In this document: piece by piece, positions 1 to 64,000 of the stretch
Layout of the letters: the number at the start of each line of letters is the position of its first letter
Numbering within the stretch: position 1 is the stretch's first letter
From: Eucommia ulmoides
Taxonomy: Eukaryota > Streptophyta > Magnoliopsida > Garryales > Eucommiaceae
Direction: 5' to 3'
Length of the DNA: 64,000 nucleotides
NCBI GenBank assembly: GCA_016647705.1
Contig: CM028338.1
Coordinates: 17,319,577-17,383,576, forward strand
Translations under genes and position numbers: made by a program
Notes under the pieces: model-generated
Databases searched by the model: none
Seen by the model: the letters and a program-made list of their open reading frames with translations, nothing else
Told to the model about the DNA's origin: nothing

Positions 1-947
1 CGTAACAAGCATATTAAGATCGTCATAAAATGATAAACACAATCGGACTTAAAAGCAACAACCGTTAAAGAAACGTATATTAAACTAAACGAGTATTTAC
101 ACAACTACACTTTTCCCTAACTAATCTCTAAATTACACTAACATGTTCTTAGCCAATACAACATTAAATCAAGAGGAGATCATCAATATAAACAATAAAC
201 ATTAAATACAAATATGGAAACAAGGGAAGAAAAGCCAAATCTCAAAGTGGAGTAGTCCACTTTCTCTAAAGAACAATCCTCCCGAGCTTTCTCTTCTCCG
301 TTGATGAACTTCCTCTTCTAGTTCTTCAAGGGTTGGCCAAGAACACCTCCTAAACTAATCTAATCTACTTCCTAAATTACCTAAACCTAACTAAGATGGA
401 AGAGAACTCTCAAGAACAACAACCAAGGCCTCCTCTCATGTCTAAAAGTCTTTCTTGAGGTTTGGTGGAGAAAGGGGTTTTATAGGCAAAGTTTGGAAAT
501 ATCTTCAAAGTATCTGAAAACAGATATTTCTGCGCAGAGTGTCACCACCTAAGCAGTGGTTCACCGCTTAGGCGGTGGCTTAAGTCGGTTAAGTTTCTGT
601 CGGATCTTCGCCTAGGCGGTGGCTGTTGGCATGTCAATCTGTCGCTTTCTCGCCTAGGCGGTGGTTTTCTCACCATGGCGGTGGTTCATCCCTTCAGCTC
701 TCCAACATTCTGCCTCTTTTCTGCCTAGGCGGTGGAACTTTCGCCCAGGCGGTGGTCTTCATTCACCGAAACCCTATTTTTCACATTTTGTTCACCGTTT
801 CTCCTATCGTTTTCACTTGTTTATCACCCTTTAATGTCCCTCCACCTGTTTTACACTAAAACAAACTAAAACGCAATTAAATATAACTAAAACACTTGAA
901 AACTAACAAATTTGGTTTAGAAATAGATAGGTTTTTCACACCTATCA
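1..947 (-). mobile_element. LTR of Athila-derived element, right end (cut by window edge)
   Basis: The stretch ends in a CACCTATCA terminus shared with the LTRs at 23887-25624 and 27520-29250, and it carries the same GC-rich minisatellite with the core GCCTAGGCGGTGG at about 530-760. Read on the minus strand it starts TGATAGGTG, as the other copies do. The left end lies outside the window, so I cannot tell a solo LTR from the end of a full element. The sequence after 947 does not resemble the internal region of the family, so 947 is an outer border. No intact coding region is present. Confidence 0.7.
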
Positions 948-1036
948 CAAAACAACAAATATAAATATATCAATTGAGATTCTATCCATATCGGGTGGAA
1001 GTAAGGAAGAAAAACATCTCGGGTGGGTTCATCCTC

Positions 1037-2097
1037 CTATTCAATCCCATCAAACCACTGTCTTGATCCCTTTATAAAAATGTGACGTCCTTTGGCGCTT
1101 TTAGAGTTGAGGGGCAACTTCTTGAGCTTTGGACAATTAAGTACCGATACTTTATTTAAGAGTGGGAAAGGTAGAGCATGAGGATAAATGTTTCTCAACT
1201 GAGGTAGATCATACAAATTTGGAGCTTTCAGTTCCACAAATGGTTTTGGAATTCTTTCGGTTTGTGTAGCTTCATCAAATTTAGCATTACATAACAATTC
1301 TTCGATTTGATGGCAATTCCTTATGTTAAGGATACAGATGGCTGGAGCAAATATAAGCCAAGTTAGGTTCTTCAACCTCGGACAATCCCTTAAATAAACA
1401 CATCAGAGACTGTAGAAGTAAGGTGGCGTCTAAACTTGTGAGCACGAGGATTGTTTTCATAGGGCTCATTTCTTTCTATCACCCAATTATTCGCCATATC
1501 TTCTAAATCATGACAATCCTCCACTATAAGCCGATGCAAATGATTCATATAACGAAAGGATGACACATTTACAGAGGTGGCATCATCTATAAACCATAGT
1601 CCTAGTTCTCTCATGGAGCTCAGTAATATGGGAGAGCTTGATACTTTTTGGAAAGCTGAAACACTCATTATGGTGATACAGAGATCATTCAAGTGCTTCA
1701 GACAAGAAAGTTCTTCAATCAACGGTTCTCCACAGCTAGCTAAAACACACTCTCCAGTTAGTAGAGCACCCCATTTTCAATGATAAATACGATCCATCCT
1801 AAACACCTGCAATGATGATAAACTTGATATCACCTCAACTGGAATTTTACCAAGCCTTGATGTGTATTGCATGTTCAAAACTTTCGAGTTTACTAGTTTC
1901 ATCAATTCAACTACCAACTCTCTCATGCTTGTCCAAGAAAGATCAAGACACTGTAATGAAATCAATTCACATATTTCCAGTGGAAAGTCCACTAGAAGTT
2001 CATTAGAGGACAAATCTAGTACTTTCAACGAATGCTTAAATTGGAAGAACTGCTTTCCATTTAACAGTTCACGTAGCCTTTGAACCTTTGCGTACAA
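1037..2097 (-). pseudogene. CNL-type disease resistance gene remnant (LRR end only)
   Basis: Minus-strand translation gives leucine-rich repeats typical of the C-terminal half of RPS2/RPS5-like NBS-LRR immune receptors. Landmarks are LKVLDLSSNELL near 2040-2000, ELISLQCLDLSWTSMREL near 1970-1915, and the family-specific tail PFPLLNKVSVLNCPKLKKLP followed by LNSKSAKGR near 1170-1090. Such proteins sense pathogen effectors in the cytoplasm. The N-terminal coiled-coil and NB-ARC modules are absent: upstream of 2097 the sequence turns into CT-rich non-coding DNA. The reading frame is broken by an in-frame TGA at 1777-1779 and by a one-base frameshift near 1376-1390, where LRD-CPRLKNLTWL continues in another frame. 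It therefore looks like a 5'-truncated, decayed copy. The LTR at 1-947 lies immediately beyond its 3' end. Confidence 0.85.
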
Positions 2098-3165
2098 TTA
2101 ATTAAGTTTTTAATCTTTGGCAAACAAAAGAAAATCGTAAAAAGACAAATATACCCTTGAAACAAAACACTCTCTCTCACATTTATGTTAACGTTCTATT
2201 TCTCTCTCTCTCTCACTCTATCACTGATCATTGTCACTCTACAATCCTCTCTCTCTCTCTCTCTCTTTTTATCCTCTTTAATCTCTCTGACTCTATCATC
2301 TCTCTCTAAAAACCCTAGGTAAGGGAGGCGGCATCGGCGATTACTCTACCGCCGCCTCCCCTGCCTGATTCAAGCTCATTCCTCCCCATACTCACTATAA
2401 TATTCCACTCAGATCTGTGTTTAGCTTCAGCAATACCTCGGAGGTTTTGTTCGCGGTGGTGATTCGCCAGTCAAAGGGGTGGTTACACCTCTTTCAAGGC
2501 TTCGTGCAGTGGCAATTCTTAGATCTCCTCTCTCTATCATCTCTCTCTCTCTAACTCACATCTTCTCTGATCTATCGCCATCTCTTGCTCCACTTCTCGC
2601 CTTTATCGCGATTTCTCTATGAAATCCTCATGATCGGCAAGGGTGAGGGCTTGGATGACGTTCGACGAATATTGTATATTTGATCTGCCGCCGTCCCGTT
2701 CGTGGATCCAGCGAGGCAAAAAGTCTCAGCCATCGAAAGAATGACGTCGGTAAGAATAGATTGACTTCAAGCCATCTACAGCATTGTTTGTCGCGGTTCG
2801 CAGACCTGGTCGCTGTGGTTTGGACGGTGGCTTTTTAGATTTGGACAGTACAGATCGGGCCGTGGTGGTTTACAGATCTCTCTCTCTCCTAGGGTTCCAA
2901 TGCTCTATCTCTAGTGGTTCTCCTCTATTCAAGTAGCGACGAAGACACGAACAAGCTGGTCGTGATAGTTATCTTCGACAGATGTTCACCGTCAGTTGTT
3001 CAATATAGCAAGCCCACCACCTATGGCAATGTTCGTTAGCCGTCGTCGTCCGTCCAGATCTAAAATCGACGTCTTGCTCATGTTCTCATGCAACAGCCAT
3101 TCACGACGCATACACTCTTTCTCTCTACCCCTTAGATTTGGATTTCCAAATCTAAAAATTCAGAT
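2098..3165. other. CT-rich non-coding stretch
   Basis: No convincing coding region. It holds several CT microsatellite tracts (2196-2300 and 2525-2555) and a perfect 10-bp inverted repeat, GGGAGGCGGC at 2323-2332 with its complement at 2351-2360. The middle part (2400-3060) is relatively GC-rich and resembles a retrotransposon leader in texture, but I see no LTR or primer site to prove that. Confidence 0.4.
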
Positions 3166-3229
3166 TTAGATTTCTAGATCTGTTGCGTAACTGAGATATG
3201 GTAGCTGACTGATTTTGCTCGATGCCTTG

Positions 3230-3860
3230 GGTTGATCCTCATTAGCATTAACACGCATAAAAAAGAACATGAAATGAGTTAATGTTAGCACGAAGAGGCA
3301 AAAAAAATGTGTATTAACGTTAATGAACACCCAACTCAAATACACAAACAATAGATATAATATGATCATGTTAATGTTATACACAAAATTCCAAAAAATA
3401 AAGATATGTTAAACCTAACACATACAAGCAGATGAGAAAATGCATTGACGTTTAATACACACACAAGAAGAACATGAAAATCACATACGTTAAGTTAATA
3501 TTAATGCAAATACACGGGGGCTAAAAAAAAAAAATTACATTAACGTTAAAGCACAAAACCCCCAAAAAGCAAAAAACGTTAACGCTAAAAACACACAGTC
3601 CGATGGTGAAAATGCATTAACATTAACGTACACTGAATCCAAATACACAAATAATAGATATGGTACGATCATTTTAACGTTAACTCATAGAATCTCAAAA
3701 AATAAAGATATGTTAACGCTAACACACAAATATATGAGGAAGATGCATTAACGCGAATACACACAAAAAGAATATGAAATGCATTAACGTTAACGTGAAA
3801 CTCAAATTGTAGTTTTGTAATATAGGTAAGGTGTATTGTTTGAACATTTATGTTAATGTT
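3230..3860. repeat. degenerate tandem repeat rich in TTAACGTTAA palindromes
   Basis: Blocks recur at about 304-bp spacing: CAAATACACAAACAATAGATAT at 3337 and its close copy at 3640, and AATAAAGATATGTTAA near 3397 and 3701. Within and between them the motif CATTAACGTTAA, with variants, appears more than a dozen times. No protein-coding potential is convincing. Confidence 0.7.
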
Positions 3861-5139
3861 AATGTCCTGTTGCATAGTTTTGTCTTATTGTATAGGACAA
3901 AATGATAGAATTGTAAATATGAATTAATAGTTAGGAGTAATATTAAAGATTTTTTTTCTAAAGATTCTATGTAGACTAAAAACTTATTTATTTGAATTGG
4001 ATGTCTATTCTATAGATTCATCATCTTTTGAGGACCAAAAACTTAATTACCCTTTAATTTTTTGTTTCAAAGTTGTGTGAACAATCGCACTAGCATATAT
4101 TGTATTATGAATCTGCACATTTTCAATATTTATACTCAAACAATAATCACATCAGTGAGATATATTTGACAACATTTCAATGTTATGAATGTTCACACTA
4201 TTTCGAAACAATAAATAAAACCAAATTTAATACTGATTACCAATGTAAATATTCACACTAGTATTTCAATAGCTGTGAATATTCAGGAGGAGAAATGTAA
4301 AACAAAACTAAAAAAAATAAAAATAAATTAAAACTAAAACCCAAAAATGGGGAAAATATAATTTACAGTCCGTAAGTCCAACCAAACCCATATATGCGGC
4401 TAGTTCTTCTTGAGACTTGGATACGACTAGTTCTTCTTGAGACTTATATATGGGGCGAGTCTTCTTCAGTTCCATGGCTGCTCGTCGGCGATGATGACTC
4501 CCGTGGAGGCGTCCGACTTGCCTAAAGACACAACGACGTCAGATACGGTTGGCGTTGATTTGGACGACGTCGATTGTGGACGGCAATGGTGATAGGACTG
4601 TAAATTTAGGCAGCAAGTTTCGAATCTGGGCAGCAACAACAGCGGCGATGGTGGTAGAGGTTGTGGATCTGGGCAGCAACGGTGTTAGTGGACATTAGCA
4701 GCCTGGGCAGCAACGACGACGGGATAGAACCTTTTTTTTTTTTTCGTACAGAATATGAGAAATAGGAAAAGGTGATAGACGAGATTCGCCGATGCAAAAA
4801 GCTTTGACTGATCAGAATGAGTCCAATTGTGAAGTTCAAGTTCAAAAACCCTTCTTTGTCTTTGCAAACTGATCAGAATAGTTCCGGCGTAGAGAGAAAG
4901 ATTAAGTTTAGGAACCTTTGGCCTATAATGAACTTTCGATTCAGGTCTCATGATTTTAGGGAGAGTAATAATGTCAGCTATTGGTATTTTATGAATCATG
5001 TCATGGGTGACTAATTTCTACATAATTTTTTATAATGGTTTTTTTACTAACCTAAATATTTAATTGGTTTTTTTTACTAGAGTAACTCTTAAGTTAGGTT
5101 CAAATAATAAAAATCTATTAAATTTTTTAGCCAAGTATA
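3861..5139. other. intergenic DNA, no gene recognised
   Basis: AT-rich sequence. A short direct duplication, CTAGTTCTTCTTGAGACTT, occurs at 4399 and 4427. The GC-richer part 4450-4730 has repeated GATCTGGGCAGCAAC-like phrases similar in style to the copia leader at 58020-58450; that link is an inference only. Confidence 0.4.
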
Positions 5140-5149
5140 TTTTTCTTTA
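5140..5149 (+). repeat. left target-site duplication of the MULE (TTTTTCTTTA)
   Basis: TTTTTCTTTA here is repeated perfectly at 17953-17962, immediately outside the inverted termini GAGTTGTTTACC and GGTAAACAATTC. A 9-10 bp duplication is the class signature of Mutator-like insertions. Confidence 0.88.
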
Positions 5150-5470
5150 GAGTTGTTTACCTATTAAATATTAAAAAAAAAAAAATTACTGAATGAGAAT
5201 AGTTTTTAACTTATTTACGTGAATAATGCATTTTGCCCTTGTGAAGGGCGAAATCGAAATTTTTTTTTTTTTTTTATCCCGCGCTTGTGAACAGCGGGAT
5301 CAAAAAAAATTAATTTAATTTGATCCCGCCCTTGTGAAGGGCGGGATCACCAAACGGCGACCAGCCGTTTGCTTTGGCCGGTCAAACGACCGGCCAAAGC
5401 TGCAAAGAAGGCAGTCTAAAAAGGCTGCCTTCTCCCCTTTTTTTTTTTTGCAAAGAAGGCAGGCTATTTT
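5150..5470 (+). repeat. left terminal inverted repeat with hairpin array
   Basis: Six palindromes follow one another: 5231-5254 (core GCCCTTGTGAAGGGC), 5276-5301, 5322-5348 (perfect 27-bp GATCCCGCCCTTG/GGGCGGGATC type), 5351-5371 (AAACGGCGACCAGCCGTTT), 5371-5400 (13-bp perfect arms, GCTTTGGCCGGTC, loop AAAC) and 5407-5432 (GAAGGCAG/CTGCCTTC). A/T runs separate several of them. The same set appears in reverse order at 17561-17870. Confidence 0.9.
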
Positions 5471-5542
5471 TTTTTTATAGGTATAAGTATAGGTTTAGCT
5501 TTAATTTGAAATTTTAAAATCTCGATATATGTGCACAATTTC

Positions 5543-5680
5543 GCCTATAAATATCACTTACCGGATTTCATTAAAATTCACTCTTCTTCATTTACTCCTT
5601 CTCTCATTTGTTCTTCATTTTGATATTTTTTTGTTCTAGTTACACTTCTTCTATTCAGATTTCTATTCCTTTATTCACAG
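5543..5680 (+). promoter_or_regulatory. left-arm promoter and 5' untranslated exon
   Basis: CCTATAAATATCAC (5543-5556) is a good plant TATA box. About 30 bases downstream begins a pyrimidine-rich leader that ends in TATTCACAG followed by GTTAGTAT at 5681, a good splice donor. The same TATA, leader and donor occur inverted at 17515-17380. Promoters inside MULE terminal repeats are known from maize MuDR. I infer that transcription from here runs into the transposase gene at 8789. Confidence 0.7.
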
Positions 5681-8600
5681 GTTAGTATATTTTTAACGTT
5701 TTTTTTAATTTATTTGTTAATTTAATTAGTATATTTTTTACCTTTATTTGTTAGTTAGTTGGTTAGTTTAATTTGTTAATTTAATTGTTGAATTAAAAAT
5801 TATACTTTGGTCATTTTCACATGTTTAAGAAAATATAAAATAATATATTATTTCAAAAAAAAATGTTAGTTAGTTAGTTTAATTTTTTACTCTAGCTATT
5901 TAATTAAAAAAATATGCACTTTGACCCCCTAAAAGTATAACAACTAGAAAAATATAAATTTTTAATATATTATTTTAAATTAAATTATTAGTTAGTTTGT
6001 TTGTTTTGTTAATTTAATTTGTTGGTTTAGTTGTTTAATTAGTTGGTTAGTTTAATTTGTTAATTTAGTTGTTAAATTAAAAATTACACTTTGTCTCCTT
6101 TCACATGTGTAGAAAAATATACACTTTGGCCCCTGAAATTTTTTCAATTACAAAAATATAAAACTTTCAACCTATTGTTTTAAAATAAATTGTTAGTTAG
6201 TTTCATTTTTGAATTTTGTTATTTAATTTAAAATGTATTTATTTAATTTGTTAATTTAGTTGTTAAATTAAAAATTACACTTTCGCCCCATGTGTACGAA
6301 AATATAAATCAACATATTACATTTTTAGTTAGTTTAATTTTCTAATTTAGCTATTTAATTAAAAATACACTTTGGCCCCTGAAATTTTGATAATTAGAAA
6401 AATATAAAATTAAAATACCTATTATTTTGTTTAATTTGTTAATTTAGTTGTTAAATTAAAAATTACACTTTCGCCCCGTTCACATGTGTAGGAAAATATA
6501 AATCAACATATTAGATTTTTAGTTAGTTTAATTTTGTAATTTAGCTATTTAATTAAAAATATACACTTTGACCCCTTAAATTTTGATAATTAGAAAAATA
6601 TAAAATTAAAATACCTATTATTTGTTTAATTTAGTTGTTAAATTAAAAATTACACTTTCGCCCCTTTCACATGTGTAGGAAAATATACACTTTGGCCCTT
6701 GAAATTTTTTCAATTAGAAAAATATTAAATATTCAACCTATTGTTTTAAAATAAATTGTTAGTTAGTTTCATTTTTTAATTTTGTTATTTAATTTAAAAT
6801 GTATTTATTTAATTTGTTAATTTAGTTGTTAAATTAAAAATTACACTTTCGCCCCTTTCACATGTGTACGAAAATATACACTTTGGCCCTTGAAATTTTT
6901 TCAATTAGAAAAACATTAAATATTCAACCTATTGTTTTAAAATAAATTGTTAGTTAGTTTCATTTTTTAATTTCGTTATTTAATTTAAAATGTATTTATT
7001 TAATTTGTTAATTTAGTTGTTAAATTAAAAATTACACTTTCGCCCCTTTCACATGTGTACGAAAATATACACTTTGGCCCTTGAAATTTTTTCAATTAGA
7101 AAAATATTAAATATTCAACCTATTGTTTTAAAATAAATTGTTAGTTAGTTTCATTTTTTAATTTTGTTATTTAATTTAAAATGTATTTATTTAATTTTGT
7201 TAATTTAGTTGTTAAATTAAAAATTACACTTTCTCCCCTTTCACATGTGTACGAAAATATAAATCAACATATTACATTTTTAGTTAGTTTAATTTTGTAA
7301 TTTAGCTATTTAATTAAAAATATACACTTTGGCCCCTTAAATTTTGATAATTAGAAAAATATAAAATTAAAATACCTATTATTTGTTTAATTTAGTTGTT
7401 AAATTAAAAATTACACTTTCGCTCCTTTCACATGTGCAGGAAAATATACACTTTGGCCCTTGAAATTTTTTCAATTAGAAAAATATTAAATATTCGACCT
7501 ATTGTTTTAAAATAAATTGTTAGTTAGTTTCATTTTTTAATTTCGTTATTTAATTTAAAATGTATTTATTTAATTTGTTAATTTAGTTGTTAAATTAAAA
7601 ATTACACTTTCGCCCCTTTCACATGTGTACGAAAATATAAATCAACATATTACATTTTTAGTTAGTTTAATTTTCTAATTTAGCTATTTAATTAAAAATA
7701 CACTTTGGCCCCTGAAATTTTGATAATTAGAAAAATATAAAATTAAAATACCTATTATTTTGTTTAATTTGTTAATTTAGTTGTTAAATTAAAAATTATA
7801 CTTTCGCCCCGTTCACATGTGTAGGAAAATATAAATCAACATATTACATTTTTAGTTAGTTTAATTTTGTAATTTAGCTATTTAATTAAAAATATACACT
7901 TTGGCCCCTTAAATTTTGATAATTAGAAAAATATAAAATTAAAATACCTATTATTTATTTAATTTAGTTGTTAAATTAAAAATTACACTTTCGCCCCTTT
8001 CACATGTGTAGGAAAATATACACTTTGGCCCTTGAAATTTTTTCAATTAGAAAAATATTAAATATTCAACCTATTGTTTTAAAATAAATTGTTAGTTAGT
8101 TTCATTTTTTAATTTCGTTATTTAATTTAAAATGTATTTATTTAATTTGTTAATTTAGTTGTTAAATTAAAAATTACACTTTCGCCTCTTTCACATGTGT
8201 ACGAAAATATAAATCAACATATTACATTTTTAGTTAGTTTAATTTTCTAATTTAGCTATTTAATTAAAAATATACATTTTGGCCCCTGAAAAGTTGATAA
8301 TTAGAAAAATATAAAATTAAAATACCTATTATTTGTTTAATTTGTTAATTTATTTTATTTTTTGAATTTCGTTATTTAATTTAAAATGTATTTGTTTAAA
8401 CTTATATAAAAGAATTTTTGGTTAGTTTATTAAACTTGTTATATTGGTAAGTAAAATGTTAAGATTGAAAATAAATTACTGAAATCCATAAAAAATTTAC
8501 ACTACAAACATTGGAATATGATGTACAAATTGTGCACTTTCATTCCTCAAATTAATTGAATCTATTTAGTTGATATTAGCTTGACGTGGAATTTATATTC

Positions 8601-8779
8601 GATTTAGAGTTAAAGTTAAAATAATTATTGAATAAATTCAAAATAAGTAAAATATTAAGGATTGAAAATAAATTACTCTAACCCATAAAAAATGAACACT
8701 ATAAACCAACATACTTTTGTGATTGAGTTTTAGTTAACGATATTATTTTCTTGTTTTGTTTTGCCTTGTCAAATGATAG
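5681..8779 (+). repeat. predicted first intron filled with AT-rich tandem array
   Basis: Donor GTTAGT at 5681; candidate acceptor ATGATAG ending at 8779, nine bases before the ATG at 8789. From about 6080 to 8290 roughly a dozen units of about 190 bp repeat, alternating two inner variants (one with CAACATATTACATTTTTAG, one with CCTATTGTTTTAAAATAAATT). Each unit carries TTACACTTTCGCCCC followed by TTTCACATGTGTA, and most carry ACACTTTGGCCC. No coding potential. 8340-8760 is unique AT-rich sequence. Confidence 0.75.
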
Positions 8780-8788
8780 CCGCTTGAA

Positions 8789-10683
8789 ATGGATCACGTT
8801 CGATTGTTATTGTATTGGGGTGGTAGAATATTGGAAGGTACGGAGTTCGGGGTTTGTTATAGTACATCAGTTGTAAAATCTTTGGTTGTCCGTAGGGGAA
8901 CAAGCTTAAATGAATTAATTGAGACGCTAAAACCATGTGTTCTTGAAGATGGGGTTACTGGAATTTTGAAACTAAAGTATAGGATGCCGATGGCTCTTTT
9001 CGGGTCGAACTATAAATATACCTTGTTTTCTATCGAGGATGACTCAACATTAAACCAAGTGCTTGAGTTACCTCTTTATATACCCTCCCTTCTTGCTGTT
9101 GAAGTATATGTAGAGATAGAACGGGCATTTGATGATGGTCCAAATTTTTTTCCCCCAAGTGGTCATTTTACCAACTTAATGACCCAGAGTTTAAATCCGT
9201 ACAGTACCCAATCTGACGGACAATTTTTCGGCACCGTTCCCCAAGCAGTCCAATCTAATTACACCATCCCACCCCTTACAGTCTAGAACAATATCATTCC
9301 CACAATACTCCTATGTTGCACCCCCAATTACTTGAGTCTAATTACACCGTCCCACTCCCCTATATTCCAGAGCAAGATTATTCTCATAGTATGATTGACC
9401 GTGGTCATGGCACCAGCTCTGCTCTTCCACATCCCCATTATTCATCGAATAGTCCGCCGCAAGATAACATAAGTAATTATGGTGGTGACTTTGATACAAT
9501 TGATAGTCGCGACGATGTGTCAGAAGAAGAGTTCGATGCGGATTTTGCGTTTTAGCCAGACGAAGATCTAGATGCTGGGCCTAGCGGGCAAGGGGGTGAA
9601 AATCAGCAATTGGAGTTAGACAATGTAATTTCATTTTTCAATAACTTGGAATGGGGTGACGACGATGACTTGGCGAAATACGAGCCGAAGTTGCGGAAGA
9701 ATTTTTGGACACCGGAGATGGACGAATTCCGTACTGGTATGATCTTTAAGGACAAGGAACATCTCCAGCAGGCCGTCAAATTTTACCACTTGAAAAAGAA
9801 CAAAGAGTTTTATGTCTCGCAAACGAACAAGAAGCTCTGGTCGATTAATTGTTCGCATGGATGCGATTGAATGTTGCGGGCGGGGAGGAAAAAAAGTCAC
9901 GGTATGTTTGAGATTACACAGTATGAGGGGCAACACACATGTTTCTATAATCATACTGCTGTAGATCATAAAAATTTGGATTCTGCACTCATTTCGAACC
10001 TAATACTTGGACAAGTAGAACAGGATCCAGAATTGAAGATTGGCGTCATTGTGGCTTACGTGAAGGAGGCTCATGGATACACTATCTCCTATAGAAAAGC
10101 TTGTTTGGCTAGATCTAAAGCCATTGAGACCTTGTTCGGAGATTGGGATGAATCATACCGGAAGTAACCGAAGTTTATGGTCGCGTTGCAGCACTACAAT
10201 GCAGGTACGATTATCGAGTGGAGCACTGTGTCGACTGATATGCCTAACTATAGGATGTTCGACATGGTATTTTGGGCATTCAAAGCTTCAGTCGACGGAT
10301 GGCGTTATTGTCGCCCTGTAATCACCATTGACGAGACCCATTTGTATGGTAAATATGATGGAAAGATTTTAATCGTCATAGGAATGACGTCGTCCAACCT
10401 TGTATGTTGTTTGAGAAATCTTAATGCACCAGTTCCGCATCGTCGAAGTCTTCAGATGCCTCGACGATGTATAATTGATGACACAACCGAGATTGAAGAT
10501 GCTATTACACGAATTCGCCTGGAGAATAATCGAATGTTGTTGCGCAGAAATAGATATTATCTACTACAACTAGCCAATGAAATGGCTGCCGCAAGCAACA
10601 GAGCACTCTCTCCAAACGAATACCATAACGTGATAAATAACAATGAATATTTGTCTGAGGGGTACATGTCGAATGAAGAATAA
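8789..10683 (+). pseudogene. mudrA-like MULE transposase, decayed and internally deleted
   Basis: The ATG at 8789 opens an N-terminal PB1-like region (RRGTSLNELIETLKPCVL). Then comes a linker with repeated NYT(I/V)P segments, an acidic stretch (DDVSEEEFDADF), a MuDR-type DNA-binding module (FKDKEHLQQAVKFYHLKKNK, then CSHGCD and a GQHTC segment, about 9740-9950), and the start of the MULE DDE domain (ITIDETHLYGKYDGK near 10325-10365, containing the first catalytic Asp). Beyond about 10395 the rest of the DDE core and the SWIM zinc finger are missing; the frame continues into a tail ending at 10683. Damage: a one-base shift near 9260-9286, then in-frame stops TAG 9553, TGA 9868 and TAA 10165 in one otherwise continuous frame. 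The product would have cut and joined element ends in the nucleus. It is not functional as it stands. Confidence 0.88.
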
Positions 10684-11121
10684 TTAATTTTTTGCTCTGG
10701 TATTTTATTTTGGAGTGTTTTTATTGTCACTATTTTTATGATATTATGTACTGTATTTCTTATATACTGTCTTTGTTATGAGTTTTGTAACAAATATCGT
10801 TAAATTTGTTTCCGTCTATGTAATATTTTTTTAATATAATATTTATGATTATTTTAACTTTAATCGCCTTTAATATTATACTGTTACGAGTTGTTTTGCC
10901 TTTTTAAGAATCTTTCTGGAATGTTAGACACATTGCTCGATCTCCCATTCAAATTCTGTATCTATTTGCGAAGCAATATATACGGTACATCAACAACTTT
11001 CTAAATCTCCAGACGTTACAAAAAAATGTATTTACTAACTACATAAATTACTATATAACTATATATTTACAAAAAAAATGTATTTACATTTCTATAACTA
11101 AACTATCAACTACATAACTAA
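10684..11121. other. AT-rich region between convergent 3' ends
   Basis: Separates the stop of the transposase remnant (10681-10683) from the stop of the PMD gene (11122-11124). It must hold the 3' ends of both transcripts. No further gene is seen and I could not single out a confident polyadenylation signal. Confidence 0.6.
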
Positions 11122-13522
11122 TTATGTACCGCAAGGCCTCCGACGGACGTTCCTCCGCCCTCGTCGTTGTGCAACAGGAGGTTCCTCAGCCTCCTCATGA
11201 ACTTGTGTAACTTGTCCGAAGTTCGTGAACGCCTGATGCATACTCCCCGGGATAGCATCGACGTCGTCCTCGAACCACAGCACCGGCGACACTTGTCTTT
11301 GCAATCTTGTGGGTTCGGCAAATGCCACCGGAGGAATGATGCCTGAAGTTGAAATAAATTCATCCATCTCCGGAGTGACGAATGACGATGACGGGTGTGT
11401 ACCTAGCTGCGATGTGTAATACGAATAAGGGTCATGCATCTGGTACACGTTGGATGGCCCAGCATCGTCACCCATGCCGTACGAACTAGATGATTCGGCA
11501 TGAGCGCCCATGCCGTACGTACTAGATGATCCGGCATAAGCGCCCATGCCGTACGATGTAGAAGGTTCGGCATCGCCCACACTACCTGGACGATAGGCAT
11601 CAGAAGTCCATGGCTGAGGAGAAGGCTGAGGAGCAGCCTGAGGAGATGAAGGAACGTCAGCTGCCATATGGCGTGGTACTCCTCGATACATCCTCCCAAT
11701 GGTGCCATCATTGATGGCATGAGCCAGCTCGATACCCGATTCTGCAGTACCGGACCGCAGGGTTAGATCACTCAAGCGTATCAAGTTTGATACCTCCGTA
11801 TCCTACAAAACACATAAATTGGTTTAATTAATACATGAATAATAACAACATAATCTAACTCATATAACTAAACAGATGGTACAGTCAATGTGATCATACA
11901 TCTAATCCCAGTCGTCCTCCTATTGGTAGATACCCAAACTGAGGTTGGTACGCCGGGTTGACCAAAAATCTTCGTGTGATTCACTAATACCAATCTATGT
12001 ATTCTTGGTCAACCCCTATCCCTTGCTCAAAATTGCCGACATCTGGTGCTTGCCGATTATTCCACGCAACTATATGTGCATGGTGATGGTCAGCCCAGTT
12101 TGCACGGAAGTATCCTCGCCGAGTAATTTTGTGCAAGTTCCTGTCCCACATTACCGGTTCAGGAACCCCTTGGTGATAACCAAACTTTCGTAGCACGCGG
12201 AGGGGATACGTGTACTCGACAATCTCATAGCATATTAGGGGCAACTTTGCCATCCAAATATCTTCTCCATCTTTAGTATATGGAGGCAAAGTCGGCAAGG
12301 TATAGGGCATCCAAATGACCTGTAAAATAAAATATAAACAAACAAATAAAAAAATTAAAATTTCGATATAAGTAAATAAATAACCTCGTCATTCTTCAAG
12401 CGATCTAACTGATCGCGATACACCACCAAAATATGCATCGGCAAATTATCCAAATTAAATTGAAGAGTCCACCTGTACACCAAAAATATAAATCATAAGT
12501 TTAATATCTATAAATAAATATCTATTACATGATAAATGAAATTAAAAATAAAATACTAATTACTTACCAAGAACCCCTCGGAGCAGTTGGGAACTTCAAG
12601 TCGCCACCGTAGTCGAGCTCTCCGAATAATATATTATAGTCGGGGAGAGGGACTGCTTCAGGCCGAAGCCTTGGAAATCGCTCCCAAGCCCAACACTCCA
12701 ACAAAAATAGGCACCCGGCAATGTGTTTCGTGTTGGGCTTCGTCGCCTTACAGAGCTCGCGGTAGAGGATCGCTAGGGTCGCACTGCCCCAGCTATACTT
12801 GACAAAAGGTGTCAAGTCACGCAGCAGTAGGAGGTAGGCTAACTTAACTCTGTTGTGTGATTTATCAGAAAACAACATCTCACCAAGCATAAGCAAGCAA
12901 TATGCACGTGCGTAGCAATGCATAACCTCCTCGTCGGCCTCGTCAGGAACTATAGCAAAGGTATCCCGTAACCACTTCAGCGTCAAAGACCCATTCCTAA
13001 TCTTATCCACTGGTGGTTGCACTCCGAGTAGCTCACCGCAGAGTCTCTGCCAGACGGTATCCTCATGCGAGTCATCATTCTGGATAACTGGCAACCCATG
13101 CACGGGTAACCCCAATAAGACGATCACGTCCTGCAATGTGACAGTCATCTCCCCGACAGGTAGATGGAAAGTGTGCGTCTCCGGACGCCATCTCTCTACC
13201 AACGCGGTTATGAGGGCCCTATCTAACCGCTTCGGCCACAACCTAAATGGGCCGTACAAACCGACTGATTCTATTAACTGTATAACTCTAGGGGGGACAT
13301 TTTCTCTCCATTCCCCTACATCGTGTCCAACACAGTCAAAAGTATTGATATCCCGAAATATTTAATAAGACATAATAAATAACATTAAAAAATTAAAAAA
13401 CTTAAATAAAAAAAAAACAAATGCAATAACCTAAATGTTTACCTGCGCTAACCAAACTAGTTCGGACCTGTGCTGTCCCTGTTGGTGTAGAACTGAAGTA
13501 TCTTCAGGCCCAGGATGTATAG
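11122..13522 (-). pseudogene. Plant Mobile Domain (PMD, MAIN-like) gene carried by the MULE
   Basis: The spliced minus-strand model has five coding exons: 13522-13443 (HPGPEDTSVL, HRSELVW), then about 13350-12566 (ETHTFHLPVGEMTVTLQD, VLLGLPVHGLPV), 12472-12385, 12319-11900 (TYPLRVLRKFGYHQGVPEPV, then ITRRFLVNP) and 11802-11122 (Ser/Pro/Tyr-rich tail with three YGMG-type repeats, ending RRGRRNVRRR). Donors and acceptors at 12472, 12385, 12319, 11900 and 11802 fit GT/AG and keep frame. PMD proteins (MAIN, MAIL1) are nuclear and act with the phosphatase PP7L in silencing and gene expression; PMD genes are also known inside MULEs and gypsy elements. Defects: the expected start reads ATA (13520-13518), two adjacent in-frame stops lie at 11986-11981, and no AG acceptor of correct phase is visible for exon 2. 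Probably a pseudogene, though most of the domain is well preserved. Confidence 0.85.
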
Positions 13523-16500
13523 CTGAAATTTTTCCCCACAACACTCGTGGTAAATTTGTTAGTACGAAATTAAAATTTAATCATATTTATAAACAAAATA
13601 TAAGATTCATTATAAAGAAATGTGCGCGACAAGTGCATAAAATTTATAATACATAAAAGTTGACATAACAAAAAAATAAAGTAGCATAAACATTCATTAC
13701 AATAAACCGACAAGATCAATTGGGTGCAAGGCAGGGTCGGGATGGACATTTTCGCCTATCAAAATTTAACAACTAAATTAACAAATTAAACAAATAATAG
13801 ATATTTTAATTTTATATTTTTCTAATTGTCAAATTTTCAGGGGCCAAAGTGTATATTTTTAATTAAATAGCTAAATTAGAAAATTAAACTAACTAAAAAT
13901 GTAATATGTTAATTTATATTTTCCTACACATGTGAACGGGGCGAAAGTGTAATTTTTAATTTAACAACTAAATTAAACAAATAATAGGTATTTTAATTTT
14001 ATATTTTTCTAATTATCAAAATTTAAGGGGCCAAAGTGTATATTTTTAATTAAATAGCTAAATTAAAAAATTAAACTAACTAAAAATATAATATGTTGAT
14101 TTATATTTTCCTACACATATGAAAGGGGCGAAAGTGTAATTTTTAATTTAACAACTAAATTAACAAATTAAATAAATACATTTTAAATTAAATAACGAAA
14201 TTAAAAAATGAAATTAACTAACAATTTATTTTAAAACAATAGGTTGATATTTAATATTTTTCTAATTGAAAAAATTTCAAGGGCCAAAGTGTATATTTTC
14301 GTACACATGTGAAAGGGGCGAAAGTGTAATTTTTAATTTAACAACTAAATTAACAAATTAAATAAATACATTTTAAATTAAATAACGAAATTAAAAAATG
14401 AAACTAACTAACAATTTATTTTAAAACAGTAGGTTGAATATTTAATATTTTTCTAATTGAAAAAATTTCAAGGGCCAAAGTGTATATTTTCCTACACATG
14501 TGAAAGGGGCGAAAGTGTAATTTTTAATTTAACAACTAAATTAAACAAATAATAGGTATTTTAATTTTATATTTTTCTAATTATCAAAATTTAAGGGGCC
14601 AAAGTGTATATTTTTAATTAAATAGCTAAATTAAAAAATTAAATTAACTAAAAATGTAATATGTTGATTTATATTTTCCAACACATGTGAAAGGGGCGAA
14701 AGTGTAATTTTTAATTTAACAAGTAAATTAACAAATTAAATAAATACATTTTAAATTAAATAACGAAATTAAAAAATGAAACTAACTAATAATTTATTTT
14801 AAAATAATAGGTTGAATATTTAATATTTTTCTAATTGAAAAAATTTCAAGGGCCAAAGTGTATATTTTCCTACACATGTGAACGGGGCGAAAGTGTAATT
14901 TTTAATTTAACAACTAAATTAAACAAATAATAGGTATTTTAATTTTATATTTTTCTAATTATCAAAATTTAAGGGGCCAAAGTGTATATTTTTAATTAAA
15001 TAGCTAAATTAAAAAATTAAACTAACTAAAAATATAATATGTTGATTTATATTTTCCTACACATGTGAAAGGGGCAAAAGTGTAATTTTTAATTTAACAA
15101 CTAAATTAACAAATTAAATAAATACATTTTAAATTAAATAACGAAATTAAAAAATGAAACTTACTAACAATTTATTTTAAAACAATAGATTGATATTTAA
15201 TATTTTTCTAATTGAAAAAATTTCAAGGGCCAAAGTGTATATTTTCGTACACATGTGAAAGGGGCGAAAGTGTAATTTTTAATTTAACAACTAAATTAAC
15301 AAATTAAATAAATACATTTTAAATTAAATAACGAAATTAAAAAATGAAACTAACTAACAATTTATTTTAAAACAATAGGTTGAATATTTAATATTTTTCT
15401 AATTGAAAAAATTTCAAGGGCCAAAGTGTATATTTTCCTACACATGTGAAAGGGGCGAAAGTATAATTTTTAATTTAACAACTAAATTAAACAAATAATA
15501 GGTATTTTAATTTTATATTTTTCTAATTATCAAAATTTAAGGGGCCAAAGTGTATATTTTTAATTAAATAGCTAAATTGAAAAATTAAACTAACTAAAAA
15601 TGTAATATGTTGATTTATATTTTCCTACACATGTGAAAGGGGCGAAAGTGTAATTTTTAATTTAACAAGTAAATTAACAAATTAAATAAATACATTTTAA
15701 ATTAAATAACGAAATTAAAAAATGAAACTAACTAATAATTTATTTTAAAACAATAGGTTGAATATTTAATATTTTTCTAAATGAAAAAATTTCAAGGGCC
15801 AAAGTGTATATTTTCCTACACATGTGAACGGGGCGAAAGTGTAATTTTTAATTTAACAACTAAATTAAACAAAAAATAGGTATTTTAATTTTATATTTTT
15901 CTAATTATCAAAATTTAAGGGGCCAAAGTGTATATTTTTAATTAAATAGCTAAATTAAAAAATTAAACTAACTAAAAATATAATATGTTGATTTATATTT
16001 TCCTACACATGTGAAAGGGGCGAAAGTGTAATTTTTAATTTAACAACTAAATTAACAAATTAAATAAATACATTTTAAATTAAATAACGAAATTAATAAA
16101 TGAAACTAACTAACAATTTATTTTAAAACAATAGGTTGATATTTAATATTTTTCTAATTGAAAAAATTTCAAGGGCCAAAGTGTATATTTTCGTACACAT
16201 GTGAAAGGGGCGAAAGTGTAATTTTTAATTTAACAACTAAATTAACAAATTAAATAAATACATTTTAAATTAAATAACAAAATTAAAAAATGAAACTAAC
16301 TAACAATTTATTTTAAAACAATAGGTAGAATATTTAATATTTTTTTAATTGAAAAAATTTCAAGGGCCAAAGTGTATATTTTCCTACACATGTGAAAGGG
16401 ACGAAAGTGTAATTTTTAATTTAACAACTAAATTAAACAAATAATAGGTATTTTAATTTTATATTTTTCTAATTATCAAAATTTAAGGGGCCAAAGTGTA

Positions 16501-17379
16501 TATTTTTAATTAAATAGCTAAATTACAAAATTAAACTAACTAAAAATGTAATATGTTGATTTATATTTTCCTACACATGTGAACGGGGCGAAAGTATAAT
16601 TTTTAATTTAACAACTAAATTAACAAATTAAACAAAATAATAGGTATTTTAATTTTATATTTTTCTAATTATCAAAATTTGAGGAGCCAAAGTGTATTTT
16701 TAATTAAATAGCTAAATTAGAAAATTAAACTAACTAAAAATGTAATATGTTGATTTATATTTTCGTACACATGGGGCGAAAGTGTAATTTTTTATTTAAC
16801 AACTAAATTAACAAATTAAATAAATACATTTTAAATTAAATAACAAAATTCAAAAATGAAACTAACTAACAATTTATTTTAAAACAATAGGTTGAAAATT
16901 TTATATTTTTGTAATTGAAAAAATTTCAGAGGCCAAAGTGTATATTTTTCTACACATGTGAAAGGAGACAAAGTGTAATTTTTAATTTAACAACTAAATT
17001 AACAAATTAAACTAACCAACTAATTAAACAACTAAACCAACAAATTAAATTAACAAAACAAACAAACTAACTAATAATTTATTTTAAAATAATATATTAA
17101 AAATTTATATTTTTCTAGTTGTTAAACTTTTAGGGGTCAAAGTGCATATTTTTTTTAATTAAATAGCTAGAGTAAAAAATTAAACTAACTAACTAACATT
17201 TTTTTTTAAATAATATATTATTTTATATTTTCTTAAACATGTGAAAATGGTCAAAGTATAATTTTTACTTCAACAATTAAATTAAAAAATTAAATTAACC
17301 AACTAACTAACAAATAAAGGTAAAAAATATACTAATTAAATTAACAAATAAATTAAAAAAATGTTAAAAATATACTAAC
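13523..17379 (-). repeat. predicted first intron of the PMD gene, right-arm tandem array
   Basis: On the minus strand a donor (CACAG then GTTAGTA) lies at 17380/17379 and an acceptor TTTCAG at 13523. Between about 13740 and 17340 some seventeen units of about 190 bp run in the opposite orientation to the left array, with the same two alternating variants and the same CACATGTG-bearing segment. The span 13530-13740 is unique AT-rich sequence. Confidence 0.75.
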
Positions 17380-17515
17380 CTGTGAATAGAGGAGTAGAAG
17401 TCTGAATAGAAGAAGTGTAACTAGAACAAAAAATATCAAAATGAAGAACAAATGAGAGAAGGAGGAAATGAAGAAATGTGAATTTTAATGAAATCCGGCA
17501 AGTGATATTTATAGG
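17380..17515 (-). promoter_or_regulatory. right-arm promoter and 5' untranslated exon
   Basis: On the minus strand CCTATAAATATCAC (about 17515-17503) is followed by a leader ending at 17380 in CTATTCACAG and the donor GTTAGTA. It is a near-identical inverted copy of 5543-5680. I infer it drives the PMD gene. Confidence 0.7.
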
Positions 17516-17560
17516 CGAAGTTGTGCACATATACCGAGATTTCAAAAATTCAAATTCAAA

Positions 17561-17952
17561 AGGCTGCCTTCTTTGCAGCTTTGGCCGGTCGTTTGACCGG
17601 CCAAAGCAAACGGCGACCAGCCGTGGTAACGGCTGGTCGCCGTTTGTTGATCCCGCCCTTCACAAGGGAGGGATCATATTTTAAAAAAAAAAAAAAATTT
17701 CATTTGATCCCGCCCTTGTGAAGGGCGGGATCAAATAAAAAAAAAAAATTATTGATCCCGCCCTTCGCAAGGGCGGGATCAAATTAAATTAATTTTTTTT
17801 GATCCCGCTGTTCACAAGTGCGGGATCAAAAAAAAAAAAAATTCGATTTCGCCCTTCATAAGGGCGAAATGCATTACTAATGTAAATAAGTTAAAAACTA
17901 TTCTCTTTCAGTAATTTTTTTTTTTTTTTAATATTTAATAGGTAAACAATTC
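17561..17952 (-). repeat. right terminal inverted repeat with hairpin array
   Basis: Palindromes at 17578-17607 (13-bp arms, loop GTTT), 17608-17645 (17-bp perfect arms, loop GGTA), 17649-17675, 17706-17732 (perfect 27-bp type), 17754-17780, 17801-17827 and 17847-17870. Order and sequence mirror the left array, with one extra GATCCCGCCCTT-type hairpin and a longer version of the AAACGGCGACCAG hairpin. A/T runs separate the units. Confidence 0.9.
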
Positions 17953-17962
17953 TTTTTCTTTA
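17953..17962 (+). repeat. right target-site duplication of the MULE (TTTTTCTTTA)
   Basis: Perfect copy of 5140-5149, directly abutting the inverted terminus at 17952. Confidence 0.88.
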
Positions 17963-18452
17963 AAGAATATTAAATTCTACAACTAACAATTAAAAACCTC
18001 TATAATTAACTAGTTCAATATTTATTGAAATTATATTTTCCATCTAAAAGTAGATTTCTAACTAAAAAGTAACTTATAATTTGACGCGAGTTGCCTTGTA
18101 GGTAAAATATATAGAAATATTGATAAAGACGAGGTAACCAAATAAATAAGTTGGAAACCTCAAAAGAGAACGAATGAACGCTGATTATTAATAAATATAT
18201 AATTTAATTTAATATTGGATACCGTACACTCCAAACATGCAATGCAAGAGCATCGCTAAGGTAGTAAAATATTCATTAGAGTAAACATATTTCTAATTTT
18301 TTATGTTATAAATAGATATCGATATGTCCATATTATATTTCTTCTACAAATTTTTGTATGTCCCCGATCGAACAATATATAATTTATTTTCCTTTGTTTT
18401 ATTTATTAGGGTGAGAGATGCCCTACGCATGTAACTACCCGTTTATAAATTA

Positions 18453-18535
<83 letters not shown>

Positions 18536-18639
18536 TTATACATTATGAAAGAACATACATGGACATATGTATCATATCTAACACAAATACAATAAATTGA
18601 AAAGAAAAAAAAAAGGGGTATAATTAGGATATTTTAACA

Positions 18640-18670
<31 letters not shown>

Positions 18671-19630
18671 TTTATTTTATTTTTATTTTTTTTTAAAAAA
18701 AAATCTATTGATGCTTGTGTCATTTAAAACACCAACAAATGTCAAAAAAAGAAAAAGAAAAAGGGGAGTTCCTTGATTTTAACAAATAATAAAATGTCAA
18801 AACATAAAAAAAAAAAAAATGCAAAAAATTAATTATTAAATTGCAGAAAATTTATCTACGGAAAGAGACAATTGACAAGTAAACCACAATATAGTAAACA
18901 AAAACGCCTATTTTTTAAAATTCATAAATTATTTATATTAATGGTAGAAAAGTCAATACATTAAAAGAAAATTCTTCTATATATATTTATATTAAAATTT
19001 GACAAATGTTAATGGTAATATTATAAATTTTATTTTACATGGGGTATCAGATAATTTTTAGATGCGAAGGAGTTTAAGTAATTTTGTCCCTTTGCATTTT
19101 AAATTTTATTTATTTATATTTGTTAACTCATGAATTTTTAAAATATTGAATATTATCTGGCCGTGTCTCTCACGTGTCCGCGCATGTTCTTTACATATCC
19201 AAAACGTGTCCGATTTGAAAGTTAAATTTTCAATTCTCTAGGATGATTCAACACGAGTCCGTGTCTCGCCGTATTCACCGTGTGTCCGTGTTAAATACAC
19301 ATACATTGATTCTCCAGCAAGTAGCCGTGCTTCCTACCTATTACAATGTACATAAAAATATTTACTTATAGATGGCTGACTAAGAAAAAAATGAACTAAC
19401 CTAATAGGTATTTTGTCAAAAAAAATAAAATAATAATGTATAAATATTAGAAGTTTGGACAGTAAATACAACTACATTTGAACTTTAAAGGTAAAAGAAG
19501 TAGTATAATTTAATCTTAGAATTAAATTAAAATTCTAAGAAATACAGTTTACAATAAAATCAAATATAAAGTATAGGGATGAAAGTATAATTATAGTTAA
19601 AATCACATCTGCATCCTTAATTTTCCGGAG
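17963..19630. other. AT-rich intergenic DNA with microsatellites
   Basis: Contains a (TA) tract of about 39 units at 18457-18534 and a (TTA) tract at about 18641-18670. At 19150-19310 the phrase GTGTCC and related words recur several times. No gene recognised. Confidence 0.7.
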
Positions 19631-19797
19631 ATGGAAGGAGCTCCACCGTCTACGGCCAGATCTGTTGTGATGTACGACAGGGTGGACGACTCTTCGAATT
19701 ACAAAATTGAGCCGAGGAGCTCAAACATGAACAGTTCGTGGTGTGGAATCCGCCGGAGTTCGCTCGGATTGAATTGATTCGTTCTGTGCTCGATTTT
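19631..19797 (+). pseudogene. heat shock transcription factor fragment (DNA-binding domain start)
   Basis: The frame from ATG 19631 reads a degenerate version of the HSF helix region (VVMYDRVDDSSNYKIEPRSS). After a one-base deletion near 19733 the next frame gives FVVWNPPEFAR (19735-19767), the strongly conserved strand and helix-2 motif of plant class A HSFs. After this the similarity stops: the family's LLPxYFKHNNFSSF is replaced by unrelated residues and a stop at 19795-19797. So only about 50 residues of the domain survive, with a frameshift and a truncated recognition helix. The host protein would bind heat shock elements; this piece cannot. The call rests on one strong motif plus a weaker upstream match. 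Confidence 0.6.
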
Positions 19798-20057
19798 TAA
19801 TTAATATCAATTTTTATGTTTCTTCAAACTTGGATTACCTGTTTTCTTGGATGCTCACAGTTTAGGGAAAAGTATTAGAGTTGTATGCTTATTTTTTCAA
19901 GCTAACCATCAATTAAATATGGGCTATAATGATTTAGAAATTTGTAATTAGTTCACTCAGCCAAAATCAATGCAAAATTGTATAGGGATTTTGTAAGATT
20001 GACTATCAGAAATGGGATTTCGCTAATGAATATTTTGTGAAAGAAAAATTATCACAA

Positions 20058-20950
20058 CTGTCAAAATATATATAATGGTTAAACGCTAATTTCAATAGAA
20101 AAATCTAATAACCGTTTATATATAGACTATTTGTACATTTATGTAATAGCGTATCTTTTTCAAATACCAGTACAATCATCTCATATTCTCTCTCATATTC
20201 CACCTCACTTATTCTAATATGGTACCAAGAGGAGTTTTTTTTTACTAAAATCTAGCTACTTGTTTTCTTTCTCGAATCACCAACATTGTTATCGCCTCCG
20301 GTATGTTCCATCACCGCTCAACCACTGCATACCAAATTCAAAACCACCATCAAATTTGTCTTGAAACGGAGAGTCCAATGCCACCAAAGAGCAGTTCAGC
20401 CACCGCCTCATGCACTCCCATGCGTCACAATAGTAGTTTGCGCAACTGTCACTATTGTTCACCTCTATAACAACCACCTTTGCTTAGTATTCAACACAAC
20501 ATACATCACTGTACTCGTCTCTCAAAGATGAAGCTAACGCTATCAACCTCATTGCAAACGTACGAAGCACGTGCCCACACACTTTCTACAAAGTTTCTAC
20601 TGCTCCGCCTACAAATCTCACGCACAACTACCACATCAACCCTAGCATGGGGCGCCACATCATCCACATTATCTCTCGATCACTACCCCATCATCGCAAA
20701 CGTTAGTCAAGTCATCATCGCATCAGCTTACTGGATCAGTGCCACGTCAATAGTGTTGTTGCGTTAGCTTCCACGTCGTTACCACGCCAACTACCACATA
20801 ATCCAGTGCACTTGCTTGACTTTCCACATAATCAACATCCAGTTGTCACGTTAGCATATCATTGCCACGTCGATACAAATCAGTTGCCCTGTCAGTACCA
20901 ATAATTGCCCACATCAACACCCTCTCTGTCACCTAAGCCCTGGTAAACCC
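20058..20950 (+). mobile_element. possible Ty1/copia 5' end remnant (LTR, primer site, leader)
   Basis: ATTCTAATA then TGGTACCAAGAGGAG (20212-20237) resembles an LTR end followed by a primer-binding site for initiator tRNA-Met (TGGTATCAGAGC). A possible short LTR begins TGTCAAAATATA near 20061. The downstream stretch 20286-20930 has no protein match; it carries degenerate CCACGTCA repeats. Weak evidence, no second LTR seen. Confidence 0.35.
20700..20930. repeat. degenerate repeats around CCACGTCA
   Basis: GCCACGTCAATAG, TTCCACGTCGTTACCACGCC, TTGTCACGTTAGC, TTGCCACGTCGATAC and TTGCCCTGTCAGTACC follow at roughly 30-60 base intervals. The complement TGACGTGG is a bZIP-type core, but the repeats may simply be a decayed minisatellite. 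Confidence 0.5.
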
Positions 20951-21423
20951 TATTGTTGATCGGTTTACTACAGGTTCAAGATACTAATTTTTTTTTTTTT
21001 TTTTTTTTTTTCTGGTTCACTATTTTTTTATCAGTTCTTAAAGGTCTAAAATCAATTCTTGCCTAATTTCAACGTTCTGAATCCATCTGTGGCCTTGGTT
21101 TATTCAAGGGTGTTTTTGTGGCAAATTTATTATTTTACCTTAATTTTAAAAAAGTTCTGTACGCAATTACAATTTGTGTTTTGGTCCCGCGCATTAAAAA
21201 AAGGTAGAAGACCCAATACACGTATTGCGCTCTCATAGTTACATATATCTAACATGTGTATAAAACTTGTTAGATGTAACAAATATTATACAAGTGCTTG
21301 TAACATAGTTACGCGTAATTTGTAACCTGTAACTAATATTACACAGGTACATATAACTAATATGACACAGGCATGAGCACATGCGGGACTAATATATCAT
21401 CTTTTTTGCCGAACCCACCCAAG
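20951..21423. other. no gene recognised
   Basis: Holds a run of about 25 T at 20989-21011 and AT-rich sequence with several TGTAAC(TAATATTACACAGG)-like short repeats near 21240-21380. Confidence 0.5.
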
Positions 21424-22520
21424 AGTTTCCTATTTATCTTAGCATAACTAGAATGAGGCCGAACGTAGTTCGGTAATGGTTTTTACCGAACCCAACTGGG
21501 ATTTTCCTACATATCTTAGGATAGCTAAGAATCAGGCCAAATGTAGTTCTAACAAGTAAAGTGAATCAAGATTGGGTGGAAAAATTTTGGGTTAGAGAAA
21601 CCAATTCTGGGGGTGTATTTTCAGTCTAAGACTAAAGCAGACAAACGATGGTCCTCATAAGATAAACCAAAGTTTCACAAAGATCCATCTATTTATTTAT
21701 ATAAACAGAAAATTAAACATTTATTTATTTAAACATTAAAAAAACAACTGAACCCAATCGGGATTTTCCTACATATCTTAAGATAGCTAAGAATCAAGTC
21801 AAATGTAGTTCTAACAAGTAAAATAAATCAAGATTGGATGGAAAAAGGTTCTTGGTTAGATAAACTGATTCCGAGGTTGTCATCTCAATGCAAGATTGAA
21901 GATGATTAAGAGGATTCTCAGCTGAGAAACCTTAGGAAAAACTCGACACTCAGTGGAGTTTCACAGAAACATCCCACCTGGGACTGCCGAAGAGGACTAG
22001 AAAACTTCTCGTAGGAAGTTACCTTGGATAAAATGTGCCCCAATTGGAGACTGGGGCTCGGTTGTAAGTACTTCTCAGGGGGTAATCATAATTCTTAAAT
22101 TTGCCCCAACCCAAGTTGGGAGTAAATCCAATTAAAGAATCTCGATTGAAAAACTTGATATAATGTGCCCTAGGTTGGGTGAATAAATAAATCCTGGGCG
22201 TTTCGGGAAAATGCGATAAAACCCACATGGGCTGCCCATGTCTCCCGAACCAAGCACATAATTTTTAGTGTCATGGGTTGCTTATGTATGTTAATTTAGA
22301 AAACATGTCAAGTTGATATTTTGGACAATGACCCTATTGTTATTAGACGACTGAAACCTACTTGAGTTATCTACATATCATGGTCATCACTAGGAATCAG
22401 GTTGAAACGTAGTTCAGGGCATTGATTCTATTTTAACTTGAAGACCAAACCAATAAGGGTTTCCTACATATCCTAATTTTCTAGGTTAGGAATCAGGTCA
22501 AAATATAGTTCGGCCCTATT
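21424..22520 (-). repeat. periodic module array, left part
   Basis: A module read on the plus strand as GG(A/T)TTTCCTACATATCTTA, about ten variable bases, then GAATCAGGTCAAA and (A/C)GTAGTTC recurs at about 21428, 21492, 21760, 22360 and 22455. Between modules the phrase TGCCCCA(A/G)TCT recurs (22035, 22095, 22165, and on to 22617 and 22715). No open frame runs through. The array continues at 29487-29760 beyond the LTR element at 23887-29250, so both parts were once joined or closely linked. Confidence 0.65.
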
Positions 22521-23881
22521 TTATGATGATTCTACTTGTCAAGGCGTCCCAATCTATCATTCGAGACAGAATTGCATACATATTCTCATAGAAAAATCCT
22601 GAATACGGTGAAATATGCCCAGTCTCTAATTGGGGCAGTGATTAGATAAGTTTTGTGAAGAAACAAATTCAACATTTCCTATTGTGAAACTAGAAATATA
22701 ACCAGTGTAAAATATGCCCCAGTCTGTGGGCTCGGGAAGAGACTGATTAGCCACTATAAGATAAGGTAAGTCGGTTTGTCTCGCTTTTGTCAGAGGTGAT
22801 GAAAAATGAATTCGAGATGAGTGTTGTGAATCCCTAAGCATGCTCGTCGGCGTATTATCGAGCGGTGAAAGAAAATAATTTTTGAAATAGGAAATCAATT
22901 CCATAATTCACCCACAGGTGCAACACCCAAGCTATTTAATTTACCATTTAAGCCATAGATTGAATTAGTGGAATGATTTACTTGTGGTGCCAATGTTCGT
23001 AGATCAATGGTTTGAATTGGGATGGTGAACCTCTTCCACCCCATTTAGTTATTACTTCGGTTATTTTGTGCTTTGAATGCTGATATGTAAACAACCCCTA
23101 CATGGTTTCTTGTATTTTGGGAGTCAAATTAATGTTAGAAGAAAAAGAAACCCCTTATCTGCATTCGTTGGTCTTGTCTCTTGAATGGTGTATGATGCCT
23201 TTTCTCCTTAGAAGTTAGCAAATCCTCGTCGATCAGCAGACTTCTTTTTTGGCTGAAAAGCTCTATCTAGGTGGCAATCTCTGTAGTATACCAAACTTGT
23301 CTTGAAATCAACTCTTTGTATCGAAATCCAAGTTTTTAATGGGGAAGTATGGTTTTCAAGTCTATGGCCTTTTAGTGAAGTCTGGTTTCAAGATTTAAAT
23401 AGGATGTTGGGCTTTGATGTGTTGTTTGTTTAGGTGGTGATATCGTAGGGCTTTAATGTTTTGTTTACTGTTGATTTAATGGTGATATCTTATGTCCTTA
23501 GAACAAAAATGCTTGAAGAGTGACGTTCTAGATTTCTCTTGGTTCTTCCCTTTATTTTTATATCGTTTGTCCTTTCTACCACCTGCCTTGAGATGTTAGT
23601 TGTGAAAGTAAAAATAGCACATAAACAATCGGAAGTTATGAATTACCGTGCGAGTGCTAGCACAACTGTAGTATATTTCCCTTTTTTTTTTTTTGAAATA
23701 CTTCATTGTTTTTAAGGTCAAATCTCAAACTTGGTTATTTATCGGAGGTTTCTAAATTTCTAATAGTTTTTTACCTTCCTTCCTTCTAAACCTGAAGCAT
23801 TTTGAGTTACCAGTCGGAATTCATATTTCTTAAACCAATTTCAGAATTGCTGTCTTTAGATAAATCTAAGAACGTCCTTAG
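22521..23881. other. tail of the periodic repeat region, no gene recognised
   Basis: TGCCCCAGTCT phrases persist to about 22730. From 22920 to 23881 the sequence is plain AT-rich DNA without a coding signal. Ends in GTGAC (23882-23886), the target duplication of the next element. Confidence 0.5.
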
Positions 23882-23886
23882 GTGAC

Positions 23887-25624
23887 TGGTGGCCGCTAAT
23901 TAAGCGCTGCCACTTTCGCCGTAAGCGTACGGATCAAGTTTTAATATAATGGACATTTTAGTCAGGTATCGTATCCACAAGGATTGGTTGAGATTACTAT
24001 TGAGTACCGTGATTATCATAACTCGACTTTATCTAGGCGACAAAAAAGGAATATAAAATTAATACTAATACTAAAATACTAATTTAACTATACTAATTAC
24101 TAATACGAGATAGTTATGAGATGGATTATCTAGGGATTAACTTTATTTACTTAAACGTGTTTGATATCGTTTAGTTTACAATAATGGTATTCGACCTATT
24201 TGACAATCTCGGTATCTAAAACTCCTCCGCCACCTTTCCCGAGTGTAAGACAGAGGATGTAATGCAATTTCATGTCAATGAAGAAGTCCCCCTCAATGTC
24301 TTAACAATCCTAGGTTGCGTGAGTCTTGCCCAATCTCATTGATTGCACACAAAACCTCAGTTCGTAAACTCCATCGCCACCTCTTCCAAGTGTAATATGA
24401 GGGATATACCTTGACTTGGTGTCAACGAAGAATTCTCCCTCAACGTCTTAACGACTCTAGGTCACTTGAGTCTTACCCCAACGTCATTGATTTCATGCAT
24501 TGTGTTTACCCTATCGACAATTTCAGTTCTAAAACTCCATCGCCACCTCTTCCAAGTGTAAGACGAGGGAATACACGACTTCGAATCAATGAAGAAGTCC
24601 CCCTCAATGTCTTAATGACCCTAGGTCACGTGAGTCTTGCCCCAACGTCATAGATTGTCCATAATCCTAACGCCGACCGGGTTATTGGACCGTGGCGTTT
24701 GTTTATTCTAATCCAAATTTAGGATTTGTCAAACCCCGTATTCTTGATATATAAATCTAAGCGCAATAAACAAACAATATGATAAACACACTCAAACATT
24801 GAAGAACAATCATCAAAGAAATGCAACTAAACCAAAACTACGTTTTTATAAATAATATTCATCCAATACATAATCCACATTTAACCTAAGGCCATAGCCA
24901 TTTATACAATTGAAACTAGGCTAAACATGCTCAAACATACATAGAAGATAAGAAATAAAAGGAAAAACGGATGAACTTAGCCGATATCCAAAGATTATCT
25001 GGTAAAATCGTCCACCGAACAATTCTCCTTTTCAGCGTGTTGATCTTCTCCTTCGGATATGTTTGAGCACTCCCCATATTCTCTCTATATCTTAACCTAA
25101 GCCTTAAGAGTTGTAATGGCCAGAGGGAGTGAATGAGAAGGGAGGAAAGGGGTATAAATAGACAAAATATCTAAAATAAATATCTAACACTGCGCAAAGG
25201 CCACTGCTACGGCGGTGGAGTATGTCGGTTAAGGTTTGCCGCAGCGGTGGAGAAGGCGGTGGCTGTGGAAAACTTTCTGTTAGATTTTCGCCTAGGTGGT
25301 GGAATTTTTGCCTAGGCGATGGGTGATTTCCGCCTAGGCCGAAATCCAGCAAAAATTGGTTTTTCTTTGCATCTTTACTGCCTAGGCAGTTGTCTGGACA
25401 CCTAGGTTGTAGGCTTCCTTCAGATTTTTGCCTTTTTGCTCATTTTTCCACCGTTCTCCGACCGTTCTCGATACGAATTGATCGTTTATGCTCCGATTTC
25501 ATATCTTTTCACACCACGCTCCTGTTTTAATACAAAAAAAATAAAAACATATAAAAATAACTATAAACGTACTTGAAAACTAACAAATTCGGGTTGAAAA
25601 TATATAGGTAATTCACACCTATCA
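23887..25624 (-). repeat. left LTR (3' LTR) of the Athila-derived element
   Basis: Begins TGGTGGCCGC and ends CACCTATCA on the plus strand. Inside, three tandem blocks of about 150 bp carry ACTCCATCGCCACCTCTTCC and AAGTCCCCCTCAATGTCTTA (24211-24655). A TATA-like GGTATAAATAG lies at 25148-25158, and the GC-rich CCTAGG minisatellite at about 25190-25410. Confidence 0.9.
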
Positions 25625-27432
25625 AATACTCCAAACTCAGAATTTTGCTAGTCCTCGAGCAAAACACCCACACAATACAAGAAAATATGAGAACTAATTA
25701 CGAAATTAAAAACTAAAAACAAAAAATACTAAAAACAAAAATGTGTAAGTTTTGATTATCTACCGGCCGAAATTTGTTTTCCTCATCGGCCCCCAATCCT
25801 ATCAAGTTCAAGCATAAATTACACCATGTGGTTTTCTAGAATTTTAACGTTCAAAACTGGTAAGTGTCATTCTAGATCCTGTTTAAGTGTGTGTGATTAA
25901 ACTCAAATATACTATTATCCATTGATTAGATGGGATTATCCCTAAATATATATCAGGACTTAAACCTTTTAGGTATAGGGAATCCATATACCTGACCCGG
26001 GATCTATTCTCCACGAATGTAGGCTCGGAGGTTCATGAAGATCAATAGGGCTTGGTTCGATTTTGGAATAATGGCTAAGGATATTTTGGAATAGCAAACA
26101 GGTTAACGTCGTTAACTTAACGTTACCCGAGGCACATCGCTTGACATTCTCACTCTCGAAACCCCATAGTTTAAATAGAAACAACCCTGAACAATACAAT
26201 TAAGAACGTAGTACTCACTTGTCGACAAGAAATTTAGAGATTTTTTTTTTCGAACACAGCCCCAAACTCATTCGATTGTTAAAATTTAAGGGGTGTGCAA
26301 AAAGGATTAAGTAACACACCTCCAGACTCATTCGAATTTCTACAATTTTAGGAGTGTGCCAAAATATGAATGACATATGACAAGCGAGTACTTGAATACC
26401 GAACCAATTTAAAAGTTTGCCCTAAACCCAACCACTCACATCAAGTAGCAAAATGCTAACTTGATTCACTCACATTGTGCCTTTAATTCGGCGATATAGG
26501 TTTGGACAAAAATCAATCGGCTAGGGTATTTATTAAGTGTTCAGAATTGAAACGAATTTTAGGCTTCAATAGGGTAACGAGGGATAATGATATTGCATGG
26601 TAGGCTTTAAAAGGCTCAAGCGATCAAATGAATGCCTAAATCATATCTCCTAAACAACATCGTCTAGGATTTCGCCTCAAATTTCCGCCAAATCAAGTTC
26701 TAGAATCCCTATTGTCATGAAATTGATTGACAGATAATTGGTTTCAAGTAAATTAGATAGTGTTATATTGAGTTTACGTGCTCGTGCATTTAGGATCTAC
26801 AATAACTTTTACTAAGACGATACGTTAAACACACAAAATACACATGAATGAGCGTTATGCTCGACCTCAATAAACAATCAGGGGACAAAATCATCATCGG
26901 GTGAAGGCCCAGATGACATCAAAACTTAGCACAAAACACAACTAATCTAAACAAACTAATCCAAAACAAACATGCATACGATAAAAACAGTAAAATTTAA
27001 CTAAAAACATAAACACATACTAAAACATACTACACATCACCACCAACTCAACACAGGTGAAGTCCAAAATGAGCCGCCAGTGATCCCAATGACAATATAT
27101 AACATGATGTTGAAGACAGGGGTTTAAAACACATACCTGGGAGGCGAGAAGATCTCGCCTCCGACTCAAATCGATGGAGACGTATCTAACTTATTTGTGA
27201 CCTTGGGTTGCCTCCCAAGAAACGCTTGGTTTAATGTCCTCGGCCCGACACATGCCCTCAAGATTGAAGAGATGTTTAATGATCAAACCACAAGAGTACT
27301 TGTCGATCTAACATCTTCAAGCATCCTGTAGGAAAACAAAAACAAAACTACCAAGAAAATTATATACAAAAGATATGCCTAGATTAAAATCAAGTTATTT
27401 ACTCGCAATATCGATAACAATCAACAAGATAA
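25625..27432 (-). other. non-coding interior of the Athila-derived element
   Basis: No gag, protease, RT or integrase motif on either strand. Near 27190-27245 the minus strand can be read as an Athila-like tail (NQAFLGRQP), a small relic. A perfect 10-bp-arm hairpin, GGAGGCGAGA/TCTCGCCTCC with loop AGA, lies at 27140-27162 in the leader part. Confidence 0.65.
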
Positions 27433-27513
27433 TCCCTGGTAACGGCGCCAAAAACTTGGTAGACGTTGCTGGAAACTAAATCTGATGACAATCAATCCTC
27501 GGCAACGGCGCCA
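27433..27513 (-). promoter_or_regulatory. primer-binding site (tRNA-Asp type), duplicated
   Basis: 27496-27513 (plus TCCTCGGCAACGGCGCCA) is followed by AAAAACTTGGTGG. A second copy, TCCCTGGTAACGGCGCCA with AAAAACTTGGTAG, lies about 63 bp to the left (27433-27462). The copy abutting the LTR is the expected priming site; the other is an inner tandem duplicate. Confidence 0.75.
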
Positions 27514-27519
27514 AAAACT

Positions 27520-29250
27520 TGGTGGTCGCTAATTAAGTGTTGTCACTTTCACCGCAAGCTTACGGATCAAGTTTTAGTATAATGGACCTTTCGGTTGGGT
27601 ATCGTATCCACAAGGATTGGTTGAGATTACTATCGAGTACCGCGATTATCATAACTCGACTTTATCTATGTGACAAAAAAGGAATATAAAATTAATACTC
27701 ATACAAAAATACTAATTTAACTGTACTAATTGCTAATACGAGATAGTTATGAGATTAATTATCTAGGGATTAACTTTATTTACTTAAACAGGTTTGATGT
27801 CGTTTAGTTTACAATAATGGTGTTCGACCTATTTAACAATCTCGATATCTAAAACTCCTCTGCCACCTCTCCCGAGTGTAAGACGGGGGGATGTAACGCA
27901 ACTTTGTGTCAACGAAGAAGTCTCCCTCAACGTCTTAACGACCCTAGGTTGCATGAGTCTTGCCCAACCTCATTGATTGCAAACAAAATCTTAGTTCGTA
28001 AACTCCATCGCCACCTCTCCTGAGTGTAAGACGAGGGATATAACGTGACTTCTGTCAACGAAGAAGTCCCCCTCAACGTCTTAACTACTCTAGGTTACGT
28101 GAGTCTCACCCTAACGTCATTGATTTCATGCATTGTGTTTACCCTATTGACAATCTCAGTTCTAAAACTCCCTCGCCACCACTTCCAAGTGTAAGAGGAG
28201 GGAATATGCAACTTCAAATCAACGAATAAGTCTCCCTCAATGTCTTAATGACCCTAGGTCACGTGAGTCTTACCCCAATGTCATAGATTATCCACAATCT
28301 TAACCTCGACCGGGTAATTGGACCATAGCGTTTGTTTATTCTAATCCAAATCTAGGATTTGTCAAACCCTGTATTCTCTATACATAAATCTAAGCACAAT
28401 AAACAAATAATATGATAAACACACTCACATATTGAAGAACAATCATCAAAGAAACGCACTAAACCAAAACTACGTTTTTATAAATAATATTCATCCCATA
28501 CATAATCCATGTTTAACCTAAGGCCATATCCGTTTATACAATTAAAACTAGGCTAAACATGCTTAAACATACATAGAATATAAGAAATAAAAAGAAAAAC
28601 GGGTGAACTTAGCTGATATCCGAAGATTAGCCACTAAAATTGTCCACCGAACGATTTTCGTTCTCCGCGTGTTGATCTTCTCCTTCGGATATGTTTGAGC
28701 ACTCCTCATACTCTCTCTATATCCTAACCTAAGCCTTAAGGGCTATAATGGCTGGAGGGAGTGCAGGAGAATGGAGGAAAGGGGTATAAATAGACAAAAT
28801 ATTTAAAATAAATATCTAACACTGTACAGAGGCCACCGCCGTGACGATTGGATTCACCGCTGTAGCGGTGGCTGTGGAAAACTTTCTGTTGGATTTTCGC
28901 CTAAGCAGTGGAATTTCTACCTAGGCGATGGGTGATTTTTGCCAAGGCGGTGGGATTTCTGCCTAGCAGAAATTGGTTTTTCTTTGCATCTTCACCGCCT
29001 AGGCAGAGGTATGGGAACCTAGGCGGTGGGATTCCTTCAGATTTTTGCCTCCTTGCTCATTTTTCACTGTTCTCCGACCGTTCTCAATACGAATTAATCG
29101 TTTATGCTCCGATTTTATACCTTTTCACCCCACGCAACTATTTTAATACAAAAAGAATAAAAACATATTAAAACATATAAAAATAACTATAAACATACTT
29201 GAAAACTAACAAATTCGGGTTGAAAATATATAGGTAATTTGCACCTATCA
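27520..29250 (-). repeat. right LTR (5' LTR) of the Athila-derived element
   Basis: Same layout as the left LTR: begins TGGTGGTCGC and ends CACCTATCA on the plus strand, with three ACTCC(A/C)TCGCCACC blocks at 27850-28290, GGTATAAATAG near 28782-28793 and the GC-rich minisatellite at 28830-29030. Confidence 0.9.
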
Positions 29251-29255
29251 GTGAC

Positions 29256-30884
29256 GACAAAGCAACTGAAATCAAATGTCTCTCTCCCTTTTTTTTTTTC
29301 TTTTTTTATTTGTTCGCCATTTTTACCCCTAGCATCCTTTAAAAGGAAGTGAAAAGGTGAATTTAGAGCCTTGCTCTTTTGCTTCAAAAGGTATGCATTT
29401 GGACTTTAACAGGTCAAATTCATGTACAACGATAGAAACTATGAGAACGTGCCTCATCCCATGGCTGGGGTTTCTACAATTGGATTACCAAAACATAATA
29501 GGTTTCCTACGTACCTTGGAAAGTTTTCAAGGATCAGGTCAAGCGTAGTTCTTGCAAAGGAATCCCTTATTGTTTGAATAACAAAGAAAGTGAAAATGGA
29601 TTCTCAGGAAAGTCGAGGGATTACTCCAAAGATGCGCCTCAGTACAGGGCTGAGAGAATGTCATGAAGTTAACACCTCTCTTGATTCGACTGAACCCGTT
29701 TGAGTTTCCTATGTACCTTGGCGAGTTACCAAAGATTGGGTCATAACATAGTTCTAAACAACGATATAATTTTAAGAGTAAAACATTGCATAGGTAAAGA
29801 TAGCCACGTTTACTGGCAATAATCTGCTCCAGCCCAATGGATAGAGTCTTTTGCCTAAACATTAGCTAGGTAAGATCGATCGTTGTCTTGATTGTTGGTC
29901 TGTCGAAGTCTTTGAATGACACTTTTCTAAGTTTTGCTGTTGGAGGCCTAGTACTTAAGACTAGTAGAACGGTCCTAGAAATTCTTTAATTTTAGGAAGA
30001 TCCTATTGGATCCTAAGAAGGTAATCTTTTAAGTGACATTCTCCTATACCTCGACGCTTTGTAGGAATAGGTAAGGTCTACTATCAAGTCACAATTTATT
30101 TGAGGTCGACTCCTTGTCTAACTTCTGAGTTGGTTGAAACCGCTATTATAGGCGAACAATGGTACCAGGTTACATGTCTGAGGATTACCTGTCAGCCTAC
30201 TAGAGTTTCCAAATAAGAGTTATGGTTGAAAGTTTTATGTTAATGGTAGCCTATTGATGATAGGTAAGATCCTACAGCTATTATAATATATGATAACTAA
30301 TTTTTCTCATGTATATGAAAGTTATGCATGCCTAAGTGAAACAAGATGCATGGTGTTTGTGTAGTATTTGGATACTAGCGTATGTATTGTGAATTTGTAA
30401 GATCAAAATATCTCGTAAATGCAAGATCTGGAGGATGACATTGTATGATGACACTTGTGTAAATGAATGCATTTTTTTCTTTTCATTTTTAGTTATATGA
30501 GCCTAAACATAATGATGTATGATTTTTAAGATGCCCTAGAATGTTTCTCTAAACTCAATGTATTAAGTTGATACTTTGTGCACATGAATATATTTATAGA
30601 AATTAAAGTATCTTACTATATGGATGACAATATATTCTTCACATACGCCTCATATCTATTGATTTTTAAATCATTATGATTATGAAGGGATTTAGAATAA
30701 TATGAGATAACATCGTTATTCTTGAGATATGCTTCCTATTCTAGTACGTTAAAGATCACATGTTTTTAGATTCTACGAAGATATTAATTGATATCATGCT
30801 GTATTACTGAAATGTTATGATTATTCACATATGCATGAATTTCCTAATTTTTAATTATATAGAGGAAGATTGCATGCTTAGAAT
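29256..30884. other. periodic repeat continuation, then unassigned AT-rich DNA
   Basis: Modules of the array at 21424-22520 recur at 29499 (GGTTTCCTACGTACCTTGG ... GATCAGGTCAAGCGTAGTTCT) and 29700. From about 30300 to 30884 the sequence lies directly upstream of the copia 3' end at 32998 once the solo LTR is removed, so part of it may be copia 3' non-coding sequence. No reading frame is convincing. Confidence 0.5.
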
Positions 30885-32997
30885 TGTTGGTCCAGTGGAA
30901 TACCCAAAAAAGGGGTTGAATTGGGTAATTAAAAAATTATCAGAATAATAATTTCAATAAATCAAATAATTAATTTTAATCCTAAATTAATAATTATCTT
31001 TATATCACATCGGAATTATCAAATCAACTAAGTGCACACTAAACAACAATAATAAAATAAATATTGCAGCACACTAGAAATTTATATTGGTTCACCAAGC
31101 TACTCTTGGTTAATCTAGTCCTCCGAGCCCCACGGAGAGTCGCACCTACTAATATTCAAGATCCCTTTAAAGGTCACAATGATTCTTTTACAGGCTCAGA
31201 ATCAACATTTACAAAAATTATTTTCACAAGTTAAGGAAGAACCTCTATTTTTACAGACTAAAGAATAACCTAATTCTTTTTAACATAAAGGCAAAAGAAT
31301 TAAAACCTCACAAATACTCTAAATATCCTTTTACCCGGTAAGGATTGAACCGTTAAAAATTCATACAAATCAATTCTATTCGGGAAGAATTACTACCTCA
31401 ATCTCTTTACAGGAAGAAACTGAAACTGGCTATCCTTTGATTAAATACTCCCAACAGAATTTAATCTGTCACACTACTCACTAATATAAATTGATAAGTA
31501 AATTACCTCACTCGGAGATTTTACCACCCCAGATAAATTAAAACTAGATTAATATCCCAAAACTAGTGATAAAAATATGTGAGATAGTTAGAATCTAATT
31601 TTTAACAAAACATGGATAATACGTAATCTGATTCAAGAAATTGTTTATAAAACGTTTTCTTCAATAAAAATCAGAAACAATTTCTAAAGATCAATTTCCA
31701 AAAATTAAACAAGCAATACAAAATAGAAAGTAATTAGAAAAATCTCACCCGAAATCTACTGAAAAATAATTAAAATGTAGTTACTTCAGATCCAGTAGCA
31801 GAAATGATTAATAGTCAATGATTCTCAAGATTGTCTCTTAGAATTGCTCTAAAAAAAAATCTCAGTATGATATCTCTTAAAAAAGCTCAATATGATCTCT
31901 TGATTTCTTAATCTCTCTTAGCCACTCTTAATGATATGAAAAACGCAGGTCTATATATATGAGATATAAATCACATCTCTAATGGCTAGTTCTCATATGT
32001 CATGACACTTAAATACTCTCTTAGATCCGTTATATCATTATGACTTCATTTTGGTTCAATTAACTTAATTATAGCTTTTAAATCTCTCAATTAAGTCTCC
32101 CAAATATTTTCCAATCTCAATTAAATAGAATAGAAACAATTTTATGTACCAAATTGAGAAACATTAAAACTTGATGAACCAAATCAATAGGAATCAAATA
32201 ATAGGTGTATCATATCTTAAATATCATAAAATCCCTAAAATCTCTCACAAATCCCAACTAAAAACGGTTACTTTTAGATATGAATCTGAAATCCTCAATA
32301 TCATGAAACTGCGCCATCAGTCGACCGACCAGTCGACGGCTCGATTCAGGATGTAGCTAAGCCAAAGATTCTGTGCCCATCGGTCGACCTATCTGTCGAC
32401 TTAGAGATTCAGAGAGTTTCATTTTTCTTCACCGGTCGACCTACCTATCGACTTAGAGATTCAAAAAGTTCCATTTTTCTTCACCAGTCGACCTACCTGT
32501 CAACTTAGAGATACAGAAAGTTTCATCTGTTTTGTTCGGTCGACTTACCAGTCGACTTATGCATAATGGATCTTATTTATAAACTCGTTTTTAATACATT
32601 TTTATTTACGTTTTCGCTTCTTTAACCATTTTCTTTTCTTAATTAACTCTACTAAATACTTAACTCCAATTTTAATCAATTATAATTTTTTTTTTAATTA
32701 CACATAGGAGCAAATAATTTAACTAATTAGAATCCTATTAAAAATACACATATTTATAAAAATCATTTAAAAATCTTTTTGTGTCGTGTGTGATCCTAAT
32801 TGGGATATTAAGAGTTCAAATTTAAACCTCAGTTGTTTTCCTTAGGTTCTTTAAATTCTTCAACCTCTTAATCTTTCATCATATTTATCGTCAAAATCTT
32901 CATAAATTGGAACTAATAAACTGAAACACTTAAAACAACCATTAGTCCCACAAAAAATATCAATATTTAATTGTCCATCAAAATCTTAGGATCAACA
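30885..32997 (-). mobile_element. solo LTR of a large-LTR Ty1/copia element
   Basis: Reads TGTTGGTCCAG...GGATCAACA and is flanked by AGAAT at 30880-30884 and 32998-33002. It is the same family as the LTRs at 33343-37548 and 40441-42894, somewhat shorter (2.1 kb). A minisatellite of about 52-bp units with GGTCGACCTA lies at 32379-32550. It sits within the 3' internal part of another copia copy of the same family. A solo LTR arises by LTR-LTR recombination after a full insertion. Confidence 0.88.
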
Positions 32998-33342
32998 AGA
33001 ATGATGTTTTTGGTATAGACTAGGCATAATGATATTTGTCTAGAGTAGTATTTCTTTTGTAGTTCCCCTTCCCCACTTTTTGAGATGACAAAGGGGAAAA
33101 ATTTATTGATATTTTGTTGAATATCTTAAGGGGGAGTTAGAGTTATTTGGGGAGTTAGAATTATTTATCATTTTGAAGTTTGTGCTTTGTTGATTATCTT
33201 CACGGTTATGCTTAGTTGAGAATTCTTCATGATTGTGCTTTATTGAGTTAAGAACCCGTTCTCGGATTTAGGGGGAGTGCGGTTACATTATTGTTTTGAA
33301 AAAAATATCAAAGTTAATTGTCATCACCAAAAATAGGGAGAT
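32998..33342 (+). mobile_element. Ty1/copia internal 3' end with polypurine tract
   Basis: Ends in AAAAATAGGGAGAT (33329-33342) directly before the LTR start TGTTGATCC, the expected place of the plus-strand primer. GGGGGAG-type phrases at 33130 and 33270 are also typical of copia 3' regions. No pol sequence is attached; the upstream part is interrupted by the solo LTR. Confidence 0.75.
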
Positions 33343-36300
33343 TGTTGATCCTAAGATTTTGATGAACAATTAAATATTGATGTTTTGGGTGGAACTAATA
33401 TGTTTATTGAGTCTTTCACTTTCAAGAGTTCCAGACTACATCATGAAGTAATTGTAAAGGATGCAGAGACAATGCAGAGAAGATAACATCATGAAGAAAT
33501 TGTGAAGGATGCAGAGATGGATACTAAGAGATTGAAGATTCCAAAGAATCTAGGTAAAAATAACTCTAATCTATTTTTACTATTAATGTATCCCAATTAG
33601 GATCACACATGACACGGAAATAATTTTATATTTATGTGTGTTTTGATAGGATCCTAATTAGTGAAATTAGTTTCTCCTATGTGTAATTGAAAAAGAAATA
33701 AAAATAATTAATTAAAATTGAATTTAAAAAATTAGTGGAGCTAACTGAGAAACGAAATTGGTTAAAGGGGCAAAAACGTTAAAGAAAATGATTTAAAATA
33801 AAATTAAGGAAGGAGGTCTATATGGTCCAGTTGACAGATAAGTCAACTTATGAAAATTAGACAAAGTCCCTGAATCGTTCGGTCGACAGGTAGGTCGACC
33901 TGTGGCAAAAAAATGAACTATCTGAATGTCTAGGTCAACAGATAGGTCGACTTGAGAAACTCTCTAAATCATTTGGTCAAAAGATGATGGATGGGTGGTC
34001 GACTGATGGGTGAAGGAATTTTGGATTGGCTAGTATCCTGAATCGAGCAATCGACTTATGGGCGTTGGTCGGTCGACTGATGAGTTTGTTTCAGGTTTAG
34101 AGGATTTCAAGGATTCTGATCAAACAGTAACTATTACTAGCCGTTTATGGTTGAGATATGAGAGAAAATTTAGGGATATGATAGCATTAAAGATATATAA
34201 TTGATATTTTATCATCCCTATAGATATGGTTCATGTATTTTGGTTATTTCTCAAATTGGTTCATATAATTCTTTCTATCCTATCGATTTGAGTTTGAGAA
34301 ATATTTGAGGGACTAATTTCAATGTTTTGAAAGTTATAATTAAGTTAAATATACCTAAAATGAAAGATAATTATATATGAGGTCTATAGGTCATTTTTAG
34401 ATACTTCTCATTTAAAAACTAGCCCTTGGAGGACTTTTCAATTCCCTATATAAACCTACGGATTTCACATAAAAACACACATTATATCAAGAACGATTCA
34501 GTTCATAAACTTTTATAAGAGTAATCATTCTGATATTATTTTGAGAGATCAAATTGTGAGACCAATTATTGAAAAGTTCTTAAGTTAGAACGTTGATTGT
34601 GTAAGCGTCACCGAGTTGAGTTGTCTAGCGTTCCAATCTATAATTCTTCGGTGTTATCTGGGTGAGATCTTTCCAAGCTATTAATCTTTATTGCATATTT
34701 AGTTTTCTATATTTGCTTGGTTGATAAAATCTTGATAAAATCGTTTTCTTAACTTTTAAGCACATAAAAATATTTTAAAACGTTTTTTGGTAAAAATCTG
34801 ATTATATACTTATTTGTGTACTATTCATATTTATCATAATCAGATTTTTATATTTTCTTGGTGAAAGTATTCCAAACATATTCTTAATTGAGTCTATTAC
34901 TATCATTGCTTGTTTGGTTAATTGATTGTATGAGAAATCGTTTTTGAACTTTAAAAGTATAAAAATTCTTTTAAAACGATTTGTGAGATAATCTGATTAC
35001 GTGCTCAATTTTGTGCTACCCATATTATTTTTGTAATTAGATTTTTGTTTCCTCACTTAGTTCTGTCACTAGTAATTATTGGGACATTAATCGAGTTTAA
35101 ATTGATTTGAGGTGGTAGAAGCTCCGAGTGGGAAGAACTTATCAATTTCTTGTAATTGGTGAGTTGTGTGCGGATTAGGTACTTTTGGGAGTATCTAATC
35201 AGGGGTAGCTTGGTTTCAATCTCTTTCGGTAAAGAGATTGAAGTTTTAATTCTTCTTTTATAGAATTAATTATGAGTGATTTGTAAAGATTCCATCCTTA
35301 TCTGGGAAAATCACAGTTGGAGCGTTTTTGTGAGGTTTTGATTCTTTAGCCTAAGGTACAAAAAAAATTAGGTTATTTTTTATCTTGTAAAAAGTAGACA
35401 TTATTCTTAAGCCTTAGAAAAATAAAAGGTTATACCTGAGCCTAGAAAAAAGAATTTATAAATATTGATTTTGAGCCTATGAAAAGAATAATTGTGTAAA
35501 GGTTTGGTTCCTACTTGTTTAAAGAAATCTTGGTGATTAGTGGGTGCGAATCTCCGTGGGTCTCGGAGGACTGGATTAGTGATAGGTGTGAAAAACCTAT
35601 CTATTTTCAATCCGAATTTGTTAGTTTTCGAATATGTTTATATAGTATTTTATTATGTTTTAATTAGTTTTCATACTTTTTGTATAAATCAGGTGTGTGG
35701 GGCAAAAAGATAGAAAACTGGAGCTAAAACGATGAGATCGAAGCAAAGCGGTTTGAAGTTACGGTGGATAAACAGACTCGGAGGCTAAAAGATGAAAAAG
35801 GCCCACCGCTTTAGCGTCCAGACCACCGCCTAAGTGGTGAAGATGCAGAGAAGAGCAAAATGTTACTGACAGACGACCGCCTAGGCGAAAATTCCATCAC
35901 CTAGACGAAAATCCAGCAGAAGACACAATGGGCTACTAACAACTGCTCGCCTAGGCGGAAATTCTACCGCCTAAGCGAAAATCCAACAAAATGTTCTCCC
36001 AGTGCACCGCCTACTTCACCGCCTAGGCGATCAGACCGAACCGACCTGACTTCGCCTAGGCGCAATTTCCACCGCTTAGACGGATTTTCCCTGCACAGTC
36101 TTGAGATATTTTTAGCTATTTTTGAGATATTTTTGCTATAAATACCCTTTCTCCTCCCCCTTGGCCGGTATACTCTCTTCCCTCTCTTGCATTTTTGAGC
36201 CCCTTAGGCTATATTTAAGCCAAGGGTTAGGAATTTTAGTAGTGGAGCTCGCATCCCGAAGTGGAGAAGACGACGAATCGATCGTTGAGCGTTCTTAGCG

Positions 36301-37548
36301 GTTTATCTTCGGACGAGACTAAGTTCTTCAATCATTTTTCATTATTTCTTTATCTTAGGAGCATGTGAGCATATTTAGCTCGTTATTTCATTGTATATGC
36401 AGCTATGGCCCCGAGTTAAATATGGATTGTAGTAGGGATTAACCTATAATTTATAAATACGTTGTTTGGATGATTTCAGTGTTGCGTGTATGTTTGTTCT
36501 TCGTAGTTTGATTGTATTTATCGTATTTTTTTATTTATTATGCTTGGATTGATAAATGGAGAATACGGGGTTTTAACAAATCCCAGATTCGGATTAGGGT
36601 AAACAAACGCCACGATTCTATAACCCAGTCGGGGTTTGAATCGTGGACAATCGATGACGTGGGGCAAGACACACGCTACCTAGGGTCGTTAAGACGTTGA
36701 GGGGGACTTCTTCGTTGACTTGAAGTTGCGTTATATCCTTCATCTTACACTCGAAAGAGGTGGCGAGGGAGTTTTAGAACGGAGATTGTCGATAGGGTAA
36801 ATACAACGCGACGATCCAATAACCCGGGAGGGAGTTGGATTGTGTGCAATCAATGACACGGGGCTAGACTCATGTGATCTAGGGTCGTTAAGACGTTGAG
36901 GGGGACTTCTTCATTGACTCGAAGTCATGTATTCTCCCGTTTTACACTCGGAAGAGGTGGCGGTGGAGTTTACGTACCGAGGTTGTCAAATAGGTCGAAC
37001 AACGTAAATGTGAGTAAATTGGAATCGAACACGTATTTGTAAACACGTTAATCCCTATGCAATTATTCACCCTAAAACATATTAACATAATAATGTAGTT
37101 AATTTAGGTTATATTAGTAGTAGTTTAATTAATTAATTACATTTGTTTTTCGCCTAGATAAAGTTAGGTCACGACAAACGCGGTATTTGATAGTAACGAC
37201 AACAATCCCTGTGGGTACGATAACCCGATCTTAATGATCACACTATACTAAAACTTAGGCCTCATATACTTGCGAGTGTAAGTAGCGGCGTGTTTTTCCC
37301 ACGCTACCAATTAGTTAAGAGTAACTTAGTAAACCAGGATATATCGCGGTGTGCTGCCTTTTTTATTTTACTTATATTATTGTTTGGTATGCATATAGTT
37401 GATAATACGCATCCGCTACTATAAAGATAATAATTAATTTTAGGGTAAAATTAATTATTTGAATTTTTGAAGTGTTATTATTATTTTGATATTTTTTTTA
37501 ATACTACCCAATTCAACCCCCCCTATTGGGTAGCTCACTAGGCCAACA
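33343..37548 (+). repeat. Ty1/copia LTR (3' LTR), split by an Athila-type solo LTR
   Basis: Begins TGTTGATCCTAAG and ends CTAGGCCAACA. Without the 1735-bp insertion it is about 2.47 kb, matching the 2.45-kb LTR at 40441-42894 in reverse orientation. U3 holds GTCGAC-rich repeats (33830-34080); a TATA box CCCTATATAAACC lies at about 34443. It is followed by CTTGC (37549-37553) and then reversed Tat-element sequence. Confidence 0.88.
35580..37309 (+). mobile_element. Athila-type solo LTR inserted in the copia LTR
   Basis: TGATAGGTGTG...GCTACCA, 1.73 kb, flanked by ATTAG at 35575-35579 and 37310-37314. It carries the family GC-rich minisatellite (35805-36085), a TATA box GCTATAAATAC (36135-36145) and the ACTTCTTC/GGCGAGGGAGTTTTAGAAC blocks (36690-36980). 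The empty site is visible in the related copia LTR at about 40660-40690 and in the solo LTR at about 31100-31130. Confidence 0.92.
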
Positions 37549-38720
37549 CTTGCAATTATCATATCTCAGTCGAGTAGGGACCGCTGAGCAAGAGAAGGCT
37601 TTTCCCATGATTCCCGCAGACGACGCCAAACTGTTGGCATCCTAAAGTGGCAGACACCTCGAATATGGTCCAGTCAGGAACATGTGGGTCCTCCTACTGA
37701 GATGGAATTGCAGAGTTGGAATTGGAGTTGGAAATTCTTTAAGTGAACTGTAACTGACTACCTGGGGGACTAACTAGCTGGAGTCCAGAATCCTACTCTT
37801 CAGGGAGTTGTAACTTTTCAAGGCTTGACTAAGATTTGTCCTGGTAAAGCCCTTGCAGCATAAAAATAAGAACTCAGAGATAAAATGTTACAAAAACACA
37901 TCATGTATGTAAATGTACATTGAGCGTTACCTTGGGCTTGTATTTACCCTAGTATTTATAGGTGTTTGGGATGATTAATTTTACCTAATCGAGCCTAAAC
38001 ACGGTTACTTAGGCAAAACCACGTGTTTAATCCATAATTCGGGACATTCATGAGATAATCACTGGTGGAGAAGCTCGAAGATCTGTAGAGTTCTAGTGGA
38101 GAAACAGATTGGAATGATGTGCTGGCGAAGACAAATGACTAAGTCTCTGAAGTTGGCCATCCAGGAGCACGACACAAAGTTCTGGGTGACAGTGCCCCTA
38201 CGAGGCACACTGCTCCTTCTTGGGGACAGATGAGATTCTAGGGAATGAGCCCTGGTTGGTTGATGCTCTTGTGTGGTACTCTGGGCTCTAAAATGTGGTC
38301 ACGTCACGACAATGGTAGACACTTGGCTGGGGCCCTAGTGCTGACTCGGGGAAACCCAAAAACACCTTCATTAGAATCCATGTTCAGTAAGCCATTCACT
38401 CGAACTCTCTCTCGAAGATCATCTAGAATCCCTTTAAAGCCAGACTTAGATAATCAACGATCTATATCCCAAGACAGATTTTCCCATTCCAAGACATCTT
38501 GAGCTCAACTATGGTATAACCCTTTGCCATTCCTGACCAAACCATTCCATACTGTAACAAAAGTTGTACATAACCTTCTCAAAAGCCAATCTCAATCCTG
38601 GGCCCGAATTCCAGTTGCAATGCAAACAGGAGCAAAGGAACAAAAAGCCTCTCAGAGTCACCGGTTAGCCTTCCATATCGGAGATAATATGGAAACACCC
38701 AAGGAAAATGGTTGATAGCA
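37549..38720 (-). mobile_element. Tat-lineage Ty3/gypsy LTR, primer site and leader (reversed)
   Basis: On the minus strand an LTR ends in GGATGCCAACA (37632) followed by GTTTGGCGTCGTCTGCGGGAATC, a primer-site and leader phrase I know from dicot Tat elements. A TATA box ACACCTATAAATAC lies near 37975-37961. The outer end may be TGCTATCAACC at 38720, but this is not proven since no partner LTR is seen. The leader continues to 37554 and stops at CTTGC. Matching gag sequence starts at 42895 on the other strand. Confidence 0.7.
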
Positions 38721-39400
38721 AAAGGTACCTAATGCAAGCAAGAAAAAAAAATTGGCACAGATTGATTCGCTATGAATGTTCAAATGATCGCATATATATA
38801 GTATCAAAAATAGACTTAATACAATACGCATTAATCAAATCATTCTTTATTTTTTAAATCACCTCAATAGAAAATATCATGCATTTTAATAAGTCAAGAT
38901 GCATAAAAAATCAGCTTAATTCAACTCATTTGTATACAAGTAAATAACATGAATGATAATACATTATACAAATAATCTTATTAAAATGCATATGCAACAA
39001 ATAATTAGTACTATTTAGTGAGATCACAAACCTCGATTAATTTTCTAAATGACATAACATGCTTTAAAATTAAACACATGATAACTACTTGATATAAGCA
39101 CATTATAAAAATATGTTAATACACTTTAATTAAATATTATTCCCATAATCACCATGTAATATTTCTAAGTCAACAAGTAACGCATCATTTAAAATAAGTC
39201 TTAAAAACCATTACCAACTTACCTATTTGGAAAGTCAGAAATCTCCATCTTTAACAAATTTAATAAATTTAAACTGTGAGGGATTAGGAGTACTTTTTAT
39301 ATATTTCGGGACAACTTTACTTTTTACCTCTTTTGTACTCATGATTGCTTTGGTTGTATAATTCCTCTTGGCTTATCTGTATTCTCTGAACTTTTGATTA
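38721..39400. other. AT-rich sequence at an inferred inversion junction
   Basis: No coding signal. It separates the reversed Tat LTR from the copia gag remnant and should hold one inversion breakpoint. Confidence 0.4.
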
Positions 39401-39432
39401 TTGCCACTTGGTTTTCTGATATTTTCATTTGC

Positions 39433-40370
39433 TCATGTCACTTGCGGATTCCTGGTGATGTTCCATCTTAGTTTTGATGAATCTTTTCTCTTTGCACATT
39501 TCGCTTGTGGCTTCTTTGTAATTTCACATTCTGTCTTTAATGCATCTTTGCGCTTTGCACGCGTCGTTTGTGGATCTTTGGTGACTTCCTGTTTTGGCTT
39601 TAATACAACTTCTTTGTTTATTCTTTCAGGTCCACTATTGACATTATGTAATTTTGCACATGACATTTCAATAGTTCTCTTCGGTATCCATTTAATTTTG
39701 GATCCGTCTTTGTTAGACATAAACATAAAGCTCTAAAACGGACATGATACGTTAAAAAGCTCAATCCTATTACAATAATAACATCTCAAATCCGATTTAT
39801 CATAGAAAGCACGAGATATAAAGCAAGAATAATTTTTTAACAATAGCCACATAACTACCACTTGCTTGTGATGAAGGATGAGACACTGAAGTATATCCAT
39901 TTTGTCTAGAAAAATCATTTTTAGAATCTCTCGAAACAGACTTAAGGTCGAATTTTGATTTTTCAAAATTTTTCTTAAGTAAATCGATTTTTGAATCAAG
40001 ATCTGACCTTTACTTAGAAATCATCTCAAGATTTTTTTTAAAACTCTATTTTCACTTTCAAAAGAATCCACTTTAGAGAGCAAATTGTTAATTTAAAAAA
40101 TAACGTCCGAAAATTCTTGTGTACCATAATAATCATCCAAATACACTTTAAATTTTTGGACACTTTTTCTACCGTTTTGAAAAGAAACGATTTTCTTTTT
40201 AAACTCAAGCTCTCTTTAGCAAAAAGTAGTGTGAGTGAAAATAATTTTTTCATAACAATATAGACATTTTCATTATCATCATCTCCATTACTACCACAAG
40301 AATAAAAAATCACATTATCATATACGCATTTACCACTATCAAAAGAGGATACACAAAACACATCATCCAT
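39433..40370 (-). pseudogene. Ty1/copia gag remnant
   Basis: Three broken minus-strand segments. The middle one has RCYYCNRIELFNVSCPF (about 39790-39740), a zinc knuckle whose histidine is lost. The last one has SKIKWIPKRT and then three 21-residue repeats ending in CAKRKD-type motifs (39433-39640). The first has Asp/Ser-rich sequence and lies just inside the primer site. Gag normally packages element RNA in cytoplasmic particles. Stops and frame changes separate the segments, and protease, integrase and RT are missing. A large-LTR lineage such as SIRE/Maximus is my best guess. Confidence 0.65.
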
Positions 40371-40424
40371 GATGTGTGCACGTGACCAGTTTAGTTAGGA
40401 TGTTAAGCCTAATCGAGATAAAAC

Positions 40425-40440
40425 CAGCTCTAATGCCAAT
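40425..40440 (-). promoter_or_regulatory. primer-binding site of the copia element (tRNA-iMet type)
   Basis: Minus strand reads ATTGGCATTAGAGCTGG directly after the LTR end CCAACA, two mismatches from TGGTATCAGAGC. Confidence 0.75.
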
Positions 40441-42894
40441 TGTTGGCCCAATGAGCTACCCAAGAGAGGGGTGAATTGGGTAATATTAAAAAATTATCAG
40501 AATAACAATAACACTTCAAAAATTCAAAAAATAAATTTTATCCCAAAATTAATTATTATCTTTATAGCAATGGATATATATTATCAACTATATGCACACC
40601 AAATAACAATATAAGTAAAATAAATAAGGTAGCATACCACGATATATCCTGATTCACCAAGTTACTCTTGGCTAATCTAGTCCTCCGAGTCCCATGGAGA
40701 TTCGCACCCACTGATCACTAAGATTCCTTTAAACAAGTAGGAACCAAACCTTTACACAATGATTCTTTTCACATGCTTAAAATCAACCTTTACAAAAAAA
40801 CAATTCACAGACTCAAGAATAACCTCTTTTTTTTCCAGGCTAAAAAATAACCTCTACTTTTTACAAGCTCAAGAATAACCTAATTCTTTTTGTACCTTAG
40901 GCTAAAGAATCAAAACCTCACAGAAACGCTCTAACTATCCTTTTTCCAAGTAAGGATGAAATCTTTACAAATCACTCACAATTAATTCTATAAAGGAAGA
41001 ATTAACACCCCAATCTCTTTACCAGAATAGATTGAAACCAAGCTACCCTTGATTAGATACTCTCAATAGTACCTAATCCGCACACAACTCATTAAATACA
41101 AGAAATTAATAAGTTTTTTCCACTTGGAGCTTCTACCACCTTAAATCAATTTAAACTCAATTAATGTCCCGATAATTACTAGTGATAGAACTAAGTGAGG
41201 AAACAAAAATCTGATTATAAAAATAATGTGGGTAGCACAAAATTGAACACGTAATCAGATTATCTCACAAATTGTTTTAAAAGAATTTTTATGCTTTTAA
41301 ACTTCAAAAACGATTTCTCATACAATTAATTAACCAAGCAAGCAATGATAGCAATACACTCAATTAAGAATATGCTCGAAACACTTTCACCAAGAAAATA
41401 TAAAAAGTCAATTGTGATAAATATGAATAGCACACAAATAAGTATGTAATCAGATTTTCACCACAAATTGTTTTAAAATATTTGTATGTGATTTAAAGTT
41501 AAGAAAACGATTTTATCAAGATCTTATCAACCAGGCAAATATAGAAAACTAAATATGCAGTAAAGATTAATAGCTTGGACATATCTTACTCGAATAATAT
41601 CGAAGAATTATGGATTGGAACGCTAGACAACTCAACTCGGTGACGCTTACACAATCAGCGCTTGAACTCAAGAACTTCTCAATAATTTATCTCACAATTT
41701 GATCTCTCAAAATCCGAATGATTACTCTTATAAAATCTTATGAATTGAATAGTTCTTGATATAATGTGTGGTTTTATGTGAAATCCGCAGGTTTATATAT
41801 AGGAAATTGAAACAAGCCCTCCAACGGTTAGTTTTTAAATGATAAGTATCTAAAAAGCACATATAGACCCCATATATCATTATCTTTAATTTTAGGTATA
41901 TTTGACTTAATTATAGCTTTCAAAATATTCAAATTAGTCCCTCAAATATTTCTCAAACTTAAATCGATAGGGTAGAAAGAATTATATGAACCAATTTGAG
42001 AAATAACCAAAATATATGAACCATATCTATAGGGATAACAAAATATCAATAATATATCTTTAATACTATTATATCCCTAAAATTTCTCTCATATCTCAAC
42101 CATAAATGGCTAGTAAAGGTTACTGTTTGATCAGAATCCTTAAAATTCTCTAAACTTGAAACAGACTCATCAGTCGACTGACCAACGCCCATAAGTCGAT
42201 CGCGTTATTCAAGATATTAGCCAAGCTAAAATTCCTTTGCCCATTGGTCAACCGCCCATCCATCATCTGTCGACTGGACAATTCTAAGAGTTTCTCAAGT
42301 TGACCTATCCGTTGACCTAGAGATTCAGAGAGTTCATTCTTTGGCTACAGGTCGAGTTACCTATCGACCGAACGATTAAGAGATTTTGTCTAATTTTCAT
42401 AAGTCGACTGGACCATGCAGAGCTCATTCCTTAATTTTATTTTAAATCATTTTCTTTGACGTTTTTGCCCCTTTAACCAATTTCTTTTCTCGCTTTGCTC
42501 CACTAACTTCTTAAATTCAATTATAATCAATTACTTTTATTTATTTTTCAATTACACATTGGAGCAAATAATTTCACTAATTAGGATCCTATCAAAACAC
42601 ACATAAATATAAAATCATTTTCGTGTTGTGTGTGATCCTAATCGGGATACATTAAGAGTAAAAATAGATTAGAGTTGTTTTCACCTAGATTCTTCGGAAT
42701 CTTCAATCTCTTAGTATTCATCTCTACATCCTTCACAATTTCTTCATGATGTTTCTTCTCTGCATTATCTCTGCATCCTTTACATTTACTTCATGATGTA
42801 ATCTGGAACTCTTTAAACTGAAACACTCAATAAACATATTAGTTCCACAAAAAATATCAACATTTAATTATTCATCAAAATCTGAGGATCAACA
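40441..42894 (-). repeat. Ty1/copia LTR (5' LTR)
   Basis: Plus strand reads TGTTGGCCCAATG...GGATCAACA, reverse in orientation to 33343-37548. It ends next to GCAAG (42895-42899). It retains the uninterrupted site of the Athila solo LTR, and GTCGAC-type repeats at about 42160-42410. Confidence 0.9.
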
Positions 42895-44887
42895 GCAAGG
42901 TCTAGTCAAACAGATAGACACAGAACAAAAACTCCCGCTACGGGAAGCTATCATCCTCTAGAAGAATCACGAGATATGTCAAAAGCTTCGAGGTCACATT
43001 CTTCAGCTCCCACCAATGAGGATAATTACCCCACAGGACTAGGTATGGCTATCTACCCTACACCCTAGGGCTTTTGCGGGAAGACCTCAGGGGATTGATA
43101 TTTTTTTGAGCTAGATGGATGGGTTCATGTCATGTGCGCAGCTCCTCCTAGCACACCTGCGCTGTTCCCTGTCTAAGAAGGACTATTTCTCTAGACCGCA
43201 AGGCCCAAAGAGCAACCCCAAGACTACGATGTTCGTATAGAATATTCGAATGGGTGCGCACCTTGGGGCTGTCCTCCACCTCGCGACCATGAGTCTGGAA
43301 GACTGGAGAGGCCCCCTAGCAACGCCAAGATCCCTACCTTCTTCTTTGCACAGACATGCAACAAGGGACCTGTCAGCGTCCCCCAATGATCGAGCTCTCC
43401 ACTGGCTAGCCAGGTTCAACCTCAAGGGTCGGCGAGAATGTGAAATCAACTCCTACTCACCTCTCTCCCGTTACAATGTGGTCCAAGTTGCGGGAAATCA
43501 TATACGGGGGGAAGTATCGAGCTGTGGAAGTCATGGAGTGCCACCTTGCTGACATGGAAGCCCATTTCCAGGAGGTGCACGGAGGCCAGCCAGGACAAAA
43601 TATTATTATGGAGGTAAGATCTCCATATGTGGAAGAAGTTTTGAAATAAGCAATGCCGAGACATTTTACTCACCCCCGAATGAGTCCATATGATGGGACA
43701 TTGGATCCGATCAACCACCTATCCATGTTCAAGTCTCATATGGACATGTAGTTGGCCTCTGTAGCCCTGCAGTGCAAAGCCTTCCTAATTACCCTTTCAG
43801 GGGAAACGAGGTCCTAGTTTCAGGGCTTGAGGCCAATATCCATCTCCACCTTCTAGGATCTCAAGCAGTTGTTTCTCGCTTATTTCAATTGCTCTTGGCA
43901 GAGGCCAAAAACTATGACCTATGTCCTTGCTCTCTAGGAGGAGCCAAGTGAATCCTTGGGATATTACGTCGAGCACTTCAACCGAGAAGCTGACGTGTGC
44001 GATGAGCTCCTTAAAAGCGTAAGACTGAATGCCTTTGTTGACGGGCTCCGACATCAAAGGTTATCTTATGAGCTTTGTTCAAATTTTGCTCCCACTCTCG
44101 ATCAGACTCTAGATCGTGGGACCAAGTTTCATAATAATGACCTCCGTGATGCAACTAAAAGAGATAGGGAATGAATGAACAAGTAGAAGGAACCGAAGAA
44201 TAAAGTTCCAAATCAAGCCCAAGGTTCGAGCAAATTACAAACTGAAGGAAGATTGGGACCCCTGCTCGGGGACAAGAGACCATTTCCTCCCCTAGGGCAT
44301 CGCTAACAAGGGTTCACTCTACTTACGGCCTCGGTGGATGCCATCTTCACAAAAATCTCAGGTCATGATTTCTTCCCTCATCTGCCGTCCCTAAGAGGGA
44401 ATTCGACCGGGAGATTAATAAGCAAGTACTGTGAGTTCTACCGGGACCAAGACCACTCCACAGAAAGTTGTTTCCAGCTCTGGCAAGAGATTGAAGCCCT
44501 CATCCAGAGAGGCTATCTTGAAAAATATGTCTGGAGTAAAGAACAGAAGCATCCCAATGAGGATGGTCCCTAGGGAAAGACGAGAAAACTGTGGCCTTCT
44601 TCGGCCCCGGATAGTTGATATCAGGGACGACTAGCGCATGGAAGGTGAGATCAATATCATCCACAGTGGACTCAGTTCCGGGAGAGAAACGTCGTCCTCC
44701 AAGAAGAGGCACGAACAAAGAGCCAAAAAGAAAGTTGGCCTCCACTTGGGAAGGACCATACAGAGTCACTGTGATTACATGTCCAGGCACCTATGATCTT
44801 AAGACAGAAGAAGGTTTACCGCTCAGGCACCTGTGGAACGCTGAATATCTGAAGTACTACTTCTATAGAGAAGATCCAATTTTGTAA
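42895..44887 (+). pseudogene. Tat-lineage Ty3/gypsy gag joined to integrase C-terminus
   Basis: Starts with GCAAG at the copia border. Gag is recognisable in pieces: NREADVCDELLKSVRLNAFVDGL near 43980-44050 (retrotransposon gag core), and KYCEFYRDQDHSTESC with EIEALIQRGYLEKYV near 44425-44535. Immediately after it, STWEGPYRV with WNAEYLKYYF (about 44735-44865) is the integrase C-terminal module. Protease, RT, RNase H and the integrase core are missing, so roughly 3-4 kb was deleted. Multiple stops interrupt what remains. These proteins would form particles and integrate cDNA; nothing here can do so. Confidence 0.8.
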
Positions 44888-44960
44888 AAATTTCAAATAT
44901 ATTCGAGTATGGCAGTTTTACTTATCAATAAAAGAGGTGTTCAAGGTAATGTGGCTCGTG

Positions 44961-45285
44961 TAATTCTCTAAGAATGACATCCTGACCCTCAAAAGTCATG
45001 GATGATTCTCCAAGAAAAGCATCCCGACCCTCAGAGTCGTGGATGATTCTCCAAACATGGCATCTCGACCCTCAGAGTCATAGATGATTCTCCAACAATA
45101 GCATCCCGACCCTTAGAGTCGCGGATGATTCTCTAGAATGACATCCTGACCCCTAAAGTCGCGGATGATTTTCCAAGAAAGGCATCCCGACCATCAGAGT
45201 CACGGATGATTGTCTAAAGACAGTATCTTGACCCTCAAAGCCATGGATAATTCTCTGGAACAGCATCCCTACGCTCAGCGTTAAG
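44961..45285 (+). repeat. tandem array of about 41-bp units, 8 copies
   Basis: Units of the form GATGATTCTCCAAGAAAAGC + ATCCCGACCCTCAGAGTCGTG repeat head to tail with 10-20% differences, in the 3' tail of the Tat element. Confidence 0.9.
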
Positions 45286-46580
45286 ATTGATAACTAGACC
45301 TTCTCCATAGGTTGATAGTCTGTATGAGGGAAAAGACCAAGGTCATCTAGAAAAGGTAAGGCATTGATCGGGTTTGAGGGCTTGCGGCTAAGAACCTGTC
45401 CACACCAGTTGACTATAAGTCTAGCATTTCGAAGAGAAAAGTGCTCCAGCATAGACTAAATTGGGATAACCTGAAAGGGTTTAGGAATGAACTTTTCTAC
45501 GAAGAACCTACCGATGACTAGCCATGGGGGACTAACCATCGCGTTGCGCCCCTGGGGACCAAGAGGACCAGGCACTATGGGAAACCCTGCTCTTAAGTGG
45601 GCGACACAATTTCCTTACAATCAACTCGTGTCCGGAACTAGGGGGCTAGTGGTCCATGGCCTTGGTCAGAGACAAGAAATTTTTCAAAACTTTACAACTT
45701 TGAAGACATTATCAAACAAAAGTGACTCAGAAAAATGTCGGGAAGAAGGGACAAACTCTGAAATACCATGGTTGTGTCGCTAAGAAGCTCACATGCTCGG
45801 GCACAAAAAAGTAGGAATACACAAAAAATGACTTTCATTGTGATGCAAACTTCACCAAGGATTAGTGAGACCCGAAATTAATTTAGGATTTCTTTACGAG
45901 GACCGAACTAAAGTTAGATTTACAAACGACAAAGGAAGAACACGAAAATACAGAAAAGTTTGGTAGATTATCTTAACCCAATCGTTTATGAATTAAACGA
46001 GAACCAAAGGTATAAAATAACAAACCTTGACCCAATGATTATAAGTGAATCATGAACTGAAGATATAGAGTTTAAACGCCACAAGAAATTCTTAGTAAGT
46101 TCAGAAAAAGTTCTCTAAACAACTTAAGAGAAAACTCTCTCAAGTATGTTAATCAAAAAGTAATGTGTCATCCTTACATCTCTTCTTTAAATAGGTAGCC
46201 AAGGAATACCAAAAAACCCTAGCCGTGAATAGTACGCGTGAACAGTGGCGGCCACAATAAAAAATACAATAAAACCCTAGTGTCTCACACTATAAGACAA
46301 AAAGAAAGAATAAGAAAACTTCATTATCTTACCTTACACTCCTAGTCTAAAAAGGAAAAAACAAATTGACAATCATGCCTTACAAATTATCAAATAAATA
46401 ATCTAAATTAAAATTAAAAGACTAATAAATAAAATAAATAAGCTGAAAATTTCGTGGCTCTCATGCTTAGCTCTATTCAAGTTCAAGTCTAAGCCCATTC
46501 TCTTGTCTTAATGAGATGGACTAGGCCTTGATCGTCATTGGGGCTCGATTTGGACTTCACCATTTTAGACTCAGCTCAAA
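45286..46580. other. Tat 3' tail and Ty3/gypsy 3' flank, no gene
   Basis: A purine-rich AACTAGGGGGCTAGTGG at about 45636-45653 could be the Tat polypurine tract; no LTR can be verified after it. From about 45870 to 46560 lies AT-rich sequence that may be the 3' LTR and tail of the minus-strand Ty3 element, but I found no partner copy. Confidence 0.4.
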
Positions 46581-46583
46581 TCT

Positions 46584-47883
46584 CTTAAATTAGCCCACTG
46601 AAGTGCTTCTTTGATCTTCTTGGATCTCGTCCTAGTAATAGGCCCAACTAGAAAATGCAGTGGATCCTTTGATGGTGCTTGTTTATTCTCATCATCCCCC
46701 ATCTCTTCAAAATGATTCGACCTTGTTAGATTTGGTAGCATATTGCTCATTTTTCTTCCCTATGTATTGCACACTTTGATAGAGTTTTTTCACCATCTCA
46801 ACCTTTTTTTGTCCATCCAAACTAGCCCTCTTATTAACTAGCAAAGGCAGTAAATCCAAAGGAGTTAGTGGATTAAAACCATAAACAATCTCAAATGGTG
46901 AAAAATCAGTAGTAGAATGAACACTCTGATTATAAGCAAATTTAATGAAGGGCAAACAATGCCCCCAATTTTTCAAGTTCTTTTGAACTATAGTATGCAA
47001 CAAAGTACATAAAGTTCGATCTACTATCTTGGCTTGTCCATCTGTTTAGCGGTGACAAGTAGTTGAAAACAATAATTTAGATCCCAACTTTCCCCGTAAG
47101 ACTTTCCAAAAATAGCTAAGGAACTTAACATCACGATCAGATACGATACTCCCCGGAACGCCATGGAGCCATACTATCTCTCTAAAAAACAAATCAGCAA
47201 CGTGGATTGCATCACCAGTTTTATTACAAGATATGAAATGTGTCATCTTAGAAAATCTATCAACAACAACAAAAAAACCCGAATCTTTACCTTTCTTTGA
47301 CCTTGGTAGGCCTAAAACAAAGTCCATGGAAATATCCACACAAGGCAAACTAGGTACGGGAAAAGGAGTGTATAATCCATGTGGTAAGACTCTAGATTTA
47401 GCCTGCCAACATGTAGCACAACACATCTAGTACAAACTCTTTACACATCACGCTTCATCTTTGGCCAAAAAATAAATGTTCATATAATATGTCTAAAGTC
47501 TTTCTCACACCAAAATGGCCCATTAAACCACCCCCATGTACTTGACGCACAAGCAACTTATGCATAGAACTATTAGGCACACAAAGTCTATACTCTCTAA
47601 ACACATAACCATCTATTCTGTAGAACTTACCAAACACCATTTTCTCACATGCCCTATACACATTAGAAAAGTCATCACCATTAGCATACAACTCTGTAAC
47701 ATATTCAAACCCTAATAACTTTGCATTTAAATTAGAGACAATGGCGTACCTTCTGGATAGTACATCGGCCACAATATTTTTCTTACCTTGTTCATATTTG
47801 ATTACATAAGGGAAGGTTTTAATGAATTCCATCCACTTGGCATGCCTTCTATTCAACTTACCTTGTCCTTTCAAGTGCTTCAA
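46584..47883 (-). pseudogene. Ty3/gypsy integrase and end of RNase H
   Basis: Minus strand, in order: RNase H tail ([34 protein letters not shown]), integrase zinc-finger region ([15 protein letters not shown]), then the core in the next frame with [12 protein letters not shown] (first Asp), [13 protein letters not shown] and [13 protein letters not shown] (second Asp), then NWGHCLPFIKFAYNQSVHS and YGFNPLTPLDLLP. The C-terminal module is mostly deleted: after TKSNK the frame breaks, and a tail VGPITRTRSKK ends near 46584. At least three stops or shifts. Adjacent, in order, with the RT upstream. Confidence 0.85.
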
Positions 47884-48961
47884 AAACTCATGGTCAGTAT
47901 GTATGACAAAATCTCTCAGCCATAGGTAATGTTACCAAGTCTCCAATGCTTTCACCAACGCAAAAAGCTCCTTGTTATACGTCAGGTAATTCAACGCTGC
48001 CCCATTTAGTTTTTCGCTAAAGTACACTATTGGCCGCTTTTCCTGTATCAAAACAACATCAATACCTATTCCTGAAGTATCACACTCAATCTCAAAAGTT
48101 AAAAAAATCAGTTAATGCTAATAAAGAAGCACCACACAATCGTTCTTTAATCTCATTAAATGCGCTCTTGCTCAATACCCCATTTAAAACCCATAGATTT
48201 TTTTTTACAATTTCAGTGATTGGTTCGGCTAGTGTACTAAAATCTTTAATAAATCAATGATAAAAACTAGTCAAACCATGAAAACTTCTTACCTCCTTAA
48301 TTGACTTAGGTGTGGGCCATTATTTGATAGCCTTTACCTTTTTCTCATCTACCGTAATCCCTTTCACGCTAACAACATAACCAAGAAACACAACTTTGTC
48401 CGAGCGAAAGGAAGATTTCTTTAAATTTGCATATAGTTTTTTTTCTCTCCAAACATCAAGCACACAATGCAAATGATCAATATGTTTATCTAAGCTCTTA
48501 CTATAAACCAAAATATCATCAAAATAGACCACAACAAACTTGCTTATAAACGCATGCAATGCATGATTCATTAACCTCATAAATGTACTCGGTGCATTAG
48601 TTAGCCCAAAAGGCATCACCAATTACTCATACAATCCATATTTAGTTTTAAAGACAATTTTCCATTCATCACCCTCTTTCATCCTAATTTGGTGATACCC
48701 ACATTTTAAATCAATTTTAGTGAAAATACATGACCTATGCATCTCATCTAACATGTCATTTAGCCTAGGAATGGGATGTCGATACTTTATCGTAATGTTG
48801 TTAATAGCTCGACAATTAACACACATATGCCAAGTTCTATCTTTCTTAGGCCCAAGTAATACCGGTACCATGCACGGACTTGTGCTCTCTATTACGTGTT
48901 CTTTGGCTAGCAACTCCTCCACTTGCGTTTGAAGTTCCATCGTCTCTTCTAGATTACTCAT
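47884..48961 (-). pseudogene. Ty3/gypsy reverse transcriptase and RNase H
   Basis: RT motifs in order on the minus strand: HVIESTSPCMVPVLLGPKKD, YRHPIPRLNDMLDEM, FTKIDLKCGYHQIR (48960-48625), a stop at 48623, then [31 protein letters not shown] (catalytic YFDD) and VVFLGYVVS (48620-48330). RNase H follows between 48310 and 47890 in several frames. The enzyme would copy the RNA genome into DNA. Interrupted by stops, so inactive. Confidence 0.85.
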
Positions 48962-49800
48962 ATAGGCTGGTCGGTCAGGAATTGTTGCACTAGCACAAAG
49001 TCAATTTTATGCTCTATACCTTGAATAGGTGGCAATCCACTTGGCACGTCATTAAGGAATACGTCCTCAAATTCCAACAACAATGAAACAACAACACTAG
49101 GCAAAGATTGGTCAAGTTCATTAGTACCAAAACACGCCTCTTTGTACATTAGTACAAATATAGGCTGGTTTGCATAAAAAACACTCTTGATATTATTTGC
49201 CTTAGCATAAAAGCTCACTTGTTTATCTGTTTTTATCTCATTTTTTTTTCACTCTCTTTTTTCTTTTCACTATCTTTTCTCTTTTCATTGTTGTTTTTTC
49301 TCATATTTTTTTAAAACTCTCCGTCTCACATGTTTTTTTCAATTCATTTTCTCTTTTCAATTTTATTTGATCCTCATACAGTTGTCTTAGAGTCAACGAC
49401 ACAAGAGTAATGGTTTTATTATCTTTGACAAATGAGTGCCTATTCTTGAGTCCATTATGAGTAACATTCTTGTCAAATTGTCATGGTCTGCCCAACAGTA
49501 TATGACCCGCATGCATTGGAATAATATCACAAAATACTTCATCCTTATACTTTCCAATTGAAAATGAAACTAACGCTTGCTTATTTACTTGGACCTCCTC
49601 ACAATCATTGAACTATTGCAATTTATACGGTCTAGGGTGTTTCAAATTCAGTTTCTCTACTAATATAGTGCTACCATATTAGTGCAACGTCCCCCCATCA
49701 ATGATCATACTACATACCTTGTTATTAACATGGCACCTAGTATGAAAAATATTCTCCCTTTGTTGTTCCATGTCATCCTTCGCAACTTGGGCACTTAGAG
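48962..49800 (-). pseudogene. Ty3/gypsy protease region
   Basis: Minus strand near 49710-49440 shows MIIDGG (active-site-like), LVEKLNLK, LVSFSIGKYKDEV and MHAGHILLGRP, the typical frame of the plant Ty3 aspartic protease, with several stops. 49218-48958 is the linker before RT, including VVVSLLLEFEDVFLNDVPSG. A T-rich, low-complexity stretch (49230-49340) interrupts the linker. Confidence 0.7.
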
Positions 49801-50786
49801 CACGCCTTGCCACAAGTTACTCTCCCTCCACCGGGTACTCCACATCATCATAAGCATTCTCAAGTGGTGGCATCTGGTCATCATCACTCTCACTTTCGAT
49901 TTTCATCTCTCCATCAACACGTGTTATCATGGTCCTCTTATTTGGGCATTGTGAAGTTATGTGACCCACTCCCAAATAATGAAAACATTTAATATCATGG
50001 TTACGAGTTTGGGTTTCGATTTTACCTTTGTTGACATTGGGCACGTCGTCTCTTTTTTTTAGTAGTTCGGTTTTCGAATTTGAAACAACCCCTTCCTCTT
50101 TTCTCATATTCGGTCTCCATGAAGTAGAGGAGCTCAGATTTTGAAATGGTCAAGTTCCTTTCCTTTTAAGCTGCCATTCCACTTTTATGGCCATGTGAAC
50201 TATGTTTCTCCTTCTGTTTATCACAAATTGATCCCACCATATTATAATATAGTCAATAAACTCAATTACAGCGAGTTTTACCTTTTTCTCCTCGGAGTAG
50301 TTGTGGTAATCAAAGATCAACTCTACCTTTTTCTCTCACTCCAAGTATGCTTCAAGGTCGTTTTTTTCCTTGGAATGAAATCATTTTCACCTTGATGCTT
50401 CCCAAGTTATTATCAATCCGCTCCCCATATCTATCTTTTCTATTCTCATATCCATGCCCAAATCTGCCCAAGCTCGCATTAGAGACACAATCCTCTTCAT
50501 CTAGGTTATCCCCATCATCATCTTCATATTCATACCGAGGCAAATTCCTCTCTTGTTGTTGCATATTAGGAGCTTTAAGTGACTACCCCTTTTGTGAACT
50601 AGACTCAACTTTGTCTAGTCGCTCATGCACTTTATTAAACCGCGAGTTCAATCGTTTAAACTTTTTCTCCAAGGCCATATAGAAAAGTTTAACGTCTATG
50701 ACATCCATAATTTTTGGTGCTTTATTGGACGAGCCTTTGTTTGTTTCTTGAGACATGTTTAATAACCTGCAAAACAAAGTTAGCAA
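49801..50786 (-). pseudogene. Ty3/gypsy gag
   Basis: Likely start is the ATG at 50786-50784 (MSQETNKGSS), with a coiled-coil-like stretch KFKRLNSRFNKVHERLDKVE. An acidic Glu/Asp-rich region follows at 50564-50352. The zinc knuckle at about 50010-49965 reads CFHYLGVGHITSQC, in which the second cysteine has become tyrosine. Stops at 50583, 50352 and elsewhere break it. It heads the gag-pol order gag, protease, RT, RNase H, integrase on the minus strand. Confidence 0.75.
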
Positions 50787-51684
50787 ACCTCACAAACACT
50801 CCCTGACGTGTTTTCCTCAAGATTTATGGATTCACACTCGTGTTTCACTTAAATTCGGCTTTTACCCTCTTATGAGCTCACACTCTCTTGTTTTTTAGTT
50901 CTTTATTGAACTTAACCAACCTCAATCAAAAAATTTCTTGTGGCAATCTAAACTCAACAAATTGATTCACTAAGAATGAGATTTTAGGAACGAAAACAAA
51001 GCAAAGAAGAAGAACACAAAGAAAAGTTTATGGACTAGAACAAGAAGAAATAATTCTCAATTTTTTTAGGCTGCTGAATTTTTCTTTTTCTTTTTTTTTT
51101 TTGTTTTGTTTTTGTTTTTGTTTTTTTTTTTTGTTTTTGTTTTCGTTTTCATTTTTTTTTCTCATTTTTTTTTAAATAATGAAATTCAACAACATTTAAA
51201 AACAAGATTTGAATATTTTAATCAAAACCCTATAAAAACCCCATCAATCGAACTTCAATTTCCTTTATTGAAGCCCAAAATGTGAGCAGAAATCAATATT
51301 TAACTAAACCCAAACTGTAGATTCGCAGTAGATCCAGGAAGAAAATGAATGGTAATGAAAATGAACGGTCAAGAAGGAAAAAAAAAACATAAAAAAAAAT
51401 TAAAGAGCATTTACATTTACAAATTTATCTTTTATTTTGTGGAATTTAACGTCTAAATTAGACGGACGAACTAATTAAAATCGTAATTAAAGATATAGTG
51501 TATAAAGTGAAATGTACCAAACTTATCGAACAACATAAAAATTTGTCAACACTTAGAAGGTCAAATATAGAATTTACCCAAAATTAATAAATAAATTAGT
51601 AAGATCGCAACCGCGTTTGAGGGTATCAATGGAGGCAATACTAGATAAAGGGATAAAAAGTTCAATTTTTTTTTTTTGGGGGGG

Positions 51685-51732
<48 letters not shown>

Positions 51733-53833
51733 TGATATGGGGATTCAAAGGGTAGAGAGGAAGGCTAAGTAGGTGATAGACATAGAAAGACATGGGGGTT
51801 CGATTTTGGGATTAATGGCGATAGTAGGGGAGACGATGGGGATGGATGATGGTATGAAAGGGATGATTCGATTTTAAGAAACGGGTGCAGCAATAGTGGT
51901 GGGATTAGGAAAGGGTTGTTTCGATTTTGTGACAGAGAAAGAGAAAAAATAGACGAAAAGAGGGCAACAATGGACAGAGAAAGAGGTACATACCCACAGG
52001 TGTGAATGAAGTAGGAGAGATTGTCGTCGTGCATAAATGAAGTGAGTGAGATCGAGAGGCAATAATTGAAGGAACTAGATATTAAAATTACTTGAATTGC
52101 GTAACGGAATCTATCCATATCAACATAAAATAAATAAACTAGTTAAAAGATTAAATCTAATTTATTCAATATACTTCTTCCGGTGCTTCAACTTTAGTGC
52201 CAGTAGTTCTTGAGTCTGATCTAGGAAGACTCTTCCAAGAGAGGCTAACCTGATTCCGAATCATCCGTTGAGAACAGTTCTCCTAGAAGCAACATAAGTG
52301 TCTTAACTCTAATAGTATTCACACGAAAATTTTATAGGGATAGTGTTCTTGAGATCTCTAAGACTCTAATTCTAATATCAAGAATCTAAGAGATATATAT
52401 TTTGATTCTAGTAGGCAGCAAGAATCAAAATAGTATAACAAACAAACAAAGAAGGAATAAGGCCGAAACAGTGTTGACCGAATTTTCACTAATATAGGGC
52501 GGGAATAAAGGCCTTCCCTATTTATAGACATTGTCTAGTATTTAAAACCTTGGGCCCCTTCCTTTCCTTAACTGTGCTTTAACCTCCGAATTCGTAAACA
52601 ATTTAGCATTACTACCTATTCTTTTAAAGAAGATTTCAAATTTTTGTTTTCATTTGTATGTGACCTATTTGGTTCATATCAATAGCTAGATGGTGGAATT
52701 AATTATTAATTAATTAACTAATCAATCAATTAAAATTAGAATAATTACAATTTCTCCCTTTTAGGAGAAACAATTTCTCTGAGGTATTTTCTCCAATTGT
52801 GAGTCACGTCTACCTACATACCACAATCCTATCCAGTTGATAGGAATTTCACCAAGAGAAACCTCTAAGTTATGATTTCCATACCTAAAGGACAAACATG
52901 ATATGGATAAAGTCAAAAAATACTAATCTGATCATATATGTATTTATTGATAATATAATCTCTTTTAACACTAATTGAAATCTCATCACAATCGTCGCAC
53001 AGTTTTGGACCGAAGCTTTATTGAATTATATTAAATAGAATCACAAAGGAAACGTCTCTATTTACTAAGAGTGATATGTCCTATCTTGCATACTCGTATA
53101 TACATATATATGTCTCACTACCAAATGAATACCTTCAATATTCCACGGTTAGAAAAAAATACCTCAAGTTAAAATATCATAAGTAAAATCACAACTTAAA
53201 TATTTTATTTTGACATTGAGGAAAGAAACCATGTAGAATATCAAGGATAATAACGTTCGATCCCTTACTATTTTATTAAGTCTCATTGTGGTTGTTCTAT
53301 AATCTCATATTAATGGTTTAAGATTCACCATTCTCATAAGAGAAAACACTACATCAAGCTGGACTAGATTGTTAAAAAGTTGTTTTAACAATCCAATACC
53401 AACTAGGAATAATTTATGATACAAGTTACCAAATATTTTTTGTATTCGCCTTTTAATTACATTAAAAAGTTAAAACATTTTAACTTTATATTTAGGGTCT
53501 ACAAAAACATTGATAAAATTCGAGAATAATATCAAAATACATTTTATTAATGAATGAGATTGTAACATTTTACAAATAAAAGTCACTGAATGTATTACAA
53601 GACTGACCATAAGGCTTACATACAATAGTAGCCCTAGTTTATAAATGTTAAAACTTTAGTTTTAATCTCAACCCTTAGATTTAAAATTTTACCTAATGAT
53701 GTAAAATGTCTAATGGGATAAAAACTAAGTTATTTTATTTCATAAATATACATATTCAATTTAGTCTTCTTAAGAAAGTAAAAACCCAAAAGGTAAATAT
53801 TTAGCATATTCAACCTTAAAATTCTAAATATAG
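50787..53833. other. no gene recognised; low-complexity tracts
   Basis: The 5' LTR of the Ty3 element should lie here but was not identified. T/G-rich tract at 51060-51170. A run of ten G followed by (GA)n lies at 51678-51733. 52180-52600 resembles retroelement LTR texture (TATTTATAGACATTG TATA-like phrase at about 52520) without proof. The rest is AT-rich. Confidence 0.5.
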
Positions 53834-54371
53834 AGTACGTTTGGTTAAAAGGATGAAAAAAAAATAAAAATAAAAATTAGATGATAATATTTTTATCCAA
53901 TAAAAGAAAAAATATTTTTTTCTAGTATTGTTTGATTTGGAAAGAAAAATCAAAGGAGAGAAAATAATTCACTTTAATATAATTTATTATTTTACCCTCA
54001 TATATTATAAAAATAAATAAAAATTCTATTATCAAGGGTATAATTGTAATTTTACTTTCCTTTACTTTATTTATTTTTCTCCCAAATTTGCATGGAAAAA
54101 AAATTATTTTTTCTTCTCATTTTCCACCTATACCAAACATTTTTTTTTTTTTCTATTTTTCATCCTATTTTTCTTTTCATTTTTGTTAAAGAGATAAATG
54201 AATACAAAAAAGAATGAGAAGACATAACAATTGTGTTAGTCTCTCTCTCTATTTATAATAGTAGTTAGAGAACAATATAAGAAACTCTAAATAATATGAG
54301 AAAACCCTAAACAGTACTGGAAAGACTAATTATCCCTTTAACACTCCCACTCAAATTGGAGCATATATATT

Positions 54372-57205
54372 CTATGCTCCTAATTTATTACAAATATATT
54401 TTATCCTTGAGCCCCTTAACAGTTTAGTGAATAAATTAGCAAACTGATTAATCGACTTTACATGTTTAGTCTCTAGCTGCTTTTGCAACATTTTTTTTCG
54501 AATGAAGTGGCAATCAATTTTAACGTGTTTTGCCCTCTTATGGAAGACTAGGTTAGATGCAATGTGAAGTGTTGTTTGATTATCATATATCAGATCCATC
54601 AGTTAAGTGTGTTCGAATCTAAATTCTTCCAACAAATGTTTCAACCAGGTTAATTCACAAGTGGAATGAGTTATCGCCCTGTATTCTGATTCTGCACTTG
54701 ATCGCACCACAACTGTCTACTTTTTACTCTTCCAAGAAACGAGATTACTTCCAACAAATACACAACACTCTGTAGTAGATTTCCTATCTGAGAGAGATCC
54801 GACCCAATCTACGTCTGTATATCTTTTAATTTGAGTACGATCGAAGTTCTTATACAAGAAACCACATATTGGAGAACCTTTCAGATATCGAAGGATATGA
54901 ATCATTGCATCACAATGATTCGTCGTGGCACGATCCAAGAACTATCTGATATCACTTACAGCAAAAGAAATATCTAGTCTAGTAATTGTCAAGTAGTTCA
55001 ACTTCCCAACTAACCGTCTGTATTGCACTGAATCTGTCAGTGGTATACCTTGATCTGTTAATACTTTGTTGTTTGGATTCATAGGTGAATCAATCGGTTT
55101 AACTCCTAGCATTCTTGTTTCACTCAACAGATCAAGAACACATTTTCTCTGACATAGGTAAATACCTTGACTTAATCGTGAAAGATCAATTCCCAATAAA
55201 TACTTCAATTAACCCAAATCTTTGGTTTGAAATTAGCTATGCAAAAACATTTTGAGTTCCGGAATACTCTAGTGGTCGTCCCTAGTAAACGATGTCATCT
55301 ACATACACAATCAACAATATTCTCCTGACTTTACTGTGTTTGTATAATACAAAATGATCGATTCCACAATGACAAAAACCAAATTCAGTTGCTACTTCAC
55401 TGAATCTCCCAAACCATGCTCGAGAAGACTGAGGCCATAAATGAATTTCTTCAATCGACATACCAAATCAGACTCCCATTGAGCAACAAACCCAGGAGGT
55501 TGCTCCATGTATACTTCCTCAAACAAATAGACATTTAAGAATGTATTCTTGATATCAAGTTGATGCAACAACTAACGAAAGATGGTAGTCAAAGAGATAA
55601 ATAAGCGAATAGAAGCGAGTTTGGTAACGGGAGAAAAAGTCTCAAAATAATCAAGACCATATATATGAGTGTAACTTTGGGCAACTAAATGAGCCTTGAG
55701 TCGATCAATTTTGCCATCTGGATAAACTTTAACTATGTACACCTATTTACATCTAACTATTATTTTGTTAGGCAGAAGTGAGATAAGATCTCAAGTACAA
55801 TTTTGATGTGAAGCTTATTTCGTCTTCCATTGAGGTCATCTAACCAGGGTGAGTGAGAGCCTATGTGGCAGATTTAGGAATAGAAACAGAGGGTAGAGGA
55901 GCAACAAAAGAAGAATATGAAGAAGATAGATGTGCATATGAGACAAAGTTAGAAATAGGATGTTGAGTACATATGCGCTTACCCTTCTAGACAGCAATGG
56001 GTATGTCTAAGTCAGATACAAATGGATGAACTGGTTCTGAAGACACAGAGATAATGGGCTTGATGGCAGAAGCTACCTTCTGGTGACGACAGTATACCTG
56101 CAAAGGTGGTGAAAAACGACTATGCGGGATATGTTTTGGAGTCAAAGGAGATAGTGTCGGATCTAGGAGGCTTGAAAAAAGAGGGGTGACATCCAAATCA
56201 TCCTGAGAGAATGTGGCAGAAAAGTAAGGGGTGCACTTAAAGAAAGTGACATCTGCATAGATGAAAAGACAACGTAAAGAAGGACTACAATACTGATAAC
56301 ACTTTTGTATGCGAGAATAACCAAGGAAAACATATTTTATGGCACAGAGATCTCAGTTATCCTTATTGAGAGTCAACTAGTCGACAAAACAGACACATCC
56401 AAAGATACCGGGAGGTAAAGCAAACCAGGGTGATTAGGGAAAAAAGAATAGAATGAGGAACTTTGCGATTCAGGATAAAAGATGACATTCTATTGATCAA
56501 GAAGCAAACTGTAAGAACTGCATCTACCCAGAAGTGTTTAGAACATTTATCTCAAACATCAGAATTCGAGTCACTTCTAGGAGATGTCGATTCTTACGCT
56601 CAACGACTCTATTTTGCTGTGGTGTGTGAAGACAAAAAGACTGATGCAGTATACCAGACTGTGACATGAAGGAAGTAAAGGGTTGAGAAAAATATTCTTG
56701 AGCATTATCACTACGAAGTATATGCAAGTATACGCACGGGCACATTAAATTGAGTTTTAATTTCAGCACAAAAGACAGAGAAAATTAAGAACAATTTAGA
56801 TTGATCTTTCATTTAATAGAGCCATGTAACCCTAGAGAAATCATCAACAAATATGACAAAATAATGAAAGCCTAAGATAGACGCAATACGAGAAGGATCC
56901 CAAACATCTGAATGAACTAAACTAAGAGAATTTTATGGTCGAAACTGAGTCGGAGAAGCAAATGAAGTACGGTGATATTTTTCCAATTAACATAACTCAC
57001 AATCTAAGGAGAACAAATGACGTAGACTAGAAACAAGTACCTTTAGATTGGCAAGATATGGATTACCTAAACGACAATGAATTTGGTGGACAGATGCAAC
57101 AACAGGATAGGCAGTGGGTGAGATAACAGGTGTCTCGTCATGATCATCAAAGTAATAAAGGTAATTTTTCTCACGTCTTACGCCAATCGTCTTCTGTGTT
57201 TTCAA
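54372..57205 (-). pseudogene. Ty1/copia pol (integrase, RT, RNase H) remnant
   Basis: In copia order: a GAG-pre-integrase segment with HQIHCRLGNPYLANL (57080-57040); integrase core with ILRSDNAQEYFS (catalytic Asp) and NRVVERKNRHLLE (catalytic Glu) at 56715-56560; linker and RT across 56500-55210 in broken frames; then MKYLLGIDLSRLSQGIYLCQ and YRRLVGKLNYL (55208-54990), and RNase H with YTDVDWVGSLSDRKST (about 54830-54780) and YDNQTTLHIA, HVKIDCHFIRKKM (54590-54480). Each piece is closed by stops or shifts. The element cannot encode working enzymes. Confidence 0.85.
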
Positions 57206-58020
57206 ATCTTAGATAATGACAGAATCAAGAAAGAAAGAAATAGAACAATTAAATTGTTGAGTAAGCCTACTAACTTATAGAAAAATTAAAAGCAAAAGAG
57301 AAAATATACATGACAGAGGATAAAAAGAAAGAGGGTGAAAGTTCTACAGTGCCAATACCATGAACGGTGGAACCATTAGCAACAGTATCAGGGGACAATG
57401 CGGGAGATAACTAAATATACGTAAATAAAGAAAAGGTACCTAACATGTGATCAGTGGCAGCAGAGTCTATAATCCAAGGTGTAGAAGGGGAAGAATGAAA
57501 AGAAAGACATCCAATAAGGCTACCTCATTGAGCTAGCGAAGTGATGGGGGTATATGTCTACTTAGACGCCTTAAACTGGAGGAATTGAATGTACTCGTCA
57601 TTAGAAATTGCCTTGGGAGTTAAAGAGTTGGATGATGAAACGAGAGCAACTTGATTAGAAGTTTCTCCATGAGCATACTTAGGAGAATGAACAACTTTGT
57701 ACCAACAAGTATTTTAGGTATGATTTTCCTTACCACAAACTAAGCACTGATGATGTTGACTACGATAATGGCCACCTTGGCCACTTCGAAAGTCAATACT
57801 ACGACTACCTCAACCAACTCGTTTCCCTTGGTTGGTAATTGCAACTTGTACAATTTTGGACCCATTCAACTTATGAGCGGGTAACAATTGAGGCACCGTA
57901 ATTGACATTAATAACCTGTTAAATGAATAGAAAAGTACACCCAATTGAACAACTCACAATAACGATCAAGGAAAACAACCCCACAAATAATATAAGAATG
58001 AGAACTTAAATCAATTTTTT
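57206..58020 (-). pseudogene. Ty1/copia gag remnant
   Basis: On the minus strand a zinc knuckle CLVCGKENHT-stop-NTC lies at about 57745-57702, with CX2CX4HX4C spacing interrupted by a TAA. The rest is heavily mutated. It lies between the leader and the integrase, as expected for copia. Confidence 0.6.
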
Positions 58021-58840
58021 TAAGGAATGAAAACTTAGCTAAATTAGTTTGAGGTAGCTCATGGTTGACGATGGCAGTGGGTGACGTCAGATTTGGGTGA
58101 TGGTGGCTACGACGGCAACTATTGTGTCACAAGAGTTCGACAACACTTCATACGATGTCGCGAAGTTCTGAATCTGGGCGAAGAACTGTAGCGACAAACA
58201 GATCTGGGCCAAAAGAATCGTTCGGCATGGTGATATGCGATCGACGAAGCTCCAGTGACAGTCGACAAGATTAGACAGTGGTTGTCGCAGAAGTTCGATT
58301 GGCGATGGCAAAGGTCGTAGATTGGCGATGGCGAAGTTCGAGCTATAACGTCGAAGTGAGATCTGGCTTGGATGGTGCCAGATTTGAGTGGTAGGTGGAC
58401 GGTGAGGAGCTAAGGTTTCGGCAGCAGCAAGGATGTTTGGGTTGGAAATGTGGGTTCTAGGGTTTGTATTGTGCGTTTCTCTCTCTTTCTTTTTTTTTTT
58501 TTTCTTTTTAAGGAAAAAAATTTATGGTTAAACAGAACTACAAGATTAGGATCACATAACTTGCTCTTAATATCATGTTAAAGATAAATGAATACAAAAA
58601 GAATAAGAAGACATGACAATTGTACTAACTTCTCCCTCTATTTATAATAGTAGTTGGGGAACAATACAAAAAACCTTAAATAATATGGAAAAAAACCTTT
58701 AAATAGTACTAGAAAGACATAATTACCCCTTCAACAATTTTCTTTTCCATTCATTTTCCACCCAAGCAAACACACCTTTAGTTTTGATGTAAACAAATGT
58801 AAATTGTTCATTTTAGTTATGCCTTAAAAATATTATGTTA

Positions 58841-59240
58841 GGATGCATTTGGGTAACAGATTTAGAGGAGAAATTTTATTTGAAAAAAATATTTTTTTAA
58901 ATTTATTTTTTCAAATTCCTTTGTTTAGGTACTAAAGGGGAATTTGTAAAGAGGAATTTGTAAAATACATTGAAATTCTAAAATGATAATTTCAAAGAAG
59001 GAAAATGGAATTTTCAAATCCCTTTGAAATAGGAATTCTTTTTCCAAATCAATCCGAAGTCATTTCTCCAATCTCTCTCGTTTTTCCACAATGATAACCA
59101 AACATGGAAATGCAAATTTAATTCCAATGACACGTCAAATCACTTATCTCACCAAACAACAATGACTATTCCTCCGATTCCATATCCATTCAAATCCCAT
59201 ATTCATTCCATTTTATTCTTGCATACCAAACACAACTTGA
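58841..59240. mobile_element. possible MITE of about 400 bp
   Basis: GGATGCATTTGGGTAACAG at the left and GCATACCAAACACAACTTG at the right are loosely inverted. The interior is non-coding, with AT-rich and pyrimidine-rich parts. Family and target duplication not resolved. Confidence 0.35.
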
Positions 59241-59407
59241 TTTAACAAACATATTACCCTTTTATTGCTTCTATGGATTAAAATGAAAGCATATTATAAC
59301 GGATTTACATATACATTTCCAGTTGGTAGCAAAGAAATAATGTTACCCGGGAAAAAAGAACTGGGATAGGGATAAGGGTCGAAACAAATAAATAAACCTT
59401 GCTATTT

Positions 59408-59413
59408 TTTATT
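59408..59413 (-). terminator. candidate polyadenylation signal of DPE2
   Basis: AATAAA on the minus strand, about 175 bases downstream of the DPE2 stop. Confidence 0.45.
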
Positions 59414-59587
59414 GATCAGCGATAAGGTATGAAACTCAGATATAAAATTGTAGTAAATGCAAAGAAGAGGTATCTTTTGCCCCTGAGAAAGAACTTAACG
59501 AGACTGCAATCTTTGCCTTTTCCGAAACTCCATTCAGTTGTGTTGCTGCAGAAACTTGTCCGAGTCCACAACAAGCCGCCGGCTGCT

Positions 59588-62500
59588 TCACTGGTATGCA
59601 ACTTCTTGAACTTCTTTCAGAGGATAAGATCTTCCACTTCCACGGATGAGGTCTTTGATTGTTGTTGTAAGTTCTTTATCCTTTAGTAAGGACTCCAATG
59701 TCACATGTACGCCTGAATACCAAACGAATTAGTTTAAGGCTCAAAAGAAAAATTAAAATGAATTTTAGTTTAAGGCTCAAAAGAAAAATTAACCTTCAGA
59801 AGAGGAGAATGCAACCAATATTACCTATAGAACTAGCAGCTCGCCCAATGCAAAGCCATTATTCAGATTTTTATTCCCGAAGGATGGATATCAATGAGCT
59901 GTTTCATATATATATATATATATATTGAGCTTCCAATCCAGTTTGGAAAAGCTTCAGCAACAAACATTAGATAGTTGGGAGGTATTCTTCTCTCTGTTTT
60001 TGTTTTTTCTTTTCTTTTTTGTTTCGTTGGGGTTGGGGGGGGGGGGAGATGACCCAGCAAAACAACTCAAAGAGGCCACCCATTCACTCCATTACATGAA
60101 GGCAAAATTCGCAGAACAGTTTCTGCCACAGAAACTCCATAATATTCTAGGATAAGCACATTTGAAGAACACGTCATCATCAATTTGAGGTTTATATTCC
60201 TGAACCCTTTCGAAAATCGTGCAAGTATGCCAAGGTTAGACACCCCCACATGATAAAATTGAATTTGGGGACACCTTTAAACCAAATCAGCTTCTCCCAT
60301 CTCATTGGAGCCCCTTGAACTCTCATATTCTTCCAAGTGCATCGGACAGAAAAATTTTCCAGATGTAGCAGCCTTTCACATTGCTGTATTCCCATCATTA
60401 GAATTACTAGGAAAAGGCATGACGTCCATTTTGATTTCCTCTATAACAGCTGAACTAGATGTGGGCCATCTTGTCGCATGATTTCCTTCACTATAGTATT
60501 TGTTAGAAGAGTTCTATCATATGTCAACTTCTCCCCCCATCTTGCCACCAATGGTCCACGAGGATTCCAATGCTAAAAACAGAAGAACAGATTTACCATC
60601 TGGAACTTTGTTTCAGTTTTCATTCATATAGTTCTTTTTCTTTCATTTATTTTTCCAATTGTTGCATTCTTTGAAGAGGTAAGGTATTGAGTCCCCCACC
60701 CCCTTATTTTTGTAATTTTTTTCAAGTTATCAATAAAATCTAGGGAGAGCATTGGATACAATAGCAAAGTTGCTTCATTGTGACTTGGAGATCCTAGGTT
60801 CTAATTTTGGACATAACATCCCTGTATGCAGGGATCTGACCCTTTTCAAACCCTACAATGGCGGGAAGCTTTTGTGCACCTAGCCCCTCGCACCACTGAT
60901 GCTGGGGGCCCCAAAAAAAAAAAAAAAAGTTAATTAAACATTAAAGGTTGTGTCATCCCCCAAATCCCTAAAACCAATGCTAACCTCAAATGACGCAACT
61001 GCAGGCTTTTTGGACCAGCCACAACATACCACATGTAACAACAACTAAGCCTTTGTCTCACTTAAATAGGGTCAGCCACATGAATCCTTTTACGCCATAA
61101 TGAACGATCCAGGGCCATCTCCTCAGTCAGGTAGCATACCACATGTAAGGGTATATAATGACTCTTGCTTTGGTTCCCGTCCCATGTACTAGAATGTTCC
61201 TCGTTGCACATAACATTCACTAGCACAATATCAGCTTTAACCTGCCCCATCTCATATGAGTCTACACACGGGGCGGGGGGAGAGAGAATTAAAAATGAAC
61301 TCAAACTAAAACAGGCAATCAAGGTGGGAGGTTTATGATAAGTCCACGGTTCCTAGCACCCGAAATGGAAAAAGTAGACCACTAATTAATTGCCTTTTTG
61401 AAGCTTATAGCATTGAAAAAGAAGAGGTAGAAAATAAAGAAAATATGCAAGGACCTACAGGTAAAAGAATATATATAGAGAGAGAGAACTTAGAGAATGG
61501 ACAGTTGAAAATAGGACTACAATAGTCTGATCCCTAAATAACATTTTTCGCATGCATTCAAATCACAGAAAAAGAATGTGATTTAACAAAAATATAAAGA
61601 CGTAATAAAAATGTTTCGAGATGTATAGCATATGTACTTACGATATCGCCAGTAGTGCTTTGGATTAGTTGGATTGTTGATTGTTTCCTCAGCTGCAGGG
61701 CGTGTTCTGTATTTTTCTTTCAATACTAACAAATCCTATAATCAAATAAAAGCATGAGTTGCTCAAAATATGCACAAGAGTACAGAACAAGCATCTTGAA
61801 CATGAAGGCACATAAACTGCATAGTGATATCAGCCCTCTTCTCAAGCAGTGGTGAAGGCACTTGGTTCTCAGTGGGGGTCATTTTTACATTGTGTTAAAG
61901 TTTTAGAACTTTTACAATCATATTGGTACTGATCCCACTGACTATACCAAAAATGAAAAAAGTATGATATATGGGTCGATTGTAAAACTGCATGTACAAT
62001 TTTCTTGGACATTGTAAAAAAACCATTCAGTTCTAGAATATCAACTTAACTTCGACATAATACAAATGTAAATTGACTAATTTCAAATTCCTACATCATA
62101 ATAGGTTCTATCTTTTATTTGAATGGAACAAATTCAGTAGCCTCGTTCAATTAATGTTCGGCAGTATCCATGAATGAGGTAGGAACTCATTGAAATTTTC
62201 AGGCCAATTCACTTAAATTGTCAAACTCGAGTTTATTAAAAAATGAGAGACAACTGGGATTCTTAACTAGCTGATATATTGTAAGTTGACAACTTTTATT
62301 TCCAACAGCAGCTTCAAAGTTGAACCAGGAAAACAATTCAAAATCAACTTGAAGCACAATATATTTTATGTCGCATGGAAAATGGATGTGGAGGCGATGC
62401 AATGCAGTGTCGACAACATAAAAGCTCACATGCGAAATATAAAACAATGCATAGATCAATTGATATGTATTAGACAGATATACAGATATTTATGAATCTT

Positions 62501-63193
62501 TACCTGTGCATGTTTATCTAAATACATGCACATGCATGATAATGATTATGATCACCTTTTGAATAAGTAATTTCATTTTCGACACCAGCACAACATTTCA
62601 TCATCTTCTGTATCATATCTCCTTGTTACCAATCTATTAGATTTATCTCACCATATTATTTTTCCTGTGAGTATGGATATGCATGAGGGGGTGATGTTAC
62701 TTAGATACTCTATAAGAACCATATGGTGATGTTTAAAGTGTTGGTCATGCCTCGGAAGTTGTTCAAGTAGTTTCCACAAATTTCAAACTACAGAAGTTAA
62801 TTTAAACCATGGGCATGCCAAAGAGGTCCTGTCATGTCAAGAACTTCTGGAGTGGTGGTATGATCATAGTTGCACAAAAGTAGGGTTACTAACGGTTCTT
62901 CGATCATTAGGTTGGATAAGATTAGAAAAGCTTGAGAATATTGCATGTGGTTAAAGAGCACTAACAACACATAGTAGCATGGTGTGTCAGAATACCTGGA
63001 GAGGGAAAATTGACCACATTGATGGAGCTTCAACATGCTGCCGTAGGATAAAATATGCAACCTCGGGAACACAATCACTAGGTGGCAACTCGTCAGACCC
63101 TACAACAGTTTTAAAGAAGCGGTGTCTTCTTTCTTCATCTTCTTCCCACCAAGCACGAAGAGTGGAACAGTCATGACATGATGGAGCATTTAC
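59588..63193 (-). CDS. DPE2: DPE2, cytosolic 4-alpha-glucanotransferase, last three coding exons
   Basis: Exons on the minus strand: 63193-62996 (66 codons, VNAPSCHDCSTLRAWW, GSDELPPSDCVPEVAYF, APSMWSIFPLQ), 61735-61642 (LLVLKEKYRTRPAAEETIN, NPKHYWRY), and 59712-59588 (VHVTLESLLKDKELTTTIKD, GSGRSYP, stop TGA at 59590-59588). All junctions are GT/AG and frame is kept: phase 0 at the first, one base carried over at the second. DPE2 (disproportionating enzyme 2, GH77) acts in the cytosol, moving glucose from maltose to soluble heteroglycan during night-time starch breakdown. These exons cover only the C-terminal end of the glucanotransferase domain; the starch-binding modules and catalytic residues lie outside the window to the right. 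Introns are 61736-62995 and 59713-61641. No damage is seen, so this is the best candidate for a working gene in the window. Confidence 0.93.
60060..60400 (-). pseudogene. LINE fragment (zf-RVT end of an L1-type ORF2) in DPE2 intron
   Basis: Minus-strand reading gives RWEKLIWFKGVPKFNFIMW near 60310-60245, and in another frame DDVFFKCAYPRILW near 60175-60130. This is the pattern of the zinc-binding domain at the C-terminus of plant LINE reverse transcriptases. Frameshifts and stops are present. It has the same orientation as DPE2. Confidence 0.55.
60748..60928 (+). mobile_element. Au-like SINE in DPE2 intron
   Basis: A tRNA-derived head (AATAGCAAAGTTGCTTCATTGTGACTTGG, box-B-like GGTTCTAATTTTGG) and a body with TGCAGGGATCTGACCC, CAATGGCGGGAAGCTTTTGTGCAC, matching my memory of the Au SINE family of flowering plants. 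It ends in a run of 16 A (60913-60928). Antisense to DPE2. Borders are approximate. Confidence 0.75.
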
Positions 63194-64000
63194 CTGCAAG
63201 TTCAGACAGTTCGCTCGATTGAGTAATTCTCGTCATTCAAACAGAGAAGTGTTCTTGAATATTCAACTTCAAGCATATCATGAAATGCAAGTTTTGGTTA
63301 TTGCTTAAACGTGTTGAACTTATTGCTTAAATTACTTGTTCTAACTTCTAAGTCCTCTTACTATGTACACACACACACGTGTGACTATTCGATAAGGTAA
63401 AACCAGACTTGATTCAGATCACAGTAAACTGTGAAAACAATTCAAAGTACTTCAGGATTAGAGCCTACACAGACAACAGAATTACATCTTTGCATATGCG
63501 TTCTACTCTCTAGGAGTTTAGGATGCATTACAAAGGTTCATAACTGAAAATCTGAAAACACAAACTAAGAGGTAAATCAATCGGACCATTATGGGTTATT
63601 TAATGAGGTCGACTAAGAAATAAATCAAAGTTTGCTGGGGGGTACTTTCAATATAATTTATGAAATAACTCATTTTTAATTTTTCATTCATAATAGCCAA
63701 CTTTAATTAATACATTATAGATCAAAATCAACTTCATAGTCAAAGTAACTTCTGTATATTTCACATTCCTTTTTTATGAGAAAAATCATTGTAATAAAAT
63801 ATAATTATTGAAAAAATTTGTTAAATATTCTAGCAATTGAATATTTACTTTTTTTTCCCCTAGAATTAGTTTTTTATTGTACCTTTATCCAGAAAAAAAA
63901 ATTGATTTTAGTATTACCAAAATATAACTTAGAAAGAACCCGATATGGCATGGGAATATGAGACCATAGTTGTTAAAGGCTCTAGGCGCAACGAGGCTCA
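63194..64000 (-). other. upstream DPE2 intron
   Basis: The acceptor TTGCAG precedes the exon at 63193. I could not find the preceding DPE2 exon (expected to end near YSYMT) before the window edge, so this is probably intron. A short AC microsatellite lies at 63367-63378. Confidence 0.6.

Follow-up and report, generated by a model that had tools for sequence, protein, structure and literature searches.

The long TIRs of a Mutator-like element (MULE) in Eucommia ulmoides probably provide two convergent genes with the same promoter and leader: in the window (the whole stretch analyzed, 64,000 nucleotides), we estimate a probability of roughly two in three that the arm leaders are spliced across tandem arrays into a transposase gene and a PMD gene. 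Each TIR would contain a core promoter, an untranslated first exon of ~100 nt, a 5' splice site, and then the tandem array, and because there is one such module per TIR, the same promoter-exon module would point inward from both ends. The left leader would be spliced over an array of ~3.1 kb to 8780, directly upstream of the transposase ATG, and the right leader over ~3.9 kb to 13522, 2 nt upstream of the PMD start codon. Since the leader would be spliced across them, the arrays would be 5'-UTR introns, with lengths free to drift without any change in the mRNA. We infer the transcription start and the actual splicing from the arrangement of the following features.

5140-5149 (no strand): target-site duplication (TSD) TTTTTCTTTA, left copy, same as 17953-17962
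5150-8400 (+): left long TIR, comprising an outer palindromic part, the promoter-leader, and a tandem array of 191/378-bp units (arm alignment, tandem repeats)
5546-5553 (+): TATA box TATAAATA, left arm
5576-5680 (+): putative untranslated first exon (leader), left arm, 77% pyrimidine and ATG-free; start (~5576) placed by TATA spacing
5681-8779 (+): putative 5'-UTR intron of 3,099 nt, containing the tandem array and 27 ATGs
8780-10683 (+): transposase gene remnant (start codon at 8789), interrupted by in-frame stops and lacking the bulk of the catalytic region (ORFs, sister-copy comparison)
11122-13522 (-): PMD gene (PF10536) with five coding exons (exons read by eye, 30-copy consensus; Pfam)
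13523-17379 (-): putative 5'-UTR intron of the PMD gene, 3,857 nt, containing the array and 38 ATGs
13571-13760 (-): inverted duplicate of the transposase zinc-knuckle exon end and the following intron (second copy visible in a sister element)
13771-17952 (-): right long TIR, the left TIR inverted (arm alignment, tandem repeats)
17380-17484 (-): putative untranslated first exon (leader) of the PMD gene, right arm, ATG-free
17506-17513 (-): TATA box TATAAATA, right arm
17953-17962 (no strand): TSD TTTTTCTTTA, right copy, same as 5140-5149

Element and twin arm modules

The window element (12.8 kb, 5150-17952; host genome, 947 Mb) was flanked by an exact 10-bp TSD, which is within the range for MULEs (~9-11 bp), and an arm-only copy (L057) also had a 10-bp TSD, as judged by eye. 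It is a high-copy, recently active MuDR-type MULE with foldback-style long TIRs: the transposase (+) and the second gene, PMD (-), converge as in two-gene MuDR-type elements, while the long TIRs with tandem repeats inside and the arm-only derivative L057 correspond to foldback elements. The window copy itself was defective, with neither the transposase nor the PMD gene intact. The two arms shared 97.5% identity over 1568 bp, and tandem repeats occupied 6051-8343 in the left arm, the inner limit of which (~8400) was set by eye. The motif TATAAAAT recurred in the arrays about once per longer unit. Among 10 elements, the length of the left putative intron ranged between 2.38 and 4.28 kb between fixed splice sites.

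The near-identical TATA, leader, and donor that the preliminary description had placed, inverted, in both arms were confirmed: blocks 5543-5690 and 17516-17371 (inverted) had 139 identities, 7 mismatches, and 2 gap columns. Both donors were CAG/GTTAGT (5680/5681 on the left and 17380/17379 on the right), with T at position +3, and zero ATG was found between TATA and donor in either arm. When donors matching at least 8 of the 9 consensus positions were considered, that at the leader end was the only one per arm (both arms, two elements). However, the donor alone was not significant because 0.51 (left) and 0.65 (right) donors of this quality were expected by chance per arm (300 dinucleotide shuffles per arm). 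The right-arm leader and donor were present in all 10 elements, and the GT of the left-arm donor in each of 8 loci including the window; one left arm (L008) had an altered donor base at +5, and the left donor was lost in the arm-only copy L057. The 27 (left) and 38 (right) ATGs in the putative introns would hinder translation from an unspliced leader.

Genes behind the arrays

Both acceptors were located where previously proposed. On the transposase side, the acceptor (TGATAG/8780) ends the putative intron at 8779, 9 nt upstream of the ATG at 8789, and the stretch from acceptor to ATG was near-identical across seven aligned sequences. A segment of about 2.3 kb (4963-7265 of the sister copy) had no counterpart at ~10395 in the window. 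The sister copy L039 contained the MULE (PF10551, 1.7e-17), MuDR DNA-binding (PF03108, 6.2e-08), and SWIM (PF04434, 2.3e-07) domains of a MULE transposase, whereas zero domains were found in four ORF pieces of the window copy, which is deleted and interrupted.

The PMD gene matched PF10536 twice (2.9e-60 and 5.1e-16). Its acceptor, TTTCAG/13522, lies 2 nt upstream of the family start codon; the acceptor AG (13524-13523), the ATG 2 nt past it, and the exon-1 donor GT were each retained in 29 of 30 copies, the window being the sole exception for the ATG and another copy that for the AG. This pairing of acceptor and start codon, both kept in 29/30 copies, is the best new support for the proposed splicing pattern. 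A TACTAAC branch point (13564-13558, minus strand) occurred once in the right arm, with the branch A, lost in 1 of 30 copies, 36 nt upstream of the acceptor, the pyrimidine tract of which is weak. The PMD first exon that was previously proposed is correct for the family, but that of the window copy has no start codon: the window PMD lost this codon (13520-13518) as well as the exon-2 acceptor (13354-13353). A PMD start codon at 13749 (after GATAG/GCGAAAATGTCC) was dropped, as this site is the inverted copy of the zinc-knuckle exon, located between the array and the PMD acceptor, and the family ATG is at 13520. Variation seemed to fall tenfold across 13356-13760, but this was an artefact of two copies (L032 and L038) that are unrelated outside the query region.

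Among the best 120 of 965 PMD proteins, five (P0008, P0034, P0051, P0069, and P0094) started exactly at the matching residue, many 1-14 residues earlier, and some 16-150 residues earlier. By E-value, the best of these 120 included proteins from Genlisea, Penstemon, and Rehmannia (45-46% identity), which belong to Lamiales, and from Oldenlandia (44%). In exons 1-2 of 28 copies (L032 and L038, with unrelated sequence beyond the query region, were left out), 63 distinct nonsynonymous changes (including 7 stops) and 34 synonymous changes were counted, a ratio of 0.64 relative to neutrality (one-sided binomial p = 0.025); this deficit suggests that the PMD protein was made by the lineage. Its function is possibly anti-silencing, following the speculation by Ikeda et al. 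on PMD-bearing MULEs (PMC5418596).

Conservation among the copies is weak evidence of constraint because they were mostly 97-99% alike and picked for similarity. Two exact gapped patterns for spliced junctions each had 0 matches genome-wide, a result that is neutral because the search had no positive control for retrocopies. The earlier view of the arrays as giant first introns was backed in its layout by copy comparison, but not by spliced genomic copies.

Alternative starts and splice sites

The leader-splice layout is supported by the acceptor-ATG spacing, by the variable arrays between fixed sites, and by the patchy distribution of a rival TATA. If the genes were started at internal promoters (TATA at 8403 for the transposase and at 13591 for PMD, or the array motif TATAAAAT), the arms would only be TIRs, with their TATA, leader, and donor unused or producing non-coding RNA. 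We consider this to be unlikely. In window-type copies, TATATAAAAG at 8403 is followed by GGTAAGT at 8447, from which splicing to 8779 would also drop the intervening ATGs; however, this TATA and GGTAAGT were missing from 6 of 10 elements, and an unspliced transcript would present ATGs at 8456, 8518, 8521, 8692, and 8773 before the real transposase start. The TATAAAAT boxes could give array-internal starts even in elements without the 8403 TATA. On the PMD side, TATAAATA at 13591 is located ~70 nt upstream of the ATG in a stretch that hardly varied among copies, and an unspliced start is possible because zero ATG intervenes when the start is counted ~30 nt below TATA. On the other hand, this TATA sits in the fragment copied from the transposase intron, and its use would make the TACTAAC and TTTCAG directly before the PMD ATG purposeless.

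The arm promoter may also be active with the leader joined through other, variable sites (the AG at 13757-13756, sites within the array, or a series of short introns) or left partly unspliced, a reading to which we assign a low probability. GATAG/GCGAAAATGTCC from 13760 resembles the transposase acceptor, its AG was unvaried in 31 rows (the window being counted twice), and MuDR transcripts are alternatively spliced (PMC3440606). However, ATG 13749 opens a frame of 59 codons, which stops short of PMD if there is no further splicing, this stretch is a transposase exon fragment, and no second donor with at least 8/9 consensus positions was found in either arm (two elements). Far less probable is that the twin modules only reflect the symmetry of the inverted repeats and play no part in transcription, the motifs having arisen by chance in AT-rich DNA. 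A TATA followed 80-250 nt on by a donor of this quality, with no ATG between, appeared in 37 (left) and 49 (right) of 1000 shuffled arms, and the left and right statistics are not independent because the arms are copies of each other, i.e., one sequence twice. Nevertheless, the PMD acceptor and branch point are not part of the inverted symmetry and agree with the ATG of the other copies, and the leader was 77% pyrimidine versus 55% in the array; this composition is the only result used from the segment-wise arm-arm divergence, in which within-left rates were inflated by misalignment.

Relationship to known MULEs and significance

Convergent genes driven by promoters in both inverted ends are the MuDR pattern, and to our knowledge MuDR has neither an array nor a giant leader intron. 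The maize element (mudrA/mudrB) has a Mutator transposase and two convergent genes with promoters and start sites in or near both TIRs (PMC3440606), an arrangement resembling the window element, the promoters of which are putative; it differs in TIRs of ~215 bp and in its second gene, mudrB (PMC3440606), instead of PMD (by Pfam). The proposal of a mobile element supplying a partner gene with a second copy of its own promoter is not new in principle: both arms are TIRs, and MuDR already drives its two genes from promoters in or next to its two TIRs (PMC3440606), so that the supposed promoter duplicate is the TIR itself.

A captured PMD, with a proposed anti-silencing role, is also known from the PMD-C MULEs of several grasses and Amborella (Ikeda et al., PMC5418596), and the PMD domain (PF10536, 2.9e-60) is shared by the window element. 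PMD is described as fused to the transposase in PMD-C MULEs (PMC5418596), whereas in the window element it stands apart from the transposase, on the other strand and behind a putative TIR promoter of its own. The Abermu MULEs, from barley among others, have a transposase, often a convergent second ORF, high copy numbers, and a 9-bp TSD, and differ in the TIRs of the barley element (138-145 bp); "plant mobile", "PMD", and "tandem repeat" occur 0 times in the text of that paper (PMC9168764). Mutator/Foldback elements such as Tm1 have a Mutator-type transposase, composite TIRs with tandem repeats, and a 9-bp TSD, and differ in a repeat motif of ~14 bp and a nematode host; no twin-promoter second gene is described in the available part of the source (PMC3169594).

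Features that appear to be new are an untranslated first exon located within the TIR, a tandem array serving as a putative giant 5'-UTR intron, and a free-standing convergent PMD gene. We tentatively propose, as a possibility that we do not favor strongly, that the long TIR works as a portable module of promoter, exon, and intron, by which any coding sequence inside the arrays with an upstream acceptor would be expressed from the arm through a tandem-array 5'-UTR intron. If so, captured host genes, PMD among them, could be expressed by a MULE with no need for transposase fusion, and the array length would be free to vary or could serve as an intronic enhancer. If transcripts confirm the leader-splice pattern, this transposon would serve two genes by one inverted promoter module while large arrays are kept from both mRNAs, and would transport PMD, a host silencing-related gene, as a unit of its own. 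One could then directly test the published speculation that captured PMD proteins serve MULEs in countering silencing, and tandem arrays within foldback-type TIRs would gain a concrete function.

The element and its family

The interval in the preliminary description makes up most of a Mutator-like element (MULE), which has GAGTTGTTTACC and GAATTGTTTACC as its ends and an exact 10-bp target duplication, TTTTTCTTTA, on both sides. Its arms are long terminal inverted repeats (TIRs). In each of them a palindrome-rich outer part is followed by a promoter-leader block and then by a tandem array with units of 191/378 bp; "leader" denotes the putative untranslated first exon.

Features of the element (window positions)
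5150-17952: Mutator-like element, 12.8 kb
From 8789, rightward: transposase gene
From 13520, leftward: gene for the plant mobile domain (PMD, PF10536)
13571-13760, between the right array and the PMD acceptor: 190-bp fragment, an inverted copy of the end of the transposase zinc-knuckle exon and the following intron

The PMD gene and its relatives mark the genome as that of a plant. The MULE family is numerous and young. A loose first look at the genome (947 Mb) with the leader as query gave 1343 candidate places, and scoring 40 of these yielded 41 near-full-length matches with 96-100% identity, the window included. The PMD query gave 852 candidates, and all 40 that were scored were near full length at 97-100%. 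One derivative of the family, 2.4 kb long and without genes, consists of arms only (copy L057, 140-2563; G000:C5:25400700-25403400). Its two halves match each other at 93% in inverted orientation, inspection by eye showed a 10-bp target duplication, and its left donor is mutated. The outer TIR parts of the window (5220-5400 and 17640-17870) contained repeated small palindromes, GATCCCGCCCTTCACAAGGGCGGGATC and relatives, unequal in number between the two arms, with a ~47-bp tandem on the right. A pure (TA)39 microsatellite (18457-18534) was found ~500 bp beyond the right end, and two separate two-copy tandem repeats were located at 24357-24656 (164 bp) and 27852-28125 (146 bp); their consensus units resemble each other.

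The transposase gene of the window had in-frame stops and lacked ~2.3 kb present in the sister copy (L040+L039, another family element); no transposase domain was detected in the four ORF pieces of the window copy tested. The sister copy encodes MULE, MuDR DNA-binding and SWIM domains, and also contains at least one stop. Downstream of its transposase was an extra ORF (L039 3244-3714, minus strand), the end of which resembled, by eye, the window frame at 10440-10683; the two may be alternative 3' exons of this gene.

Putative leaders, splice sites and the PMD start

TATA, leader and donor were present in both arms where the preliminary description had placed them (5543-5690 and 17516-17371: 139 identities, 7 mismatches and 2 gap columns), with the same donor, CAG/GTTAGT, on the left and right. 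Its acceptors, TGATAG/CC at 8779 and TTTCAG/CT at 13523, were also found, and the predicted intron lengths (3,099 and 3,857 nt) agreed with its values. In sequence, each TIR has the order putative promoter, exon, donor and array; the start sites and splicing are inferred. Splice and promoter motifs on their own are weak evidence; shuffling gave 0.51 and 0.65 expected donors of this quality per arm, and the ordered set of TATA, ATG-free leader and donor occurred in 37 and 49 per 1000 shuffles. Since the leader contains no ATG and the putative introns contain 27 and 38, an unspliced leader would be a poor messenger.

Thirty copies, that of the window among them, were aligned over the PMD 5' region; L009, the re-fetched window copy, was left out of the count. 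The acceptor AG was kept in 29/30 copies and an ATG 2 nt after it likewise in 29/30; 28 had both, the two exceptions being different copies. The copy without the ATG was the window, which reads ATA and, alone among the 30, has lost the exon-2 acceptor. The PMD acceptor chosen in the preliminary description is that of the family, although the window copy has lost its start codon. The ATG position indicated that the family PMD protein starts with MHPGPEDTSVL. Among the best 120 of 965 homologues, five had exactly the same start (MDPGP, MHPGP, MEPGP and MDHGP), and many began 1-14 residues ahead of this point; some had longer front ends. TACTAAC occurred once in the right arm, its branch A being 36 nt upstream of the PMD acceptor and retained in 29/30 copies.

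Array length and alternative promoters

The distance from the left donor to the transposase acceptor ranged from 2,382 to 4,283 nt among 10 elements (left donor position derived from the leader-query match in 8). The putative right intron was ~2,900 to 3,860 nt in the window, sister copy and six other elements and, by arithmetic, near 2.46 kb in the remaining two. The right-arm donor was unchanged in 10/10 elements, and the left donor GT was kept in 8/8 left loci including the window, with a changed +5 base in one.

The transposase could instead be started by an internal TATATAAAAG (position 8403), downstream of which GGTAAGT occurs at 8447. This box was present in four of the ten elements (window, C15:49, C4 and C7) and missing from C62, C12, C8, C15:4.98, C6:36 and C2, in which the array directly joins a common 300 bp ending in the acceptor; it therefore cannot be the general promoter of the family. 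Transcription may also start at TATAAAAT boxes, which recur within the arrays. For PMD, a start from TATAAATA at 13591 is possible; this box sits within the 190-bp fragment and is almost unvaried among copies. The fragment forms part of the PMD intron, with the TACTAAC branch point at its edge. As for the earlier proposal that arm promoters and leaders splice over the arrays into two genes, it is supported in part: the layout is backed by the PMD acceptor and ATG kept among the copies, the variable arrays and the absence of the 8403 box from six of ten elements, while splicing and starts are predictions.

A genome-wide search for leader-transposase and leader-PMD junctions as exact gapped patterns gave 0 matches; since retrocopies are rare in plants and the search had no control, this was counted as neutral. 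In PMD exons 1-2 of 28 copies (two of the 30 were left out as unrelated sequence), 63 of the distinct changes were nonsynonymous and 34 synonymous, a ratio 0.64 times the neutral one (p = 0.025). This suggests that the gene has been translated in the transposing lineage. These exons had no stop or gap relative to the consensus in 21/28 copies, including the window despite its lost start.

Relation to known elements and proposed mechanism

PMD is known in MULEs in the form of fusions, and Ikeda et al. proposed its anti-silencing use by these elements (PMC5418596). Convergent genes with TIR promoters have already been described in MuDR (PMC3440606); the present element similarly has two convergent genes, its arm promoters being putative. 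Convergent second ORFs are reported in Abermu (PMC9168764), and Mutator-type TIRs with tandem repeats in Tm1 (PMC3169594). Among papers listed by full-text searches of an open-licence library, none described, in its title or the start of its abstract, a first exon that lies in a TIR and is spliced over arrays; given this scope, the absence is weak evidence.

In the mechanism proposed here, RNA polymerase II would fire inward from each arm, and splicing would remove the array and join the short pyrimidine-rich leader to the first coding exon of the gene beyond, transposase or PMD. One leader would be common to both mRNAs, which would probably give them the same regulation, and the arrays, kept out of the mRNA, would be free to lengthen or shorten.
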